From Haloferax denitrificans ATCC 35960 (GTDB lineage: Archaea; Halobacteriota; Halobacteria; Halobacteriales; Haloferacaceae): a stretch of 64,000 bases of DNA. The notes beneath the pieces are model-generated. The model saw only the letters and a program-made list of their open reading frames with translations, did no database searches and was not told the DNA's origin. The DNA lies in the NCBI RefSeq assembly GCF_000337795.1, contig NZ_AOLP01000019.1, positions 310,001-374,000 of the forward strand, written 5' to 3'. Made by a program: the position numbers and the translations under genes. Below, in pieces: positions 1-64,000 of this stretch. Numbering within the stretch: position 1 is the stretch's first letter; every line of letters starts with the position of its first letter.

Positions 1-1498
1 AGTACTCCTGCCAGTACTCCTGGATGAAGCGCTCGTCGTTGTTGTAGAGCGTCCGGAGCATCCCCGGCCACGGCTTGTTCACCGTGAGGTAGCCCGCCCG
101 ACCGGCGTCGACCCGTTTCCCGCTCGTGTCGACGATTTGGGCGTCGATGCCCGGCAGTGGCGGCCCGGCGGAGCCGGGTTTCATCTTCTTGACGCCCGGC
201 AGGGTCGTTATCATCATCCCGCCGGTCTCGGTCTGCCACCACGTGTCCACGACCGGACAGTCCTCGTTACCGATGTGCTTGTAGTACCACTTCCACGCGC
301 GGGGGTTGATAGGCTCGCCGACCGTCCCGAGCAGGCGGAGGCTCGACAGGTCGTGCTGTTCGGGGAACCGGCTTCCCCACTTCATGAACGCGCGAATCGC
401 CGTCGGCGCGGTGTAGAAGATGTCGACCGCGTACTTCTCGATGATGTCCCACAGGCGGTCGCGGTTGGGGAAGTCGGGCGTCCCCTCGTACATCACCGTC
501 GTCGTGCCGAGCGCCATCGGGCCGTAGACGATGTACGAGTGACCCGTAATCCAGCCGATGTCGGCCGAACACCAGTAGGTGTCTTCCTTCTCGATGTCGA
601 GGACCGCGTGCGAGGTCCACGCGGCGTACGCGAGGTAGCCGCCGGTGGTGTGTTTGACACCCTTCGGCTGTCCCGTCGTGCCCGACGTGTACATGAGGAA
701 CAGCATGTCCTCGGCGTCGCGCTCGACGGGGTCGATGCGCTCGCCCGCGTGCTCGTCGAGGAGGTCGTCCCAATCGTGCTGGTTGCCCTTCAGGTCGTGG
801 CCGAAGCCGTCGTCGCCGAGGCGGTCGACGACGACCGTGGCATCGACGCCGTGGTCGACGCCGTCGAGGCCCTCATTGGCCTTGTCGAGGTGGTCGAGCG
901 GGTCGCCGCGGCGGTAGTAGCCGTCGCAGGTGACGAGGAACCGCGAGTCCGCGGAGTTCATCCGCGTCGCCAGCGCGTCGGCCGAGAAGCCGCCGAAGAC
1001 GACCGAGTGCGGCGCGCCGATGCGGGCGCAGGCCAGCATGGCGATTGGCAGTTCCGGAATCATCGGCATGTAGAGCGTCACCACGTCGTCTTCCTCGACG
1101 CCGAGGTCGCGCAGGGCCGCCGCGAACTCGTTCACTTCGCGATACAGGTCCTGATACGTGTAGGTCCGCGTCTCGCCGTGTTCACCCTCCCACTTGATGG
1201 CGACGCGGTTCTTGTCGCCGTTTTCGACGTGGCGGTCCACGCAGTTGTACGAGACGTTGAGCTTGCCGCCCGTGAACCACTTGTAGAACGGCGGGTTCGA
1301 GTCGTCCAGCACCTCGTCGTACGCTTCGTCCCAGTCGAGCATCTCGGCGGCCCGCTCCCAACAGTCGGGCCAGTTCTCCTCGAACTCGTCGTAAACGGCC
1401 GGGTCGGAGACGTTCGCTTGCGCGACGAACTCCTCGGAGGGTTCGAACTCCTCTTGCTCGACCAGCCGTGCCTCCAGTTCGGTGTCTCCGTCTGCCAT
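1..1498 (-). CDS. acs: acetyl-CoA synthetase (AMP-forming), C-terminus cut by window edge
   Basis: Activates acetate to acetyl-CoA through an acetyl-adenylate in the cytoplasm. About 499 residues are visible from the ATG at 1498; the family runs near 650, so the C-terminal lid domain with the acetylatable lysine lies outside the window. Visible signatures are the ATP loop YTSGTTGQPKG, the A5 motif WWQTETGG, and the acetyl-CoA-synthetase N-terminal stretch around WDEAYDEVLDDSNPPFYKW. A TATA-like TTTATCA (minus strand, 1526-1532) sits about 28-34 bases before the ATG, which supports this start. It is followed on the same strand side by methylmalonyl-CoA mutase, so both may serve acyl-CoA assimilation. 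Other short-chain acyl-CoA synthetases are the main alternative. Confidence 0.93.
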   Translation of the reverse strand, partial: MADGDTELEARLVEQEEFEPSEEFVAQANVSDPAVYDEFEENWPDCWERAAEMLDWDEAYDEVLDDSNPPFYKWFTGGKLNVSYNCVDRHVENGDKNRVAIKWEGEHGETRTYTYQDLYREVNEFAAALRDLGVEEDDVVTLYMPMIPELPIAMLACARIGAPHSVVFGGFSADALATRMNSADSRFLVTCDGYYRRGDPLDHLDKANEGLDGVDHGVDATVVVDRLGDDGFGHDLKGNQHDWDDLLDEHAGERIDPVERDAEDMLFLMYTSGTTGQPKGVKHTTGGYLAYAAWTSHAVLDIEKEDTYWCSADIGWITGHSYIVYGPMALGTTTVMYEGTPDFPNRDRLWDIIEKYAVDIFYTAPTAIRAFMKWGSRFPEQHDLSSLRLLGTVGEPINPRAWKWYYKHIGNEDCPVVDTWWQTETGGMMITTLPGVKKMKPGSAGPPLPGIDAQIVDTSGKRVDAGRAGYLTVNKPWPGMLRTLYNNDERFIQEYWQEY

Positions 1499-1522
1499 AG
1501 TACGTGTTACCTACACCAATCC

Positions 1523-1534
1523 TCCATGATAAAT
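1523..1534 (-). promoter_or_regulatory. TATA-like box of acs
   Basis: On the minus strand the sequence reads GATTTATCATGG, centred about 30 bases before the acs ATG. The placement implies a very short or absent 5' leader, as is common in haloarchaea. Inference from spacing only. Confidence 0.5.
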
Positions 1535-1685
1535 CTATGTAGTCACACAGTCCGGACGGACGAGCCCGCCCCGGGCGGTCGCCGGGCTGTCGGTCGGTTA
1601 CGAACCCCCACCGACGCGCGTATTCATCAGCGAAAAGTCATGTCATCCCCAGCGCTTCGGGGCGGCTCGTCGCGGCGACGACCCC

Positions 1686-3386
<1,701 letters not shown>

Positions 3387-3408
3387 ATCCACCAATCCGT
3401 ATGGACGA

Positions 3409-3418
3409 TGATTAAGGA
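3409..3418 (-). promoter_or_regulatory. TATA-like box of mcmA
   Basis: Minus-strand CCTTAATCAT placed about 25-32 bases before the ATG at 3386. It decides between the two in-frame starts of the mutase gene. Confidence 0.5.
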
Positions 3419-3614
3419 TTCGGGTCGACGAGGACGATGGGCCCGCGGTCGGTTCGCCACCGGCCACGAGACTTCGACGGGCGGACCATCGCGCATATCA
3501 TCCCCGGCTCACCTAGCCCTCGCTATGTACGACCGCGCGACAGCCACGGCGCGCCTCGACGCGGCGGCTCAGCCCGCCGCAGGCCCCGAACCCGTCGGAG
3601 TCGAGCGCTGACCG

Positions 3615-5540
3615 ATGGCGCTTCTCACGCCCGAGACGACCCGCTGGGTCGCCGCCGCGACGGCGCTCGTGTTCGTCCTCGCCAGCGTCTCCTTCGTCGT
3701 CCCCGCGTCCGGGTCCGTCTCGCCGGTCCCCTTCGACGACACGGTCAAGACCGGCGGCACGTCGGTCGACGTTCGCACGGCCGAAGTCGAGGGGTTCGAG
3801 GTGCCGCTCGCACAGGTCCACTTCTCGCGGTACCGCTACATCATCGGCTACTACGACGTTCGCACGGCCGCCGCCGACGTGTCCACGCCCGAGAGCGCCC
3901 GCCAGTTCGGCGACCCGCTCGCGGTCTTCGTCACCGACTACGCGACCGTCTCGCCCGACCTCGACGGCGACGGCTACCTCCGGACCGAACACAACCGCAC
4001 CCCCGGCTGGGCGAGGGCGTCCGAGGCGTCGTTCGTCGTCGACTCCGGCGCGCGAGTCCCGTCCGGACCGATTGCCGTCCCGTTTTCCGACGCCGGCGCG
4101 GCGCGCTCGTTCGCGGACGCCCACGGCGGCGACGTCGTCGACTGGGCGACGCTCCGCGACCGCGCCGTCGACCCGCTTTCGTCCCGACTCGCCGCCTTCG
4201 AGTCGTCGGTCGCGGCCCACCACGAGTGGGCGAACCGGACCGCCGCCGCGAGCGACGCGCTGTTCGACAGACCCGTCTCGACCGTCGTCGGCGAGGACGC
4301 GCCGACCGTCGAAGCCGCCGTCGAGTCGGCCCCCGCGAACACGACCGTCTACGTCCCCGCGGGCACCTACTCGGTGGACGCGGTCGAACTGAACCGCTCG
4401 GTGACGCTCCGCGGTGCCGGAAGCGACACGCGACTCGTCGGTGACGGAAACGGGAGCGTCGTCCACCTCCGCGCCGACCGGAGCGCGGTCGGTGACCTCT
4501 CTATCTCCGGCGTCGGCGAGGTGGGGACGCGACGGGTCAGCGCCCAAAACGAGTCCGTCGACTGGGACACCCGCGTCGAACTCGCCTACGGCCGCGGCGA
4601 CGCCGGCGTCGTCCTCGACGGCGCGAACGGGTCGGCGGTCCGCGGCGTGGAAATCGACACGCCCGCGAGCGGCATCATCGCCCGCGAGAGCGCCGACAGC
4701 GTCGTCGACGGCGTGACCGTCCGCGGGGCCGACGAGCCCTCCGACGGCTTCATGGGCGTCGTCCTCATCGGCTCGCGGTCGGTCGTACAGGACTCGACGT
4801 TCATCGACGGCCGCGACGGCGTCTACGCCCACCGCGCCGACGGGAGCGTCGTCCGCGACAACCGCATGGAAGACGGCCGCTACGGCGTCCACCAGATGTA
4901 CACCTCGGACGCGCTCGTCGCCGACAACGTCGTCCGCGGGGACCGCATCGGCGTCGTCCTCATGACCCGGCCCGTCGGCAACCTCGTGGTCGGAAACGAC
5001 GTGCGCGAGTCGGACTTCGGCTTCATGCCCGCCGGAAGCGACACCTACGTCGCGGACAACGTCTTCGCCGGCAACGACTACGGCATGGACGTGAGCGGCG
5101 ACCGACAGGTGTACGTCGGAAACGTCGTCGCCGGAAACGGGGTCGGCGTCCGCGGGAGTTCGACGTTCCCGACGAACGTCGTCGTCCGGAACGACATCGT
5201 CGACAACGACGTGCGCGTCGAGTCGTCGCTCGGCCCGATGCGGACGTGGACCGCCGGCGGCGAGGGCAACTACTGGGGCGACCTCCCGCTCGAAGACGCC
5301 GACGCCGACGGGGTCTACGACCGGGCGTACCAGCCCTCCGGGCCGGTCGACGCCGAACTCGGCCGCGAACCCGGCGCGCTCGCGCTCTCGGAGTCGCCCG
5401 CGATGCGCGCGCTCCGCCGCGCCCGCGACGCGGTGTCCGGCCTCCGCGGGTCCGGCGTGGTCGACGCCGCGCCCCGGACCGAGCCGGTCCGACCGGAGAC
5501 GCTCGCCAGCCTGAACGCGACGGAGGAGACCGATGACTGA
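3615..5540 (+). CDS. nosD: NosL-like/NosD fusion, exported beta-helix protein
   Basis: A 641-residue exported protein. Residues 5-30 form a hydrophobic signal/anchor. Residues of roughly 55-180 resemble the NosL fold (GDPLAVFVTDYATVSPD, then IAVPFSDAGAARSFADAHGG and DVVDW), which in classical NosL binds Cu(I). From about 220 onward come NosD-type right-handed beta-helix repeats (DAPTVEAAVESAPANTTVYVPAG, repeated VVxDN/NxVxxN units, and the terminal GNYWGD motif). The whole protein contains no cysteine, so the CPM copper site of lipoprotein NosL is missing. It overlaps nosF by 8 bases and heads a nosD-nosF-nosY unit. NosDFY serves copper-site maturation of nitrous oxide reductase; no nosZ is visible here, so the true substrate is open. 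Confidence 0.8.
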   Translation: MALLTPETTRWVAAATALVFVLASVSFVVPASGSVSPVPFDDTVKTGGTSVDVRTAEVEGFEVPLAQVHFSRYRYIIGYYDVRTAAADVSTPESARQFGDPLAVFVTDYATVSPDLDGDGYLRTEHNRTPGWARASEASFVVDSGARVPSGPIAVPFSDAGAARSFADAHGGDVVDWATLRDRAVDPLSSRLAAFESSVAAHHEWANRTAAASDALFDRPVSTVVGEDAPTVEAAVESAPANTTVYVPAGTYSVDAVELNRSVTLRGAGSDTRLVGDGNGSVVHLRADRSAVGDLSISGVGEVGTRRVSAQNESVDWDTRVELAYGRGDAGVVLDGANGSAVRGVEIDTPASGIIARESADSVVDGVTVRGADEPSDGFMGVVLIGSRSVVQDSTFIDGRDGVYAHRADGSVVRDNRMEDGRYGVHQMYTSDALVADNVVRGDRIGVVLMTRPVGNLVVGNDVRESDFGFMPAGSDTYVADNVFAGNDYGMDVSGDRQVYVGNVVAGNGVGVRGSSTFPTNVVVRNDIVDNDVRVESSLGPMRTWTAGGEGNYWGDLPLEDADADGVYDRAYQPSGPVDAELGREPGALALSESPAMRALRRARDAVSGLRGSGVVDAAPRTEPVRPETLASLNATEETDD

Positions 5541-6435
5541 CCACGAACCGACGGAGCCAGCGACTGACGAATCCATCACGATGTCGAACCGCGAACCCGC
5601 GACGACCGCCGAGACGGCTTCCGACGAACCGACGGGCGAGAACGCCGATGCCGATGCCGATGCCGACGCTGACCCTGACCCGGACCTTGGGCCTGAACCT
5701 GACCCGAACGTCGAGGGCGGCCGGCCGGCCATCGCCGCGACCGACCTCAGCCACGCCTTCGGCGACGTACGCGTCCTCGACGGCGTCTCGCTGTCGGTCG
5801 CGCCCGGCGAAATCGTCGCGCTCGTCGGCCCCAACGGGTCGGGGAAGTCCACCCTTCTGCGGTTTCTCGCTCGCGTTCGCGCGCCAGACGAGGGAACCGT
5901 CACGGTGGCCTCGACAGATGCCGGCGGCGGACGCGCCCGCGTGGGCTACCTCCCGCAACAGCCCGGCTTCCGCGCCGGCTTCTCCGCGGCCGACACGCTC
6001 GAATTCTACGCGCAGTTCGTCGACGAAGACGTGGACGTGGCCGAGGTGCTGGAGCGCGTCGGCCTCGCGGACGCCGCGGACCGCCGGGTGGGCGCGCTCT
6101 CCGGCGGGATGACGCGCCTGCTCGGTCTCGGGCGGGCGCTCGTCGGCGACCCGGCCGTGGTCGTCCTCGACGAGCCGGCAAGCGGCCTCGACCCCGGCAT
6201 GGTCGAGCGGCTGTTCGACATCGTCTCCGCCCTCGCCGACGCGGGCGTCGCGGTCGTCCTCTCGTCGCACAACCTCGGCCCCGTCGAGCGGACCGCCGAC
6301 CGCGTGGTCGTCCTCGACGGCGGGCGGTTCGTCGCCGACGGCGACCCGCGGGCGGTGGTCGAATCGGTCGGCGCGGCGGACCTCCAGACCGCCTTCGGCG
6401 ACCTCGTGGCGACCGAGGAGGTGACGGGCAGATGA
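5533..6435 (+). CDS. nosF: ABC transporter ATPase, NosF type
   Basis: Nucleotide-binding subunit that should drive the NosY permease. The 300-residue product has Walker A GPNGSGKST (about residue 98), signature LSGGMTR, and Walker B VVVLDEPASGLDP followed by the H-loop SSHN. The first 60 residues are unusual: an acidic low-complexity stretch of alternating Asp-Ala then Asp-Pro units encoded by a GATGCC-type repeat, so translation could instead begin at the ATG at 5581. Overlaps with nosD (8 bases) and nosY (4 bases) indicate translational coupling in one operon. Generic ABC-2 ATPases look similar; the NosF call rests on neighbours. Confidence 0.86.
   Translation: MTDHEPTEPATDESITMSNREPATTAETASDEPTGENADADADADADPDPDLGPEPDPNVEGGRPAIAATDLSHAFGDVRVLDGVSLSVAPGEIVALVGPNGSGKSTLLRFLARVRAPDEGTVTVASTDAGGGRARVGYLPQQPGFRAGFSAADTLEFYAQFVDEDVDVAEVLERVGLADAADRRVGALSGGMTRLLGLGRALVGDPAVVVLDEPASGLDPGMVERLFDIVSALADAGVAVVLSSHNLGPVERTADRVVVLDGGRFVADGDPRAVVESVGAADLQTAFGDLVATEEVTGR
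5649..5710 (+). repeat. short tandem repeat encoding DA/DP units in nosF
   Basis: GCCGAT/GACCCT-like hexanucleotides are repeated in frame and encode Asp-Ala then Asp-Pro pairs ahead of the ATPase domain. Such tracts can change length by slippage without losing frame. Confidence 0.6.
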
Positions 6436-7253
6436 GCGGTGGTGGCCTCGACGACATCGGCGACCTGTTCGCCATCGCGGCGCGCGAGCTTCGGACGGTC
6501 GTCAGAACCCCGGCGGTCGTCGCGCTCTCGGTCGTCTTCGGGCTGACCGTCGTCGCGGTCGCGGCCGCGGGGTCCGGCGCGCGCGGCGGCTACGTCCCGC
6601 TGGTGCTCGACTTGCTCCCGTTCGTGGAGGCGCTCGTCCCGCTTCTCGCCGTCGCGCTCTGTTACCGCGCGGTGCTCTCGGACCGCGAGTCGGGCGAACT
6701 CGACGTGCTCCGCACCTTCGACGTGTCCCGGCCGGCCTACGTCGGCGGCGTCTACCTCGGCCGCGGACTCGCGGTCGTGTTCGTCGTCTTCGGGTCGCTC
6801 CTCGCCGCGGGGGCGACCGTTCCGGTGCTCTCGCCGCCGGACCCGACGTTCCTCGCGCTGAACGAGGCCGCCGACTCGCCGGTCGCGTTCCTCCGCTTTG
6901 CCGTCCTCGCGGTGCTTTTCGCCCTCGCGGTCGCGGCCGTCGCGCTCGCCGTCTCGGCCGCCGCGCGGACCGCCCGGCAGGCGCTCGCGCTCGCCGTCGG
7001 CCTGCTCGTCGCCATCGTCGTCGGCGTCGACGCCGCCGCCATCGCCGGACTGGCCTCGGGGAACCTCGGTATCGACGCGGTCCCGCTCGCGCTCGCGGTG
7101 AGTCCGAACGGGGCGTTCCGATCGCTCGTCCTCGGCGTCGCCGTCGAGACCGGCGGGGCGGGGTCGCCGACCGCGGCGCTCGCGGGGCTCGTCGGCTGGG
7201 TCGTCGCCGCGCTCGCGGTCGCGGTGCTGACGGCGTGGCGACCGGTAGAATAG
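6432..7253 (+). CDS. nosY: ABC-2 type permease, NosY type
   Basis: A 273-residue integral membrane protein with about six hydrophobic helices: after the short amphipathic start with IAARELRTVVRTPAVVALSV come helices near 24-44, 55-75, 105-125, 155-180, 190-210 and 245-268. The RELRTVVRTP coupling segment and the SDRESGELDVLRTFDV loop are typical of NosY/ABC-2 permeases. Its ATG overlaps the nosF stop by 4 bases. It should form the membrane half of the NosF transporter, with NosD outside the membrane. Confidence 0.83.
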   Translation: MSGGGLDDIGDLFAIAARELRTVVRTPAVVALSVVFGLTVVAVAAAGSGARGGYVPLVLDLLPFVEALVPLLAVALCYRAVLSDRESGELDVLRTFDVSRPAYVGGVYLGRGLAVVFVVFGSLLAAGATVPVLSPPDPTFLALNEAADSPVAFLRFAVLAVLFALAVAAVALAVSAAARTARQALALAVGLLVAIVVGVDAAAIAGLASGNLGIDAVPLALAVSPNGAFRSLVLGVAVETGGAGSPTAALAGLVGWVVAALAVAVLTAWRPVE

Positions 7254-7306
7254 TGTTCCGGGCGACGCGGGCGACGCGGGCGGGCCGGGCGGCGCGCGCG
7301 AAGCGG

Positions 7307-7951
7307 TTACCCGAAGTTCTCGACTTTCGCCGCGTCGGCGTCGCCGCCGGCGGCCTCGACGGCATCGGTCGCGCGCGAGACGAAGTCGGCGAAGCCGTAG
7401 ACGAACACCTGTTCGCCGTCGTCGCCGGTGAGCGCGTCGGAAACGGCGTCTGCGAGGTCGGCGTCGTCACCGGTGACGACGACGCTCGCGCCGTCGTCGC
7501 GGAGCGCGGAGAGCCGGTCTTCGTGTGCGGGCGAGTCGTCGAGGTAGACCACGGCGGCCTCGTTGCCGTCGGCGACCGCGGCCTCGGCGATGCCGACCGC
7601 GGGGCCGACGCCGGGACCGCCCGCGAGGACGACCACGCGCGACTCGCCGTCGTAGTAGCTCCGACCGAACGGCCCGGAAATCTCGACGTCGTCGCCGGCC
7701 GCGAGCGAGTCGAGGTGCTGGCTGAACGGCCCGGCCTCCTCGGGGTCGATGCCGACGGTCACTTCGAAGGTGTCGCCGACGCCGGGGGACGACAGCGTGT
7801 AGAACCGCGCGTACGACTCGCCGTCGACCTCGGCGGAGAGCTTGACGAACTGGCCCGGCTCGGCCTCGAAGCCGTCGGGCGTCTCGAACTCGATGGCGAC
7901 CGTGCCGGGGCCGACGTCGCGGGCCGCGGCGACGGTGACGATTGCGTCCAT
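7307..7951 (-). CDS. ferredoxin-NADP reductase-like FAD/NAD-binding oxidoreductase
   Basis: A soluble flavoprotein of 214 residues. The FAD-binding RxYxxS motif reads RFYTLSS near residue 50, the diphosphate region is around GPFGRSYY, and the pyridine-nucleotide domain starts VVVLAGGPGVGPAVGI. It has no iron-sulphur domain of its own. It is transcribed divergently from the 2-oxoacid:ferredoxin oxidoreductase genes, which produce reduced ferredoxin, so a role in passing electrons between ferredoxin and NAD(P) is plausible; this link is inference from position. Confidence 0.8.
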   Translation of the reverse strand: MDAIVTVAAARDVGPGTVAIEFETPDGFEAEPGQFVKLSAEVDGESYARFYTLSSPGVGDTFEVTVGIDPEEAGPFSQHLDSLAAGDDVEISGPFGRSYYDGESRVVVLAGGPGVGPAVGIAEAAVADGNEAAVVYLDDSPAHEDRLSALRDDGASVVVTGDDADLADAVSDALTGDDGEQVFVYGFADFVSRATDAVEAAGGDADAAKVENFG

Positions 7952-8199
7952 GCGACCGGGTTGGTCGCAGGCTCACAAGGGCCTTGCCTTCCCGGACGCG
8001 CGCCGGAGACCGGACGCGAGTCGTGCCAATCGCCCGCACGGTGTAAACCGGAAATAATTGTCACGAGAGGTCGAAACACACCATGATTGGACGTTCGTTC
8101 AGTAAAACGCCATCTACGCACCGTTTGGATAGACAAATTCAATTCAATAGCGATATATAAATTTGTTCGTGCGATTTCCATCGATTATCAGTACCGACG

Positions 8200-8206
8200 T
8201 TTAACA
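8200..8206 (+). promoter_or_regulatory. candidate TATA box of the kor operon in an AT-rich leader region
   Basis: The 300 bases before korA are strikingly AT-rich for this chromosome. TTTAACA at 8200-8206 would give transcription start near 8228 and a 28-base leader; a second candidate, ATATATAAAT at 8153-8162, would give a leader near 75 bases. Which is used cannot be told from sequence. Confidence 0.4.
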
Positions 8207-8255
8207 CCAATTTTCAGAAGGCTTTTGACCCGGCTATGGGTAGATTTCACCCAGC

Positions 8256-10016
8256 ATGCCTGCGGACTTCAACTGGGCCATCGGCGGCGAGGCTGGCGAT
8301 GGCATCGACTCCACGGGGAAGATTTTCGCTCAGGCACTCTCCCGGGCTGGACGCCACGTGTTCACCTCTAAGGACTTCGCTTCGCGAATCCGGGGCGGAT
8401 ACACCGCGTACAAGGTTCGGACTGCCATCGACCCCGTGCAGAGCGTCGTCGACAGACTCGACGTGCTCATCGCGCTCACACAACGAACAATCGACGAGAA
8501 CCTCGACGAACTACACGAGGGCTCCGTCATCATCTACGACGGCGACCGCTCCACCATGGCGGACGTCGAAATCCCCGAGGGAATGGTCGGGCTGGACATC
8601 CCCCTCAAGGCGCTCGCCGAGGAGGCGGGCGGCGCAATCATGCGCAACGTCGTCGCGCTCGGCGCGGCGTGCGCCGTCGCGGACTTCCCCATCGAGAACC
8701 TCGACAGCGCGCTCCAGAAGCGCTTCGGCGGGAAGGGCGAGGCCATCGTCGAGAACAACAAGAAGGCGGCTCGCGCGGGCCTCGAATACGTCCACGACGA
8801 GTACGACCACGAGTTCGACTACGACCTCGAGACGACCGACGAGGACTACGTGCTCATCAACGGCGACCAGGCCATCGGCATGGGCGCCATCGCCGCCGGC
8901 TGTCGCTTCTACGCCGGCTACCCCATCACGCCCGCGACCGACGTGATGGAGTACCTCACCGGCCGCATCGAACGCTACGGCGGCCACGTCGTGCAGGCGG
9001 AAGACGAGCTCGCGGCCATCAACCTCGCGCTCGGTGCGGCGCGCGCCGGCGCGCGGTCGATGACCGCCACGTCCGGGCCGGGTATCGACCTGATGACCGA
9101 GACGTTCGGTCTCGTCGCCACCTCCGAGACGCCGCTCGTCATCGTCGACGTGATGCGCTCGGGTCCCTCGACGGGGATGCCGACGAAGCAGGAACAGGGC
9201 GACCTCAACATGATGCTGTACGGCGGCCACGGCGAGATTCCGCGCTTCGTCGTCGCGCCGACGAGCATCGACGAGTGCTTCTGGAAGACCGTCGAGGCGT
9301 TCAACTTCGCCGAGAAGTACCAGGTTCCGGTGTACGTCGCCGCCGACCTCGCGATGGCGGTCACGGAACAGACGTTCTCCCCCGAGACGTTCGACATGGA
9401 CGAAGTCGAAATCGACCGCGGCAAGGTCGTCGACGACGACTCCATCGACGAGTGGCTCGACGAGGAAGGTCGCTTCCAGCCGCACGCGCTCACCGACGAC
9501 GGCGTCAGCCCGCGCGCGTTCCCCGGTACGGAACAGGGCGCGCACATGTCGACGGGCCTCGAACACGACGAGCTCGGTCGCCGGACCGAAGACCGGTCGA
9601 TGCGCGTCGAGCAGGTCGACAAGCGCGACCGGAAGGTCGAGACCGCAAAGCAGACCGAGGACTTCTCGCCGCGCGAGTTCGGCGACGCCGACTCGGACAC
9701 GCTCATCCTCTCGTGGGGCTCCAACGAGGGCGCGCTCGTCGAGGCGCTCGACTTCCTCGAAGAGGACGGCATCGACGTGCGCTTCCTGTCGGTCCCGTAC
9801 ATGTTCCCGCGGCCGGACCTCACCGAGGAAATCGAGGCGGCGGACGAGGTCATCGTCGTCGAGTGTAACGCGACGGGGCAGTTCGCCAACGTCGTCGAGC
9901 ACGACACATTGACCCGTGTCAAGCGCATTAACAAATACGACGGCGTCCGCTTCAAGGCGGACGAACTCGCAGACGAAATCAAAGCCACCCTCGACGCAGA
10001 GGAGGTCTCAGCATGA
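8256..10016 (+). CDS. korA: 2-oxoacid:ferredoxin oxidoreductase, alpha subunit (gamma-alpha fused)
   Basis: With KorB it oxidatively decarboxylates a 2-oxoacid to acyl-CoA, reducing ferredoxin. The 586-residue protein begins with the gamma domain (GGEAGDGIDSTGKIFAQAL, then SRIRGGYTAYKVR) and continues with the alpha domain from about residue 195 (GDQAIGMGAIAAGCRFYAGYPITPATDVMEYL, and TSGPGIDLMTE). The gamma domain differs from the pyruvate enzyme as I remember it in haloarchaea, so 2-oxoglutarate is the more likely substrate; pyruvate or branched-chain acids cannot be excluded. It overlaps korB by 4 bases. Confidence 0.82.
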   Translation: MPADFNWAIGGEAGDGIDSTGKIFAQALSRAGRHVFTSKDFASRIRGGYTAYKVRTAIDPVQSVVDRLDVLIALTQRTIDENLDELHEGSVIIYDGDRSTMADVEIPEGMVGLDIPLKALAEEAGGAIMRNVVALGAACAVADFPIENLDSALQKRFGGKGEAIVENNKKAARAGLEYVHDEYDHEFDYDLETTDEDYVLINGDQAIGMGAIAAGCRFYAGYPITPATDVMEYLTGRIERYGGHVVQAEDELAAINLALGAARAGARSMTATSGPGIDLMTETFGLVATSETPLVIVDVMRSGPSTGMPTKQEQGDLNMMLYGGHGEIPRFVVAPTSIDECFWKTVEAFNFAEKYQVPVYVAADLAMAVTEQTFSPETFDMDEVEIDRGKVVDDDSIDEWLDEEGRFQPHALTDDGVSPRAFPGTEQGAHMSTGLEHDELGRRTEDRSMRVEQVDKRDRKVETAKQTEDFSPREFGDADSDTLILSWGSNEGALVEALDFLEEDGIDVRFLSVPYMFPRPDLTEEIEAADEVIVVECNATGQFANVVEHDTLTRVKRINKYDGVRFKADELADEIKATLDAEEVSA

Positions 10017-10876
10017 GCTCAAACGTCCGCTTCACCGACTTCAAGTCAGACAAACAACCGACCTGGTGTCCCGGCTGTGGGGACTTCGGGACGATGAACG
10101 GCATCATGAAAGCCCTCGCCAACTCCGGCACCGACCCCGACAACACGTTCATGGTCGCCGGTATCGGCTGTTCCGGGAAAATCGGGACGTACATGCACTC
10201 GTACGCCATCCACGGCGTCCACGGGCGCTCGCTCCCGGTCGCCGCCGGCGTCAAGCTGGCGAACCCCGACCTGACCGTCGTCGCCGCCGGCGGCGACGGT
10301 GACGGCTACTCCATCGGCGCGGGCCACTTCATCCACGCCGTCCGCCGCAACGTGGACATGGCCTACACCGTCATGGACAACCGCATCTACGGTCTCACCA
10401 AGGGACAGGCCTCGCCGACCTCGCGAGAGGACTTCGAGACCTCGACGACCCCCGATGGCCCGCAACAGCCCCCGGTCAACCCGCTCGCGCTGTCGCTGGC
10501 CGCCGGCGGCACGTTCATCGCGCAGTCGTTCGCCACGGACCACAAGCGCCACGCGGAAATCGTCCAGGAGGCCATCGAACACGACGGCTTCGGCTTCGTG
10601 AACGTGTTCAGTCCGTGCGTCACGTTCAACGACGTGGACACCTACGACTACTTCCGCGACAACCTCGTGGACCTCGCGGACACCGACCACGACCCGACCG
10701 ACTACGACGCGGCCAAAGAGAAGATTCTCGACTCGTCGAAGGAGTACGAGGGTATCATCTACAAGGACGAAAGCTCCGTCTCCTACGAGGAGAAGTTCGG
10801 CGTCGACGAGGACATGTCGGACATCCCGTCGGGCGCGCCCGACGACGCGATGGACCTCGTCCGCGAGTTCTACTAA
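10013..10876 (+). CDS. korB: 2-oxoacid:ferredoxin oxidoreductase, beta subunit
   Basis: Thiamine-diphosphate and [4Fe-4S] subunit of 287 residues. Cluster cysteines are seen in WCPGCGDFG (residues 20 and 23), GIGCSGK (near 54) and CVTFND (near 203). The TPP/Mg site is GGDGDGYSIG followed by VMDNRIYGLTKGQ. Its ATG lies inside the stop of korA, so the two are translationally coupled. No ferredoxin gene is adjacent. Substrate as discussed for KorA. Confidence 0.88.
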   Translation: MSSNVRFTDFKSDKQPTWCPGCGDFGTMNGIMKALANSGTDPDNTFMVAGIGCSGKIGTYMHSYAIHGVHGRSLPVAAGVKLANPDLTVVAAGGDGDGYSIGAGHFIHAVRRNVDMAYTVMDNRIYGLTKGQASPTSREDFETSTTPDGPQQPPVNPLALSLAAGGTFIAQSFATDHKRHAEIVQEAIEHDGFGFVNVFSPCVTFNDVDTYDYFRDNLVDLADTDHDPTDYDAAKEKILDSSKEYEGIIYKDESSVSYEEKFGVDEDMSDIPSGAPDDAMDLVREFY

Positions 10877-10909
10877 CGCCGAACTCGCCGACGACGCCGC
10901 GCCGACCGC

Positions 10910-11620
10910 TCACCGAACTTCGACCGTTCTTTCGACCGTTCCCGGATGCTCGACAGCGCCCGCGAGCGCCGCGACCGCGTCGGTCTCGTCCACGTCGGCC
11001 CCGTGGACCGCGAGGAGGACCACCACGTCCCCGTCGTGTTCGACCGTCGCCAGGTGGAGTCGCACTTCGGCCGACCCGCCCTCGTAGGCGACCGTCTCGC
11101 CGTCGACGGCGGTCTCGCCGGCTTCGACCTCGACCGTCCCCGCGTAGGTGACGAGTTCCGTCTCCGACCCGAGCATCGTGACGTTCCGCGCGCCGACCTC
11201 GCGGACGCCGTTGACCTCGGGGACGTTTCCGAGCGCCTGCGCGTCGGCGAGGAGGTCGAGACCGGCCGCGACGAGTTCGCGGTTGCCGAGGTTCGAAAGC
11301 GGGTTGACCGACTGCCCGGCGACCTCGGCGTTCGGCGACGAGACGACCGCGAGGGCCGTGATATCGTCGTCGTCGGTCGTCTTCGAGTAGCCGGACACCC
11401 AGACCTCCGCGCCGACGGACCGAGCGGCGGGGCCGACGCCCACGTCGTACGAAAGCGGGACGACCGTGCTGTTGCCGTGGACGTAGCCGTGTGCCTCGTA
11501 GGCCGACGCGGGAATCGTCGCCGGCTGGGCCGCGAACGTGGTCGAATCGCCGAGCCCACCGAGGCAACCGGCGAGGGCGACGACGAGCGCGAGCGCGAGG
11601 GCTGTGCGTAGTTGAGGCAT
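10910..11620 (-). CDS. haloarchaeal lipoprotein of unknown function
   Basis: A 236-residue protein starting at ATG 11620 with a hydrophobic signal (residues 5-17) and lipobox VALAGC, so it should be lipid-anchored outside the membrane. The mature part has a beta-rich look, with FAAQPATIPASAYEAHGYVHG near the start and a pair of segments concerning VWVSGYSKT and TVEVEAGE. It resembles a haloarchaeal lipoprotein family that I believe is called DUF6517; function unknown. An upstream extension in frame lacks coding character and would bury the signal peptide, so it is rejected. It faces korB tail-to-tail with 33 bases between. Confidence 0.75.
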   Translation of the reverse strand: MPQLRTALALALVVALAGCLGGLGDSTTFAAQPATIPASAYEAHGYVHGNSTVVPLSYDVGVGPAARSVGAEVWVSGYSKTTDDDDITALAVVSSPNAEVAGQSVNPLSNLGNRELVAAGLDLLADAQALGNVPEVNGVREVGARNVTMLGSETELVTYAGTVEVEAGETAVDGETVAYEGGSAEVRLHLATVEHDGDVVVLLAVHGADVDETDAVAALAGAVEHPGTVERTVEVR

Positions 11621-11778
11621 GCGACCTAGAGGCGCGCAGAGAGCATGACAGTCTCGCCGCCGCGAAAAAGAGCCGAGCGACCGGCCGAGTCGGTCCGAGC
11701 GGGACCAAGCGGGCCCGGGCGACCGAGGTGACCGAACCGCCGTCGAGTCTCCCGGCGGGTCTCCCGGCGACTCGCTCG

Positions 11779-11976
11779 TTACTCCACCGTCTCGATGCGG
11801 AGCTGGTAGCGCGTCCCGCAGTCGAGACACCGCGCGTCGGCGGACTCGATGAGCTCCGTCACCAACACCTCGCCGAACTCGCAGTTCGGACACTCGTAGA
11901 CGAGCGAGTCACCCGCGATGCGGTGTGCGAACGCGTTCGTGTTCTCTTCTGTCAGCGGCTCTGATGCGGACGACAT
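11779..11976 (-). CDS. small zinc-ribbon protein
   Basis: A 65-residue protein beginning MSSASEPLTEEN at 11976. Two CxxC pairs, CPNC (near residue 28) and CLDC (near 49), should bind one zinc in a ribbon. No other domain is present. It stands alone between a lipoprotein and a divergent aldo/keto reductase. A longer in-frame start at 12078 adds arginine-rich sequence without haloarchaeal acidic bias and is unlikely. Function unknown; RNA or protein binding is typical of such ribbons. Confidence 0.75.
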   Translation of the reverse strand: MSSASEPLTEENTNAFAHRIAGDSLVYECPNCEFGEVLVTELIESADARCLDCGTRYQLRIETVE

Positions 11977-12154
11977 TCCTGACCACCGTACAGATATGCT
12001 ACCACGTGACACATAAACTATCCGCCGCCGAGCGTCAGTTGGCGTCGAATGACGAACGTCCGAGCCTCCGTGTGACATACTCTCAGGCCGTGAAAGCCGG
12101 AAATTCGTCCGCCCTTTCGGAACGCCTTTTCAACTCGCGGCCCACTGCTCACCC

Positions 12155-12985
12155 ATGACGGAGAACCCCACCTCAGTAGACGACGCACCGCGAGCGAACG
12201 GGATGCCGATGCTCGGCCTCGGAACGTGGCAGAACACGGACGCCGACGAGTGTCGCAACGCGGTGCAGACGGCGCTGGAGATGGGCTACCGCCACATCGA
12301 CACCGCCCAAGCGTACGGAAACGAGGCGGAGGTCGGCGAGGGTATCGCCGCCGCCGACGTCGACCGCGACGACGTGTTCCTCGCGACGAAGGTGTGGATT
12401 GACGAGCTCGCTTACGACGACGTCATCGAGAGCACCGAAGCGAGTCTCGAAAAACTCGGCGTCGACTACGTCGACCTCCTGTACGTCCACTGGCCGTCCC
12501 GCGAGTACGACGCCGAAGAGACGCTCGCGGCCTTCGACGAACTCGTCGACCGGGGGTTGACCGAGCGCGTCGGCATCTCCAACTTCGAACCCGAACAGGT
12601 CCGCGAGGCCGTCGAACTGTCCGAGTCGGGAGTCTTCGCCAACCAAATCGAGATGCACCCGCTTCTCCAACAGGAGGAACTCCGCGAGGTCTGCGCCGAG
12701 GAGGACATCGAAATCGTCGCGTACTCCCCGCTCGCCCGCGGAGCGGTGTTCGACGTGGACGTGCTATCCGATATCGCCGAGAAGCACGACGCGAGCGAGG
12801 CGCAGGTGTCCTTGGCGTGGCTCCGCGAGAAGGGCGTCACCGCGATTCCGAAGGCGACGAGCGAGGCCCACATCCGCGACAACTGGGAGTCGCTCGCGCT
12901 CGAACTCGACGACGAGGACGTGGCCGCCATCGACGCCATCGACGTCGAAGACCGCCGCGTCGACCCCGGTTTCGCGCCCTGGTAA
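12155..12985 (+). CDS. aldo/keto reductase
   Basis: NAD(P)H-dependent reductase of small carbonyl compounds; TIM barrel of 276 residues. The catalytic tetrad can be placed: Asp and Tyr in HIDTAQAYGNE (near residues 48-53), Lys in LATKVW, His in YVHWPS. The NADP-binding end contains IPKATSEAHIRDNWES. A pyrimidine-rich TATA-like stretch CCTTTTCAAC begins about 32 bases before the ATG, consistent with a leaderless message. Close to 2,5-diketo-gluconate reductase-type members; exact substrate unknown. Confidence 0.9.
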   Translation: MTENPTSVDDAPRANGMPMLGLGTWQNTDADECRNAVQTALEMGYRHIDTAQAYGNEAEVGEGIAAADVDRDDVFLATKVWIDELAYDDVIESTEASLEKLGVDYVDLLYVHWPSREYDAEETLAAFDELVDRGLTERVGISNFEPEQVREAVELSESGVFANQIEMHPLLQQEELREVCAEEDIEIVAYSPLARGAVFDVDVLSDIAEKHDASEAQVSLAWLREKGVTAIPKATSEAHIRDNWESLALELDDEDVAAIDAIDVEDRRVDPGFAPW

Positions 12986-13073
12986 GCGACCGAACCCGCG
13001 TTTTTCCGGTTCGACGCTCGATTCGCGGGTCGGAGCCGCAACCGATTTGTCGAACGAGTCCCGACAGAATTCC

Positions 13074-13265
13074 ATGGAGTTCGACCTCCCCAAGACAGTC
13101 GCGTTGCTCGTCGCGCTCGTCGTCGTCGGAACCGCGGCCCTCGTCGGGATGGGTGTGATGGCCACGAGTACGGTCCTGATGATGGTGACCCCCGCGATGC
13201 TCGTCTTCGGGGCCGTCTGTCTCGCCATCGGCGTCAAACACGGCGAGTACCGCGCGTCGAACTAA
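13074..13265 (+). CDS. two-helix small membrane protein
   Basis: A 63-residue protein starting MEFDLPKTVALLV. Two hydrophobic helices (about residues 8-27 and 31-52) are joined by a short MATSTV turn, ending KHGEYRASN. No catalytic motif. A TTG at 13047 would extend it by nine residues, but the ATG is preferred. Such tiny two-helix proteins recur in haloarchaea; function unknown. Confidence 0.65.
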   Translation: MEFDLPKTVALLVALVVVGTAALVGMGVMATSTVLMMVTPAMLVFGAVCLAIGVKHGEYRASN

Positions 13266-13280
13266 CGGCGCGGACGAATC

Positions 13281-13286
13281 AAAAAA
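13281..13286 (-). terminator. T6 tract after the DUF373 gene
   Basis: Six consecutive T on the minus strand start 16 bases after the DUF373 stop. Archaeal termination acts at U-rich tracts, helped by aCPSF1, which is encoded in this same window. Confidence 0.45.
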
Positions 13287-13301
13287 GCGACCCGAAGCCG
13301 C

Positions 13302-14441
13302 TCAGCTCTCGTTTTCTCGCGGCGCGTCGACCACGTCGTCCAGCGTCTCGTCGGAGACGCTCGCCGAGATGCGGACGCCCACGACGCTCACGACGACGCC
13401 GGCGACGATGAAAATCACCAGCCGCTGGACCGGCGTGAGCGCGAGTCGCCCGAGCAGTTCGAGGTTCGCCAACTCGCCCTGCCGTTCGAGGAGGAAGCCG
13501 GCGAAGCCGCGGACGACGAGGCCGATGGCGACGACGCCGAACGGGAGGTTCATGTACGACGTGGAGACGCGCTCGCTCCCGATGAGTTCGTCCAAGAGGC
13601 GACCCGCGCTCGCGGTCAACGCGGCGAGCGCCAGCCACGGGACGCTGTGGTAGACGAACAGGAGCGACGGGACGAGCACCTCCTCGCTCCCGCCGCCGAC
13701 GCCGGGCGACCGAATGGCGAGCGCGCCGAGGAACAGCCCGACGATAGCCAGTCCCGCGGCGACCGCGTAGGTGACGACCGACACCTGCCCCGAGTAGAGG
13801 GCGTCACGAACCTGGTCCGGGGCGTCCGAGAGGAACTCGTCGATGGCCAGCCCCTTGTAGAGGAGCACCGCACCCATCAGGGCGGCGAGGCCGGCCAGCG
13901 CGACCGCGGGGGTGAACTGGACGAGAAGCAACGGGACGAGCAGTAGCCCGACGCCGAGCGGGACGAGTATCGTCGAGCGAAGCTCCTCGTCGCCGAGGAA
14001 CTGCTTGAGCAGGTAGTACGTCGACTCGATGTCGTGGGCCTGCCGGACGACCACGCGGTCGACCGCGTCGACCCGGAGCCTGCTCTCGACGACGGGGACG
14101 AGCCGCTCGTCTTCCGCGCTGTCGATGACGACGACCGCGGACTCGACGTCGTACCGCTCGACGAGGTCGTCGAGCTGTCGCGCGACGGCGCGGTCGGCCC
14201 CGACGGCGCTGTCGCTCGTCCCCGAGACGACCGCGATTTCGGCGTCCTCGCGCTCGTCTCTGAGTTCGCGCGTCGTCCGCAACGCCGCGAGAAGGCAGTT
14301 GACGCTCGAATCCTCGGGGTCAGCGAGCCCCACGTCCGTAACGAGCGACCTGACCGCTTCCCAGCCGACGACGGGCGTCGAGAGCCCGGTCTTCCGGCCG
14401 ATGTCGTTCGCCCGGTCGACACAGAGGACGAGCGTTGTCAC
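13302..14441 (-). CDS. DUF373 family membrane protein
   Basis: A 379-residue archaeal protein with GTG start. The N-terminal soluble half (1-155) begins TTLVLCVDRANDIG and contains the acidic nucleotide-like fold segments AEIAVVSGTSDS and SAVVVIDSAEDE, with VVRQAHDIESTYYLLKQFL. Five to six membrane helices follow (about 157-200, 220-245, 255-280, 300-325, 345-370). A TTTTTAG element at 14466-14472 on the minus strand lies 27 bases before the GTG and supports this start. Function of DUF373 is unknown. The gene lies 43 bases after the SppA-like protease gene, which reads toward it. Confidence 0.85.
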   Translation of the reverse strand: MTTLVLCVDRANDIGRKTGLSTPVVGWEAVRSLVTDVGLADPEDSSVNCLLAALRTTRELRDEREDAEIAVVSGTSDSAVGADRAVARQLDDLVERYDVESAVVVIDSAEDERLVPVVESRLRVDAVDRVVVRQAHDIESTYYLLKQFLGDEELRSTILVPLGVGLLLVPLLLVQFTPAVALAGLAALMGAVLLYKGLAIDEFLSDAPDQVRDALYSGQVSVVTYAVAAGLAIVGLFLGALAIRSPGVGGGSEEVLVPSLLFVYHSVPWLALAALTASAGRLLDELIGSERVSTSYMNLPFGVVAIGLVVRGFAGFLLERQGELANLELLGRLALTPVQRLVIFIVAGVVVSVVGVRISASVSDETLDDVVDAPRENES

Positions 14442-14463
14442 GTGGCAGACGAACGCGGGCGCG

Positions 14464-14475
14464 GGCTAAAAAGCC
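14464..14475 (-). promoter_or_regulatory. palindromic TATA-like element before the DUF373 gene
   Basis: GGCTAAAAAGCC is a perfect 12-base palindrome apart from its A/T centre, located between sppA and the DUF373 gene. Its minus-strand TTTTTAG is 27 bases before the GTG start. It could act as promoter, and its hairpin plus T-run could also end sppA transcripts. Confidence 0.4.
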
Positions 14476-14484
14476 TCCCAGTCG

Positions 14485-15486
14485 TCAGAACCGAAACGAG
14501 AAGCCGTCGTCCGCTTCGACCGACGAGGCGAGGCCCGCACCGAAGGCGTACGCCGCCCCCTCGACGCCGCCGCGGAGCCTGTCGGTGAGGCCGACTTCGG
14601 GGGTGAACTCCCGGACCGAGACGTCGTCGCGGCCGAGGAGTTCGGCGAGTCGGTCTTCCACGTCGTCGCGGGTGCCCAGCGAGTCGACCAGCCCGAGTTC
14701 GCGGGCCTCCTCGCCGAGGTAGACGCGGGCTTCCGTGTCGCGGACGACCTCCGGGTCCATGTCGCGACCCTCGGCCACGCGCTCGACGAAGTCGTCGTAG
14801 TAGTCGTCGATGAGGCCCTGCAGGTACTCGCGTTCGTCGTCGGTCGGCTCCTTGAGGGCCATCCCGGCGTCCTTGTACTTCCCCGCGGCGAACCGCTCGT
14901 AGGAGAGGCCGAGTTTGTCGGCCAACTCCGAGGCGTTGACCGACGAGCCGATGACGCCGATTGAGCCGACGACGCTCACGTCGTGGGACCACAGCTCGTC
15001 ACAGCCGCTGGCAATCCAGTAGCCGCCCGAGGCGCAGGTGTCGGTGGCGTAGGCGACCGTCGGCCCGTCGAAGTCGGCGGCGGCCCGGCGGATGTCGTCG
15101 CTCGGCAGGACCTCGCCGCCGGGCGTGTTCAGTTTGACGAGGAGCGCGTCGACGTTCTCGTCGTCGGCCGCGGCGTCGATCTGTTCGACGATGTCGTCGG
15201 CGGGCGTGCCGCCGCCGCGGCCCGGAACCGGACCGCCCCCGCCGTCGCGGGAAATCGGCCCTTCGACGGCGACCTCGGCCACGTCGTAGTCGGGGAACGC
15301 CGAGGCGGCGAGTCTGCCGCCGACGCGGAGCGCGGCGACGACGGTGCCGATGACCAAGAGGAGCCCCGCGAGGTCGGCGAGCGTGTCGGGGACGCTGTAG
15401 AACAGGACCCAGCCGACCGCCGCCGCGACGACGGCGAGGACGACCACGATAGCCAGCCGGTAGACGCGCGTGAAGCTGTCGGTCAC
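14485..15486 (-). CDS. sppA: signal peptide peptidase SppA-like S49 protease
   Basis: Membrane-bound serine protease of 333 residues, GTG start. Two hydrophobic helices fill residues 9-55. The S49 domain follows: NTPGGEVLPSDDIRRA, nucleophile Ser in DTCASGGYWIAS (near residue 157), and the catalytic Lys region in AAGKYKDAG (near 205-210), with SVVGSIGVIGS between. The size matches single-domain archaeal SppA rather than the long bacterial form. It probably degrades leftover signal peptides or membrane-protein fragments. Together with the downstream DUF373 gene it lies in one direction. Confidence 0.88.
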   Translation of the reverse strand: MTDSFTRVYRLAIVVVLAVVAAAVGWVLFYSVPDTLADLAGLLLVIGTVVAALRVGGRLAASAFPDYDVAEVAVEGPISRDGGGGPVPGRGGGTPADDIVEQIDAAADDENVDALLVKLNTPGGEVLPSDDIRRAAADFDGPTVAYATDTCASGGYWIASGCDELWSHDVSVVGSIGVIGSSVNASELADKLGLSYERFAAGKYKDAGMALKEPTDDEREYLQGLIDDYYDDFVERVAEGRDMDPEVVRDTEARVYLGEEARELGLVDSLGTRDDVEDRLAELLGRDDVSVREFTPEVGLTDRLRGGVEGAAYAFGAGLASSVEADDGFSFRF

Positions 15487-15576
15487 GGTGAATCACTCAT
15501 GGCTGTCGCTCGGGCTTCGAACGGGATAAAAATGACACGTCGCAAGCGCGACGGAGAGAGAGAAAGTGACCGGAGT

Positions 15577-16500
15577 TTAGAGCAGACCGGACTTCTGGAG
15601 CTTCATCAGGTCCTCGGTCTCGAGGGTCTCGCCTTCCTTGAACTTCTGGTAGATCTCCTCGGCCTCGGCCTTGGCGGCCTCGCGCTCCTCGGCGCGGGAG
15701 TCCTTGCGCTGGCGCTCTTCCTTCTTGTCCAGCTCGCGGAGGCGCTTCTGGACGCGGACGAAGTCCTCGTGGTGACGGTCGGCCGCTTCCTGGGCTTCGA
15801 CGAAGAGCTCGTGCATCTCGTCGGCCTTGTCGCGGATGTCGTCGGCCTCGCGGTAGGCCTCGATCATCTGGTTGTGGTGCTCCTGGGCGTCGTCGGCCAG
15901 CTCGGTCACCTTCTGGTGGTGCTGGGACGCCTCGGAGCGGACCTCTTCTGCCTCTTCGATGAGCTCTTCGAGGTCACCGCTCTCTTCGACCTTGTCCTTT
16001 TTCTGGCGAAGCTCTTCGCGCTTGTTCTCGATTTTCTCGATGAGCTCGCGCTCGTCTTCGGTCGAGAGGACTTCGGTCTGCTGGCGGAACTCGAGTTGCT
16101 CGATCTCCTCTTTGAGCTCGTCGATGTCCTTGCCGTCGTCGAGCTCGAGGTCGCTTTTCATCTCGTCGACCTCGTCGAAGAGCTCGTTGGCCTTCGCGTT
16201 GAGCTCGTTGCGGCTCTGCTTGTGTTCCTGCACCTGCGAGTTCATCTCGTCGCGCTTCTCGCGGTGCTTCTGGGCTTCGTCGACCTTCTCGCGAGTCTTC
16301 GCGTTGAGGTCGTCGCGCTTGGACGCGCGCTCAGAAGCCATCTGGTTTAGTTCATTGCGGCGGTCACGGAGTTGACCGGCGAGTTTGATGAGTTCGCCTT
16401 TCGAGCCGCTCTCGAGCTTTTCGTCTGGGAGATCGATGTTTCGTGCCTCGTCGAGTTCCTGCACGTCGAACTCGCTAAGTACTTCCTGCTTCGTTACCAT
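15577..16500 (-). CDS. archaeal coiled-coil protein
   Basis: A 307-residue protein almost wholly made of charged heptad-like helices from about residue 25 to 285, with no membrane segment and no catalytic motif. It begins MVTKQEVLSEFDVQELDEARN and ends ETEDLMKLQKSGLL. It belongs to the abundant archaeal coiled-coil family sometimes mislabelled phosphoserine phosphatase (I recall DUF7121). Its codons are clean and its upstream region is 299 bases long, suggesting a regulated or highly expressed structural protein. Function unknown. Confidence 0.8.
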   Translation of the reverse strand: MVTKQEVLSEFDVQELDEARNIDLPDEKLESGSKGELIKLAGQLRDRRNELNQMASERASKRDDLNAKTREKVDEAQKHREKRDEMNSQVQEHKQSRNELNAKANELFDEVDEMKSDLELDDGKDIDELKEEIEQLEFRQQTEVLSTEDERELIEKIENKREELRQKKDKVEESGDLEELIEEAEEVRSEASQHHQKVTELADDAQEHHNQMIEAYREADDIRDKADEMHELFVEAQEAADRHHEDFVRVQKRLRELDKKEERQRKDSRAEEREAAKAEAEEIYQKFKEGETLETEDLMKLQKSGLL

Positions 16501-16799
16501 GCGTAATCAATCCTCGATACCATCACCACTCCGTGCGTGGCGGCTGCTCGTGGGAGTGCGACCGACCGTGGATAAGAATTCCCGATCATTCTGCGTGCGA
16601 TGCCGCCGGAACGCCGGAGGCGCTCAGGTACATACACATACAGGCGACCAGTTAATAAATACTTCGGTGGAAATTCGGGTGAAAACAGTTACCACACCGC
16701 TCGTATCGACCGTATTCACCATGTTAGTTGTTGCCACAGTCGTATATAAATGGGATGTGAATCGGGGAGGCTAAACCGAGTCGGGTCGGATGCCACGCC
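16501..16799. other. 299-base divergent intergenic region
   Basis: Separates the coiled-coil gene (minus) from the DUF371 gene (plus). It holds a strong TATA-like CGTATATAAATGGG at 16741-16754 pointing right and an AT-rich GTTAATAAATAC at 16651-16662 that reads GTATTTATTAAC on the minus strand, pointing left. The left promoter would leave a leader over 100 bases long. No open reading frame with coding character was found. Confidence 0.5.
16741..16754 (+). promoter_or_regulatory. TATA-like box upstream of the DUF371 gene
   Basis: CGTATATAAATGGG is among the best TATA matches in the window, about 50 bases before the ATG at 16800, predicting a leader of about 20-25 bases. Confidence 0.5.
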
Positions 16800-17225
16800 A
16801 TGAGAGAGGTCATTCGCGCACGCGGCCACGAACACGTGCGCGCCGAACACGCGAGCACCTTCGAGGTGACGACAGACGACTGGCTCACCCCCGCCGGCGA
16901 CTGCATCATCGGCGTCGAGGCCGACCGCACGCCCGCCGACTTCGACCCGGCGTTCGTCGAGGCCTGCCAGTCCCACGACGCGACTATCGACGTGCACGTC
17001 CGCGTGGACGCGGGCGACGACGCCCACGAACAGACCGTCAGCGCCCGCGGGCATCCCGACCTCACGTTCGAGGGCGACCGCAGTATCGTCTTCCGCACGA
17101 GCGACTACGTGGACGACCGAACCGGCGCGGTCGGCGCGGCCCACGCCGCGGCCGGCTTCGACCGCGACCTCGTCTCGGCGCTCGCCGACGGCGCGGAACT
17201 GACGGTCACCATCGAAGTCGAGTAA
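16800..17225 (+). CDS. DUF371 family protein
   Basis: A 141-residue soluble protein matching the archaeal DUF371 pattern: REVIRARGHEHVRAEHASTFEVT at the start, LTPAGDCIIGVEAD near residue 30, and RGHPDLTFEGDRSIVFRTSDYVDDRT around 85-110. No catalytic residues are assignable. It precedes an endonuclease III-like gene by 75 bases on the same strand, but that gene has its own TATA-like box, so co-transcription is uncertain. Confidence 0.85.
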   Translation: MREVIRARGHEHVRAEHASTFEVTTDDWLTPAGDCIIGVEADRTPADFDPAFVEACQSHDATIDVHVRVDAGDDAHEQTVSARGHPDLTFEGDRSIVFRTSDYVDDRTGAVGAAHAAAGFDRDLVSALADGAELTVTIEVE

Positions 17226-17300
17226 CCCCGCGCGATCGCGCCGGCCGACCGGGAGAGGCGACGAGATGCGTTTTTCACCGCGCGGTCGCAACCACCGGAC

Positions 17301-18077
17301 ATGCCCGACGAACCCGCAGAGAACATCAGCGGCGGCGCGAGCGGCGGCGGCCGAGAGACGGTGTTCGACCCCGCCGACCCCGAGACCGCGACGCGCGCCG
17401 AGGTCGTCGTCGACCGCCTCGGCGAGCGCTACTGGCGGAAGGCCTACGGCGGGCAGGGCGGCTTCGAGTGTCTCGTCCGAACCATTCTGAGCCAGAACAC
17501 GAGCGACAAGGCGAGCCAGCCGGCCCACGACGAACTCATGGCGCAGTACGGCGGCGGCGACCTCGCCGAGTCGCTGGCGGCGGCCGACCGCGAGGGCATC
17601 GTCGACGCCATCCGCTCCGGCGGGCTCTACAACCAGAAGTCGAAGCTCATCCAAGGCGTCGCAGAGGAGGTGCTGGCCGACTTCGGAAGCGAGGCCGACT
17701 TCGACCGCTACGTCCGCGAGGAAGCCCCCGCGACGGTCCGCGACCGGCTCTTGGAGATGAAGGGCGTCGGCCCAAAGACTGCCGACTGCGTCCTCCTCTT
17801 TGCGGGCGGGCGCGGCGGCGTCTTCCCCGTCGACACCCACGTCCACCGCATCGCTCGACGCATCGGACTCGCGCCCGCCGACGCCGACCACGAAGGCGTT
17901 CGGGCGGCGCTCGAACGCGACATTCCCGACGAGAAGTGCGGCTTCGGCCACACCGCGATGATTCAGTTCGGCCGCGAGTTCTGCAAAGCACGCAAGCCCG
18001 CGTGTCTCGACGGGCCCGAAGCGTGCCCGATGGCCGACGTGTGCGAGATGGTCGGCGTAACCGACAACTCGGAGTAA
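17301..18077 (+). CDS. endonuclease III-like DNA glycosylase (paralogue 1)
   Basis: HhH-GPD base-excision enzyme of 258 residues. The helix-hairpin-helix with catalytic Lys is MKGVGPKTADCVLLF (near residue 153) and the catalytic Asp is in PVDTHVHRIARR. Four cysteines near the C-terminus are spaced C-X6-C-X6-C-X5-C, not the C-X6-C-X2-C-X5-C of classical Nth seen in the second copy at 51500, so the iron-sulphur loop has a four-residue insertion. The first 30 residues are a glycine-rich extension. CGTTTTTCACC about 30 bases upstream suggests a leaderless start. Substrate range (thymine glycol, uracil, mismatch) cannot be told. Confidence 0.87.
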   Translation: MPDEPAENISGGASGGGRETVFDPADPETATRAEVVVDRLGERYWRKAYGGQGGFECLVRTILSQNTSDKASQPAHDELMAQYGGGDLAESLAAADREGIVDAIRSGGLYNQKSKLIQGVAEEVLADFGSEADFDRYVREEAPATVRDRLLEMKGVGPKTADCVLLFAGGRGGVFPVDTHVHRIARRIGLAPADADHEGVRAALERDIPDEKCGFGHTAMIQFGREFCKARKPACLDGPEACPMADVCEMVGVTDNSE

Positions 18078-18181
18078 GAGACACAGTCTGGACTATCTCA
18101 AGAATGTCCTCGTAAGTCGGACAGTCTTGACGTTCGATATTACAGAGAAAACAATATGTGAAACGGATAGTATCATCCCGC

Positions 18182-19690
18182 ATGGAATCGACAGACCGAC
18201 TGATCGGTCTTGGAACTAAATCTGTTGCAGTCGGGGCGTTCATAATTGGATATGTTCAGTGGGCACCGAGCAGAATTGCGGAACTTCTGAACTCTCCGAC
18301 CTATATAGGGTATCTGATATCACTCCAGTTTGGACTCTTAGTCGTCATCGTATTCTCGATTTTGTACATTATCTCTCACCTGAACGAGGTCCAAAAAGAG
18401 ATCGAGGACAACATCGACCAGAGCGTTAATTATTACATCTCAAATTTGGATTCGATCAACGAGGAGTTCTTAGAGACGCTCCAAGACGGAGACGACGACG
18501 ACGCGGAAGAGCAACCCGAAGAGATAGCCACAGACGGCGGGTCCCAGCCGCTCGACACTCACGTCCAAAAGCCGAACGGCGACCCGGAAGTCAGTCAGCA
18601 AAACACGGCCGATGACGAAGAGGAACCCCGGTCAGAGACGGAATCCTTGAGCCGGCTAACGACCACGGGGCGAGGGATGTTAGTCGGAATCGTCGTCGGA
18701 ATCCCGCTTGGATTGTTATATTCTCTCGATGCGACGGTAATCGGTGGGCTACTCGGCGCGCTACTCGGAAACGAAATCGAATATCAGGCGATTAGACGGC
18801 AGGCACACCAGCGGGAACCGGATACCGATTACCGAACATCCAGTGAGGGTTCAAAAGATAAGATATTTGACATTTTGAAAAATTCGAGGCGACGATCAAC
18901 CATCCGGATGGTATCCCAGTCGGATTCACCACTGACTATCGAAGAGATCGCTGAGCGAATCGCCGCTCAAGAGAACGATAAAGCGCGGTCTCAACTGACG
19001 TCTGATGAGCGTCAAAGAGTGTACATCACCCTCTATCAATTGCATCTGAGGAAGTTGTCCGAAGAGGAGATAATAGAGTTTGACGAAGAGAGCGGAGTCG
19101 TCCGTCGCGGGGAACTGTTTGACCCGTATCTTCGTTCACTTCACGAATATATCCCAGAAAACGACTTAGGTCAACGGGAACTGGACAACTGCTTCCACAT
19201 CCTACAGAACGCACGGCGTAGAATGGTCATCGAGACCCTCGAAGACGTTGAATCTCCGGTCTCCATCGGCGACCTCGCGGAACGAATCGCATCCAACGAG
19301 ACCAATAAAGCGATTGGACAGTTGACCTCGTCGGAGCGAAAGAGGGTCTACACGGCACTGTATCAGGCTCACCTACCGAAGTTAGCCGACGCGGATGTAA
19401 TCGATTTCGACAAGCACCGCGGGAAAGTTAGCCGGGGAGACCGATTTGAAGACTATCTCAGAGCGAGTGCAGGGCGGAGGTCGCCGAGGAGACGATGGTT
19501 GAATACGAATCTGGAGCCACTCTCAGAGCCGATATACTATCTCTTCATCGGTGTCACAGCTATCGTCATCCTCCTCGGAAACGTCGGCGAGCTAGCGGTG
19601 ATCTCCAACATCAGTGCGAACGTCTGGTTCGCGATCTATACCGCACTGGTGTTCGTGCCGATTATTTATCGGTTTACACAGAACCCGTGA
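18182..19690 (+). CDS. membrane protein with two tandem winged-helix-like domains (accessory)
   Basis: A 502-residue protein in visibly AT-richer DNA than its neighbours. Hydrophobic helices lie near residues 22-45 and 48-75, a glycine-rich membrane pair near 168-205, and two more at the C-terminus (about 440-465 and 472-495). Between them are two homologous cytoplasmic domains (about 215-310 and 325-420) sharing the pattern (F)xILxNxRRR, IxxLAERIAxxExxKAxxQLTSxERxRVYxxLYQxHLxKL. This is the haloarchaeal DUF7344-type putative winged helix, usually single and soluble. A GTG at 18158 would add eight residues. No partner gene adjoins. A membrane-tethered transcription regulator or sensor is inference. 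Confidence 0.72.
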   Translation: MESTDRLIGLGTKSVAVGAFIIGYVQWAPSRIAELLNSPTYIGYLISLQFGLLVVIVFSILYIISHLNEVQKEIEDNIDQSVNYYISNLDSINEEFLETLQDGDDDDAEEQPEEIATDGGSQPLDTHVQKPNGDPEVSQQNTADDEEEPRSETESLSRLTTTGRGMLVGIVVGIPLGLLYSLDATVIGGLLGALLGNEIEYQAIRRQAHQREPDTDYRTSSEGSKDKIFDILKNSRRRSTIRMVSQSDSPLTIEEIAERIAAQENDKARSQLTSDERQRVYITLYQLHLRKLSEEEIIEFDEESGVVRRGELFDPYLRSLHEYIPENDLGQRELDNCFHILQNARRRMVIETLEDVESPVSIGDLAERIASNETNKAIGQLTSSERKRVYTALYQAHLPKLADADVIDFDKHRGKVSRGDRFEDYLRASAGRRSPRRRWLNTNLEPLSEPIYYLFIGVTAIVILLGNVGELAVISNISANVWFAIYTALVFVPIIYRFTQNP

Positions 19691-19763
19691 AGCCTTGAAA
19701 ACCCCCGCACGTCGTCCGTTCGAGGCGTTTTCCGATCGTGTCTCACCGCAGATGGGTGACTGA

Positions 19764-20195
19764 CTAACAGGACTTCGTTTCGAGCCCGCTCACCGGCGAG
19801 CCGTCGTCCTCGTAGCTCGATTCGACGCCCGAGTCGGCGAACATCGGGAGGTTCATCGAGTAGTCGTAGACGACGCTGAACCGCGAGAAGGGGTTCGAGA
19901 GGAACGCCGCGGCGGGGCCGACGCCGTCGAACGCGACGCCCGCCCGGAGTTGGACGATGGAGTCGTTACCGACGGAGCCGCTGGCTTCCATCCCGAAGCC
20001 GCCCTCGCCGCCGAGGTTCTCGAACACGGAGAGGAAGACCACGAGGTCGATACCCGCGCCCTCGCCGCCGATGTCGAACTGGTGGCCTTCGCCGGGGAAA
20101 CACGGCGAAGTCGCGGCGGTCGCGGCGGCGACCGGGGCGGTCGCGACAGTGAGAATCACGGCGAGCGTCAGGGACGCGCGAGTCGCGGCGTGCAT
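19764..20195 (-). CDS. exported protein of unknown function
   Basis: A 143-residue protein with a clear signal peptide (residues 1-27, MHAATRASLTLAVILTVATAPVAAA). The mature part has two cysteines, one right after the signal (CFPGEGHQF) and one as the final residue, which could form a disulphide linking both ends. Glycine-rich beta-like segments fill the rest. No motif of a known enzyme. It stands alone between converging genes. Confidence 0.68.
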   Translation of the reverse strand: MHAATRASLTLAVILTVATAPVAAATAATSPCFPGEGHQFDIGGEGAGIDLVVFLSVFENLGGEGGFGMEASGSVGNDSIVQLRAGVAFDGVGPAAAFLSNPFSRFSVVYDYSMNLPMFADSGVESSYEDDGSPVSGLETKSC

Positions 20196-20309
20196 ACCGT
20201 CGCCTCCGGCGCGCTGATAATTAAGGATACGCCGCGATTCTCAGGCGTGATACCGTATCTCGAAGCGAAGCGAGGCGATGGACGCGCGCGTCGCGGCCCG
20301 GTCCCGGTG

Positions 20310-20693
20310 TTACTCCTCGCCGTCGAGCTGTCTGATGAGTTCGTCGAGGACGGCGTCCGCGCTGGCGAGGTTGGTCGCCAGCGGCGTCTGGTGGACGTCG
20401 CAGATGCGGAGCAGGGCGCTGATGTCCGGCTCGTGCGGCTGGGCGGTCAGCGGGTCGCGGAGGAAGATGACGCCGTCGCAGGTCTCGCTGGCGATTTCCG
20501 CGCCGATTTGCATGTCGCCGCCGAGCGGCCCGGACTGCTTGCGCTCGATGTCGAGCCCCGTGGCGTCGATGAGGCGCTGGCCGGTCGTGCCCGTCGCCAT
20601 GAGTTCGAAGCGTTCGAGGTCGGCCTGCCGCTCCTCAGCGAACGAGATGAGGTCCGGCTTCTTCTCGTCGTGCGCAATAAGTGCGAGACGCAT
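20310..20693 (-). CDS. mgsA: methylglyoxal synthase
   Basis: Converts dihydroxyacetone phosphate to methylglyoxal and phosphate, an overflow bypass of lower glycolysis. The 127-residue product has the family's phosphate-binding start [21 protein letters not shown] (near residue 40), catalytic Asp in [11 protein letters not shown] (near 63), and the second Asp in [15 protein letters not shown] (near 85). Length fits the short monomer type of the hexameric enzyme. The ATG at 20693 aligns with the family start. No methylglyoxal-detoxifying gene is adjacent, though the aldo/keto reductase at 12155 could act on it. Confidence 0.93.
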
Positions 20694-20756
20694 GGCAACC
20701 ACTCGTTCGAGAGTCCTGATTAATGTTCGCCAATCGAAGTTCGTTCGTGGGGTTGA

Positions 20757-21167
20757 CTACGCGCTAAACCGACCGACGAGTTCGCGTCCGTCGCCACCCA
20801 CGTAGACGAGTTCGACGGGCTCGCCGCTCGCGACGTCGAACGAAATCGAATCGCCCTGTTCGACGGGTCCGTCTTCTCCCGACAGCGACGCCCACGACTG
20901 TTCGGTGTCGCCGGTGATCACAAGCATCTCACCTGCCGAAAACGAGTCGCCGCCGGCGTGTGCTATCGTCGCCGTTCCGTCGCTGACGCCGAACTGAAAT
21001 GACACGGACGGGGTGGGACCCGCCTGTTCGCCCGTGCTGAGTACGAAGGTTCCCAACACCCCCGCGAGTACCACTGCGCCGACGATAGCGAAGACAACTC
21101 CGACGATGACGATAGCGATGACGACGGGGACGCGACTCCCGTCGGGTTTGCGATTGAGAATACTCAT
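20757..21167 (-). CDS. type IV pilin-like protein
   Basis: A 136-residue protein with the layout of haloarchaeal pilins: short positively charged leader MSILNRKPDGSR, then a hydrophobic helix from about residue 13 to 40 (VPVVIAIVIVGVVFAIVGA, ending LGTFVLSTGEQAGPTPSVSF), then a small beta-rich head. The leader lacks the usual RGVSPVIG cleavage sequence, having SRVPVVIA, so processing by the prepilin peptidase is uncertain. The head resembles the DUF1628-type C-terminal beta domain. Surface adhesion or a pseudopilin role is likely. Confidence 0.65.
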   Translation of the reverse strand: MSILNRKPDGSRVPVVIAIVIVGVVFAIVGAVVLAGVLGTFVLSTGEQAGPTPSVSFQFGVSDGTATIAHAGGDSFSAGEMLVITGDTEQSWASLSGEDGPVEQGDSISFDVASGEPVELVYVGGDGRELVGRFSA

Positions 21168-21238
21168 CGAGGTTCTATCTACTCGATGGTAATTATACTA
21201 GCTAGACAGGAGAACTGCCGAACGGGAACCGCAGTCCG

Positions 21239-23161
21239 TTACTTGAAGCGGAACGTTTCGAGGTTCTTCGGCGCGAACGTCCGCATGTTGTAGTCGTGGT
21301 AGAGCGCCGACGAGAGGTCCTGCACGGAGCGCTCGTCACCGTGGACGCACAGCACCTTCTCCGGGCGCGGGTTCATCGTCTTGACGAAGTTTTCGAGGCC
21401 CTGCCGGTCGGCGTGACCGGAGAAGCCGTCGACCGTCTCGACGTCCATCTTGAGCTTCAGCGTGTCCGACCGGCCCATGCCGTCGCGGCCGTTGACCGGA
21501 ATCTCGTCCCAGCCGTTCTGGATGCGGCGGCCGAGCGTCCCCTGTGCCTGGTAGCCGACGAAGACCAGCCGGGACTTCGGGTCGGGGCCGACGTGGCGGA
21601 GCCACGACATGATGGGGCCGCCGGTGACCATCCCGGAGGTCGAGAGGATGATGGCCTGCTCGCCGTCGGCGACGTCCTGTCGCTCCTCTTCGCCGCCGTC
21701 GATGTGGTTGAACTCCTCGGCGAGGAACGGGTTTTCGTCCTCGTGGAAGATGCGGTCGCGGAGGTCGTCGCGGAGGTACTCGGGGTAGGTCGTGTGGATG
21801 GCCGTCGCCTCCCAAATCATCCCGTCGAGGTGGACGGGCATCTCCGGAATCTTGCCCGAGCGCATCGCCTCTTCGAGGACGAGCATAATCTCCTGCGAGC
21901 GGCCGACGGCGAACGCGGGGATGACGACCTTGCCGCCGCGGTCGTACGTCTCGTTTATGACCTCGATGAGCCGCTTTTCGGAGTCCTGCTGGTCGGTCTG
22001 GTAGTCGTTGCGGCCGCCGTAGGTCGATTCGAGGACGAGCGTCTCGACGCGCGGGAAGTCGTTGACCGCGCCGTTGAACAGGCGGGTGTCCTCGTAGTGG
22101 ATGTCGCCGGAGAACGCGACGTTGTAGAGGCCGTCGCCGATGTGGAAGTGCGAGACGGCGGAGCCGAGGATGTGGCCCGCGTTGTGGAACGTCAGCTTCA
22201 CGTCAGGGGCGATGTCGGTCACGTCGCCGTACTCCAGCGGGATGGTGTGCTTGATGGCCTCGCGGACCATCTCGGACTCGTACGGCGGGGTGCGGCCTTC
22301 CTTCGAGGCGACGTCGAGGTAGTCGAGCGTGAGCAGGCCCATGAGGTCGCGGGTCGGCTCGGTCGTGTAGATGGGGCCGTCGTAGCCGTACTTGAACAGA
22401 AGCGGGATGAGCGCCGAGTGGTCGAGGTGAGCGTGGGTGAGGACGACCGCGTCGAGCGAGTTCGCGCCCGACCCGAGCGCCTCGGGGACCTGCAGATACG
22501 GCACGTCGTCGGAGCCGGGCTTGTCGCCGCAGTCGACGAGGATGCGGGTCTCGGGCGTCGAGACGATAAAGGAGGCGCGGCCGACCTCGCGGCAACAGCC
22601 GAGGGTCGTGATGCGGACCCACTCGTCGTCCGAGAGCTGTTCGCGGTGAATCTGCCGGCCGGTCCGTTCGAGGATGCGGCGGCGGTCCTCGCGTTCCTGC
22701 TTGAGGAAGTTGCGGACGTTCGAGACCGTCGAAGACTCGATGGGCGGGGTGCGGACGACTTCGGGCGTCCAGCCGACTTTCTGCGTGATTTCGCGGAGCG
22801 TCGAGCCGTGACGGCCGATGACCATGCCCGGTTTCTCGGCCTCGATGACGACTTCGCCGGTGTCGATGTGGAAGTCGAGGTCGGTGACGCCGGCGTCCTC
22901 GGGGATGACGCTCAGAATCTTTGGCTCGGCCTCTCGGGGGTCGGACAGCACGTCCGGGTCCGGCCGAACCGTGATTCGCTTTCGGAGCTTACTCGCGAGT
23001 TTTCGGATGAGGTCGCCGTTCTGAGCGAACTTCTTCGGGTCGCGCGTGTAGACGACGAGTTCGGGACCCTCGTACTTGACGTCGGAAACCGAGATGTCGC
23101 GGGGGAGTTCGTTCGTAATCTCTGCCTTCAGATTCTCGAGTTGTTTATCTACGGAGCTCAT
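21239..23161 (-). CDS. aCPSF1 / FttA transcription termination ribonuclease
   Basis: Archaeal beta-CASP nuclease that cleaves nascent RNA and ends transcription. The 640-residue protein has the N-terminal paired KH region (about 1-175, with KPGMVIGRHGSTLREI), then the metallo-beta-lactamase domain with HAHLDHS (motif 2, near 242), AGHILGSAV, SGDIHYEDT, and the beta-CASP insert (VVIPAFAVGRSQEIML, IILSTSGMVTGGP). The last histidine motifs are DGFSGHADRQG and LCVHGDE. It is the KH-carrying form rather than RNase J. Its intergenic region is 248 bases, leaving room for a long leader and autoregulation. Confidence 0.95.
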   Translation of the reverse strand: MSSVDKQLENLKAEITNELPRDISVSDVKYEGPELVVYTRDPKKFAQNGDLIRKLASKLRKRITVRPDPDVLSDPREAEPKILSVIPEDAGVTDLDFHIDTGEVVIEAEKPGMVIGRHGSTLREITQKVGWTPEVVRTPPIESSTVSNVRNFLKQEREDRRRILERTGRQIHREQLSDDEWVRITTLGCCREVGRASFIVSTPETRILVDCGDKPGSDDVPYLQVPEALGSGANSLDAVVLTHAHLDHSALIPLLFKYGYDGPIYTTEPTRDLMGLLTLDYLDVASKEGRTPPYESEMVREAIKHTIPLEYGDVTDIAPDVKLTFHNAGHILGSAVSHFHIGDGLYNVAFSGDIHYEDTRLFNGAVNDFPRVETLVLESTYGGRNDYQTDQQDSEKRLIEVINETYDRGGKVVIPAFAVGRSQEIMLVLEEAMRSGKIPEMPVHLDGMIWEATAIHTTYPEYLRDDLRDRIFHEDENPFLAEEFNHIDGGEEERQDVADGEQAIILSTSGMVTGGPIMSWLRHVGPDPKSRLVFVGYQAQGTLGRRIQNGWDEIPVNGRDGMGRSDTLKLKMDVETVDGFSGHADRQGLENFVKTMNPRPEKVLCVHGDERSVQDLSSALYHDYNMRTFAPKNLETFRFK

Positions 23162-23360
23162 AGTTACGAGCGACCCGTCCGGTCCTGCGCCGGCAGGTCT
23201 CGGGAACCCCTACCTCAGGAGCGTCGACGCGAGCCGGTCCACGTGTACGAGTGCCAGTCTCGGCCGACTGCGGAGAGAGCATAGTGAACTGAATACGGTT
23301 GTATCTCGACTGCGGGAAGAGGCAGGGAAAACCCGCTTACCCGACAGTACCATGTCGCCA

Positions 23361-23370
23361 GTATAAAACC
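23361..23370 (+). promoter_or_regulatory. TATA-like box GTATAAAACC
   Basis: Good TATA match pointing right, 40-49 bases before the ATG at 23410. A small hairpin, CTTCGCAAAGCCGAAG, follows at 23371-23386. Confidence 0.45.
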
Positions 23371-23409
23371 CTTCGCAAAGCCGAAGCGTCTCGGGGTCGT
23401 TCGACGACC

Positions 23410-23889
23410 ATGGACCTCACACCGGCGGCCGTCTCGGCGGAACACGACTGGGTTCGAGAGCGCGCCGACGTGGTCGTCCCGCTCATCAACGAGACGCGGC
23501 GGCGACTCGGCGAGCAGTTCGACACCCGCGTCGGCGAAGTCGACGACGCGGCCTACCGCGAGGCGGTCGACGCGGTGTTCGCCGACGGCGAGGTCGGCGT
23601 CAACGTCGCGGCCTACGTCCGCATCCTCAAGCAGTTAGACGTACAGGACGACTATCCGGGGTTCGTCGTCGACGAGGTGCTCGGCCGCGAACTCGCGGCG
23701 ACCATCGCCGGCGGCGAGCCGCTCCGACTCCTCGCGCAGGCGACGTTCCACTTCGCGGACGTGGCCGTCCACACCGACGGTCCCGCCGGGCGCGACGACC
23801 TCGACGCCGCGCTCGCCGCCGGCTTTCAGACGCGCCTGCCGGGCTGGTCGTGGCGCGAGGGAGACTCACCGTTCGACAGCCGGCGCTGA
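23410..23889 (+). CDS. conserved-looking hypothetical protein
   Basis: A 159-residue acidic soluble protein beginning MDLTPAAVSAEHDWVRERADVVV. It looks helical, with no membrane helix, cysteine or nucleotide motif. It diverges from aCPSF1 across a 248-base region and converges with the next gene. The upstream in-frame extension to 23299 is non-coding in character. I do not recognise the family. Confidence 0.62.
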   Translation: MDLTPAAVSAEHDWVRERADVVVPLINETRRRLGEQFDTRVGEVDDAAYREAVDAVFADGEVGVNVAAYVRILKQLDVQDDYPGFVVDEVLGRELAATIAGGEPLRLLAQATFHFADVAVHTDGPAGRDDLDAALAAGFQTRLPGWSWREGDSPFDSRR

Positions 23890-23928
23890 CGGTGAAACAG
23901 TATCACGAAAAAACGAGGTTCGGGCCGT

Positions 23929-24420
23929 TTACCACTCGATTCGAACGGGTTCCGACGACCGCTCGCGTTCGGTCGCCGAACCGAGGTCGCGGAGCCGTTC
24001 GCGGAACGCGCCGATACACTCCTCGCACGCGGTCACGTGCGCGAGCACGCCGTTTTCGTACTCGGCCATGACCGCCCGCGGGACCCGCCGCGTCAGTCGC
24101 TCCGGGCCCATCCGCCCGACGCCGCGCACGCCGAGGTCGCCTAACCCCGTCAGCCGCTCGCCGCGCGTCGCCGCCCACCGCGCGTACGACGCGAGCCGGT
24201 CGCGGGCGCGGCGCTCGCGCGGGCTCAACTCCCCGCTGACGTCTACGAACCGGTCCCACGTCTCGACCGTGTACTCCGAGACGAGGCCGCGCTCGACGGC
24301 GTCGTCCAGTCGCTCGATGACCGGTGTGAACTCCGCGCGCCGCCCGCTCGGTACCCACAGTTCGATTCGGACCTCCTCCTCACGGGGAGTCGGCCGCTCG
24401 TCGCTTACAATTGTGTCCAT
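23929..24420 (-). CDS. hypothetical protein with C-terminal HxxxCxxC motif
   Basis: A 163-residue protein starting at ATG 24420. The N-terminal half (EEVRIELWVPSGRRAEFTP, then VSEYTVETWDRFVDV) looks like a small alpha/beta domain. Near residues 140-147 the sequence HVTACEEC gives the H-x3-C-x2-C pattern of anti-sigma-type zinc fingers. Archaea lack sigma factors, so a metal-sensing or regulatory role is speculative. It is transcribed divergently from proS. Confidence 0.62.
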   Translation of the reverse strand: MDTIVSDERPTPREEEVRIELWVPSGRRAEFTPVIERLDDAVERGLVSEYTVETWDRFVDVSGELSPRERRARDRLASYARWAATRGERLTGLGDLGVRGVGRMGPERLTRRVPRAVMAEYENGVLAHVTACEECIGAFRERLRDLGSATERERSSEPVRIEW

Positions 24421-24552
24421 TGTTAGCACGCCAACCACCACGTTCTGGTAGGACAGCCGGCGATATGTATCTATGCGTCCGCCGGAACCGCCGACCGTCG
24501 CCGGCGAGAGACGGTCCGCGCGGCGGGGCGACGCGCCGGCACCTTCGGGGCG

Positions 24553-24558
24553 TTTAAG
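24553..24558 (+). promoter_or_regulatory. TATA-like TTTAAG of proS
   Basis: TTTAAG lies 26-31 bases before the ATG at 24584, so the message should be leaderless. This excludes the longer in-frame start at 24473. Confidence 0.5.
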
Positions 24559-24583
24559 GGTTCGCTACGGCTACCGATGGGCA

Positions 24584-26050
24584 ATGAGCGACGAGCAGGA
24601 ACTCGGTATCACCGAGTCGAAGCAGTACAACACCGGCGAGTGGTACGCCGAGGTCGTCCAGAAGGCGGGCCTCGCGAACTACGGCCCGGAGGGCATGAGC
24701 GGCTTCATCGTGACTCGCCCGCGCGGCTACGCGCTGTGGGAGTCCATCCAGAACTACCTCGACGGCGAGTTCAAGAAGACGGGCGTCCAGAACGCGTACT
24801 TCCCGCTGTTTATCCCCGAGAGCTACCTCGAACGCGAAAAGGACATCGTCGAAGGCTTCGACCCCGAGGTCGCGTGGGTCACCCACGGCGGCCACGAGGA
24901 ACTCGAAGAGCGCCTCGCCGTCCGCCCGACCTCTGAGTCTATCATCGCGCCCTACATGGCCCGGTGGGTCCGCAGTCACCGAGACCTTCCCCTCCGCGTG
25001 AACCAGTGGGCCTCCGTCGTGCGCTGGGAGGCCACCGAGACGAAGCCGTTCTTCCGCACCAAGGAGTTCCTCTGGCAGGAGGGTCACACGGCCCACGAGA
25101 CCCGCGACGGCGCGTGGGACGAGACGATGACCCGCCTCTCGCAGTACCAGTCGCTCTACGAGGACGTGCTCGCCATCCCCGTGCTCCGCGGCGCGAAGCC
25201 GGAACACGACAAATTCCCCGGCGCGGACACGACGACGACCGTCGAGGCGCTCATGCCCGACGGCAAGTCCGTGCAGGCCGGCACCTCCCACTACCTCGGC
25301 ACCTCCTTCGCCGAGGCGTTCGACCTCACCTACACGACCGAAGACGAGGACGAAGAGCCCGCCCACACGACCTCGTGGGGACTCTCGTGGCGTTCGCTCG
25401 GCGCGCTCATCATGACGCACTCGGACGACCAGGGACTCGTCCTGCCTCCGACCATCGCGCCCGAGCAGGTCGTCATCGTCCCCATCTGGCAGGCCGACAC
25501 GCAGGAGAAGGTCCTCGACTACGCCGAAGACATCGCCGAAGATCTCGAAGACGCCGGCGTCCGCGTCGAACTCGACGCCCGCGACGAGCGCAACCCCGGC
25601 TTCAAGTTCAACGAGTGGGAGCTCAAGGGCGTCCCCGTCCGCTTCGAAATCGGCCCGAACGAGGTCGACGACGACGTCGTCACCGCCGTCCACCGCCCCG
25701 ACGGCGAGTCGGTCGAACTCGACCGCGAGAACATCGCCGAGGCCGTCCAAGAGCAGTTCGACGAGGTGTACGCGAAGCTCTACGCCGCCGCGGAGGAGAA
25801 CCTCGAAGAAAACGTCCGCGAGGCCACCTCGCGCAACGAGATTCTCGGCACCATCGGCCAACACGGCGGCTACGTGAAAGCGCCGTGGTGCGGCGACGAG
25901 GACTGCGAGGACGAGATTAAAGACCAGATCGCCGCCGAAATCGTCATGGTTCCCCTGAACGACGAGGACGCGGAGATTCACGACGACGAGGACTGCGCGG
26001 TCTGCGGCGACGACGCCGAGGAGACGGCGTACTTCGCGAAGTCCTACTGA
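24584..26050 (+). CDS. proS: prolyl-tRNA synthetase, archaeal type
   Basis: Charges tRNA-Pro. The 488-residue class II enzyme shows motif 1 around SGFIVTRPRGYALWESIQ, motif 2 with RWEATETKPFFRTKEFLWQEGHT, and motif 3 with GLVLPPTIAPEQV, then the anticodon-binding domain (QVVIVPIWQADTQE) and the archaeal/eukaryal C-terminal zinc domain with two Cys pairs (CGDEDC and CAVC), ending in the typical terminal Tyr (AKSY). Length matches the archaeal form. Confidence 0.96.
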   Translation: MSDEQELGITESKQYNTGEWYAEVVQKAGLANYGPEGMSGFIVTRPRGYALWESIQNYLDGEFKKTGVQNAYFPLFIPESYLEREKDIVEGFDPEVAWVTHGGHEELEERLAVRPTSESIIAPYMARWVRSHRDLPLRVNQWASVVRWEATETKPFFRTKEFLWQEGHTAHETRDGAWDETMTRLSQYQSLYEDVLAIPVLRGAKPEHDKFPGADTTTTVEALMPDGKSVQAGTSHYLGTSFAEAFDLTYTTEDEDEEPAHTTSWGLSWRSLGALIMTHSDDQGLVLPPTIAPEQVVIVPIWQADTQEKVLDYAEDIAEDLEDAGVRVELDARDERNPGFKFNEWELKGVPVRFEIGPNEVDDDVVTAVHRPDGESVELDRENIAEAVQEQFDEVYAKLYAAAEENLEENVREATSRNEILGTIGQHGGYVKAPWCGDEDCEDEIKDQIAAEIVMVPLNDEDAEIHDDEDCAVCGDDAEETAYFAKSY

Positions 26051-26085
26051 ATCGGCCGTCGCGCCGTTTTACACGGTTGTTCATA

Positions 26086-26090
26086 TTTTT
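26086..26090 (+). terminator. T-rich tract after proS
   Basis: A TTTT at 26067-26070 and ATATTTTT ending at 26090 follow the proS stop within 40 bases. This fits archaeal U-rich termination. Confidence 0.35.
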
Positions 26091-26160
26091 CGTCGTCCGT
26101 CGAATCATCATTAGTCGGCATACTATGTCTGCATACATCCTTATATGACATTGTAACACC

Positions 26161-26190
26161 CTTATGGTTTCAGGAAAAGTTGCTTATGGT
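26161..26190 (+). promoter_or_regulatory. paired CTTATGGT repeats in the gltB promoter
   Basis: CTTATGGT occurs at 26161-26168 and 26183-26190, spaced 22 bases (about two helical turns). The second copy is 21-28 bases before the gltB ATG and could be the TATA region; a further TTATATGA lies at 26141-26148. The arrangement could be two promoters or a regulator-binding pair. Confidence 0.4.
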
Positions 26191-26210
26191 GGTAGCCGCA
26201 TCATTGGCGT

Positions 26211-29200
26211 ATGACCAAGCCACACATAGACGCACCCTTCGCTCAGGGCGGGTTAGCCGACCCGACCGACGAGCGGTCGAACTGCGGCGTTGGGGCCGTC
26301 GTAGACCTCGAAAACGGCGCCTCGCACCGAGTCGTCGCAGACAGCCTCGAACTCCTGGAGAACCTCGAGCACCGCGGCACCACGGGCGCTGAGGAAAACA
26401 CCGGGGACGGGGCGGGTATCCTGTTCCAACGACCCGACGAGTTCTTCGACTCCGTTCTCGAATCCGAGCTTCCGGACCTCTATGCGGCCGGTTCGGTGTT
26501 CATGCCGACCGACGACGAGGTCCGCGAGCGCGTTTCGGCGGTTGTCGAGGAGTCGCTGGCCGACCGCGGACTGTCCGTGTTCGACTGGCGCGACGTGCCG
26601 ACCGACAACGCAGAGCTCGGCGCGACCGCGCTCGAATCGGAGCCCGACGTCTGGCAACTGTTCGTCGAGCCGGCCGACGAGATGACCGAAGACGACTTCG
26701 ACCGCGCGCTGTACCTCGGGCGTCGAGCCGCCGAGAAGGCGGTCGACGACCTCGCTATCGAGGGCGCGGGACGGTTCTACGTCTGCTCGCTCGACCGGAA
26801 GACCATCGTCTACAAGGGACTGCTCACGGCCGAACAGCTCCCGAACTACTACCCCGACCTCGGCGACGAGCGGATGACGACTGAGCTCGCGCTCGTTCAC
26901 GCGCGGTTCTCCACGAACACGCTCGGCGCGTGGCACCTCGCTCATCCGTACCGTCAGGTCATCCACAACGGCGAGATAAACACCATCCGCGGCAACGTCA
27001 ACTGGATGCGCGCCCGCGAGACGGACCTCCAGCACGAGGCCTTCGGCGACGACATCGAGACGCTCATGCCCATCACGAAGGCCGACCAGTCCGACACCGC
27101 GAGCGTGGACAACGTGGTCGAACTGCTCCTCAAGAGCGACCGCGAACTCCCGCACGTCCTGCGGATGCTCATCCCCGAGGCGTACCGCAACGACGACGCG
27201 ATGGACAAAGCGCGCCGCGACTGGTACGACTTCCACGCCTCGCTGGTCGAGCCGTGGGACGGCCCCGCGCTCGTCGCGGCAACCGACGGCGACCGCATCG
27301 CCGCCGTCCTCGACCGCAACGGCCTCCGCCCGTGTCGCTACGAGGTGACGACCGACGGCCGCCTCATCGTCGCCAGCGAGGTCGGCGCGCTCGACACCGA
27401 CCCCGCGGAGCTCGAATCCCGCGGTCGGCTCCAGCCCGGCGAGATTTTCATGGCCGACCCCGAGGAGGGTCGCGTCATCCCCGACGCCGAGGTGTTCGAC
27501 TCCCTCACCGACGAGAAGTACGGCGAGTGGGTCGACGAACAACAGCGCCACCTCGACGACATCGCCGGCGACGTGGACTCCACCTCGCGCGGACAGGTCG
27601 AGTCGCTCCGCGCGACGCAGGCCGCGTTCGGCTACACGCACGACCAGCTCAACCACATGATAGAGCCGATGGCCCGCGACGGCAAGGACCCCGTCGGCTC
27701 GATGGGCGACGACACGCCGCTTTCGGTGCTGTCGGACCTCAACCGGCCGCTTTTCACCTACTTCAAACAGCTGTTCGCGCAGGTGTCGAACCCGCCTATC
27801 GACTACATCCGCGAGAAGCTCGTGACGAGCCTGGAGTCGCGGCTCGGCTTCCAGCGGAACCTGCTCGACGAGTCGGCCGACCACGCGCGCCAGCTCGTCC
27901 TCGACTCGCCGGTCCTCACGGACGCCGAGACGGCGGCCATCAAGGACCTCGACGACGACATGCGGAGCGCCGTCGTCGACACCACCTACGAGAAGGGCGG
28001 CGACATCCGGGAGGCCATCGAGGCCGTCCGCGAGGAGGCCAAGGAGGTCATCGAAGACGGCGCGGACATCGTCGTCCTCTCCGACCGCGCGGTCGGGGCC
28101 GACCGCGTCGCCATCCCGAGCCTGCTCGCGACGGGCGCGGTCCACCACAGCCTCGTCCGCAACGGCCTGCGGAACCACGCCGGCCTCGTCGTCGAGTCCG
28201 GCGACCCCCGCGAGGTCCACCACCTCGCCACGCTCGTCGGCTACGGCGCGGGCGCGGTGAACCCCTACCTCGCCTACCAGACCATCGAGGACATCGTCGC
28301 CGGCCCCGACGGGGCCGACGAGGGCGAGGCCATCGACGCGTACGTCCACGCGCTCGAAGACGGCCTGCTCAAGACGATGGCCAAGATGGGCATCTCGACG
28401 GTCGAGAGCTACCGCGGCGCGCAGATTTTCGAGGCGGTCGGCCTCGCCTCCGACTTCGTCGCCGAGTACTTCGAGGGCACCGAAATCCGCACGGAGGGTA
28501 TCGGCCTCGACGTCATCGAGGAGGACCTTTTGACCCGCCACGCCGCCGCCTTCGGCGCGGACCCGAAGCTCGAGCGGCAGGGCGAGTACGAGAACCGCTC
28601 GGCCGGCATCCACCACGGCTGGAACCCCCAGACCGTCGGCACGCTCCAGCAGTCCGTCCGCACCGGCGACTACGAGAAGTACCAGGAGTTCGCCGAACTG
28701 GTCAACGACCAGTCGAAACAGCTGAAGGCGCTCCGCGGCCTGCTCGAGTTCGACTCCGACCGCGAGCCCGTGGACATCGACGAGGTCGAACCCGTCGAGG
28801 ACATCGTCAAGCGCTTTTCGACGGCCGCGATGTCGCTCGGCAGTCTCTCGCCGGAGGCCCACGAGAACAACTCCATCGCGATGAACCGCATCGGCGGCAA
28901 GTCCAACTCCGGCGAGGGCGGCGAGCCGCCGGAGCGCTTCGGCACCGAAAAGGAGTGTAACGTCAAGCAGGTCGCCTCCGGCCGCTTCGGCGTCACCTCG
29001 GAGTACCTCTCGTCGGCCGACGAGATTCAGATCAAGATGGCACAGGGGTCGAAGCCCGGCGAGGGCGGCCACCTCCCCGGCAAGAAGGTAAACGAGATGA
29101 TCGCCCACGTCCGCTATGCGACGCCGGGCGTCGGCCTCATCTCGCCGCCGCCGCTCCACGACATCTACTCCATCGAGGACCTCAAACAGCTCATCTTCGA

Positions 29201-30746
29201 CCTGAAGTCGGCCAACCCCGACGCCGACATCAACGTCAAGCTCGTCTCCGAGGCCGGCATCGGCACCATCGCCGCCGGCGTCTCGAAGGCGAAAGCCGAC
29301 GTGGTCCACATTTCGGGCTACGACGGCGGCACCGGCGCGTCGCCGAAGACTTCCATCAAGAACGCGGGCCTCCCGTGGGAACTCGGCCTCGCCGAGGCCA
29401 ACCAGATGCTCCGCGCGACGGGGCTTCGCTCCCGCATCCGCGTCTCCGTCGACGGCGGCATGAAGACCGGCCGCGACGTGGCCGTCGCCGCCCTCCTCGG
29501 CGGCGAGGAGTACGTCTTCGGGACCGCGTCGCTCGTCACCTCGGGCTGTGTCATGGCCCGCCAGTGCCACGAGAACACCTGCCCGGTCGGCGTCGCCACG
29601 CAGGACGAGAACCTGCGTCGCCGCTTCCCCGGCGAGCCCGACCACGTCATCAACTACATGACGTTCATCGCGCAGGAACTCCGCGAGATTATGGCCGACC
29701 TCGGCTTCACCTCGCTCGACGAGATGATCGGCCGTCCGTCGCTCCTCCGGCAGGTCGAGACGAACCACGAGAAGGCGAAGCACCTCGACCTCTCGTCGGT
29801 ACTGGCCGAGCCCGAGACGGGCGCGCGCCGCAAGACCGAAGACCAGGTCCACGCGGACATCGAGACCCACGTCGACCACAAGCTCATCGACGAGGCCGCC
29901 GAGGCCATCGAGAACCGCGAACCGGTCGTCATTCGCCGCGACCTCTCGAACGTCGACCGCGCGGTCGGCGCGATGCTCTCGAACCGCATCTCCAACGCCC
30001 ACGGCGGCGAGGGCCTGCCGGACGACACCATCCGCTGTGAGTTCGACGGCATCGCCGGCCAGACGTTCGGCGGCTTCCTCGCCCGCGGCGTCACGATGCG
30101 GCTCACCGGGGCCGCCAACGACTACGTCGGCAAGGGGCTCTCGGGCGGCCGCGTCATCGTCGACACGCCCGCCGAGGCCAACTACGAGGCCGCCGAGAAC
30201 ATCCTCATCGGCAACGTCGCCCTCTACGGCGCGACGCAGGGCGAGTGTTACGTCAACGGCCTCGCCGGCGAGCGCTTCGGCGTCCGCAACTCCGGCGTGA
30301 AGGCGGTCGTCGAAGGCGTCGGCGACCACGGCTGTGAGTACATGACCGGCGGCGTCGTCGCCGTCCTCGGCGAGACGGGCCGCAACTTCGCCGCGGGGAT
30401 GTCCGGCGGCGTGGCCTACGTCTACGACCCCGACGACGAGTTCGCCGCGAAGGCGAACACCGAGATGGTGACGCTCGAAGACCACCTCGACGACAAGGAC
30501 GAGGCGATGCTCACCCGGCTCGTCGAGAACCACCTCACGTACACCGACTCCGACCGCGCGGCCGAACTGCTCGACGACTGGCAGTCGGTCCTCGGCGACT
30601 TCGTGAAGGTGATGCCCGACGCGTACGCCGAGGTCATCGCCGAAGACGGCCGCGAGGACGTTCGCAACGAACTCCCCGCCAAGGCGGGCGCAATCGTCGA
30701 CGCCGGTGCCGACAGGGTCGGCGCGGCGACGACCAGCGACGACTGA
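26211..30746 (+). CDS. gltB: glutamate synthase, large subunit
   Basis: Makes glutamate from glutamine and 2-oxoglutarate. The 1511-residue protein has a 24-residue propeptide before Cys25 (ERSN then CGVG), the nucleophile of the Ntn glutaminase domain (to about 430). The central and FMN domains follow (about 870-1230, MSLGSLSPEAHENNSIAMNRIGGKSN region and the GYDGGTGASP loop), with [3Fe-4S] cysteines C-X5-C-X4-C in CVMARQCHENTCPVG. The C-terminal GXGXG beta-helix closes the protein. No gltD-like NADPH subunit adjoins, so reduced ferredoxin may be the electron donor. Confidence 0.96.
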   Translation: MTKPHIDAPFAQGGLADPTDERSNCGVGAVVDLENGASHRVVADSLELLENLEHRGTTGAEENTGDGAGILFQRPDEFFDSVLESELPDLYAAGSVFMPTDDEVRERVSAVVEESLADRGLSVFDWRDVPTDNAELGATALESEPDVWQLFVEPADEMTEDDFDRALYLGRRAAEKAVDDLAIEGAGRFYVCSLDRKTIVYKGLLTAEQLPNYYPDLGDERMTTELALVHARFSTNTLGAWHLAHPYRQVIHNGEINTIRGNVNWMRARETDLQHEAFGDDIETLMPITKADQSDTASVDNVVELLLKSDRELPHVLRMLIPEAYRNDDAMDKARRDWYDFHASLVEPWDGPALVAATDGDRIAAVLDRNGLRPCRYEVTTDGRLIVASEVGALDTDPAELESRGRLQPGEIFMADPEEGRVIPDAEVFDSLTDEKYGEWVDEQQRHLDDIAGDVDSTSRGQVESLRATQAAFGYTHDQLNHMIEPMARDGKDPVGSMGDDTPLSVLSDLNRPLFTYFKQLFAQVSNPPIDYIREKLVTSLESRLGFQRNLLDESADHARQLVLDSPVLTDAETAAIKDLDDDMRSAVVDTTYEKGGDIREAIEAVREEAKEVIEDGADIVVLSDRAVGADRVAIPSLLATGAVHHSLVRNGLRNHAGLVVESGDPREVHHLATLVGYGAGAVNPYLAYQTIEDIVAGPDGADEGEAIDAYVHALEDGLLKTMAKMGISTVESYRGAQIFEAVGLASDFVAEYFEGTEIRTEGIGLDVIEEDLLTRHAAAFGADPKLERQGEYENRSAGIHHGWNPQTVGTLQQSVRTGDYEKYQEFAELVNDQSKQLKALRGLLEFDSDREPVDIDEVEPVEDIVKRFSTAAMSLGSLSPEAHENNSIAMNRIGGKSNSGEGGEPPERFGTEKECNVKQVASGRFGVTSEYLSSADEIQIKMAQGSKPGEGGHLPGKKVNEMIAHVRYATPGVGLISPPPLHDIYSIEDLKQLIFDLKSANPDADINVKLVSEAGIGTIAAGVSKAKADVVHISGYDGGTGASPKTSIKNAGLPWELGLAEANQMLRATGLRSRIRVSVDGGMKTGRDVAVAALLGGEEYVFGTASLVTSGCVMARQCHENTCPVGVATQDENLRRRFPGEPDHVINYMTFIAQELREIMADLGFTSLDEMIGRPSLLRQVETNHEKAKHLDLSSVLAEPETGARRKTEDQVHADIETHVDHKLIDEAAEAIENREPVVIRRDLSNVDRAVGAMLSNRISNAHGGEGLPDDTIRCEFDGIAGQTFGGFLARGVTMRLTGAANDYVGKGLSGGRVIVDTPAEANYEAAENILIGNVALYGATQGECYVNGLAGERFGVRNSGVKAVVEGVGDHGCEYMTGGVVAVLGETGRNFAAGMSGGVAYVYDPDDEFAAKANTEMVTLEDHLDDKDEAMLTRLVENHLTYTDSDRAAELLDDWQSVLGDFVKVMPDAYAEVIAEDGREDVRNELPAKAGAIVDAGADRVGAATTSDD

Positions 30747-30807
30747 GCGCGCCACGCCTCCGAACCACCGACCGTCTTTTTCTTCCCGCACGCCGAGTCG
30801 CGAGTCA

Positions 30808-31119
30808 ATGGCACGCGAGTACGACAAACTGGTCCGTGACGACATTCCCCGAATCGTCCGCGAGTCGGGCGAGACGCCGGTCGTCCACGTCGCCGACGAC
30901 GAGGAGTTCGACCGCCGACTGCGCGAGAAACTGGTCGAAGAGGCCGAAGAGTTCGCCGAATCCGGACGCGTCGAAGAACTCGCAGACGTGTACGCCGTTG
31001 TCGATGCGGTCCTCGCCCGACGCGACGAGGACTGGGAGACCGTCGAGACGGCGGCGCGAGAGAAGGCGGCCGAGCGCGGTGGATTCGAAGACGGCGTGGT
31101 ACTCGAACGCGTCGAGTGA
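30808..31119 (+). CDS. small nucleoside triphosphate pyrophosphohydrolase (phosphoribosyl-ATP-PPase-like)
   Basis: An all-alpha MazG/HisE-like pyrophosphohydrolase of 103 residues. The start REYDKLVRDDIPRIV is the hallmark of this housecleaning family, and the metal-binding acidic pattern is EKLVEEAEEFAE followed by EELADVYAVVDAV (ExxE then ExxD). It probably hydrolyses non-canonical or damaged NTPs. CTTTTTCT about 30 bases upstream supports the ATG at 30808. It lies 61 bases after gltB. Confidence 0.85.
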   Translation: MAREYDKLVRDDIPRIVRESGETPVVHVADDEEFDRRLREKLVEEAEEFAESGRVEELADVYAVVDAVLARRDEDWETVETAAREKAAERGGFEDGVVLERVE

Positions 31120-31292
31120 GGTCCGCGCCGGCTACGCCGACGCGTGATTAGACACAGTCGTCGGTCCCGTCGCCAGTCGGGCGCGAGGCGCGCGATTCGC
31201 CGGACGACGAGCAGGTCGCCGCGAACGCCACCGAACCGGCACCCGCCACCGATTCTCCCACGTTTTTCACCGCGCGCACCCTCGGCCGAGAC

Positions 31293-32282
31293 ATGGACAA
31301 CGCACTCGTCATCGGCGGCACGCGATTCATCGGCCGCCACCTCGTCTCCGAACTCCTCGACAGCGGCTACGCCGTGACCATCTTCAACCGCGGCAACCAC
31401 GACAACCCCTTCGAGGACGACCCGCGCGTCCAGCACGTGCAGGGCGACCGAACCGACGACGAGGCGCTCCGAACCGCGAAGCTGACCGTCGAGCCCGACG
31501 CGGTGTTCGACTGCGTGGCGTACAAGCCCGCGGAGGTCGCTTCGGCGGTCGATATCTTCGCCGACGTGGACGCCTACGTCTACATCTCCAGCGGCGCGGC
31601 CTACGGGGCCGAAGTCATCCCGAAGCGCGAGGGCGAGACGCCGCTTTGCGACTGCACCGACGAGCAGGCGACCGACGACTCGGGCGCGAGCTACGGCCCG
31701 CGGAAGGCCGAGGGCGACCGCGTCGTCTTCGAAGCGGCCTCGCGGGGAATCAACGCGATGTCCGTCCGCCCCTGCATCGTCTACGGTCCCGAGGACTACA
31801 CCGAGCGCCTCGACTACTGGATCGACCGCGTGCTGAACTACGACCGTGTCGTCGTCCCCGGCGACGGGACGAACGTCTGGCACCGAGCGTACGTCGAGGA
31901 CGTGGCGAGCGCGATGCGCGTCGTCGCCGAGGAGGGCGAGGCCGGCGAGGCCTACAACGTCGGCGACAGACGGCTCGTGACGCTCGAAGAGATGGTCGAA
32001 GTCATCGCCGACGCCGCGGGCACCGACGTCGAGGTCGTCCACGCGGGCGAGCGCGAACTCGCCGCGGCCGACCTCTCGATGGACGACTTCGTCCTCTACC
32101 GCGACTACCCGCACGTCCTCGCGACGGACAAGCTCGCCCGACTCGGCTGGGAGTCGACTCCCGTCGAGGAGGCGATGCGCCGGTCGGTCGCCGACCACCG
32201 CGAGAGCGACCGCGACGGCTCCGAACACGACCCCGGCCGCGACGCCGAAGAACGCGTGCTCTCGATACTCGATACGCTCTGA
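31293..32282 (+). CDS. NAD-dependent epimerase/dehydratase family protein
   Basis: Extended short-chain dehydrogenase of 329 residues. The Rossmann motif is LVIGGTRFIGRHL (an atypical GGTRFIG in place of GxxGxxG) and the YxxxK site is YGPRKAEGDR with preceding SSGAAYG. The fold resembles the plant CSP41/mRNA-binding and reductase-like SDR subgroup, so sugar-nucleotide substrate is not assured. A pyrimidine-rich GTTTTTCAC about 25-31 bases upstream suggests leaderless transcription. Confidence 0.87.
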   Translation: MDNALVIGGTRFIGRHLVSELLDSGYAVTIFNRGNHDNPFEDDPRVQHVQGDRTDDEALRTAKLTVEPDAVFDCVAYKPAEVASAVDIFADVDAYVYISSGAAYGAEVIPKREGETPLCDCTDEQATDDSGASYGPRKAEGDRVVFEAASRGINAMSVRPCIVYGPEDYTERLDYWIDRVLNYDRVVVPGDGTNVWHRAYVEDVASAMRVVAEEGEAGEAYNVGDRRLVTLEEMVEVIADAAGTDVEVVHAGERELAAADLSMDDFVLYRDYPHVLATDKLARLGWESTPVEEAMRRSVADHRESDRDGSEHDPGRDAEERVLSILDTL

Positions 32283-32336
32283 GGCGGGGTGATTCGCTCG
32301 AAAAACCGAGGCGGCGAGGCGGCGGCTCCGACGAAC

Positions 32337-33026
32337 TCAGCTGAACTGGCCGTCGTGGTCCATCTCGGGGACCTCGTCTTCGAGCCACTCGCGGAACCAC
32401 TTGACTCGTTTGAGCCGCTGGTGGGCGAAGCTCTGGGCCGTGTCGGTTTCGAGTCGCGCGGAGGCGTCGCGGCCGCGTTCGAAGACGCGCTCGACCATCT
32501 CGGCGGCGTCCATGTGGGTCCGGGCCTCGTAGCCCATCCGCAGGAGCATCAGTGCGGTGCCGTTCGCGCCGATTTTGTCGAGGATGTCGGCCTCGATGAG
32601 ACAGCGCGTCTCCAGCGACACGTCCGTCAGCGATCCCTGATACGAGTGGTCGGAGACGACCTGACACACCTGCTCGACGAACGACTCGGGGTAGTCGCCG
32701 TGGCTACTGAGGAACTCGCGGGCGACGCGAGCGCCCTCCTCGGCGTGGACGTCCTGGTCGGCTTCGAGCTTCGAGATGTCGTGAAAGAGGGCGGCCACGC
32801 GAACGACGTTCACGTCCGCGCCCTCGCGGTCGGCGATGCGCGTCGCGAGGTCGACGACGTTGAGGATGTGGTTGAACCGGTACTCCGCGGAGTGCCACGG
32901 GTACCAGCGCATCCGCCCGCCGTCGTCTTCGTTTTCGACGCTCGCAGAGAGATAGTCCGAGACGAAGCGCTTCATGTCTTCGAACTCCGCGTCGGAGACG
33001 GCCGACTCTTTGATTTCAACGCCCAC
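32337..33026 (-). CDS. HD-domain phosphohydrolase
   Basis: Metal-dependent phosphohydrolase of 229 residues. The HD ligands are His in HSAEYRFNHILNVVDLA (near residue 45-53), the HD pair in AALFHDISK (near 84), a further His in VVSDHSYQG and Asp in IEADILDKIGANG. This layout is of soluble nucleotide/nucleic-acid HD hydrolases of the YedJ/PgpH-like class without a fused effector domain. Substrate unknown. It converges with the epimerase-like gene. Confidence 0.84.
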   Translation of the reverse strand: MGVEIKESAVSDAEFEDMKRFVSDYLSASVENEDDGGRMRWYPWHSAEYRFNHILNVVDLATRIADREGADVNVVRVAALFHDISKLEADQDVHAEEGARVAREFLSSHGDYPESFVEQVCQVVSDHSYQGSLTDVSLETRCLIEADILDKIGANGTALMLLRMGYEARTHMDAAEMVERVFERGRDASARLETDTAQSFAHQRLKRVKWFREWLEDEVPEMDHDGQFS

Positions 33027-33220
33027 GGCAGAACCTCCGTCGGTGTTGGCACGTGCGTATTCTCATTACACAGAATGAGGGTCGTTCCACTCTTAGGCGT
33101 TACGACACCCTCAGTCGCGGGAACCGTGCTCTCGGGCGAACAGACCGGGTCTCGTGGCCGGTGGTGTGAAGCCGTGCCACATCGGAGAGAGTTAACTCGC
33201 CCGGCCGCATCGTCTCCGCC

Positions 33221-33940
33221 GTGACCGACGCACGATACCTCGACGACGCGGCGACAGACGAGTTCGAGGCGACCGTCGAGACGGTCCGCGGGAGCGACCG
33301 CGTCGTCCTCGACCGAACCTACTTCTATCCGACCGGCGGCGGCCAACCACACGACACGGGGACGCTCTCGACCGGCGGCGAGCACTGGACCGTGACCGAC
33401 GTCCGGAAACGCGACCGAATCGAACACGTCGTCGCGGGCGACGCGCCCGAACCGGGAACGACCGTCACCGGGTGCATCGACGCGGCGCGGCGGCGCGCGC
33501 ACAGTCGCTACCACACGGCTCAGCACCTCCTCTCTGCGGTCCTCCTCGACGAGTTCGGCGCCGAGACGACGGGCAACCAACTGTACGCCGACCGCGCGCG
33601 CCTCGACTGCGCCTACGACCGCTTCGACGACGACGACCTCCAGACCATCGAGACGCGCCTGAACGACCTCGTCGCGTCCGACCTCCCCGTCCGGTGGTAC
33701 AGCCTCGACCGCGAGGAGGCCGAGGCGACGCTCGACCCCGAGCGAACCCGTCTGCACCTGCTTCCGGAGTCGATTCGCGAGGTCCGCATCGTCGAAATCG
33801 GCGACGCCGAGGACCCCTTCGACCGGACCGCCTGCGCGGGGACGCACGTCGCATCGACGGGCGACATCGGCGCGGTCTCCGTCACCGGCCGGACGACCCA
33901 AGGCTCGGCGCACGAGCGCGTGAACTTCGTCCTCGAATAG
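33221..33940 (+). CDS. alaX: alanyl-tRNA editing protein (AlaX type)
   Basis: Free-standing editing domain that hydrolyses mischarged Ser- or Gly-tRNA-Ala. The 239-residue protein, GTG start, begins with the AlaRS-like beta barrel (TYFYPTGGGQPHDTG, near residue 35) and carries the zinc ligands HTAQH (near 98-102) and CAGTH (near 204-208). Length and the N-terminal glycine-rich motif match AlaX-M. The companion alaS is elsewhere. Confidence 0.9.
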   Translation: MTDARYLDDAATDEFEATVETVRGSDRVVLDRTYFYPTGGGQPHDTGTLSTGGEHWTVTDVRKRDRIEHVVAGDAPEPGTTVTGCIDAARRRAHSRYHTAQHLLSAVLLDEFGAETTGNQLYADRARLDCAYDRFDDDDLQTIETRLNDLVASDLPVRWYSLDREEAEATLDPERTRLHLLPESIREVRIVEIGDAEDPFDRTACAGTHVASTGDIGAVSVTGRTTQGSAHERVNFVLE

Positions 33941-33987
33941 CCGGTCGCCGGTCGCCGGTCGAATCGACTCCTCGGCCGGGACCGCGA

Positions 33988-34764
33988 CTACGCGGACCGG
34001 GACGCTTCTGCCCGCGCCCGCGGCTCGCACACCCAGCCCTCGCGGACCGGAACCAACTCGTAGCCCGCCTCGCGGAGCAGGGCCTTCGCCGCCGCCTCGT
34101 CGTGGCTCCCGCGGGCGTCGTGCAGTTCGAAATACACCGTCGGCCGGTGCTCGCGGAGGACTTCCTCCGCCCCCCGAAGCACGTTCAGGCCGAACCCCTC
34201 GACGTCCACTTTCAGGTGGTCAGGCGGCGGGACCGTCCCGGCGTCGACGAGCGAGTCCAGCCGTCGCATCGACACCGACGCCGTGTCGACGACCCGCGCC
34301 TCCCACGCGTTCGCGTGGTCCCGCGAGAACGACCCCAGTTCGTCGTAGCTCGACAGGTGGAACGCCCGCGATTCGTCGGCTTCACCGAGGCCGCAGTCGA
34401 GGAGGTCCACCCGGTCGTCGAAGTCGTTGACCTCGACGTTCGCCCGCAACTGGTCTATGACCTCGGGGTGCGGCTCGACGGCGACCACCCGCGCCGAGGG
34501 CTCGCTGGCCGCGACCGCGAGCGTGTAGGTGCCCGTGTTCGCGCCCACGTCGACGACCACGTCGCCGCCGTCGAGCCCGAGCAACAGCGCCTGCAGGAGC
34601 ACGTCGTTGCCGTGGCGGTTGTACAGCTCGTAGCTCCTGAAGCTCGTCCGCCCGACGTGCTTTTTCGTGGCGACGAGCCGTCGCTCGTAGTTCGCCCGGA
34701 CGAGCGCGTAGTGGAGGGAGTACGCGAGGTGGCGAGCGGCCGACACCGGGTGCAGGAGAGACAC
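33988..34764 (-). CDS. FkbM-family methyltransferase
   Basis: SAM-dependent methyltransferase of 258 residues. Motif I reads VVVDVGANTGTYTLAVA (near residue 73), motif II AVEPHPEVIDQLRANV, and the FkbM signature LKVDVEGFGLNVLRGAEEVLREHRP is near 180. Such enzymes often methylate sugars in glycans. It lies just beside the tRNA-end repeats; cargo of an old integration is possible but its base composition is like the neighbours. Confidence 0.86.
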   Translation of the reverse strand: MSLLHPVSAARHLAYSLHYALVRANYERRLVATKKHVGRTSFRSYELYNRHGNDVLLQALLLGLDGGDVVVDVGANTGTYTLAVAASEPSARVVAVEPHPEVIDQLRANVEVNDFDDRVDLLDCGLGEADESRAFHLSSYDELGSFSRDHANAWEARVVDTASVSMRRLDSLVDAGTVPPPDHLKVDVEGFGLNVLRGAEEVLREHRPTVYFELHDARGSHDEAAAKALLREAGYELVPVREGWVCEPRARAEASRSA

Positions 34765-34850
34765 GTTAGTGTATTGTCATTGTGTGGCGATAAAAATCGC
34801 TCGGCGGAGACGCGACTCGGCGTGTTATCGATTCGTCGGAGAAGTTTGAG

Positions 34851-34874
34851 TAGTCCCGGGCGGATTCGAACCGC
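34851..34874 (-). repeat. 24-base copy of the tRNA-Gln 3' end
   Basis: Positions 34851-34874 are identical to 34952-34975, the discriminator, acceptor 3' strand and most of the T-arm of the tRNA gene, at a distance of 101 bases. Partial 3'-tRNA copies are what integrases of tRNA-targeting elements leave as attachment sites. No integrase is nearby, so this could be a remnant or a local duplication. Confidence 0.7.
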
Positions 34875-34951
34875 GAGGTCTCGAATCCTCTCGACCTCTG
34901 GGCGTCGAATCCGCGCAGGCTATCCGCTCCTCACGTTCGTTCGTCGCAGGA

Positions 34952-35055
34952 TAGTCCCGGGCGGATTCGAACCGCCGTCAGCGGCTGTCTTCTCGGCACG
35001 CATTGAACCGTACCAATCCAAAGGCCGCTATGATTGGCCACTACACCACGGGACT
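34952..35055 (-). tRNA. tRNA-Gln(UUG) with 31-base intron
   Basis: The acceptor stem pairs 35049-35055 with 34953-34959 (AGTCCCG with CGGGACT) and discriminator A is at 34952. The T-arm is GGCGG-TTCGAAT-CCGCC. The anticodon stem GCGGC (35024-35028) pairs with GCCGC (34981-34985); the loop CTTTGG then continues after the intron with A34986, giving anticodon TTG at 35019-35021. Total 104 bases, or 73 after splicing. The intron is after position 37, the standard archaeal site. CCA is not encoded. From memory, H. volcanii tRNA-Gln has an intron of this length. Confidence 0.93.
34987..35017 (-). other. tRNA intron
   Basis: The 31-base insert between nucleotides 37 and 38 should be cut by the archaeal splicing endonuclease at a bulge-helix-bulge formed with the anticodon stem. 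Its own centre (TACGGTTCAATGCGTGCCG region) can fold into a short hairpin. Confidence 0.85.
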
Positions 35056-35111
35056 TCGGTCACGTCGTTCGCTCGTCCCCTGTAACTCGCAATCGCTTCG
35101 AGATTGCTCAC

Positions 35112-35123
35112 CACCACGGGACT
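35112..35123 (-). repeat. 12-base copy of the tRNA-Gln 5' end
   Basis: The minus strand reads AGTCCCGTGGTG, identical to the first 12 bases of the tRNA at 35044-35055, 68 bases upstream of it. Together with the 3' copy at 34851 it means fragments of both tRNA ends flank the gene. At 12 bases chance is harder to exclude. Confidence 0.5.
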
Positions 35124-35188
35124 GCGCACTCGTCGGTTGTCCGCTGGTAAATGAAAACGCTTCGGTTCCGGTCGGTCGGCGGCGGCGA

Positions 35189-35641
35189 CTAATCGGCGGC
35201 TTCCGTCTCCGTCTCGGGTTCCGCGCCGCACACGTCGAGATACTCGCAGGCGTCCGTCTCGGGGTCGAAACAGTCGGGACACTCGGAGTTGCGGTCGATG
35301 ATGGTGTCGAGTCGCTCCGCGATCATCCCGTCGATGACGGGTTCGAGTTCGCGGGCCTCCGCGCGGAACTCCTCGACGTCGAGGACGTTCGAGAGGAAGC
35401 GCTCGATGATGCAGTAGGTCTGGAGCGCGTCGCGGGCGCGGACGATGCCCTCGTCCGTGAGCGTGACGCCCTTGTACTTCTCGTGTTCGGCGAGGCCACG
35501 GGATTCGAGCTTGCCGATCATCTCGTTCGCACTCGCCGGACTCACCTCCATCATGTCCGCGAGCGCGCCGGTGGCCGCCGGGCCGTTCTCCATCTCCTGC
35601 AGCAGGTAAATCGCCTTGACGTATTGGTCTGCCGTGTTCAT
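35189..35641 (-). CDS. DtxR-family metal-dependent transcription regulator
   Basis: A 150-residue regulator with N-terminal winged helix (ADQYVKAIYLLQEM, recognition helix in SPASANEMIGKLESRGLAEHEKYKGVTLTDEG) and dimerisation/metal domain from about residue 70. Metal ligands plausibly include residues in CIIERFLSNVLDVEEFRAEARELEPVI segments. The C-terminus has a cysteine cluster (SECPDCFDPETDACEYLDVC) and lacks the SH3-like third domain. It starts 4 bases after a ferritin-like gene and is downstream of suf genes, which points to iron control. SirR/Idr-type repressors are the closest known role. Confidence 0.88.
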   Translation of the reverse strand: MNTADQYVKAIYLLQEMENGPAATGALADMMEVSPASANEMIGKLESRGLAEHEKYKGVTLTDEGIVRARDALQTYCIIERFLSNVLDVEEFRAEARELEPVIDGMIAERLDTIIDRNSECPDCFDPETDACEYLDVCGAEPETETEAAD

Positions 35642-35645
35642 CGTT

Positions 35646-36167
35646 TCACTCGCGGTCTTCCATGATTCGCGTCACTTCTTCTACGCCCTCGGCCTCCTCG
35701 TCGCGAATCGCCGACAGCGTCGCGACGAGTTCCTCGCGGTCGATAGAGAACTGTGCCTCGCTCGCCTCGATGGCCTCGATGACGTCGTCGTAGAACTTGT
35801 AGGCAGTCTCCTCGTTACAGAGCTGGTCGTACAGAACGCCGTCGAAGTCCTCGGGCTTCGTCTGGCCGTACTGGGCCTCGACCAGCGCCTCAATCTCCTC
35901 GAAGGGGACGCTGTCGACCTCCAGCCGGTCGATGACGGCTTCGAGGCGTTCGCGGTGGTCCGCGGACTCCTCGGCGGCGTGCGAAAGCAGGGCCCGAATC
36001 TCCTCGTCGAGCGCGTCTTCGTCGAGTTCCTCGTGGTGGTGGTAGGCGCGCGCCTCCACGACTTCTTCGAGGACGATACCGATCTGGAGGAGTCGTGCGA
36101 GCTGGTGGTCCGAGCTGACCTGATACCCGACGCTCACGGACTCGTCCCCCTCACCGTTCGAAGACAC
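35646..36167 (-). CDS. ferritin-like/rubrerythrin-like protein
   Basis: An all-helical protein of 173 residues using GTG at 36167 (the GTG at 36188 would lie upstream of the likely transcription start). Helix patterns with EEVVEARAYHHH, HAAEESADHRERLEAVI, and later EETAYKFYDDVIEAI give Glu and His at spacings expected of a ferritin-like di-iron bundle (ExxH in one half; the second half is less canonical). It sits in one unit with the DtxR-type regulator. Iron storage or oxidant defence is likely but the metal site is not certain. Confidence 0.72.
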   Translation of the reverse strand: MSSNGEGDESVSVGYQVSSDHQLARLLQIGIVLEEVVEARAYHHHEELDEDALDEEIRALLSHAAEESADHRERLEAVIDRLEVDSVPFEEIEALVEAQYGQTKPEDFDGVLYDQLCNEETAYKFYDDVIEAIEASEAQFSIDREELVATLSAIRDEEAEGVEEVTRIMEDRE

Positions 36168-36208
36168 GGTCCCGCGACGTACATACACACCTCTCCGAGA
36201 GTAACCGA

Positions 36209-36214
36209 CTTAAG
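36209..36214 (-). promoter_or_regulatory. CTTAAG TATA-like element before the ferritin-like gene
   Basis: CTTAAG palindrome 42-47 bases before the GTG at 36167, predicting transcription start near 36184 and a short leader. It marks a promoter separate from the suf genes. Confidence 0.4.
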
Positions 36215-36265
36215 CGGTTCCCTCGCGGGTCGGCGAGGCGGGAAGCATCGGTCGGCGAAACGGCG

Positions 36266-36271
36266 AAAAAA
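36266..36271 (-). terminator. T6 tract after sufD
   Basis: Six T on the minus strand 34 bases beyond the sufD stop, before the ferritin-like promoter. It would separate the suf operon from the ferritin-regulator unit. Confidence 0.45.
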
Positions 36272-36304
36272 CGGTCGGCGAAGCCGCGCCGCGGAGCGGT
36301 CGGA

Positions 36305-37513
36305 CTACCGCAGGCGGGCCGCGATGAGCTCCTCGAGGTCGTCGCGGAACTCGTCGACGGCAATCTCTTCGAGGACGGGGACGAAAAAGCCCTCCACGAG
36401 CATGTTACGGGCCTGTTCTTCGGGGATGGACCGAGAGACCATGTAGAAGAGGTCCTCGGCGTCGACCTGCCCGACGGAGGCGGCGTGCGACGCCTCGGTG
36501 TCGTGGTTGTTGATGATGAGCTTCGGCGACGCGTCCGCCTCGGACTGGTCCGAGAGCATCAGCGTGTTCTCGCGCTGGTAGGAGTTCGTGCTCCACGCGT
36601 CGCGGCCGACGTCCTGGACGCCCTCGTACACCGAGCGCGCCTCGTCGTCGAGGACGCCGCGGGTCACGAGGTCGGCCGTCGTGTTCTCGGCTTTGTGCCA
36701 GACGCGGGCGTTCACGTCGAGGTGCTGGTCGTCGTGACCGAAGAACGCGCCGACGATTTTCGTCTCCGACGCCTCGCCGTTGAGTTCGGTCTCGACGTCG
36801 CTCCGGGTGAGCCGCGAGCCGAGGTTCCCCTCGATCCAGTTGACCGTCGAGTAGGTGTCGGCGTCGGCGCGCTTGAGCGAGTACGTGTACGTCTCCTCGT
36901 CGAGGTTCTGCAGAGAGCCGTACTGGACGTACGAGTTCTCGCCCGCGTCGATTTCGACGAGGTTCGAGAAGTACCGCGCGTCGTCGACGCTGTCGCCGGA
37001 CTCGACGGCTTCGAGGATGGTGACCGACGAGGATTTCTCGGTGACGACGAGCGTGTGGCTGAACAGCGACCGAGAGTTCATCTCGGCGCGAATCTTCACG
37101 TCCTCGGCGTCGACGCCCTCGGGGACGTAGATGAACGTGCCCGTGGTGAAAAGCGCCGCCGAGAGAGCCGTGAGGTAGTTCGACTCGGGGGCGACGACGG
37201 AGCCGAAGCGCTCCTCGATGAGGTCGCCGTACTCGTCGAGCGCCTCCGTGAAGGGGAGGACGACGACGCCCTCGGGCGACTCGCGGGTCGTCTCGTCGGC
37301 CTGGTTCAGCGGGTCGACGAGCGACTCGAAGTCGAGCGCTTCGAGGTTCGTCCAGCGGCGACCGGGCGTCTGGATGACGTCCGGCAGTTCGAGCTCGTCG
37401 AGTGCTTCGAGGGCTTCGAGGCGGGCCTCGAGGAGCCACTCCGGCTCGTCCCGTGCGTCCGAAATCTCTCGTACCGTCTCTGCGGACAGGTTCGCGGGAA
37501 GTTGCGCACTCAT
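36305..37513 (-). CDS. sufD: Fe-S cluster assembly protein SufD
   Basis: Scaffold partner of SufB in the SufBCD complex. The 402-residue product ends with the SufB/SufD core beta-helix (SSSVTILEAVESGDS, VQYGSLQNLDEETYTYSLKRA) and the conserved INNHDTEASHAASVGQVD, which carries the functional His, then LFYMVSRSIPEEQARNMLVEGFF. It starts 3 bases after the sufB stop. Short N-terminal helical domain as in archaeal SufD. Confidence 0.92.
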   Translation of the reverse strand: MSAQLPANLSAETVREISDARDEPEWLLEARLEALEALDELELPDVIQTPGRRWTNLEALDFESLVDPLNQADETTRESPEGVVVLPFTEALDEYGDLIEERFGSVVAPESNYLTALSAALFTTGTFIYVPEGVDAEDVKIRAEMNSRSLFSHTLVVTEKSSSVTILEAVESGDSVDDARYFSNLVEIDAGENSYVQYGSLQNLDEETYTYSLKRADADTYSTVNWIEGNLGSRLTRSDVETELNGEASETKIVGAFFGHDDQHLDVNARVWHKAENTTADLVTRGVLDDEARSVYEGVQDVGRDAWSTNSYQRENTLMLSDQSEADASPKLIINNHDTEASHAASVGQVDAEDLFYMVSRSIPEEQARNMLVEGFFVPVLEEIAVDEFRDDLEELIAARLR

Positions 37514-37516
37514 TGG

Positions 37517-38947
37517 TTATCCGAGGCTACCCTCCATCTCGAGTTCGACGAGTCGGTTGAGTTCGACCGCGTACTCGATGGGCAGTTCCTCCGTGATGGG
37601 TTCGATGAACCCGGAGACGATCATCTGCTTCGCGTCGTCGTCGTCGAGACCGCGCGACTGGAGGTAGAAGATGTCCTCGTCGCCGATCTTGCCGACGGTC
37701 GCCTCGTGGGCGACGTCCACCGTGGACTCGTTGATCTCCATGTACGGCATCGTGTCCGAGGTGGACTCGTTGTCGAACATGAGCGCGTCACACTCGACCG
37801 CGGTCGAGGAGTTCTTCGCGCCGTTGGCGATGTGGACGAGACCGCGGTAGTTCGTGCGGCCGCCGTCCTTCGAGATGGACTTCGACTCGATGGTCGATTT
37901 CGTCTCGGGGGCGTTGTGGTACACCTTCGCGCCGGTGTCGATGTTCTGACCCTCGCCCGCGAAGGCGATGGTGATGTGATTGTCGGAGGCGCCGCGGCCC
38001 TTCAGAATCGACGCCGGGTAGAGCATGGTGGCCTTCGAGCCCATCGAGCCCGAAATCCACTCCATACGGCCGCCCTTCTCGACGATGGCGCGCTTGGTGT
38101 TGAGGTTGTAGGTGTTCTTCGACCAGTTCTGGACGGTCGAGTACTGGACGTGGGCGTCCTCGCCGACGAACACTTCGACGCCGCCGGAGTGGAGGTTGAA
38201 CGCGGAGTACTTCGGGGCCGAACAGCCCTCGATGTAGTGGACTTCGGAGCCCTTCTCCGCGACGATGAGCGTGTGCTCGAACTGGCCCATGCCCTCGGAG
38301 TTCATGCGGAAGTACGCCTGCACCGGCATCTCGACCGTCACGTCCTCGGGGACGTAGACGAACGAGCCGCCGGACCAGATGGCGCCGTGAAGCGCGGCGA
38401 ACTTGTTGTCGCTCGGGGGGACGCACTTCGTCATGAAGTACTCCTTGACGATGTCTTCGTGCTCTTGGACCGCCTGGTCCATGTTCATGAAGACGACGCC
38501 TTTCTCCTCCCAGCGCTCCTGCATGTTCTGGTAGACGACTTCGGACTCGTACTGGGCGCCGACGCCCGAGAGGGCGTTCTTCTCGGCTTCCGGGATGCCC
38601 AGCTTGTCGAAGGTGTCCTTGATGTCGTCCGGCAGGTCGCGCCAGTCGTCGACGCCGCCGCGGACTTCCACGTCGGGTCGGATGTACGGGACGATTTCGT
38701 CCACGTTGACCTCGGAGAGGTCGGGCTGGCCGGGCCAGTCGGTCGGCATCGGCATTTTCTGGTACTGCTTGAGCGCGCGAAGGCGGCGCTCGAGCATCCA
38801 TTCGGGCTCGTCTTTGTCCTCCGAGATGACGCGGATGGTCTCTTCGGTGAGACCCTTCTCGGCCACGAACGCGGCCTTCTGCTCCTTCTTGAACTCGAAG
38901 CGAGCTTCCGTGTCTGTCTCTTTGAGGTGGTCTTGGTCGGAACTCAT
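37517..38947 (-). CDS. sufB: Fe-S cluster assembly protein SufB
   Basis: Main scaffold for Fe-S cluster assembly, 476 residues. The core beta-helix shows VHYIEGCSAPKYSAFNLHSG, VQYSTVQNWSKNTYNLNTKRA and FDNESTSDTMPYMEINE, with the His in VAHEATVGKIGDEDIFYLQSRGL. Strong N-terminal signature GLTEETIRVISEDKDEPEWMLERRL. Order C-B-D with short gaps is the archaeal minimal SUF system; no sufS or sufU is adjacent, so cysteine desulphurase is encoded elsewhere or sulphide is used directly. Confidence 0.96.
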   Translation of the reverse strand: MSSDQDHLKETDTEARFEFKKEQKAAFVAEKGLTEETIRVISEDKDEPEWMLERRLRALKQYQKMPMPTDWPGQPDLSEVNVDEIVPYIRPDVEVRGGVDDWRDLPDDIKDTFDKLGIPEAEKNALSGVGAQYESEVVYQNMQERWEEKGVVFMNMDQAVQEHEDIVKEYFMTKCVPPSDNKFAALHGAIWSGGSFVYVPEDVTVEMPVQAYFRMNSEGMGQFEHTLIVAEKGSEVHYIEGCSAPKYSAFNLHSGGVEVFVGEDAHVQYSTVQNWSKNTYNLNTKRAIVEKGGRMEWISGSMGSKATMLYPASILKGRGASDNHITIAFAGEGQNIDTGAKVYHNAPETKSTIESKSISKDGGRTNYRGLVHIANGAKNSSTAVECDALMFDNESTSDTMPYMEINESTVDVAHEATVGKIGDEDIFYLQSRGLDDDDAKQMIVSGFIEPITEELPIEYAVELNRLVELEMEGSLG

Positions 38948-38959
38948 GATGTTGGGGGA

Positions 38960-39868
38960 TTACGCGGCTTCGTACACTTCCTCACGGACCCAGTCGTAGC
39001 CCTTGTCTTCGAGTTCGGACGCGAGCGAAGCGTCGCCGCTCTTGACGACCTTGCCGTCCAGCATGATGTGGACGTGGTCCGGCTCGACGTATTCGAGGAT
39101 ACGCTGGTAGTGAGTGATCTGGAGGATACCCGTGCCCTGCTCGTCGCGCAGTGCGTTGATACCCTTCGAGACGTCCTGCAGGCGGTCGATGTCGAGACCG
39201 GAGTCGATCTCGTCGAGCACCGCAATCGACGGTTCGAGAATCGCGGCCTGAAGGACCTCGTTTTGTTTCTTCTCGCCGCCGGAGAAGCCGGCGTTGAGGT
39301 AGCGTTGCATGAACTTCTCGTCCATGTCGAGGAGGTCCATCTTCTCCTTGAGGAGCTTCTGGAACTCGGCGACGCCGACTTCGCCGTCGTCGACGTTACC
39401 CTCCATCGGGGAGGTGTCGTAGCCGGCTTCCTCTTCTGCTTCCTCGTCGTCGTCCTCGCCGAACAGGAGCTCCTCGCGCTCGTCGATTTTCGCGTTGAGC
39501 GCGGTTCGGAGGAAGTTCGTCATGGTGACGCCCTCGATTTCCGCGGGGTACTGGAAGCCGAGGAAGATACCGAGCGCGGCGCGCTCGTTCGGCTCCAGTT
39601 CCAGAAGGTTCCACGTGCGGGCGTCGTCCGGGATTTCGACGTCGCCGAAGTCGTCGTCCTCCAGGTGAAGGAGGATTTCTCCGTCGGTTACTTCGTAGGC
39701 GGGGTGTCCGGCGATGATTTTAGAAGTCGTAGACTTGCCGGAGCCGTTGGGACCCATCAGCGCGTGGATCTCACCGGATTTGACTTCCAGGTCGACACCT
39801 CGCAGAATCTGCTCACCGTCTTCCTCCGCGACTCGTGCGTGGAGGTTCTTGATCTCGAGAGTTGCCAT
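38960..39868 (-). CDS. sufC: SUF ATPase SufC
   Basis: ABC-type soluble ATPase of 302 residues that drives SufBD. Walker A GPNGSGKST, signature FSGGEKKQNEVLQ, Walker B IAVLDEIDSGLDID. An acidic loop of about 30 residues (GEDDDEEAEEE region) is inserted before the signature compared with bacterial SufC of about 250 residues. The ATG at 39868 matches the family start MATLEIKNLH; a longer in-frame start at 39940 is unneeded. First gene of the operon. Confidence 0.95.
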   Translation of the reverse strand: MATLEIKNLHARVAEEDGEQILRGVDLEVKSGEIHALMGPNGSGKSTTSKIIAGHPAYEVTDGEILLHLEDDDFGDVEIPDDARTWNLLELEPNERAALGIFLGFQYPAEIEGVTMTNFLRTALNAKIDEREELLFGEDDDEEAEEEAGYDTSPMEGNVDDGEVGVAEFQKLLKEKMDLLDMDEKFMQRYLNAGFSGGEKKQNEVLQAAILEPSIAVLDEIDSGLDIDRLQDVSKGINALRDEQGTGILQITHYQRILEYVEPDHVHIMLDGKVVKSGDASLASELEDKGYDWVREEVYEAA

Positions 39869-39910
39869 CGTTGGTTCGTTGCCTCGTACTCGAAGGGTGG
39901 GGAGTATCGC

Positions 39911-39919
39911 CCATAATGC
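39911..39919 (-). promoter_or_regulatory. TATA-like GCATTATGG of the suf operon
   Basis: Minus-strand GCATTATGG begins about 50 bases before the sufC ATG, predicting a leader of about 20 bases. Confidence 0.4.
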
Positions 39920-39952
39920 TTGCGCATTCACCCCCGCCACCTTTTGCAGAAA

Positions 39953-39966
39953 GAAAATTTGTTTTC
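39953..39966. promoter_or_regulatory. AT-rich palindrome GAAAATTTGTTTTC upstream of suf
   Basis: Five-base arms GAAAA/TTTTC around TTTG, 34-55 bases upstream of the suf TATA candidate and 120 bases after polB. It could be an operator for the iron regulator encoded downstream, or the U-rich terminator of polB (minus strand). Both readings fit. Confidence 0.4.
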
Positions 39967-40086
39967 AAATCCGCAAAGAACCGGAGCGATTCGCGACACG
40001 CGTCCGGGTTTCGGACAGCCGAACACCGTTACGGTCCCGCCGACTATGTAACCGAATATAGTTTCGTTAGTCCCCGTTGCGAACGC

Positions 40087-42789
40087 TCACATGAAACTGC
40101 CGAGGCCGGTCTGTTCCTGTCCGCTTTTCACCTCGTCCCACGACATCCCGAGCGCCTCGATGACGCGGGAGATGGGCCCTTCGAGCGTCTTTGTGAGCAT
40201 CGTCTCCCAGTCGACTTCGAACTCCTCGGGAATCTGGTCCGCGTACTCGAAGCAGATGACGTCGGGGTCGCGCTTGAACTCCCGGTAGAGGTCGTCGACC
40301 TGCGGGTCGAACTCGCCGGCCTCCATCTCGCGGAACCACGACGGGTGGACCTTCTTGAGATAGACCCGCTTCGGCTTCGACCCCCGGCCGAAGTTCGTCC
40401 CCAGGAAGGCGTTGGCGTACTGCGCCCCGCGGACGTGTGCGGTCGGCGTCTCGTACGCCGAGAGGCGCTTGCCGATGCCGCCGGGGATACCGGCCTGTTC
40501 GAGCGGCAGGTTCCCCGCCTCGAAGTCGGTGATGATGTCGTGGAGGTAGTCCTTGATGACCTCGGTGTCCTCACCGTGGACGATCATGTCGATGACGTTC
40601 TTCTGGACCTCTTTGGTTATCTGCGCGATGTCCGACCGTTTGTACTCGAAGCCAGTGATGTCGATGTCGTCGACGTGCTTGCCCTCCTTCCAGACGATGT
40701 GGCCCGCGTAGCGCTTCTTTTTGCCCGCCTGGAAGAACCGACGATAGAGCTTCTCGAACTCGATTTGGAAGCGGTGTTCGTCCGCGCCCAACTCGTCGCG
40801 CGCGAAGTCGTCGTAGGCGGCGTTGATGTGCTCCTCGATGTCGAACGACTGCTCGATAGCCTCCTGTTTCGACACGTCGGGGCCGAGTTCGAGCATCACG
40901 CTGTCGGTGTCGCCGTAGGCCACGTCGTAGCCGATTTGGTTCGCGGCCTGCTCCGTGAACTCGATGACCTTCCGGCCGGTCGCCGTCACCGCCGCGCCCA
41001 TCTCCTTGTCGTAGAGGCGGAAGCGGTCCCAGCCCAGCACGCCGTACAGCGAGTTCATGATGACCTTCACCGCGGCCTGTTGGCGGTCGAACTGCTCGTA
41101 CTGCGACGAGCCGGGGTCGTGGGAGTTCCGCAACGACTTTTTTTCCTCCCGCTCGGTGAGGAGTTCGTCGACCATCTCCCGAATCATGCCGTCGGGCTCT
41201 TGCTGGAAGTGCGTCCCGTTGGGCGCGCGGAACATCTCTCCGTCGTAGCTTTCGGGGTCGACTTTCGTCTCGGGCGACGCGTTGATGGTCACCATGCACA
41301 TCGGGTACAGCGACTTCAGGTCGAGCACCGTGACGTTCTCCTTGACGCCGGTGATGGGGTCGAAGACGGCCCCGCCCTCGTAGTCCTCGGACTCCTGTTT
41401 CCCCTTCGAGGGGAGCGCGAACTCGCCGTGGACCTTGTGGAGCACGTAGATGTCGACGGTGTCGCCGGGCGTCGGCGCGTCTTCGAGCTTACAGCCGACG
41501 AACGTCCGCACCTCGTCCCAGAAGGCGATGATGTCCTGTTTCCGGTCGATTTCGACGCACAGCTCCACGTCGCGGAGGTTGTATTCGAGCAGGCGCTCGG
41601 GGTCTTCCTCCCAGAGGTCGCCGATGTCGCCCGAGTAGCGCTCCTTGCCCGCGTCGAGTTCGAGTTCGCCGACCGCGTCGAGGCGGTAAGATTCGAGTTC
41701 GGTGAACTGAGTGCGCTTGTAGGCGTACAGCAGGTCGAAGACGACGCGACCCTTGATGTCCGGGCCGCCCCAGCCGCCGCGCCACACCTCGCCGAGCCGC
41801 GACATGCGGTTGTAGTCGAGATTCAGGTCGGTCGTCGGGTCGACTTCCTCCAAGCGGTCGAGGAAGTACGGCGCGTCGAAGTCCTCGAAGTTCCAGCCCG
41901 TGAGCACGTCGGGGTCGGTCTCCTCGATGTACGCGAGGAAGGCGTCGAGCATCTCGGCCTCCTCGTCGAACGTCCGAACGTCCACCTCCGCGTCCTCGCC
42001 GAGAAAGTCGTAGTTCGGCAACGCGTCGGGGCGCTTGCCGAGGCCGTCTTCGGCGACGGCGTGCCAGACGACGTACTCGTCGCGGTAGGAGTCGTGGCTG
42101 GTCAGACAGATAATCGGCTCTTCGCCCTCCTCGGGGAAGCCGTTCCGGTCGTTGACCTCGATGTCGAAGGTGTTCACCCGGAGGTTCGCGTCGACCTCCG
42201 CGGGCGCGACCTCCTGGTGTGGAATCTGAATCGTCCCGTCGCCGTCGTCGAGGCGGCGCGCGGGGACGCGGACGCCGCTTTTGATGTCCTTGTCGATGAG
42301 CAGGCGATTCGGAAAGAGGATGTCCGCCTCGTAGTGGTCGAACTCGTCGCGAATCTGGCCGACGTCACGGGGGGTGCGGCCGAAAATCTTCGTCAGTTCC
42401 TCGCCGCGAATACTCTCGAACCCGTCCTCGGTGCCGGTGATGACGTCCTTGTCGAGCGCGTCGTCGTCGAGGCTGTCAGTGGGCGCGTAGAAGTACGGCC
42501 GGAACCCGAGCACGCGGACGTGCTCGGTCTCGTCGTCCGCCGTCCGACCGAAGATGTGAATCACCGGGTACTCGTCCCGGCCCGCGCCCTCGATGGTGTA
42601 GTCGACCTGCGTGACGGCCAGTTCGACCGTCCCGTCCGGGTCGGGAAACCGCACCTCGTCCGTGTCGATGACGTCGGAGACGTGCTGGCCGGCGTCGCCG
42701 GCGACGATGGCGGCCTCCTCGTCAGGCCGCGCGTCGCCCGCGCCGTCGGCGTCGTTCCCCCCGAAGTCGGTCAGACCCGTCTGCGTCAT
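40087..42789 (-). CDS. polB: family B DNA polymerase, intein-free
   Basis: Replicative DNA polymerase with proofreading, 900 residues. Exonuclease motif I FDIEVND (near 164), Exo II around LTGWNFEDFDAPYFL; polymerase motif A DLKSLYPMCM, motif B KVIMNSLYGVLG, motif C YGDTDS. All three motifs, the usual intein insertion points, are uninterrupted. ATG 42789 follows a minus-strand GGTTTTTAGC at 42811-42820, about 26 bases upstream, which supports this start over one at 42879. It diverges from a 61-residue hypothetical gene. Confidence 0.96.
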   Translation of the reverse strand: MTQTGLTDFGGNDADGAGDARPDEEAAIVAGDAGQHVSDVIDTDEVRFPDPDGTVELAVTQVDYTIEGAGRDEYPVIHIFGRTADDETEHVRVLGFRPYFYAPTDSLDDDALDKDVITGTEDGFESIRGEELTKIFGRTPRDVGQIRDEFDHYEADILFPNRLLIDKDIKSGVRVPARRLDDGDGTIQIPHQEVAPAEVDANLRVNTFDIEVNDRNGFPEEGEEPIICLTSHDSYRDEYVVWHAVAEDGLGKRPDALPNYDFLGEDAEVDVRTFDEEAEMLDAFLAYIEETDPDVLTGWNFEDFDAPYFLDRLEEVDPTTDLNLDYNRMSRLGEVWRGGWGGPDIKGRVVFDLLYAYKRTQFTELESYRLDAVGELELDAGKERYSGDIGDLWEEDPERLLEYNLRDVELCVEIDRKQDIIAFWDEVRTFVGCKLEDAPTPGDTVDIYVLHKVHGEFALPSKGKQESEDYEGGAVFDPITGVKENVTVLDLKSLYPMCMVTINASPETKVDPESYDGEMFRAPNGTHFQQEPDGMIREMVDELLTEREEKKSLRNSHDPGSSQYEQFDRQQAAVKVIMNSLYGVLGWDRFRLYDKEMGAAVTATGRKVIEFTEQAANQIGYDVAYGDTDSVMLELGPDVSKQEAIEQSFDIEEHINAAYDDFARDELGADEHRFQIEFEKLYRRFFQAGKKKRYAGHIVWKEGKHVDDIDITGFEYKRSDIAQITKEVQKNVIDMIVHGEDTEVIKDYLHDIITDFEAGNLPLEQAGIPGGIGKRLSAYETPTAHVRGAQYANAFLGTNFGRGSKPKRVYLKKVHPSWFREMEAGEFDPQVDDLYREFKRDPDVICFEYADQIPEEFEVDWETMLTKTLEGPISRVIEALGMSWDEVKSGQEQTGLGSFM

Positions 42790-42810
42790 GGCAGTCGCTT
42801 CGATGGCGCG

Positions 42811-42820
42811 GCTAAAAACC
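42811..42820 (-). promoter_or_regulatory. TATA-like box of polB
   Basis: Minus-strand GGTTTTTAGC, about 22-31 bases before the polB ATG, implying leaderless transcription. Confidence 0.45.
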
Positions 42821-42894
42821 CCGGCGTTTCCGCGAACCGCACCCCGAATCACGGAAAGACATTTACCCATGTATGACATTCCTTGTCACACGAT

Positions 42895-43080
42895 ATGACC
42901 GACCACGCAACTCCGGAGCGGTGGGATGGCACGATCGACGGCGACGGACCGACTGGTCCGACGGGAGCCGAGACGGTCGAATCCTACGATATCGACGGTG
43001 GCGTGGTGTTCTACGACGCGGAGAACCCACTCGCGTGGGTCGAGGCCTCGCGCTCGATGCGCCTCGACGACTGCGCCTGA
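42895..43080 (+). CDS. short haloarchaeal hypothetical protein
   Basis: A 61-residue acidic protein, MTDHATPERWDG at the start and YDIDGGVVFYDAENPLAWVEAS near the end. No metal or membrane motif. ATTTAC at 42861-42866 may be its TATA element. I recall similar short haloarchaeal proteins of unknown function. It is divergent from polB and 48 bases before the next gene. Confidence 0.6.
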   Translation: MTDHATPERWDGTIDGDGPTGPTGAETVESYDIDGGVVFYDAENPLAWVEASRSMRLDDCA

Positions 43081-43128
43081 CTCGGCCGAAACGGACACTT
43101 TTTCTCGGCACGGCGTCTCGACGCGAGC

Positions 43129-43737
43129 GTGACGGACGACGAGCGACGTGAGGGAACAGCCGCCGACGCGACCGACGAAGACGACGACGCGGAGCGCCCG
43201 TCGGCGGACATGGCCTCGAAAATCGACCCCGAGACGCGGTGGGGCGACCCCGAGGCCCGCTGGGACCCGGAAACCCGCTGGGGGAATCCCGAAAAGGACC
43301 TCCCGACGATTCCCCGCGTCCGCATCCCCGGCGAGGACGCCGACGACGGCGGCGACCCCGACGGCGACTCCAACGGCGAGGGCGACGACGCGCCGGAGTT
43401 CTCCCCCGACGTGAACCCCGAAGTCGCCCGGCTGTTCTGGGCGAGCGTGGTGCTCGCCAACGTCGGCCTCGCGGGACTCACCGTGGGTCCGATGCTCGTC
43501 TACTTCCGCGGCGACACGCTCCTCGGCGGCGGCCTGTTTCTGTTCGGCGCGGTCGTGCTCGTCCGCGTCTACTCCATCTACCGGGAGTTCAAGCGAGGCG
43601 AGTGGCGGGACGACGAGGGTGACGACGGCGATGAAAGCGACGACAGCGACGGAGATGACGCGGACGACGGCGGACCGACCGAAGACGCAGGCAACGCGGA
43701 CGACCCCGCCGCGGACGCTCCCGAGCGCAACCGCTAA
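43129..43737 (+). CDS. membrane protein with tandem RWxxP-type repeats
   Basis: A 202-residue GTG-started protein. Residues 34-56 contain three copies of a DPExRW unit. Two membrane helices follow (about 104-125 and 129-148), then an acidic, low-complexity tail rich in Asp-Gly-Asp and Asp-Asp-Ser. TTTTTC at 43099-43104 is about 30 bases upstream, supporting the GTG. Function unknown. Confidence 0.66.
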   Translation: MTDDERREGTAADATDEDDDAERPSADMASKIDPETRWGDPEARWDPETRWGNPEKDLPTIPRVRIPGEDADDGGDPDGDSNGEGDDAPEFSPDVNPEVARLFWASVVLANVGLAGLTVGPMLVYFRGDTLLGGGLFLFGAVVLVRVYSIYREFKRGEWRDDEGDDGDESDDSDGDDADDGGPTEDAGNADDPAADAPERNR

Positions 43738-43764
43738 CAGTCACTGCGCCCTTCACCGGCACAT

Positions 43765-44193
43765 ATGCGAACCGTGCGCGGGCCGGACGGCCGGACGTAC
43801 CTCCTCGTCAAGCAGTCGAGCGACGCCAGCCGCGTCCGCGACCCGGAGACCGGCGAGGAGCGACACCTGCCGAACGACGACCTCGAAGCCGTGAGCGGCG
43901 AGTCCCCGCTCGAAACCGCCGCGCGCGCCGTCCCCGAACCGGTCCGTCGCATCCTCGTCGCGGTCCCGACCGAGCGCGGTCTGGGCCTGCTCGTCGACCT
44001 CGTCGACCGCGGGCCGCTCCCCGTGGTCGACCTCCTCGGAGCCTACGACCTCTGCGAGAGCGACCTCCACGGCCTCTTGACCGAGTTCCGGGCCGCCGGC
44101 CTCGTCGCCGAGGCCACGGTCTACGGGGAGCGCGGCTACGAGGCGACCGAGGCGGCGAAAGAAGGAATCGAGCTCCTGCGGGCGAGCGAATAA
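43765..44193 (+). CDS. hypothetical winged-helix-like protein
   Basis: A 142-residue protein. The first 60 residues look like a small beta domain (RTYLLVKQSSDASRVRDPETGEERHLP, which resembles a haloarchaeal substrate-recognition fold). The C-terminal half fits a winged helix (GPLPVVDLLGAYDLCESDLHGLLTEFRAAGLVAEATVYGERGYEATE). It converges with rad50. Function unknown; DNA binding is plausible. Confidence 0.65.
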   Translation: MRTVRGPDGRTYLLVKQSSDASRVRDPETGEERHLPNDDLEAVSGESPLETAARAVPEPVRRILVAVPTERGLGLLVDLVDRGPLPVVDLLGAYDLCESDLHGLLTEFRAAGLVAEATVYGERGYEATEAAKEGIELLRASE

Positions 44194-44217
44194 GCGCCGA
44201 GGAAGGGGCGACCGCCC

Positions 44218-46899
44218 TCAGTCGTCCGCGAGCGCGCCCTCGATGGTCGGCGCGTCGGTCCGCTCGACCGTCGAGCGGTTCGTCGTCGGGTTCTTCTCCA
44301 CGCGGACGAGGTCGTCGGCCGCGCCGACCAGCTTGTCGTCGTGGCTGACGATGAGAATCTGTTTGACGCCGCGGCTCTGCATGTCCTCGACGAGGTCGAC
44401 CAGCCGCGAGACGTGGCCGTCGTCGAGGAACACCGTCGGCTCGTCGAGGATGAGCGGCGGGAGCGGGGCCGCGCCGTCGATTCCCTCGGCGAGGAGCCGG
44501 TAGATGGCACACCGGAGGCTGAGGTTGAACAGGGCGCGCTCGCCGCCAGAGAGCTGTTCGGGTTCGAGCGCGGTGCCGTCCTTCTGGAACACCGTCAGCC
44601 CGTACTCGCCGTCGAGCCGGATGCGCGAGTAGGCGTCGTTGGCGTAGACGAGGTCGAACGTCTCGTTGAGCATCCGTTCGAGCACCTCGACGTTGCGCTG
44701 GCGAAGCTCCGCCCGGAGGTCGCCGTAGGTCGATTCGAGCGTCGAGACCTCCTCGTGGACCGATTCGAGGGCGTCCACGCGCTCGGAGAGGTGGTCACGG
44801 CGCTCCCGCAGGGCGTCCAACTGTTCGAGTTCGGCCTCGACGCCGCCGACGCGGCTCTGGAGTTCGTCGCGGTCGTCGCGCAACTCGGGAAGCACCTCGT
44901 CTTCGACCCGTTCGAGGTACGCCGCGGCCTTCTGCTTGCGCTGTCTCGCCCCCTCGACCGCCTCTTCGTCGACCGTCTCGCGGAGTTCGTCGCGGCGCTC
45001 GCGACGCTCCCGGAGGTGTTCGCGCCGTTCGCGGTTCACCTCGGCGAGCGTCTCGCGCTTCTCGCGGAGCCGGTCCCGCGTGTCGATTTTCTCGGCCCGC
45101 GCGTCGACCAGCGATTCGACGCGGTCGAGTCGGTCGCGCCGGTCGCCGAGGGCGTCGAGGTCTGATTCGAGCGAATCGACCGTCTCCGCGACTTCCTCGG
45201 CCCGCTCGGCCTGCGTCGTCGCCGCCTCGCGTTTCTCTTCGGCCTCGGTTTCGAGTTCCGCGGCGGCCTCGCGCTTCTCCGCGGCGGCCTCGCGGCGACT
45301 CTCGACGGTCTCCTCGCGGTCGGCGATGCGTTCGTCCACGAGGTCGAGTCTGTCGCGCCGGGAACTCGCGCGGTTCTCGACTTCGACGAGCGCCTCGGCC
45401 GCCTCGACGGCCGCCGAGCGCGACTCGACGTCCGATTCGAGCGATTCGCGGTCGGCCTCCAGCGACTCGACCGCGGCCTCGCGCTCGCTGATGGCGTCGA
45501 CGTGGGGCGAGCCCTCGACCGGCTGTCCGCACTCGGGGCACTTGCCCGCGTCGCGGAGGCGCTCGGCCTCGGCGAGGCGCTCGCGCGCGTTCTTCAGTTC
45601 GGTCTCCGTCTCCGCGAGCGACTCGCGGGCCTCGGAGCGCGCCTCCCGTCGTTGTTCGAGGAGGTCGGCGGCCTCGCCGAGTTCGACGGGGGCGTCTTCG
45701 AACCGCGCTTCGGCGTCGTCGAGCGCCGACCGAAGCTCGGCGCGGGTCTCGCGGAACGATTCGAGCTCGCGCTCGGCCTCGGCGGCGGTCTCCGCGTCGG
45801 CGTCGGCGGCCTCGCGTTTCTCCGCGGCGCGCGATTCGAGGTCGTCGGCGCGCTCTGCGAGCCGCTCGGCCTGCGTCTCGAACGCCTGCGCCCGCGTCCG
45901 CGCCTCCGAGAGGTCGTCGCGGAGTTCCGCCTCGCGCTCCGACAGCGCCTCGCGCGCGTCGGCTATCGCCTCGTCGCTCGCGTCGTCGAGATCGGTCCGG
46001 GCGAGGGCGTCGTCGATGTCCGATTCCAGTTCGTCGGCGGCGGCGTCGAGGTCTCGGATTCGCTCCGAGAGGTCGTCGCGCTTCGTCTCGTCGGCGGAAA
46101 TCTTCTCCGTCAGGTCCTCGATGGCCGCCTCGATGTCGTCGAGTCGCTCCCGCTTTTCGGCGTGTTCGTCGAGCGTCGCCTCGGCGGCGTCGAGCGCCGA
46201 CTTCGCCTTGTCGCGCTGGGACTCGTAGTTCGAAATCTCCTCGTCGAGGGAGTCGAGTTCGGATTCGAGCGCGTTGAGCGTCGCGTGGAGGTCCGCGTCC
46301 TCCTTGGCCTCGATTTGCGACTCGACGTCTTCGAGGACGCTCCGCTTTTTCGTCAGCACGTCTTCGACCCCGAGCCGGGCGTTGCCGGCGCGCTCGCGGT
46401 ACGTTTCGAGCTTCCCGAGCTGGAGGAGGTCGTCTATCATGTCCTGCCGCTGGCTCGGCGTCGCGTTGATGAGCTTGTTGACCTCGCCCTGCTGGACGTA
46501 CGCGCAGTTCACGAACGCCTCGGCGTCCATCCGCAGGAGCGACGCGACGTGCCGGCGAACGTCGCGCGCGCCTTCGACGGTCCCCTCGGGACCTTCGAGG
46601 ACGCACTTCGCGGTGGTCGCGCGGTCGCCAGAGACGCGAATCCGGCGGTCGATGCGGTACTCGCCGCCGTCGTGGACGAATTCGAGCGCGATTTCGGCGT
46701 CGTCCGCGCCCGTCGTCACCACGTCTTCGAGCGTCCCCGCGAGCGCCTTCGAGCCGTAGAGCGCGAAGAAACACGCTTCGAGGAGCGACGACTTGCCACT
46801 GCCGTTGACGCCGTGGATGACCGTGACGCCGTCTCTGAGGTCGAGTTCGGCGTCCTCGTAGGGCTTGAAGTTCCGGATGGCGATGCGGGTGAACCTCAC
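44218..46899 (-). CDS. rad50: DNA repair ATPase Rad50
   Basis: SMC-like ATPase of 893 residues that with Mre11 processes DNA breaks. Walker [10 protein letters not shown] (near 30-38), long antiparallel coiled coils (about 180-440 and 465-720), zinc hook CPEC (about 452-455), signature [14 protein letters not shown] (near 790) and Walker [14 protein letters not shown]. Typical length. Its ATG overlaps the mre11 stop by 4 bases. Confidence 0.96.
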
Positions 46900-48233
46900 G
46901 CGAAATCACCCAGCGAACTGTCGCGGCTCGCCGCTGGCTCCGCGGGGCCCTCCGAGTCGGTCTCGGTCGTCGTCTCGGGGTCGGTGTCGGTCTCGGTCGT
47001 CGCCTCGGGGGCGGTCTCGGTCGCGTCTTCGGCGGTTTCAACGTCTTCAGCGACTGCCACGTCTTCGACGCCCTCCGAATTCTCGTCTTCGTCCTCGGCG
47101 TCGCTCTCGCGCTCGGCGGCGACGAAGGCGTCGGGGTCGTCCGAGAGGAGCGATTCGACGCGCTCGCGCACCTCGTCGCGGACGTTCGAGTCGGCGACCT
47201 TGCTCGCGCGGACCGTCTCGTCCACGTCGAGGGCGGCGCTCGACAGGCCCATCTCGCGGACGCGCTCGCGCACCGCGTCGTCGGGGTCGGCGAAGGTCAC
47301 GTCGGTCGCCAGGTCGGCGTCGTCGTCGATGTCGCGTTTGTCGTTGACGCGGGCGACGAGCGCGCCCTCCTCGACGGCGAACGACTCGACCGCGGCGGGG
47401 GTGACGGTCTCGCCCTCGCCCCGCAGTTCCACGATGACGACCGCGTCTTCGAGGTCGAACTCGCGGACGCGTCGGCGGACGCGCTCGATGCCCTCGTCGC
47501 CGGCGAGGTCGACCTCGACGAACGCGAACGGGCGCGTTTCGAGGGTGCGCCGGCGGATGTCGACCGCGTCGGGCGTGAACTCGATGAGGTTGTACCCGCG
47601 GGGGTCGCGCTCGCTCGCGCTCGCGCGCTCGGTCGACCCGCAGTAGGTCACCCACGTCCCGTCGAGGTCGGCGGTGTCGGGGACGTGGTTGTCGCCGAGG
47701 AGGACCGCGTCGAAGTCGACGTTGGACTCGGCGAGGACGGTTTCCGTCTCCCAGTCGGCGTGCGCGAACGGCGTAAACAGACCGTGGGCGACGAGCACCG
47801 AGCGCTCGGCGTCGGCGGGGTCGAACTGGTAGTCGAGTTCGTCGCGTCGGGAGCGCGGGACGTGGTCGAGGCCGTAGAACGCCACGTCGCCGACGACGTG
47901 GGGGTCGCGCCCCAGTCTCGTCGCCAGCCCGAGGCGCTCGAAGAGGTCGAGCCACTGCCCGCCGCGGGTCGACTCGTGGTTGCCGACGATGGCGAGGAAG
48001 GGAATCCCGGCGTCGTCGAGGCGGCGGAGCGCGGCGAGCGTCCCGAGGAGGTCGGGGAGTTCGGGACGGCGGTCGTGGTAGAGGTCGCCCGCGTGGACGA
48101 CGGCGTCGACGCCTTCGTCGAGCGCGTCCGAGACGACGCGCTCGAAGGCGTCGAGGAAGTCCTGTCGGCGCTCCGGCGAGTGGTACTGCTGATACCCGAT
48201 GTGGGTGTCGCCGGTGTGTATCACCCGTGTCAT
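46896..48233 (-). CDS. mre11: DNA double-strand-break nuclease Mre11
   Basis: Mn-dependent exo/endonuclease, 445 residues. Metal motifs HTGDTHIGY (near 7), HAGDLYHDR (near 48), [10 protein letters not shown] (near 85), and LGDNHVPD (near 178) give the phosphoesterase core to about residue 300. A low-complexity acidic tail of about 85 residues follows ([13 protein letters not shown], then repeated [11 protein letters not shown]), typical of halophilic Mre11 but variable. GTTTTCAG near 48262 is about 29 bases before the ATG. Confidence 0.95.
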
Positions 48234-48304
48234 CTACCACTCGGTTCGCCACCGCCGCTGAAAACGGTTGTGCGACCGGAGCGAAAGTGGTCGGCGTCCC
48301 GCGG

Positions 48305-48637
48305 TCACCGCTCGGCGGTGCGAGACGCCCGGTTCGACTCGTCGGTGGCGTCCGCGAGCGCGACGCGGAGTCGGTCGAGGTCCGCGATGAGCGCCCGCCC
48401 CGAACGTGCGCAGTCGTGGTGTCCGCGTCGGGCGGCCTCGCCGACCGCTCGGCGGAGCGTCAGTTCGCCGCCGTCGGAGAGAAAGCGGGCGGCAGAAGAA
48501 AGCGACTGGAAGGCGTCACGCGCGTCGGCGACGACCTCGGCGGGCGGTCGCGACTCGGGTCGGTCGTCGATATCGGCGTCGGCGTCGGCGAGCGCGGAGA
48601 GCGCGCGGCCGACGTCGTCGGGAGCGGGCGAAGACAT
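48305..48637 (-). CDS. hypothetical protein
   Basis: A 110-residue helical soluble protein starting MSSPAPDDVGRALSALADADAD. One cysteine in ARRGHHDCARSGRAL. No known motif. It lies 26 bases after the winged-helix gene on the same strand and 72 bases before mre11, so it may belong to either transcript. Unknown function. Confidence 0.6.
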   Translation of the reverse strand: MSSPAPDDVGRALSALADADADIDDRPESRPPAEVVADARDAFQSLSSAARFLSDGGELTLRRAVGEAARRGHHDCARSGRALIADLDRLRVALADATDESNRASRTAER

Positions 48638-48663
48638 GTGCCGACGTGGCCGCGCGTTCGGAT

Positions 48664-48933
48664 TTAAATGTTGAGCGTGTAGAGCCGCTTGCGCGCGTCG
48701 GAGAACGAAAACCGGGAGTCGACCGCGCCCTCGTCTTCCAGCCGGGAGAGCGCGTAGCGGACGGTGCGCGGAGGCAGAAGCGACTCCTCGGCGATTTGGC
48801 TCTGGGTGAGCGTGTCCTCGTAGTCGAGAATCTTCGCGACCAACTTGGCGCTCGGGGGCATGTCTCGAACCGACGCCCAGCGGTCGTCTGCGTCGGGTTC
48901 GGACTCGCGTTCGACTGCTTCCGTAGTACTCAT
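48664..48933 (-). CDS. small winged-helix transcription regulator
   Basis: An 89-residue MarR-like single-domain protein. The helix-turn-helix is LTQSQIAEESLLPPRTVRYALSRLEDEGAV and the wing follows (SRFSFSDARKRLYTLNI). An 8-base inverted repeat with 9-base spacer starts 30 bases upstream, over its promoter, so it probably controls itself and possibly the divergent proteasome-activating ATPase gene. The ATG at 48933 is preferred over 48948. Confidence 0.82.
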   Translation of the reverse strand: MSTTEAVERESEPDADDRWASVRDMPPSAKLVAKILDYEDTLTQSQIAEESLLPPRTVRYALSRLEDEGAVDSRFSFSDARKRLYTLNI

Positions 48934-48962
48934 CGTACGAGACACCAAGCGATGCTATTAGA

Positions 48963-48987
48963 TAATATTTGCTATCCAAAAATATTA
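48963..48987. promoter_or_regulatory. inverted repeat TAATATTT-N9-AAATATTA
   Basis: Perfect 8-base arms around GCTATCCAA, inside the 168-base divergent region between the winged-helix gene (30-54 bases away) and the PAN gene. The position suits an operator for the winged-helix protein. Confidence 0.6.
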
Positions 48988-49072
48988 CTGTAGCGAATTT
49001 ATGTGACGCACGTCAGACTCGTCATCCGGGCGGCAGACGCGTCCTAGGCGGCGAATCCCTCACACACCCGAA

Positions 49073-49082
49073 GCCTCTTATG
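49073..49082 (+). promoter_or_regulatory. TATA-like CCTCTTATGA of the PAN gene
   Basis: CTTATGA about 24-30 bases before the first ATG, implying a leaderless or very short-leader message. Confidence 0.4.
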
Positions 49083-49104
49083 AACCTGCACCCTATGCCG
49101 GATG

Positions 49105-50322
49105 ATGACCGATACTGTGGACGACGTCGATCTCCCCTACGATAAGGACTCGGCGTCGCAGCAGGAGAAGATCACCGCCCTTCAAGAGCGGCTCGAAGTT
49201 CTCGAAACGCAAAACGAGGAGATGCGCGACAAGCTCCTCGACACGAACGCCGAGAACAACAAGTATCAACAGAAGCTCGAGCGCCTTACCCACGAGAACA
49301 AGAAGCTCAAGCAGTCGCCGCTCTTCGTTGCGACGGTTCAGGAAATCACCGACGAGGGGGTCATCATCAAGCAGCACGGTAACAACCAAGAGGCCCTCAC
49401 CGAAGTGACAGACGAGATGCGCGAGGAGCTCGAACCCGACGCGCGCGTCGCCGTGAACAACTCTCTCTCCATCGTCAAGCGGCTCGACAAGGAGACTGAC
49501 GTCCGGGCACGCGTGATGCAGGTCGAACACAGCCCCGACGTGACCTACGAGGACATCGGCGGACTCGAAGAGCAGATGCAGGAGGTCCGCGAGACGGTCG
49601 AGATGCCGCTCGACCGCCCCGAGATGTTCGAGAAGGTCGGCATCGACCCGCCGTCGGGCGTGCTCCTCTACGGCCCGCCGGGCACCGGGAAGACGATGCT
49701 CGCGAAGGCCGTCGCCAACCAGACGAACGCCTCGTTCATCAAGATGGCCGGCTCCGAACTCGTACACAAGTTCATCGGCGAGGGTGCGAAGCTCGTCCGC
49801 GACCTGTTCGAGGTCGCCCGCGAGAACGAGCCCGCCGTCATCTTCATCGACGAGATCGACGCCATCGCCTCGAAGCGGACGGACTCGAAGACCTCCGGCG
49901 ACGCCGAGGTCCAGCGTACGATGATGCAACTCCTCGCCGAGATGGACGGCTTCGACGAGCGCGGCAACATCCGCATCATCGCGGCGACCAACCGCTTCGA
50001 CATGCTCGACCCCGCGATTCTCCGCCCCGGTCGGTTCGACCGCCTCATCGAGGTGCCCAAGCCGAACGAGGACGGCCGCGAGATAATCTTCCAGATTCAC
50101 ACCCGGAAGATGAACGTCTCCGACGACGTGGACTTCGTCGAACTCGCCGAGATGGCCGACAACGCCTCCGGTGCCGACATCAAGGCCGTCTGTACGGAGG
50201 CCGGGATGTTCGCCATCCGCGACGACCGCACGGAGATATACATGCAGGACTTCCTCGACGCCTGGGAGAAGATACAGCAGGAAGCCTCGGACGAGACGGA
50301 AGTCTCCCGCGCGTTCGCGTAA
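49105..50322 (+). CDS. panA: proteasome-activating nucleotidase (PAN)
   Basis: Hexameric AAA ATPase that unfolds substrates for the 20S proteasome. About 405 residues from 49105; an ATG three bases earlier is equally usable. N-terminal coiled coil (about 15-75), OB-like domain (to 150), Walker A GPPGTGKT (near 190), Walker B VIFIDEID, and second region AATNRFDMLDPAILRPGRFDR. The C-terminus ends SRAFA; the HbYX gate-opening motif (hydrophobic-Tyr-any) is not exactly present because Phe replaces Tyr. Haloarchaea usually have a second PAN, not in this window. Confidence 0.95.
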   Translation: MTDTVDDVDLPYDKDSASQQEKITALQERLEVLETQNEEMRDKLLDTNAENNKYQQKLERLTHENKKLKQSPLFVATVQEITDEGVIIKQHGNNQEALTEVTDEMREELEPDARVAVNNSLSIVKRLDKETDVRARVMQVEHSPDVTYEDIGGLEEQMQEVRETVEMPLDRPEMFEKVGIDPPSGVLLYGPPGTGKTMLAKAVANQTNASFIKMAGSELVHKFIGEGAKLVRDLFEVARENEPAVIFIDEIDAIASKRTDSKTSGDAEVQRTMMQLLAEMDGFDERGNIRIIAATNRFDMLDPAILRPGRFDRLIEVPKPNEDGREIIFQIHTRKMNVSDDVDFVELAEMADNASGADIKAVCTEAGMFAIRDDRTEIYMQDFLDAWEKIQQEASDETEVSRAFA

Positions 50323-50411
50323 TCGACGTCGCGAACCGCGTTTCGTTCCGCCCAGTTCGGGTTTCGACTCCGTTCGAATTCACTTTTCGCGCGACGCCGA
50401 CCGCAGAGTGG

Positions 50412-50573
50412 CTACGCGGCGAACGCGACGTACGGCAGGACAAAGAGCGCGAGGAACATCGCGGCGAGGATGAGGCCATACCCGCCGAGCGTCGCGGCCG
50501 CGGTCAGCCACGATTCGCGTCGGCCGGGGAGTTCGAACGCGGACATACTCGGTCGGTCGCTGTCGTGAATCAT
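50412..50573 (-). CDS. tiny single-helix membrane protein
   Basis: A 53-residue protein from ATG 50573, or 44 from ATG 50546. MSAFELPGRRESW is followed by one hydrophobic helix of about 28 residues ending YVAFAA. Sits 36 bases after the DUF998 gene start side on the same strand order, in an operon-like position. Real but hard to prove; function unknown. Confidence 0.55.
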   Translation of the reverse strand: MIHDSDRPSMSAFELPGRRESWLTAAATLGGYGLILAAMFLALFVLPYVAFAA

Positions 50574-50608
50574 AAATCGTCGGGATTTCCGCGACCGGGT
50601 CGGGCGCG

Positions 50609-51355
50609 TCACCGGGCGGAGTCGGTCGTCTCGGCGGGTTCCGCCGCCGCGGGCCCCATCAGGTAGCCGCCGAACCCGATGAACCACAGGAGCACCGGGT
50701 ACGCGACGTATCGCTCGATGCCGCCCGCACCGAGGAACGCGAGCGGGTGCGGGACGCCGAGGAGGCCGAACGCGAAGATGCTCGCCAAGAGCGCGAGGAC
50801 GAAGCCGCCCACGACGACCGAGACGTAGCGGAACGGCGTCTCGATGACCCGCGCGGCGACGACCGCCGAGAGGCCGCCGGCGAAGAACGTCAAGAGGGCG
50901 AACAGCCCGTGCATCGGGGCTTCGCTCCCGTCGAAGACGCCCACGCCGAGGACGCCCGCCCCGAGGGCGACGACCGCGGCGGTGACGACGCGGTCACCGA
51001 ACGCCCGGTGGACGAAGTAGCTCGCACCGAGGACCAACAGCCCCGAAAGCACCATCGTCGCGTTGAAAATCGTCGCCGACGGCTGGAGGATGACGCTGTT
51101 GGGCGGCCTCGTCGCGCCGAGGTCGCTTATCTCCTGTACGCCCGCGTTGTAGCCGGGATAGAACGCCTCGGCGGTGATGATTCCCATGAGCGCGAGCAGG
51201 CCGAACGCGAACAGCAACCCGCCGGCGACGTACCGCTCGCGGTGGACGCTATGGGCACTGTGGCCACTGTGGGCGCTCGGCGTCTCCTCGATTCGGTCGG
51301 ACCGAGTCTCGGTCGACGGACTGCCGTCCGGTCGGGCGTCGGTGGTTGCTGTCAT
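50609..51355 (-). CDS. DUF998 family membrane protein
   Basis: A 248-residue protein with six to seven predicted helices after an acidic Ser/Thr-rich start. The DUF998 pattern is YPGYNAGVQEISDLGA after the first helix, with SVILQPSATIFNATMVLSG and MHGLFALLTFFAGGLSAVVAA. Function unknown. The first ATG at 51355 is used; upstream MRT in-frame extension is not needed. Confidence 0.83.
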   Translation of the reverse strand: MTATTDARPDGSPSTETRSDRIEETPSAHSGHSAHSVHRERYVAGGLLFAFGLLALMGIITAEAFYPGYNAGVQEISDLGATRPPNSVILQPSATIFNATMVLSGLLVLGASYFVHRAFGDRVVTAAVVALGAGVLGVGVFDGSEAPMHGLFALLTFFAGGLSAVVAARVIETPFRYVSVVVGGFVLALLASIFAFGLLGVPHPLAFLGAGGIERYVAYPVLLWFIGFGGYLMGPAAAEPAETTDSAR

Positions 51356-51499
51356 CGTTCTCACTCCGCTCGCCTAGACGCCTGATACGCCGATAACACC
51401 GACCGCTGGCTCTTAACCCGCGAGAATCCGGAGGGTCGAGAACCCGAAGTCGTCGCCCCAACCCGAACGACTGAAACCGACCGGGTCGCACCCACAGAT

Positions 51500-52183
51500 A
51501 TGGGCACGCCACTCGAAAGCCGCGAGGCGCAGGCCGAGGAGGTCCTCGACCGACTGTACGAGGAGTACCCCGACACCACCATCTCGCTTTCCTACTCGAA
51601 CCGCCTCGAACTGCTCATCGCCGTCATGCTCTCCGCGCAGTGTACCGACGAGCGCGTCAACAAGGTCACCGCGGAGCTGTTCGAGAAGTACGACGACGCC
51701 GCGGACTACGCCGCCGCCGACCAAGAGGAGCTGGCCGACGACATCAGCTCCATCACCTACTACAACAACAAGGCGAAGTACATCCGCTCCGCGTGCGCGG
51801 ACATCATCGAAAAGCACGCCGGCGAGGTCCCGGACACCATGTCCGCGCTGACCGACCTCGCCGGCGTCGGCCGGAAGACCGCGAACGTCGTCCTCCAGCA
51901 CGGCCACGACATCGTGGAGGGCATCGTCGTCGACACCCACGTCCAGCGGCTCTCGCGCCGGCTCGGGCTGACCGAAGAGGAGTACCCCGAGCGAATCGAG
52001 GAGGACCTGATGCCGGTCGTCCCCGAGCGCGACTGGCAACAGTTCACCCACCTGTTCATCAGCCACGGGCGGGCCGTCTGCGACGCGCGCAACCCCGACT
52101 GCGACGCGTGCGTGCTCGAAGACGTCTGTCCCTCCTCGAAGCGCGACCACGACGTCGACCTCGCCAGCGGCGAGGCGTGGTGA
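51500..52183 (+). CDS. nth: endonuclease III (classical)
   Basis: Base-excision glycosylase/AP-lyase of 227 residues. HhH with catalytic Lys LAGVGRKTANVVL (near residue 120), catalytic Asp VDTHVQRLSRRLGL (near 146), and the iron-sulphur loop CDARNPDCDACVLEDVC with C-X6-C-X2-C-X5-C. This is the canonical form, in contrast to the copy at 17301. Confidence 0.95.
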   Translation: MGTPLESREAQAEEVLDRLYEEYPDTTISLSYSNRLELLIAVMLSAQCTDERVNKVTAELFEKYDDAADYAAADQEELADDISSITYYNNKAKYIRSACADIIEKHAGEVPDTMSALTDLAGVGRKTANVVLQHGHDIVEGIVVDTHVQRLSRRLGLTEEEYPERIEEDLMPVVPERDWQQFTHLFISHGRAVCDARNPDCDACVLEDVCPSSKRDHDVDLASGEAW

Positions 52184-52187
52184 GCGC

Positions 52188-52670
52188 TCAGCCCAACACG
52201 TAGCCGCTCAGGTAGCGGTAGATACCGAGCAACCACGCGAGAATCCAGAAGACGACGTAGCCGAAGACGCCGACGCGGAGGCGGCCGCGCCACGCGCCCA
52301 TGTTCTCGTGGAGGTCGTCGAGCGACACGGTCTGGTCCGGGTCGCGGTAGAGGTTCGCCCGCCACTTGGCCTGGAAGATGCGGACGATACCCGTGAGCGC
52401 GAAGACGAGCATCGCGTACGCCTGCAGGCCGAGAATCGCGTGGAGGGCGCTGAGGCCGTTGAGTTGCTGAAAGAGCCGCGGGAGCATCCACGTGACGACC
52501 GGGACCGTGTTCAACACGAGGCCGGGGAAGATGATTTTGAGGTGGTAGACGAGCACGTCCCACGACACCGTCTCGGCGTCGATCATTATCCACGCGCCGT
52601 AGATGTAAAACGGAAAGCTGGCCGTGACGGTGATCGCGGCGAGCGTGGCGAGCGTCGTCTCGTCTGCCAT
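52188..52670 (-). CDS. four-helix membrane protein beside the cytochrome cluster
   Basis: A 160-residue protein, four hydrophobic helices (about 8-28, 40-65, 75-100, 128-152). Histidines at HLKIIF and HAILGL lie at or near helices and could hold haem, but no pair is certain. It is on the opposite strand from the halocyanin-cytochrome b genes. I recall such haloarchaeal proteins around this cluster (DUF73xx series); function unknown. Confidence 0.6.
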   Translation of the reverse strand: MADETTLATLAAITVTASFPFYIYGAWIMIDAETVSWDVLVYHLKIIFPGLVLNTVPVVTWMLPRLFQQLNGLSALHAILGLQAYAMLVFALTGIVRIFQAKWRANLYRDPDQTVSLDDLHENMGAWRGRLRVGVFGYVVFWILAWLLGIYRYLSGYVLG

Positions 52671-52913
52671 CGCACGGCGTTCGGACCCGGGCGGCCTAAA
52701 GGGTCCGATGCGCGGCGTCCCGTTCGAGCGCTAGACCACGGAGCGGGGGTCGAACGTCGGCCGCGACGCCCCGGATTCGAGGCTTGAACCACGACTTTCG
52801 AGCGCCGGACCAGCTGGACCCACGTTTCGGGGCGTCGCACGACGGGCCGCACGCGACGAGCGCGCGGTTCGGGGTCGGAACACGTTTACCGGCGTGGACC
52901 CTACTCCGGGCCG

Positions 52914-53744
52914 ATGTCAGACTCGTCTTCCGCCCCGGCCGACGACGGCTCGTCGCCGGACGCGGACGCCGACGCCGCGATGTCCGACGCGGAGCTCGCG
53001 GCCCTCCGCGAGGAGGTCGAAGCCAAGTACGACTTCGAGAACTTCGGCCCGGCCGACATGGCGAAGATGACCCCCGAGGAGTGGGACGCCGCGTTCGACC
53101 CCGACTCGTGGATCGTCGGCGAGGAGCTACTCGACCGGGTCGAACAGGAGCTCCGCTACCGCGTCGCGATTCGCGAGGTGTTCGCCGTCCTCGAGCGCGT
53201 GACCGAAGACGGCGAACCCCGGATTCTCGCGTACTCCGACGAGGGCTACGCCGTCGTCTATCCGGACGGGAGCGTCGAGGGCGAGGGAACCGTCGTCCGC
53301 GACGTGAAACCGACCGTCGCGCTCTGTTCGATGGAGGACTTCGAGGTGAACGACGCGCCCGAGACCGTCAGGCTCCCCGAGCCCGAGGAGGTCGCACAGG
53401 GGACCGGCGACTTCGGCAATCGGATGCTCCAAATCGTCGCGTTCGGGCAGTTGCTCGGCGGGGTCGCGCTCATCGGGGCGTGGCTCGTTCTCCCCGACCT
53501 CGACTCGATTATCGCGCCGCTCGCCGGGCTGGGCTTTCTCGTCATCGGCTTTTTCCTCTTTGTCGTCGTGGCCAACGCCCGGCTCTCGGACCGCTTCCGC
53601 GCCGAAGAGTACCGGGACAGACTCCGCGTCATGGGCCTCGAAGGCGGGTCGCGCCCCGAGTTCGTGCCCGCGTTCGACGGGGACGAAACCGCCGCGCCGT
53701 TGATCGAGCCCCCCGAGCGAGACGCCCCCAGTTCTGAGGGCTGA
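52914..53744 (+). CDS. membrane protein of the cytochrome b cluster
   Basis: A 276-residue protein. Soluble acidic front (1-180) with EEVEAKYDFENFGPADMAKM and EVFAVLERVTEDGEPRILAYS, then two membrane helices (about 186-204 and 206-228) and a soluble tail. No haem or metal motif. It precedes halocyanin by 85 bases. Seemingly restricted to haloarchaea; function unknown but linkage suggests assembly or anchoring. Confidence 0.65.
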   Translation: MSDSSSAPADDGSSPDADADAAMSDAELAALREEVEAKYDFENFGPADMAKMTPEEWDAAFDPDSWIVGEELLDRVEQELRYRVAIREVFAVLERVTEDGEPRILAYSDEGYAVVYPDGSVEGEGTVVRDVKPTVALCSMEDFEVNDAPETVRLPEPEEVAQGTGDFGNRMLQIVAFGQLLGGVALIGAWLVLPDLDSIIAPLAGLGFLVIGFFLFVVVANARLSDRFRAEEYRDRLRVMGLEGGSRPEFVPAFDGDETAAPLIEPPERDAPSSEG

Positions 53745-53797
53745 GCCCGACGCGAACCCGCCTCGGAAACACCCTCCGTGACGGCATAGTCGGTGGG

Positions 53798-53803
53798 TTT
53801 AAG
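53798..53803 (+). promoter_or_regulatory. TTTAAG box of the halocyanin operon
   Basis: TTTAAG 27-32 bases before the halocyanin ATG. Supports a transcription unit starting at halocyanin, with near-leaderless start. Confidence 0.5.
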
Positions 53804-53829
53804 CGCATCCCATCCTGACGAACGACCGT

Positions 53830-54468
53830 ATGAAAAGGCGGGAGTTTCTCCGAACGGCTGGCGGTGCGACAGCCGCCGCGACCGCTGCCGCCGGGACCGC
53901 TGCTGCGCAGGAAGGCGGCGGTGGAGCGCAGGTTCAACCCGACTTCGGTGGCCACCTCGACGGCGTCGACGGAGGCTACGAAGACCTCCGCGGCCAAAGC
54001 GAGGTCACCATCGAAGTCGGCGCGTCCGGCAACGGCGGGAACCTTGCGTTCGCACCGGCTGGCATCTGGATCGACACCGGTACGACCGTGACGTGGGAGT
54101 GGACCGGCGAGGGCGGCGGCCACAACGTCGTCTCGAGCGAGGGCGCGTCGCTCGACTCCGGCGCGGCCGTCTCCGAGGCCGGAAGCACCTACGAGTACAC
54201 CTTCGAGAGCGGTGGTATCACGAAGTACCACTGCGTGCCCCACGAGGCGCTCGGCATGCTCGGCGCGGTCGCCGTCGGCGGCGACGTGGCGACTGTGAGC
54301 ACCGGCGGCGGCGGCGAGAAGGAACTGCACGAACTCGGCGTCCCGATTCAGGCACACTGGGTCGGCTCGGCGACGATTCTCGGCATCATCGTCACCATCA
54401 TCTACACGTTCTTCATATTGAAGTACGGCGAGTCCCCGAATACGGGTAACACCGGAGGTGGCGAGTAA
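53830..54468 (+). CDS. hcp: membrane-anchored halocyanin (blue copper protein)
   Basis: A 212-residue electron carrier. The N-terminus MKRREFLRTAGG is a twin-arginine signal. The plastocyanin-like domain shows WEWTGEGGGHNVVSS (first Cu His) and YHCVPHEALGM (Cys, His and Met ligands). A C-terminal helix of about 25 residues (SATILGIIVTIIYTFFILKY) anchors it. Its stop overlaps the next ATG by one base. It replaces, in this cluster, the usual electron acceptor of cytochrome b, which would be a Rieske protein. Confidence 0.88.
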   Translation: MKRREFLRTAGGATAAATAAAGTAAAQEGGGGAQVQPDFGGHLDGVDGGYEDLRGQSEVTIEVGASGNGGNLAFAPAGIWIDTGTTVTWEWTGEGGGHNVVSSEGASLDSGAAVSEAGSTYEYTFESGGITKYHCVPHEALGMLGAVAVGGDVATVSTGGGGEKELHELGVPIQAHWVGSATILGIIVTIIYTFFILKYGESPNTGNTGGGE

Positions 54469-54857
54469 TGTCCTCGACCGGCAGTACGTACGGCGACATC
54501 CATCGATACGAACCGGCGCGCGAGAGCACCGCCGCGGCCATCGCAATCGTCCTCCTGACGATTATCGAGGTCGTGTTCGTGTTCCTCTTCACCTACGGCT
54601 TCGTCTCCGGCTGGGGACTGACCGACACGGGGAACATGTTCCTCGGCGGCGTCCTCGCCGTCATCTTCGTTGACCTCGCGTTCATCCTCGCGCTGTACCG
54701 CAAGGAGTTCCTCCCCGACGTGATGATCGTCAAAAAGCGGCGTCGCAAGTGGGAAGACCTCTACGTCCGCGAGGAGGACGTCGACGGAGTCACGTTCAGC
54801 AGCGACGACGCGTGGGAACAGGTCAAGCGCGCGGTGTACCCCTACTACAAGCGATAA
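54468..54857 (+). CDS. two-helix membrane protein of the cytochrome b cluster
   Basis: A 129-residue protein, two membrane helices (about 22-45 and 55-75) and a basic then acidic tail ending AVYPYYKR. No metal-binding motif. Its ATG overlaps the halocyanin stop (TAATG), and petB follows after 3 bases, so it is translated with both. Haloarchaeal family of unknown function; accessory subunit likely. Confidence 0.72.
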   Translation: MSSTGSTYGDIHRYEPARESTAAAIAIVLLTIIEVVFVFLFTYGFVSGWGLTDTGNMFLGGVLAVIFVDLAFILALYRKEFLPDVMIVKKRRRKWEDLYVREEDVDGVTFSSDDAWEQVKRAVYPYYKR

Positions 54858-54860
54858 ACC

Positions 54861-55655
54861 ATGAGTCTCGAACGCAAAGACGACTACGACCACAAGGCCT
54901 GGATGAAAAAGAAGGACCTCACCCCGGTCGAGGCCACCTTCCTCACCACGCTCATCTGGCTGGATAAGCGACTCCGCATCGTCGATTATCTGGAACTTCT
55001 GGAGACGCTCTACTACCGAGTCAACCTCCAGATGCCGAAGAGCCACACCGAGCAGTACAACCTCGACAACAAGTTCTGGTACTGGTACCCCCTGTACACG
55101 CTCGGGTTGTTCTCGACGCTCGCGTACGTCGTCGCGGCGATTAGCGGGGCCCTTCTCGGGTTCTACTACTCGCCCGCGACGACCGGCGACCCGACCACGG
55201 CCTACAACAGTATCGAGTTCATCATGCGCGACCTGCAGTTCGGCTTCATGCTCCGCTCCGTCCACCGCTGGGCGGCGCAGGTCATGGTCGCGGCCGTGTT
55301 CCTGCACATGCTCCGTGTCTACTTCACGGGGTCGTACAAGGAACCCCGCGAGCTGAACTGGCTCCTCGGCATCGTCCTCATCAGCCTGACGATGGTGTTC
55401 GGGTACACCGGATACCTCCTGCCGTGGGACCAGCTCGCGTTCTGGGCCGGCCAGATCGGCGTCGAGATGGCGCTGTCGGTCCCGCTCGCCGGCGAGTGGG
55501 TCGCACAGCTCCTGTTCGGCGGCTTCTCGCTGGGCCAGTCGACGCTACAGCGCATGTACATCATTCACGTGTTCCTGCTCCCGTTCGTCGTGACGACGCT
55601 CATCGCGATCCACATCGGTATCGTGTGGGTGCAGGGCATCGCGGAGCCGCACTGA
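54861..55655 (+). CDS. petB: cytochrome b6-type subunit
   Basis: Quinol-oxidising membrane core, 264 residues with four to five helices. Two pairs of axial haem histidines: H135 and H149 (13 between) and H236 and H251 (14 between). The 14-residue spacing in the second pair is the b6 type rather than mitochondrial b. The conserved GYTGYLLPWDQLAFWA includes the quinone-site glycine-rich part. A soluble 80-residue N-terminal extension precedes. The subunit IV part is the next gene. Confidence 0.93.
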   Translation: MSLERKDDYDHKAWMKKKDLTPVEATFLTTLIWLDKRLRIVDYLELLETLYYRVNLQMPKSHTEQYNLDNKFWYWYPLYTLGLFSTLAYVVAAISGALLGFYYSPATTGDPTTAYNSIEFIMRDLQFGFMLRSVHRWAAQVMVAAVFLHMLRVYFTGSYKEPRELNWLLGIVLISLTMVFGYTGYLLPWDQLAFWAGQIGVEMALSVPLAGEWVAQLLFGGFSLGQSTLQRMYIIHVFLLPFVVTTLIAIHIGIVWVQGIAEPH

Positions 55656-55665
55656 GGTGACAACT

Positions 55666-56430
55666 ATGAGCGACAACGAACCCGAAAACGAGGAGATTCG
55701 ATCCGACGGCGCGGGCATCGTGGCCCCGGACGACGAGACGCCGACGTGGAGCGAGCGCAAGGCTCGCAAGACCGGCCTCTCTCGGCTTACTTACGAGTAC
55801 TTCGAGCGCGCACGCCGCGAAGACCAGGACCTCCGCACGGAGTCCGACTACGTCGAACGCGACGTGCTCGCGTTCCCCACGTGGCCCCACGAGACCGTCC
55901 GCAACCTCTCTATCGCGTCGTTCTTCGTCGGGATGATTCTGTTCCTCTCGGCGACGATGCCGCCGCACATCGGCAACCCCGCGAACCCGTCGACCACGCC
56001 GGCGGTCATCCTGCCCGACTGGTATCTCTACTGGTCGTTCGGCCTGCTCAAACTCGGCCCCCTCAACCCGGAGATCGCCATTCTGGGCGATCAGATGCTG
56101 ATGGCAGACCGGACGTACGGCGTGCTGGCGAACGGCGTCGTCGTCGGCTTCATCGCCATCGTGCCCTTCCTGAACAAGGGCTCGGCCCGACGTCCCGTCG
56201 AACAGCCGTTCTGGTCCGCGGTCGGCGTCTTCGGCGTGGTGTTCGCGTTGACCATCTCGCTTCTGGCCATCAAGAACCTCATGCCCATGAACGTCGACCT
56301 GCTGTTCGACCTGACGTTCCTGCTCCCGTTCGTCTTCGGGACCATCACCTACGCGGTGCTGAAGACGATGCGCGAGGGGTACATGTACAACCTCAACCGC
56401 CGCTACTACCGGCTTCGCCCGCCGAGATAG
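55666..56430 (+). CDS. petD: cytochrome b subunit IV-like protein
   Basis: A 254-residue protein, start at ATG 55666 with GAGGTGA seven bases earlier. It has an acidic soluble front of about 85 residues, then helices near 88-107, 155-175, 188-208 and 220-240. The quinone-site motif is PDWY (LPDWYLYW), the Asp variant seen in menaquinone users, as expected for haloarchaea. Completes the cytochrome b split as b6/subunit IV. Confidence 0.9.
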   Translation: MSDNEPENEEIRSDGAGIVAPDDETPTWSERKARKTGLSRLTYEYFERARREDQDLRTESDYVERDVLAFPTWPHETVRNLSIASFFVGMILFLSATMPPHIGNPANPSTTPAVILPDWYLYWSFGLLKLGPLNPEIAILGDQMLMADRTYGVLANGVVVGFIAIVPFLNKGSARRPVEQPFWSAVGVFGVVFALTISLLAIKNLMPMNVDLLFDLTFLLPFVFGTITYAVLKTMREGYMYNLNRRYYRLRPPR

Positions 56431-56469
56431 AGCGGAACCACTACCACCCGTCCCTTCTTAGCGCCACTG

Positions 56470-56859
56470 ATGACAGACAGCGACGCAACCGGTCGAACCG
56501 GCGAGAGCGACGGGGCGCGACGCGGACGTCGCGGCCGGCGCGACATCGTCGTCCCCATGCGGCTCTACAAGACGATTACCGTCTTTTCGACGCTCATCGC
56601 CGTCGTGAGCGTGGTCCTCGGCTTCGTCTTCCTCGACGCCGCGACGCTCCAAGTGAGCGCCCTCCGCGCGGTCGTCGCCGGCGCGCTCGGCGCGCTCGGC
56701 ATCGGCGTCGCAGACGGACTCCTCAGCACGGCGCTGGCGGTGGTCGGACTGAGCATCATCGCCTTCGGCGCGGTCGTCTACACGCTCGGAACTCGATTTC
56801 GCGCCCAAGGAATGGGAAAGTCTCAAGAGGACTCCGGCGAAGACTCGAACAATGGCTGA
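56470..56859 (+). CDS. three-helix membrane protein of the cytochrome b cluster
   Basis: A 129-residue protein: basic front (GARRGRRGRRDIVVPMRLY), then three hydrophobic helices (about 34-54, 64-80 and 86-108) and short acidic tail. No metal motif. The next gene overlaps it by 8 bases. Haloarchaeal family without known function; linkage suggests an accessory subunit. Confidence 0.68.
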   Translation: MTDSDATGRTGESDGARRGRRGRRDIVVPMRLYKTITVFSTLIAVVSVVLGFVFLDAATLQVSALRAVVAGALGALGIGVADGLLSTALAVVGLSIIAFGAVVYTLGTRFRAQGMGKSQEDSGEDSNNG

Positions 56860-57133
56860 CGAATTCATCAAGGGACTGGGTATCCTGACCGGGTCCGGAC
56901 TCGCGTGGCTGGTGCTCGCGTCGTGGTACCGGACGAGCAGTTTCGAGAGCAGTAAACAGCTCATCGAGCCGCTGTCGTCCGGCGCGACCGAGGGGCTGTT
57001 CAACATCATCGGCGTCACCCTGATGGACGTGTTCCTCTGGTTCGCGCTCCTCGGCGCGCTCACCTTCTGGGTGCTCATCCCCGCGGGCCACCAGATCATG
57101 TCCGCGCTCGAAGAGCGCCGCAACGCGCAGTAA
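56852..57133 (+). CDS. two-helix membrane protein of the cytochrome b cluster
   Basis: A 93-residue protein with helices at about 7-26 and 54-78. Loop between is acidic, SSKQLIEPLSSGATEGLF. Its ATG lies inside the preceding gene (8-base overlap), so translational coupling is likely. Function unknown. Confidence 0.68.
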   Translation: MADEFIKGLGILTGSGLAWLVLASWYRTSSFESSKQLIEPLSSGATEGLFNIIGVTLMDVFLWFALLGALTFWVLIPAGHQIMSALEERRNAQ

Positions 57134-57274
57134 GCCGACCGGGCGGCGCGGTCAGTTCTCCTCTCATCTCGATTCGAGTCGCGGAAAAACCCCCTCACCA
57201 TAGCGGCCGCGCTCGGGGCGGCCCGCCGCGTCGGATTGGAAAAACTCTAATGACTCTCGCTCCGACGGTCCTGT

Positions 57275-57718
57275 ATGCACCCACTACAGTTCCTCGTCCC
57301 GCTCGACCAGTTGGCGGCGGTCGAACCCATCGTCCCGCACGTGGCGCTCGTGCTCGTGCTTGCGAACTTCGCGACGCGCTTTCTCGCGCATCGGTCGCAC
57401 GTCCGGCAGGCAGAGGAGGGTGGTGCGGAAGCCATCTCCCGATACCTCCCGCACTCGTTCACGTCGGGCGGGCTCGTGCTGGCCTCGTTCCTCTATCTGC
57501 TCGTCGAGCCGCACGGCGGCATGGTGCTGAGCGTGCTGGTCGTCGGGATGTTCGTCACCGACTTCTTCGAGTTCGAAGCGCGGCAAGTCGAGGCCCGGAC
57601 GGACAAACCGCTCGAACGCCCGAACGGGTCGCTCGTCGCCGCGACGCTCGTGCTCCTGTACGCCGCGTTCCAGAGCCTCTTTTTCCTCGTCTCGGACTAC
57701 TGGAACCTCATCGTCTAA
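57275..57718 (+). CDS. membrane protein at the end of the cytochrome b cluster
   Basis: A 147-residue protein with helices near 18-34, 66-84, 88-104 and 120-142. Four histidines (HVALV, AHRSH, PHSF, PHGG) stand near helix ends and could bind haem, though this is not provable. Separated by 141 bases from the previous gene. Function unknown. Confidence 0.65.
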   Translation: MHPLQFLVPLDQLAAVEPIVPHVALVLVLANFATRFLAHRSHVRQAEEGGAEAISRYLPHSFTSGGLVLASFLYLLVEPHGGMVLSVLVVGMFVTDFFEFEARQVEARTDKPLERPNGSLVAATLVLLYAAFQSLFFLVSDYWNLIV

Positions 57719-57829
57719 GCACGCGACGCACTCTTCTCCGCGTCGCCGCGCTCGCATCGCTCACGAGGAACACGTATTTTCGGCGCGTCGAGTCTCGCCG
57801 CTCGGCGGTGACGCCGGCGGTCGCGGCGC

Positions 57830-58555
57830 TCACTCGACGAGAAGCGGGACGCTCCCGTCGCGGTCGACGACCACTGACTCGAACGGACGTATCTCCCGGA
57901 CGACCTCGTCGTCGGCGACGAGCGAGACGCGGGCGTCGTCGCGTTCGACAGACAGTTTAATCGGGGGCTGGAGGACCCACGAGTTCGTCTGCGTCGCGTA
58001 GGGCGAGACGGGGACGACGGCGAGTCCGGCGGCCGGACCGACGACCGCTCCGCCCGCGGCGCGCGCGTAGCCGGAACTCCCGAGCGGGGTGGCGACGACG
58101 ACGCCGTCGGCGCGGAACTCGTCGACTGGCGTCCAGCGCGTCGCCGCGCGCGACTCGTCGGTCGGGTCCGCCGAGAAGGGGACCGCCGTCTCCGCGTGGG
58201 CGACGCCGTACTCGGAGATGTGCGCCGGCTCGCTCGTGACGAGCATCGCGTCGAAGAGCGCGCGCGCCGGCGAGTCCTCGCCGACCGAGAGCGTCGGGTG
58301 GTCGACGACGCGGCCGCCGCCGGCGACGAACGCGGACAGTCGCGACTCCAGTTCGTCGCGCTTTGGCGACCACGGCGCGGCGCAGTCGACGGGAACGGCC
58401 GGACACGACCACTCGGAGCCGAGCGCGACCGCCGAGAGCGCCGACTCGCCGACCGCGACGACGGCGTCCGCGTCGGCCGGCTCCGGCTCGACCGCCGCAC
58501 CGGCCGCTCTGACGGCGGCGGCGACCGAGTCGTCACCGACGATACCGAATCTCAT
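57830..58555 (-). CDS. NAD kinase-like protein, atypical N-terminus
   Basis: A 241-residue protein with the NAD kinase C-terminal domain (DGVVVATPLGSSGYARAAGGAVVGP near residue 150, then VVPVSPYATQTNSWVLQPP). The ATP-binding GGDGT of the N-terminal domain is not present: the corresponding stretch is AVVAVGESALSAV. It could be a catalytically altered or regulatory paralogue. Haloarchaea usually have another, canonical NAD kinase. Confidence 0.8.
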   Translation of the reverse strand: MRFGIVGDDSVAAAVRAAGAAVEPEPADADAVVAVGESALSAVALGSEWSCPAVPVDCAAPWSPKRDELESRLSAFVAGGGRVVDHPTLSVGEDSPARALFDAMLVTSEPAHISEYGVAHAETAVPFSADPTDESRAATRWTPVDEFRADGVVVATPLGSSGYARAAGGAVVGPAAGLAVVPVSPYATQTNSWVLQPPIKLSVERDDARVSLVADDEVVREIRPFESVVVDRDGSVPLLVE

Positions 58556-58680
58556 CGTCGTCCACCCGCGGCGAGCCCCCGTAGCATCGTCCCGTGCTAC
58601 GCCGCGGCGAATAAAAGCCCTCGTGGTTCGGTCCGGCGGTGGGAAACGGGATTCCGCGGACTGTCAGCGTCGCCGACGCC

Positions 58681-59988
58681 TCAGAACGGCCAGTCGCCGG
58701 TGACCTTCATGCCTTCCGCTTGGTCTTCGGCCTCGAGCGCCGCCGCGATGTCCGCGGGGTCGGCGTGGGGTATCTCGCGGTCGGCGTCGGCGAGTTCGAC
58801 GGTCAGTTCAGTGAGGAGAATCGCCTGCTCGCGGAGCGTCCGCGACTCCAGTTTCTCGATGGTGTCGGCGTGGGTGTGACCCCAGCCGCGGCCGCGGCCC
58901 TCCTGTTCACTGCTGACCATGTACGCCGGGACGCCGTGGGCGACGAACGGCCAGTGGTCGCTGTGCGGGAGCTGTTCGGGGAGCGTCGAAACGTCGTGGT
59001 CGAACCGCTCGGCGACGGCGTCGGCGGCGGCTTCGAGTTCGTCGAAGCCGTGGGTCGTGAGCTTGAGCGTCCGCCCGGCGACGACGCCGTCGTTGTTGAC
59101 GATGGCTTTCACGTCGCTTCGGGCGTCGCCGAGGCGGTCGGCCTCGTACGCGGAGCCGACGAGACCGACCTCCTCCGCGCCGAAGCAGACGAAGCGGACG
59201 CGCGTGTCGAGTTCGTCCTCGCGGGCGGCGAGCGCGCGGGCGACCTCGACCACCATCGCGGTGCCCGCGCCGTTGTCCATCGCGCCCTCGGCGATGTCGT
59301 GGGCGTCGAGGTGGCTCGTGACGAGCACCTCCTCGTCGGTGTCGGGGCCGAGTTCGGCGTGGACGTTCCCGCTTTCGGCCGCGGGCGCCTCGCAGGTCAC
59401 GTCGACGGTCACCTCGTCGCCGTCGAACCGGCGGCGGAGGCGCGCGCCGACTTCCTTGCTCACGCCGACCGCGGGGATGTCGCCGATGGGCGCGTCCGCG
59501 GTGCCGACGCTCCCCGTGGGCGGGAGTTGGCCGGGGACGTGGTTGGCGAAGACGAACGCGGCCGCGCCGGCCTCGACGGCGTAGTAGTACTTCTCGCGGC
59601 GGTGGATGAAGCGGTCGTAGTGGTCGGGGACCGTCGTGGAGACGACGACGACCTTCCCCGAGAGGTCGCGGTCGAAGTCCTCGGGCAGGCCGTAGCCGAG
59701 GTCGACCAGTTCGCCGCTCGCGGTGCCGGCGGGACTTCGCGGGAGCGCGATGCACTCTTGGGTGGTGTCGGCGGCGTAGACGGCGCTGTCGCCGCGCTCC
59801 CAGCCCTGAATCTCGAAGGGGTCGATGCGGACGTTCCGCGCGCCGACGCGGTCGAGGGCGTCTCGGGTCGCCTCCATCGCCTCGCGCTCGCCGGGCGAGC
59901 CGGTCATCCGGTTGCCGATGTCGACGAGTCGCTCCAAGTGGTTCCAGCCGACCTCGCTCGTGAACGTGTCGCCTATCCAGTCACTCAT
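58681..59988 (-). CDS. M28 family metallopeptidase
   Basis: Zinc aminopeptidase-like protein of 435 residues, no signal peptide seen. Zinc ligands: SHLDAHD (near 230), EGAMDNGAGTAM (near 240), AEEVGLVGSAYE, Asp in IVNNDG, and the last His in GHTHADTIEKL. A PA-type insertion lies around residues 95-175. Likely acts on small peptides in the cytoplasm. Confidence 0.9.
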   Translation of the reverse strand: MSDWIGDTFTSEVGWNHLERLVDIGNRMTGSPGEREAMEATRDALDRVGARNVRIDPFEIQGWERGDSAVYAADTTQECIALPRSPAGTASGELVDLGYGLPEDFDRDLSGKVVVVSTTVPDHYDRFIHRREKYYYAVEAGAAAFVFANHVPGQLPPTGSVGTADAPIGDIPAVGVSKEVGARLRRRFDGDEVTVDVTCEAPAAESGNVHAELGPDTDEEVLVTSHLDAHDIAEGAMDNGAGTAMVVEVARALAAREDELDTRVRFVCFGAEEVGLVGSAYEADRLGDARSDVKAIVNNDGVVAGRTLKLTTHGFDELEAAADAVAERFDHDVSTLPEQLPHSDHWPFVAHGVPAYMVSSEQEGRGRGWGHTHADTIEKLESRTLREQAILLTELTVELADADREIPHADPADIAAALEAEDQAEGMKVTGDWPF

Positions 59989-60189
59989 GGTGACCCGTCT
60001 CGCGGGGCCGTGGTAACCGTTGCGATGGGGCGAAACCGGGCGTCGGTCGAGGGCGAAAACCGACCGACACCGATTGGAACCGCGGCTCGTCGCGTCGCGG
60101 CCGCGAGCGCGGGGAAGCGAGGGGCGAACCGCGACGCGGCCCGCGGGCGAGCGGCAGGTTCAAGGACCATCTATCACGTACGTTCATCC

Positions 60190-61355
60190 ATGACCGACGT
60201 GCGAATCGCCGGGGTCGGACTGACGAAGTTCGGCAGTCACCCCGAGCGAACCGGCCGCGACCTGTTCGCGGAGGCCGCCCTCGCCGCCCGCGAGGACGCC
60301 GGCGTCTCCCGCGACGACTACGAGGAACTCTTCTACGGCAACTTCATGGGCGAACTCGCCGAGAAACAGGGCCATCAGGGGCCGGTCATGGCCGAGGCCG
60401 CCGGCCTCGACTGCCCCGCGACCCGCTACGAGCAGGCCTGCGCCTCCGCGGGCGTCGCTTTCCGGCAGGCCGTCGCGACGATTCGGAGCGGCGCGGCCGA
60501 CGTGGTCCTCGCCGGCGGCATGGAGCGCATGAACAACCTCGGCACCGCCGAGGTGACCCAGTCGCTCGCCATCGCCGCGGACGAACTGTTCGAGGTCCGC
60601 GCGGGCGTCACGTTCCCCGGCGCGTACGCGCTCATGGCCCGCGCGTACTTCGACGCCTTCGGCGGCGACAGCGAGGACCTCGCGCACATCGCGGTGAAGA
60701 ACCACGCCAACGCGATGCAGAACGACTACGCGCAGTTCCACCGCGAAATCACGGTTGACGACGCGCTCGAAAGCCCCGTCGTCGCCGACCCGCTTTCCCT
60801 CTACGACGCCTGTCCCATCACCGACGGCGCGAGCGCGGTCGTCCTCGTCAGCGACGACTACGCCGAGCGCCACGGCCTCGACGCGCCCGTCTCCGTCACC
60901 GGGTCGGGACAGGGCGGCGACAAGGCCGCGCTCCAAGACCGGCCCCACCTCGCGCGGACGCCCGCCGCGACGAAGCCGCCGACGCCGCCTACGCAGACGC
61001 CGGTATCGGCCCCGACGACGTGGACGTGGCCGAGGTCCACGACTGCTTCACCATCGCCGAGGTGCTCGCGCTCGAATCGCTCGGCCTCTACGACCACGGC
61101 GAAGGTGTCGGCGCGGCCGCCCGCGGCGAGACGACCCGCGACGGCGACCTCCCGGTGAACCTCTCGGGCGGCCTCAAGGCGAAGGGCCACCCGGTCGGCG
61201 CGACGGGCACCGCCCAAGTCGTCGAGATGACGAAGCTCCTCCGCGGCGACCACGGCAACAGCGACGCCGTCCCCGACGCTCGGGTCGGCGTCACCCACAA
61301 CGCGGGCGGGACCGTCGCCAGCGCGGTCGTCCACGTGCTGGAGGTGGACCGATGA
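60190..61355 (+). pseudogene. thiolase-type acyltransferase with apparent one-base frameshift
   Basis: The first frame (60190 to about 60971) encodes the N-terminal two thirds of an SCP2-type archaeal thiolase: RIAGVGLTKFGSHPERTG, active Cys in YEQACASAGVAFR, AGGMERMNNLG. From 60972 the matching end is in the next frame ([49 protein letters not shown]). One base near 60970-60972 is missing: restoring it gives about 388 residues, normal for the family. Either a true null mutation or a sequencing error in a homopolymer-poor GC run. Partner DUF35 gene follows with the usual ATGA overlap. Confidence 0.85.
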
Positions 61356-61732
61356 CCGACACCGGCTACGACGAGTGGCTGGCCGCAATCGCGGACGGCG
61401 AGGGCTACTACCTCGCGTGTCCCGACGGCCACGGCTCGCTCCCGCCGCGGCGGTCCTGTCCGCACTGCGGCGCGGCCGAGTTGACCGAGGAGCCGCTCCC
61501 GGCGACGGGCGAGATACTCACCTTCACCGAGGTGCACGTCCCCGCGCCGGACTTCGCCGACGAAGCGCCCTACGTGACGGCCATCGCGTCGTTCGGCCCC
61601 GTCAAACTCACGGGCGTCGTCCGCGACCTCCCCGCCGACGAGGTCGACCTCGGCACGACCGTCTCGGTCGGCGTGGACGAGAACGCCACCACCGGCGAGT
61701 CGTTACTCGTGTTCCTCCCCGCGAGCGAGTAG
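61352..61732 (+). CDS. DUF35 zinc-ribbon/OB-fold acyl-CoA-binding protein
   Basis: A 126-residue partner of thiolases and HMG-CoA synthase-like enzymes. N-terminal helix, rubredoxin-like zinc ribbon (cysteines in [20 protein letters not shown]), then OB fold ([28 protein letters not shown]). In archaeal complexes it channels acyl-CoA between subunits. It is intact although the thiolase before it is frameshifted. Confidence 0.92.
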
Positions 61733-61748
61733 CGCCGCGGCCGAATCT

Positions 61749-61892
61749 TTAGTCGTCGCGCGCCTCGACGACCTCCAGCGGCGAGCGCCAGCCGAAGACG
61801 TACGAGCCGAGGAGCCACGCCCAGAAGCCGGCCGCGAGGAGCGCGATGGCACCGTACAGGAACAGAGAGAACAGCGATAGGGAGTCGAGCAT
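61749..61892 (-). CDS. 47-residue membrane protein
   Basis: Small reading frame from ATG 61892 to TAA 61749, with MLDSLSLFSLFLYGAIALLA as the start, a 28-residue hydrophobic helix, the turn YVFGWRSPLEVVE, and an acidic end. The codons and helix-then-acid pattern look protein coding. It lies just after an alpha/beta hydrolase on the same strand (39 bases). No known family. Confidence 0.6.
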   Translation of the reverse strand: MLDSLSLFSLFLYGAIALLAAGFWAWLLGSYVFGWRSPLEVVEARDD

Positions 61893-61931
61893 CGGTCTAA
61901 GGATTGAATTGAGGTCGCGGTCGCGTCGGCG

Positions 61932-62858
61932 TCAGTCGAGGGCGTCGCGGACGGTGTCAACGAAGGCGTTCGGGAACTCGACGTGCGGGAGCAACATCGC
62001 GTCGTCGAAGACGACGAGCCTGCAGTCCGCCGCGTCCGCGAGGTCCCGACCCCGCTTCAGCGGCGTGATGTCGCTCTCGCGGCCCCAGACGAGCGTCGTC
62101 GGCACGTCGAGGGCCGACAGCGCCTCCGCGAGGTCGATGTCGGTGTTGAGGTAGCCCGAGATGAACGACGCCGGCGCGAAGCGCGCGCCCTCCTGGTGAG
62201 CCGTGCGCCACTCGTACTCCTGCCACTCCTCGCCCGCCTTCTCGGGGTCGTAGTAGCCGTGGTCGGCGTTGAAGTAGCGAATCGACGGCCGGGAGGCGAC
62301 GACGTTGAACAGCGCCTCGCCGACGACCGGCGCGCGGACGAGTTCGCGGAGCCACTCCTTCGGGTCGGGGCCGCCGCGCGGCGTGGGACAGACGAGGACG
62401 AACCGCGAGACGGACACGTCGTCTCGCTCCGCGGCGGTGACGGCGTAGGCCGCGGTGAGCGACGAGGCGAGGACCGCGGGGTCGTCGTACTCCGCGAGGA
62501 AGTCGCCGACGAAGTCCTCGTAGAGCGCGGGCGAGTAGTACAACGCCGGGCGGTCCGACAGGCCGAACCCGGGGAGGTCGGGCGCGACGACGTGGTAGTC
62601 CTCGGCGAGGGTCGAAAACACCTCGCGGAACTCGCCGGACGACCCCGCGGCGTTGATACCGTGGAGGAACACGAGCGTCGGGTCGTCCTCGTTTCCGGCC
62701 TCGACGTACGACACGTCCATGCCGCGCCAGCGGTACGTCCCGTGGGCTCCGGAGAGCGGCGGTTCGAGAGGGCCCACGCGTTTCGAGAGGGCGGCGTTGG
62801 TCGCGGCGGTGAGACCGACGCCGGCGGCGGCCAGTCCGATGGCTCGTCGGAGTTTCAT
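61932..62858 (-). CDS. alpha/beta hydrolase, membrane-anchored
   Basis: A 308-residue hydrolase with an N-terminal hydrophobic anchor (residues 5-23). Fold signatures are VFLHGINAAGSS (oxyanion), APDLPGFGLSD, nucleophile elbow LASSLTAAYA (a non-classical ASSLTA in place of GxSxG), acid in WGRESDITP and His in LLPHVEFPN. Substrate unknown; esterase or lipase-like. Confidence 0.85.
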   Translation of the reverse strand: MKLRRAIGLAAAGVGLTAATNAALSKRVGPLEPPLSGAHGTYRWRGMDVSYVEAGNEDDPTLVFLHGINAAGSSGEFREVFSTLAEDYHVVAPDLPGFGLSDRPALYYSPALYEDFVGDFLAEYDDPAVLASSLTAAYAVTAAERDDVSVSRFVLVCPTPRGGPDPKEWLRELVRAPVVGEALFNVVASRPSIRYFNADHGYYDPEKAGEEWQEYEWRTAHQEGARFAPASFISGYLNTDIDLAEALSALDVPTTLVWGRESDITPLKRGRDLADAADCRLVVFDDAMLLPHVEFPNAFVDTVRDALD

Positions 62859-62936
62859 GTCACGTAGATTGCGCGCGGTGGCCTTAATTCGCCCGCCCGT
62901 GGCGGGGTGGTCGGCGGGGAAGACGGCGCGTCGGCG

Positions 62937-64000
62937 TCAGTCGTCTCGGTCGTCCAGACACTCCCGAAGCGGTTCGAGCACGTCCTCGGCGACCGCGTAG
63001 GGGTCCGTCTCCTTTTCGACGACCGCCTCGGCGAACTCCTCGACGCCACCGCGTCGGTCGAGTTCGGCTTCGAGGAGCCGGTTCACGTCGCTTCGGAGGA
63101 GCTGTCGTATCTCCTCGCCGGCGCGCTTGCGAGCCTTCTCGGCCAACTCGCCGGAGGCGTCGAGGTAGTCGCGGTGGTCGTCCAGCGTCTCGACCAACTC
63201 GTCGATTCCCTCGCCGGTCGTGGCGACGGTTTCGAGGACCTGCGGCGTCCAGACGGGCGGGTCGTCAGCAGAGTCGTCGGTCTCGGTATCGGCGGTATCG
63301 CCCGTGTCTGCGTGCCCGCCGTGGCCGTCGTGTCCGTGCCCAGCGTCGTCGAACGCCGCGGCCCCGTGGTGGCCCGTGTCGAGGTTCGCCCGCGGGTCGT
63401 CGCGGAGGTGAATCATCTCCTGTAGCTCCGCGACGGTGCGCGACGCGCCCTCCATGTCGGCCTTGTTGACGACGAACACGTCGCCGATTTCGAGGATGCC
63501 CGCCTTGAGCATCTGCACGTCGTCGCCGCTTCCGGGCTGGACGAGGACGACGACCGTGTCCGCGGTCTTCACCACGTCCACCTCGTTTTGCCCCGCGCCG
63601 ACCGTCTCGATGATGATGCGGTCCTTCCCGAAGGCGTCGAGCGCCTTCACGGCGTCCGCGGTGGCGGTCGAGAGGCCGCCGAGTTGCCCGCGAGCGCTCA
63701 TCGACCGGAAGAACACGTCCATGTCGCCGACGTTCGAGGCCATGCGGATGCGGTCGCCGAGGACGGCCCCGCCGGTGTACGGCGAGGAGGGGTCCACGGC
63801 GATGACGCCGACCGTCTCGCCCTGGTCGCGGTAGTGCTTCGCCAGCTTGTCGACGAGCGTGGACTTGCCAGCTCCCGGACTGCCCGTGATGCCGACGACG
63901 GACGCGTCGCCCGTGTGCGCGTGGAGTTCCGAGACGATGTCCCGGTAGCCCGGCGACTGCGACTCGATTTTCGTGATGGCGCGTGCGAGCGCCCGGTGCT
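62937..64000 (-). CDS. meaB: methylmalonyl-CoA mutase-associated GTPase MeaB, N-terminus cut by window edge
   Basis: G-protein chaperone that loads and protects B12 in methylmalonyl-CoA mutase. About 353 residues are visible; the start is beyond 64000. Walker A GSPGAGKST, Switch I region VIAVDPSSPYTGGAVLGDRIRM, ETVGAGQNE, and the specificity motif NKAD. After the GTPase domain comes a His/Asp-rich inserted loop (DDAGHGHDGHGGHADTGDT), absent in bacterial MeaB, with putative metal-binding character. The mutase is at the opposite end of this window; the small subunit may follow upstream of meaB. Confidence 0.94.
   Translation of the reverse strand, partial: HRALARAITKIESQSPGYRDIVSELHAHTGDASVVGITGSPGAGKSTLVDKLAKHYRDQGETVGVIAVDPSSPYTGGAVLGDRIRMASNVGDMDVFFRSMSARGQLGGLSTATADAVKALDAFGKDRIIIETVGAGQNEVDVVKTADTVVVLVQPGSGDDVQMLKAGILEIGDVFVVNKADMEGASRTVAELQEMIHLRDDPRANLDTGHHGAAAFDDAGHGHDGHGGHADTGDTADTETDDSADDPPVWTPQVLETVATTGEGIDELVETLDDHRDYLDASGELAEKARKRAGEEIRQLLRSDVNRLLEAELDRRGGVEEFAEAVVEKETDPYAVAEDVLEPLRECLDDRDD

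Follow-up and report, generated by a model that had tools for sequence, protein, structure and literature searches.

What can be learned about a solitary gene that encodes a membrane protein with two tandem DNA-binding-like domains, and that sits in an AT-richer patch of an otherwise GC-rich haloarchaeal sequence? The gene lies in a 64,000-nucleotide stretch from Haloferax denitrificans, referred to here as the window. The original prediction described two winged-helix-like domains in a membrane protein with no operon partner, and proposed that it might sense stress or phage. The questions are therefore how the gene came to be at this site, how the protein is built, and what it may do in the cell. 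Table 1 lists the features of the locus.

Table 1. Features of the tandem-DUF7344 gene, its island and the flanking genes (window coordinates)
Feature	Position	Strand	Basis
nth, HhH-GPD endonuclease III; last codons changed by the insertion, ends VTDNSE (stop)	17301..18077	+	Pfam; alignment to G059
Inserted island, 1,699 bp, 51.5% GC; sole gene is the tandem-DUF7344 ORF	18059..19757		alignment to G059
Tandem-DUF7344 membrane protein ORF, 502 aa	18182..19690	+	Pfam PF24035, E=4.7e-53
Two N-terminal hydrophobic segments, residues 7-25 and 39-71, continuing as a long helix to residue 103	18200..18394	+	hydropathy; AF2
Acidic disordered linker, residues 104-162, net charge -16, TDGG motif	18491..18667	+	AF2 pLDDT <50
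Glycine-zipper hydrophobic hairpin, residues 163-208, with GNEIEYQ	18668..18805	+	sub-threshold glycine-zipper models; haloarchaeal relatives
First DUF7344 winged-helix domain, residues 222-323	18845..19150	+	Pfam, AF2
Second DUF7344 winged-helix domain, residues 330-432	19169..19477	+	Pfam, AF2, Foldseek
C-terminal membrane helix pair, residues 446-500, standard for the DUF7344 family	19517..19681	+	hydropathy, AF2
DUF7332 gene, other flank of the insertion site	19764..20195	-	Pfam; genus genome comparison

An inserted island between nth and a DUF7332 gene

The reading frame is intact over all 502 codons, and an alternative in-frame start, GTG, is present at 18158. The gene stands alone, with nth upstream on the same strand and the DUF7332 gene convergent to it, and the absence of an operon partner is thus borne out. 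Its immediate neighbours are nth and the genes for the DUF7332 protein, an MGS-domain protein, a pilin-like protein and FttA. The AT-richer island is also real: GC content is 51–54% at the gene vs 64–71% in the surroundings, and the GC3 value of 0.60 compares with 0.83–0.94 for most other genes of the window.

Alignment to a second genome of the same species (G059) delimits the insertion. In G059, nth directly abuts the convergent DUF7332 gene, and the island of the window strain stands in place of 43 bp of this empty site; the two flanks are 95.3% and 96.7% identical between the strains. When presence and absence in related strains were compared, as had been proposed, the gene was not found at the nth/DUF7332 site in 14 of 14 other genomes of the genus, one of which is the same-species genome, and in most of them the junction is direct or nearly so. 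A transposon origin of the island was considered and set aside, as there is no recognised terminal repeat and no transposase gene, and the junction is a 43-bp replacement.

The nth gene has been modified at its end. Its native C-terminal tail, about 17 amino acids in G059, is gone (window 18020–18077), and the last residues are insert-derived. The 4Fe-4S-type cysteine motif of Nth (PF10576 match) lies upstream of the changed tail and is retained.

Two other genomes of the genus carry an unrelated single gene in the same gap. That of G013 encodes a TAT-signal protein (L052), and that of G008 a 298-amino-acid protein with N-terminal hydrophobic stretches and a coiled-coil-like sequence (L057). 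Because of these, the convergent nth/DUF7332 gap appears to be a small hotspot that repeatedly acquires foreign single genes. Across window positions 17301–20195, three unrelated single genes are seen in three genomes of the genus, and the others have little or nothing there (L052, L057, L195, L196).

Two winged-helix domains in one membrane protein

DUF7344 (PF24035) matches the whole protein with 177.9 bits, far above the curated cut-off of 27.8 bits, and the single copies, at window positions ~18866–19105 and ~19193–19429, score 99.9 and 89.3 bits and pass as well. The domain bounds first proposed, residues 215–310 and 325–420, are correct within about 10 residues. Aligned to each other and to DUF7344, the two domains are 46% identical and have in common a short gap near their ends. 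In a tree they are sisters (support 88/90), with both branches long and the bootstrap not settled. The two domains arose most simply by internal duplication.

Structure prediction and hydropathy agree with the expectation of a membrane protein with tandem winged helices. The AF2 model of domain 2 with the membrane pair (51 sequences) has a mean pLDDT of 85, rising to 94–98 within the domain, and its order of elements, H-H-H-H-E-E-H, matches winged helices. The best PDB folds found by Foldseek belong to the ArsR family (3f6o, 7p6f, HlyU and CadC of pI258), with probabilities of 0.95–0.98 and with E-values that are weak, about 0.07–0.2 and at best 0.07, because winged-helix (wHTH) domains are small. 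The nearest solved folds are those of ArsR/SmtB-type repressors (SrnR, HlyU, CadC of pI258; probability 0.96–0.98). Membership at the sequence level failed, with NF033788 scoring 18.2 bits vs a cut-off of 55, and a PDB sequence search with the window protein gave no match. The ArsR/SmtB-type winged-helix repressors are soluble. In the window protein AF2 places N-terminal helices at residues 2–35 and 40–103, and hydropathy marks a further, pre-domain segment at 161–192 besides the N- and C-terminal ones.

Helix 1 has RRR in both domains, and both also retain the R-x-R with which the recognition helix begins and a later Lys. Sequence-specific DNA binding is predicted from the fold together with these conserved basic residues. 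The wing Arg is retained in domain 2 and is changed to Ser in domain 1, whose wing is acidic (-3). With the conserved wing Arg gone and the wing acidic, domain 1 may not bind DNA. Of the two outcomes that were to refute the original prediction, a lack of the winged-helix fold or of DNA-contact charges and a gene conserved at this place in all haloarchaea, neither was observed.

Residues 330–498 are equivalent to an ordinary DUF7344 protein with two transmembrane (2TM) helices, which leaves domain 1 and the N-terminal module as the extra parts. Single-domain DUF7344 membrane proteins have the same wHTH domain, at about 35–59% identity, and the same C-terminal helix pair; they differ in that the domain is single and the N-terminus short and disordered. 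Three other proteins likewise have two DUF7344-like domains per chain: L162_11, the one two-domain protein in a family sample of 117 proteins from 87 loci, and L182_04 and L183_02. All three are soluble, with no membrane segments seen, about 220–300 amino acids long and strongly diverged in both domains, and they are not close to the window protein.

A search with the whole protein gave no close homologue in genome contigs, viral contigs or phages. Matches on plasmids are limited to the DUF7344 domains and C-terminal helices, and cover at most 57% of the protein, a figure that counts both domains as matched to one copy. In 171 family genomes there is no full-length or co-linear relative, and the best match there to the two domains and membrane helices is a single domain with 93.6 bits vs 615 for self. 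What distinguishes the window protein is the domain duplication combined with the N-terminal module of 2TM, acidic linker and glycine zipper. The gene is foreign and strain-specific, and its arrangement is so far without a second example in this common haloarchaeal family.

This isolation raises the question of whether the gene is a chance fusion or a decaying orphan on mobile DNA, with little or no expression and no settled role. The N-terminal part likewise has no such relative in 293 genomes of the order, the domain 1 branch is long, and the second genome of the species is without the gene. Such an origin is nevertheless unlikely, since the 502-codon frame is open throughout, both domains retain their core residues, the linker has a haloarchaeal-acidic composition, and relatives of the separate pieces show the parts in the same order (2TM, TDGG linker, glycine zipper).

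The N-terminal module and its relatives

The N-terminal module matches no named Pfam domain, and the glycine-zipper models PF13488 and PF05433 remain below cut-off (13.5 and 15.7 bits vs 25 and 24.2). The glycine-zipper part of the AF2 model is of low confidence. A search of the 293 order genomes with residues 1–213 yielded five weak relatives besides self. A three-row profile of the module has matches in 17 of the 293, several of which are chance matches to unrelated glycine-rich frames. The 171 family genomes contain two other matches to the N-terminal part, both weak, and viral contigs contain none.

Credible relatives are found in G041 (L062/L072), G107 (L066, L093), G075 (L077) and G159 (L074), and a protein of G396 (L199) is related through the zipper part. 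Common to the credible relatives are the 2TM segment, a linker of the (T/A/P)DGG type and a glycine-rich hairpin that ends in G(N/D)xxE. The glycine-zipper hairpin recurs in haloarchaeal proteins whose C-termini differ; the G041 and G396 proteins have in common a C-terminal domain with ..YW.FEF.., unlike that of the window protein. The module of 2TM, TDGG-type linker and glycine zipper occurs alone or with varied C-terminal domains at L062, L066, L074, L077, L091, L093 and L199. Its status as a modular haloarchaeal family may be taken as a lead. Perhaps the whole unit, from 2TM and acidic TDGG linker to zipper and G(N/D)xxE, is an unnamed mobile membrane platform onto which C-terminal reading domains are grafted. 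Here the grafted part would be a duplicated DNA-binding domain, such that DNA located at the membrane, own or foreign, could alter the state of the hairpin. This is speculative and we regard it as quite improbable.

The hairpin might also be the working part of the protein. The wHTH pair would then serve in protein-protein contact or oligomerization, and the protein would be a membrane scaffold or an effector that, for example, alters membrane permeability in an abortive, conflict-type response carried on mobile DNA. Several observations are consistent with this: the hairpin is found in narrowly spread haloarchaeal proteins with differing C-termini, one relative (L194) adjoins integrase-like genes, the domain 1 wing has no basic charge, and the gene is alone on its island, at a site where other inserts also occur. 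We consider it rather unlikely nonetheless, as every glycine-zipper Pfam match is sub-threshold, there is no toxin partner, no defence family is matched except for an ArsR-type wHTH resemblance to Csa3, and the basic residues of the recognition helix are kept in both domains.

That resemblance, a weak one of the Csa3/ArsR-type wHTH with 18.8 bits, is all that PADLOC returned for the window protein. No defence gene is present among the immediate neighbours, and no known defence family was matched. The phage and viral-contig searches, together with PADLOC, give no support to a role in phage defence or phage sensing, and the suggested sensing of phage or stress is not supported.

The DUF7344 family, its neighbourhoods and a possible function

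No paper that names DUF7344 was found in the literature searched, and the domain is common, with 3–28 matches per haloarchaeal genome in seven genomes. Of the 117 proteins sampled, 94 carry a hydrophobic segment at the C-terminus and 0/117 carry one at the N-terminus; in a set of single-domain relatives, a C-terminal membrane segment is present in 38 of 38. The 23 without the segment include all eight from viral contigs and many diverged members. The evidence places most DUF7344 proteins among membrane-tethered winged-helix proteins. This reverses the view that the domain usually occurs alone in soluble proteins and that tethering is an unusual trait; it is the family norm.

Recurrent at DUF7344 loci are genes for GlmS-type SIS/glutaminase, DUF1616, flippase, GT1, GT2, NTP_transferase and DegT aminotransferase proteins, as well as for epimerase and GFO/IDH/MocA families and DUF7343 wHTH proteins. 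As these loci were not set against random loci, the only controlled statement comes from a distance test in seven genomes, with rotation as control. Of 40 strong DUF7344 matches, 14 have a GT1 gene within 20 kb, where 3.5 would be expected (p=0.0005, the lowest value that 2,000 rotations can give); of 31 weak matches, mostly of soluble size, 3 do vs 2.7 expected, which is no excess. At 10 kb the strong class gives 4 of 40 vs 1.9 expected, which is not significant (p=0.15), and the members within 20 kb of GT1 are a minority. In Haloferax, a DUF7344 pair is flanked by glmM and by a sugar nucleotidyltransferase/glmS pair, and H. mediterranei has one DUF7344 gene amid polysaccharide genes. These neighbourhoods suggest an association of the family with cell-surface glycan genes. 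The window gene itself is outside any glycan cluster, and a tie to glycans can therefore be drawn only through its family.

DUF7344 proteins are also encoded on eight viral contigs of IMG/VR, in some cases within small PadR-like/HVO_A0261-type wHTH operons, and the window gene is mobile. A membrane regulator tied to viruses, for instance one that resembles an immunity repressor or senses phage, could be imagined on this basis. It is very improbable, given that membrane helices occur in 0/8 of the viral proteins, that phages and viral contigs have no close homologue, and that family genes are mainly in glycan-type contexts. The viral contigs L173 and L179 show a small three-gene winged-helix operon that consists of a PadR-like gene, a DUF7344 gene without membrane helices and one of HVO_A0261 type.

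The most likely reading, which we hold with only modest confidence, is that the gene encodes a horizontally acquired, strain-specific, membrane-tethered DUF7344 protein that acts as a one-component transcription regulator with a built-in wHTH dimer. The even count of membrane passes would keep the two wHTH units on the cytoplasmic side of the membrane, where the covalent pair could function as a ready-made dimer on an operator and control a few promoters. Possible targets are its own promoter or, going by the family neighbourhoods, cell-surface glycan genes. The helices and glycine-zipper hairpin might sense a change in the membrane or envelope, and this would alter spacing or oligomer state and hence DNA binding, in the manner put forward for ArnR and other one-component regulators.

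ArnR and ArnR1 of Sulfolobus acidocaldarius are membrane-bound one-component regulators with an N-terminal HTH and two C-terminal transmembrane helices, and they bind promoters (PMC6396743). Like them, the window protein combines HTH and two C-terminal membrane helices within a single chain and has no separate kinase. ArnR differs in its HAMP and sensor domains, in its single HTH where the window protein has two wHTH units, and in belonging to another archaeal lineage. In the window protein no HAMP match lies between wHTH and membrane, where there is a short linker only, and the searches run showed no sequence relationship to ArnR. By analogy, the window protein may at most work like ArnR; it is not a member of the ArnR type, because the HAMP and sensor domains are absent.

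The class of membrane-tethered DUF7344 proteins linked to glycan loci is a more useful result than the window gene itself, since, through the association with glycosyltransferase (GT) genes, an unnamed domain yields a hypothesis on control of the archaeal cell surface that can be tested. Beyond this, the window protein offers a natural example of two covalently joined wHTH units and, possibly, a swappable membrane module.

Two further observations concern family loci. A conserved DUF7344-2TM gene pair in Haloferax genomes (L039, L060) has glmM/PadR on one side and the nucleotidyltransferase-glmS pair on the other. DUF7343 proteins, which have TSP3 repeats and a C-terminal wHTH (L108:10645-11937), recur in DUF7344 loci, and this suggests that they are a second class of membrane wHTH proteins.

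Follow-up and report, generated by a model that had tools for sequence, protein, structure and literature searches.

A 47-bp promoter element shared by a winged-helix regulator gene and the split metE operon of haloarchaea, a candidate operator

The window, a stretch of 64,000 nucleotides of the Haloferax denitrificans ATCC 35960 genome, contains a divergent gene pair, whth and PAN, whose 168-bp gap includes a perfect inverted repeat. The region is organized as follows, with coordinates being those of the window:

44218-46899, minus strand: Rad50, on the same strand as whth and named from its position and the original prediction
46896-48233, minus strand: Mre11, also on the same strand as whth
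48664-48933, minus strand: whth, a winged-helix regulator gene (89 aa, single domain, HTH_24/MarR-like)
48963-48987, no strand: the inverted repeat, whose arms are inner parts of the 47-bp element described below
49102-50322, plus strand: PAN (Pan1), proteasome-activating nucleotidase (NCBIfam NF047748), the divergent neighbor

The repeat is composed of the arms TAATATTT (48963-48970) and AAATATTA (48980-48987) and the spacer GCTATCCAA (48971-48979), and it is located 30 bp upstream of the whth ATG (48933) and 115 bp before the PAN ATG (49102). The perfect arms and nine-base spacer close to the regulator start are thus just as originally predicted; nothing was found to indicate relevance of the Mre11-Rad50 neighborhood, to which the same prediction had drawn attention. 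A 110-aa open reading frame between whth and Mre11 (48305-48637) has no Pfam or NCBIfam match and is detected by tblastn in 14 of 80 loci. By itself, the literal repeat is weak evidence and only mildly unusual. Perfect repeats with 8-bp arms and spacers of 3 to 20 bp arise in 60 of 2,000 dinucleotide shuffles of the 168-bp gap, and 67 of the same kind are present in the whole window. The 8-bp arms are perfect in the window only, with 11 other Haloferax sequences matching 5 to 7 of the 8 positions, and the literal repeat was rejected as the conserved unit.

What is conserved is a longer element, with the following parts:

48952-48998, minus strand: the full conserved element, two 15-bp boxes bracketing BRE/TATA (gene-orientation index -9 to 37, dyad center at 48975)
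48984-48998, minus strand: upstream box ATTCGCTACAGTAAT, consensus AT[TAG][AC]C-N5-G[TG][AC]AT, with invariant AT at both ends
48962-48973, minus strand: BRE-like AGCAA and TATA-like AATATTAT of whth, assigned as a promoter from position
48952-48966, minus strand: downstream box ATTATCTAATAGCAT, overlapping the TATA-box end and the -10 region, at the best direct-repeat offset of 32 bp

The promoters compared are those of the window and of the best 80 of 145 whth relatives found, all of them haloarchaeal orthologues. Each of the 81 has an A-N-TATTAT core near the start codon, with the TATTAT being invariant and located ∼31 bp upstream of the whth start, and the spacing of the element is fixed in 80, with the single exception (L080) having its upstream box shifted by 2 bp. 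An alignment of 70 sites drawn from this set (near-duplicates, L062, and the shifted L080 were omitted) is gap-free over 54 columns in all 70. Positions -9/-8 (AT), 4/5 (AT), 14 (A), 19-20 (AA), 22-27 (TATTAT), 34 (G), and 36/37 (AT) of the profile are invariant or nearly so, positions 16-17 (AG) are strong, and conservation is low outside the element. The BRE-like pattern AG-N-AA and the TATA-like AATATTAT lie between and partly under the boxes, as far from the start codon as expected of such signals, and BRE/TATA/-10 is the most conserved stretch of the element; the invariant AT pairs upstream of the BRE lie beyond the core promoter. A check of conservation upstream of homologues, as called for by the original prediction, therefore has a divided outcome, with the literal arms lost in relatives and the longer element kept in 81 of 81. 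As in autoregulated winged-helix operators, the site adjoins a gene coding for a winged helix, sits on that regulator's core promoter, and is co-conserved with it throughout this set.

The best dyad center of the profile is index 14 (48975), exactly the center of the reported repeat. Using the window and 69 non-Haloferax rows, its score is matched in 1 of 2,000 column permutations at that center and in 40 of 2,000 at any center. When the 69 whth rows are pooled with 55 rows from metE promoters (see below), the dyad score is reached in none of 1,000 permutations and that of the 32-bp direct repeat in 1 of 1,000, and 32 bp is the best direct-repeat offset in both sets alike. The dyad is weaker for the metE sites alone, with 8 of 1,000 permutations reaching center 14; here the upstream box itself (-2) gives the best center, which ranks second for the whth sites. 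A reading as two putative 15-bp boxes, with centers 32 bp apart, accommodates both symmetries and is plainest in one genus, in which the whth promoter (L182) has ATTACTGCAATGCAT ... ATTATCTAAGTGCAT. The downstream box fits the consensus less well because it overlaps the TATA box, and part of its conservation is therefore that of the core promoter. The class-wide footprint, the fixed spacing, and the dyad symmetry support the originally proposed operator as a candidate.

A second target, missed by the original prediction, is metE. A sequence-only model of the 70 whth sites (R1) has two matches in the window's genome, one at whth (E = 2e-9) and one at G000:C11:156871-156909 (E = 8e-4), which directly precedes an operon of two genes. 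The first of them codes for a MetE N-terminal domain (Pfam PF08267) and the second for a MetE catalytic domain (PF01717), with an ATGA overlap, and the operon is, as judged from these domains, a split MetE (methionine synthase). Split MetE is described for archaea in PMC7857596, and nearly all of the Halobacteria examined are reported there to have no other methionine synthase. R1 has matches in 54 of the 60 genomes of a family sample; among 40 checked, which are part of the secondary R1 matches listed for that sample, 32 precede metE, 3 precede whth (the site being weaker in these genomes), and 5 precede neither gene. The element is present at 55 of 58 metE promoters of the family sample, and the three without it belong to three genomes of a single genus (g4). 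The metE promoters of this genus (L143, L144, and L145 of G051, G031, and G003, respectively) share, where the element would be, a different conserved block, GAATAAC..GTGAATC.G.GTTCCGAAAC..ATTAA.

A joint model (R2) built from 36 of the 81 whth sites and 36 of the 58 metE sites finds the whth and metE promoters in the window's genome and no other up to E = 10. In a class sample, R2 has matches in 103 of 106 genomes (E ≤ 0.05), and all 150 matches listed are directly upstream of either whth (70) or metE (80), such that among the matches listed the same element is found nowhere else. Fifteen of 17 further metE promoters score above 20; the two that do not are L216, whose match does not take in the gene start, and L222, in which the left half is lost. 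Rows L205 and L209 of the accompanying list of whth homologues were left out. No Rfam family reaches its gathering score around metE or whth, and a riboswitch upstream of either gene was rejected for this reason. Second whth-like copies in three genomes (G023, G043, and G045) have an R1 match just upstream, as judged by coordinates, and the element is absent from the promoters of the paralogues L082 and L083. L082 (G000:C19:430841-431062) has the relatives L186 to L188, L193 to L195, and L202, and a distinct conserved block, approximately ATATAAGG..TAGTC.CA.GGGTAGACAACCTTTACC, is present in 7 of 10 upstream regions of the paralogue family, with L082, L189, and L190 not having it in that form. 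The upstream sequences suggest that each whth paralogue may have its own operator.

Because all of the listed matches are upstream of whth or metE, the element is best read as a putative shared operator of a two-gene regulon, consisting of whth and the split metE operon, with two promoters per haloarchaeal genome. We assign this a probability of roughly 0.7, a figure that applies to the shared operator and not to its reader. Since the element is confined to these two promoters, it most likely connects the whth regulator with methionine production and not with the adjacent proteasome gene. The sequence, spacing, conservation, pair of targets, and specificity were obtained directly, and we infer from them how the element may act. 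If each of the 15-bp boxes is a dimer site, then with centers 32 bp (three helical turns) apart around BRE/TATA, a pair of dimers bound on one DNA face would sit on and cover the core promoter. A dimeric winged-helix regulator on both boxes would most simply block TBP/TFB, so that occupancy of the element would lower whth and metE transcription in concert, probably in response to methionine supply.

The protein that reads the element is tentatively whth itself or a close paralogue, which is the most likely assignment although we hold it at somewhat under even odds. Whth is predicted to be a single winged helix (AF2 model mean pLDDT, 86.9) whose structural neighbors are MarR-type folds (TMq up to 0.70). 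It scores above the Pfam HTH_24 cutoff (27.2 versus 21.9 bits) and under the gathering scores of MarR_2 (24.4 of 27) and MarR (22.7 of 24.6), with similarity to MarR proteins in fold but not family membership; the TrmB score is also below its cutoff. Autoregulation by whth or a paralogue at the putative operator is plausible, and that by whth fits because its own promoter carries the element. The original proposal of self-control by the regulator is consistent with the location of the element on the whth BRE/TATA, but the element is kept at metE in five genomes without whth. In the class sample, 9 of 106 genomes lack whth at E ≤ 1e-25. G002, G030, G050, G092, and G114, without whth at this threshold, retain a strong element at metE, and that of G127 is degenerate; whth is therefore not required for maintenance of the element, and the sites do not vanish where the regulator is lost. 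It follows that whth cannot be the sole reader in the class and that a paralogue or other regulator must read the element at least in those genomes. The puzzle is thus a site that outlives its most obvious reader.

Three of the nine, G060, G065, and G074, have neither whth nor metE, and this joint absence is a hint of linkage, though two of them are of one genus; G015 and G039 are missing metE and keep whth with its element. G074 nonetheless has one R2 match (E = 5.7e-4), though metE (E ≤ 1e-60) and whth (E ≤ 1e-25) are both absent. In G003, G031, and G051 (one genus, 70 to 80% complete), whth is missing and the metE promoter lacks the element. These three genomes do have an L083-type paralogue, which was rejected on that account as the sole reader, although it may read the element in other genomes.

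A real possibility, which we rate below even, is that a separate regulator, such as a full-length Lrp/AsnC-type amino acid-responsive protein, reads both promoters and whth is merely one of its targets. The intact metE element in two genera without whth would then be explained. Lrp/AsnC proteins bind arrays of 5 + 5 + 5 bp boxes at three-turn spacing, which the boxes of the element resemble. Whth (89 aa) is a winged helix alone, without the C-terminal ligand domain of the Lrp/AsnC family and thus not a member of it; its closest PDB sequences are the 150-aa regulators 2efq and 2efo, which we take to be Lrp type, with weak similarity of the helix-turn-helix (E = 0.002 to 0.004). However, the matches listed are at whth and metE only, with no such regulator gene carrying the element among them, and none resembling one is present in the stretches read beside metE or whth. 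A specialized core promoter, recognized by a particular TBP/TFB pair with upstream contacts and needing no dedicated regulator, would agree with the BRE/TATA/-10 being the most conserved stretch, but is improbable given that the 150 matches listed are at two genes only, that invariant AT pairs lie upstream of the BRE, and that the spacing is fixed in all but one of the 81 promoters.

Two further features of the gap bear on PAN:

49004-49024, plus strand: block TGACGCACGTCAGACTCGTCA, candidate CdrS site of panA, assigned from distance
49066-49080, plus strand: ACCCGAAGCCTCTTA, the promoter element of PAN itself, present in 73 of 81 loci

The original prediction had one small regulator controlling both itself and the proteasome ATPase through the repeat, and the divergent pair is indeed widespread, with 72 of 80 loci having PAN close to whth. 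This arrangement is nevertheless very improbable. PAN has its own conserved promoter, which is 98 bp from the element in the window and 49 to 1,546 bp from the dyad across loci, without constant phase; the element is retained in the 8 loci, of 80, that gave no PAN hit; and six genomes with PAN but not whth lack such a site within the 2.9 to 4.2 kb around PAN. The block at 49004-49024 is conserved, with a few changes, in the 12 Haloferax rows, and a comparable half-site pair is found in none of 69 others. From its distance to the panA transcription start site (TSS), this Haloferax-only block is likely the published panA site of CdrS, a ribbon-helix-helix protein. ChIP-seq in H. volcanii (PMC8406309) mapped CdrS to a position 92 nt ahead of the panA TSS, which also argues against control through the repeat. 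PAN was thus rejected as a second target; it is not supported as one and falls outside the regulatory unit. Last, a chance palindrome in AT-rich promoter DNA, as the shuffles and the perfection of the arms in the window alone might suggest, is refuted for the element by class-wide conservation and the second target and applies solely to the three final bases of the upstream arm, these being variable among Haloferax; the repeat goes beyond chance because the underlying element is conserved, not the literal arms.

The candidate shared operator of whth and metE may be part of a haloarchaeal control system for methionine (or SAM/homocysteine) that is as yet undescribed. In such a system, the single-domain winged-helix protein, whose gene adjoins that of the proteasome ATPase, would be coregulated with the sole methionine synthase operon and would compete or cooperate there with another regulator; in this full form the proposal is possible but unlikely. 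In the literature searched, mainly open-access papers, neither the element nor a regulator of haloarchaeal metE is described. No paper was found for HVO_0851 or HVO_2742, two tentatively assigned locus tags, and a paper on CsmR is, in its accessible part, unrelated. Being confined to two promoters, the 47-bp element offers a precise and testable way into the control of methionine in a class of model archaea.

Several known systems can be compared with this one. SAM riboswitches differ in that no Rfam hit was found around metE or whth. Archaeal winged-helix repressors have autoregulated operators overlapping BRE/TATA, and the likeness extends to a small winged-helix protein with an AT-rich palindrome over the core promoter of its own gene; the differences are the second target, metE, the two boxes 32 bp apart that bracket the promoter, and the putative status of the binder. 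The sites of bacterial methionine regulons differ in architecture from the 47-bp element. Haloferax volcanii has a single-domain TrmB-family regulator, which we take to be the one named OxsR. The OxsR-type regulator, in the portion of PMC9426492 available, is likewise a stand-alone winged helix of a haloarchaeon, but it is a thiol-based oxidative stress regulator, whereas the 89 residues of whth include no cysteine and its TrmB score is under the cutoff. The site that CdrS occupies before panA in H. volcanii (PMC8406309) belongs to the same intergenic region, but CdrS is a different regulator, assigned to PAN and not to whth, with its likely site between the element and the PAN promoter. What the bacterial methionine regulons (MetJ, MetR, SahR, and SAM riboswitches; PMC4239095, in part) have in common with the system proposed here is control of a methionine synthase gene.
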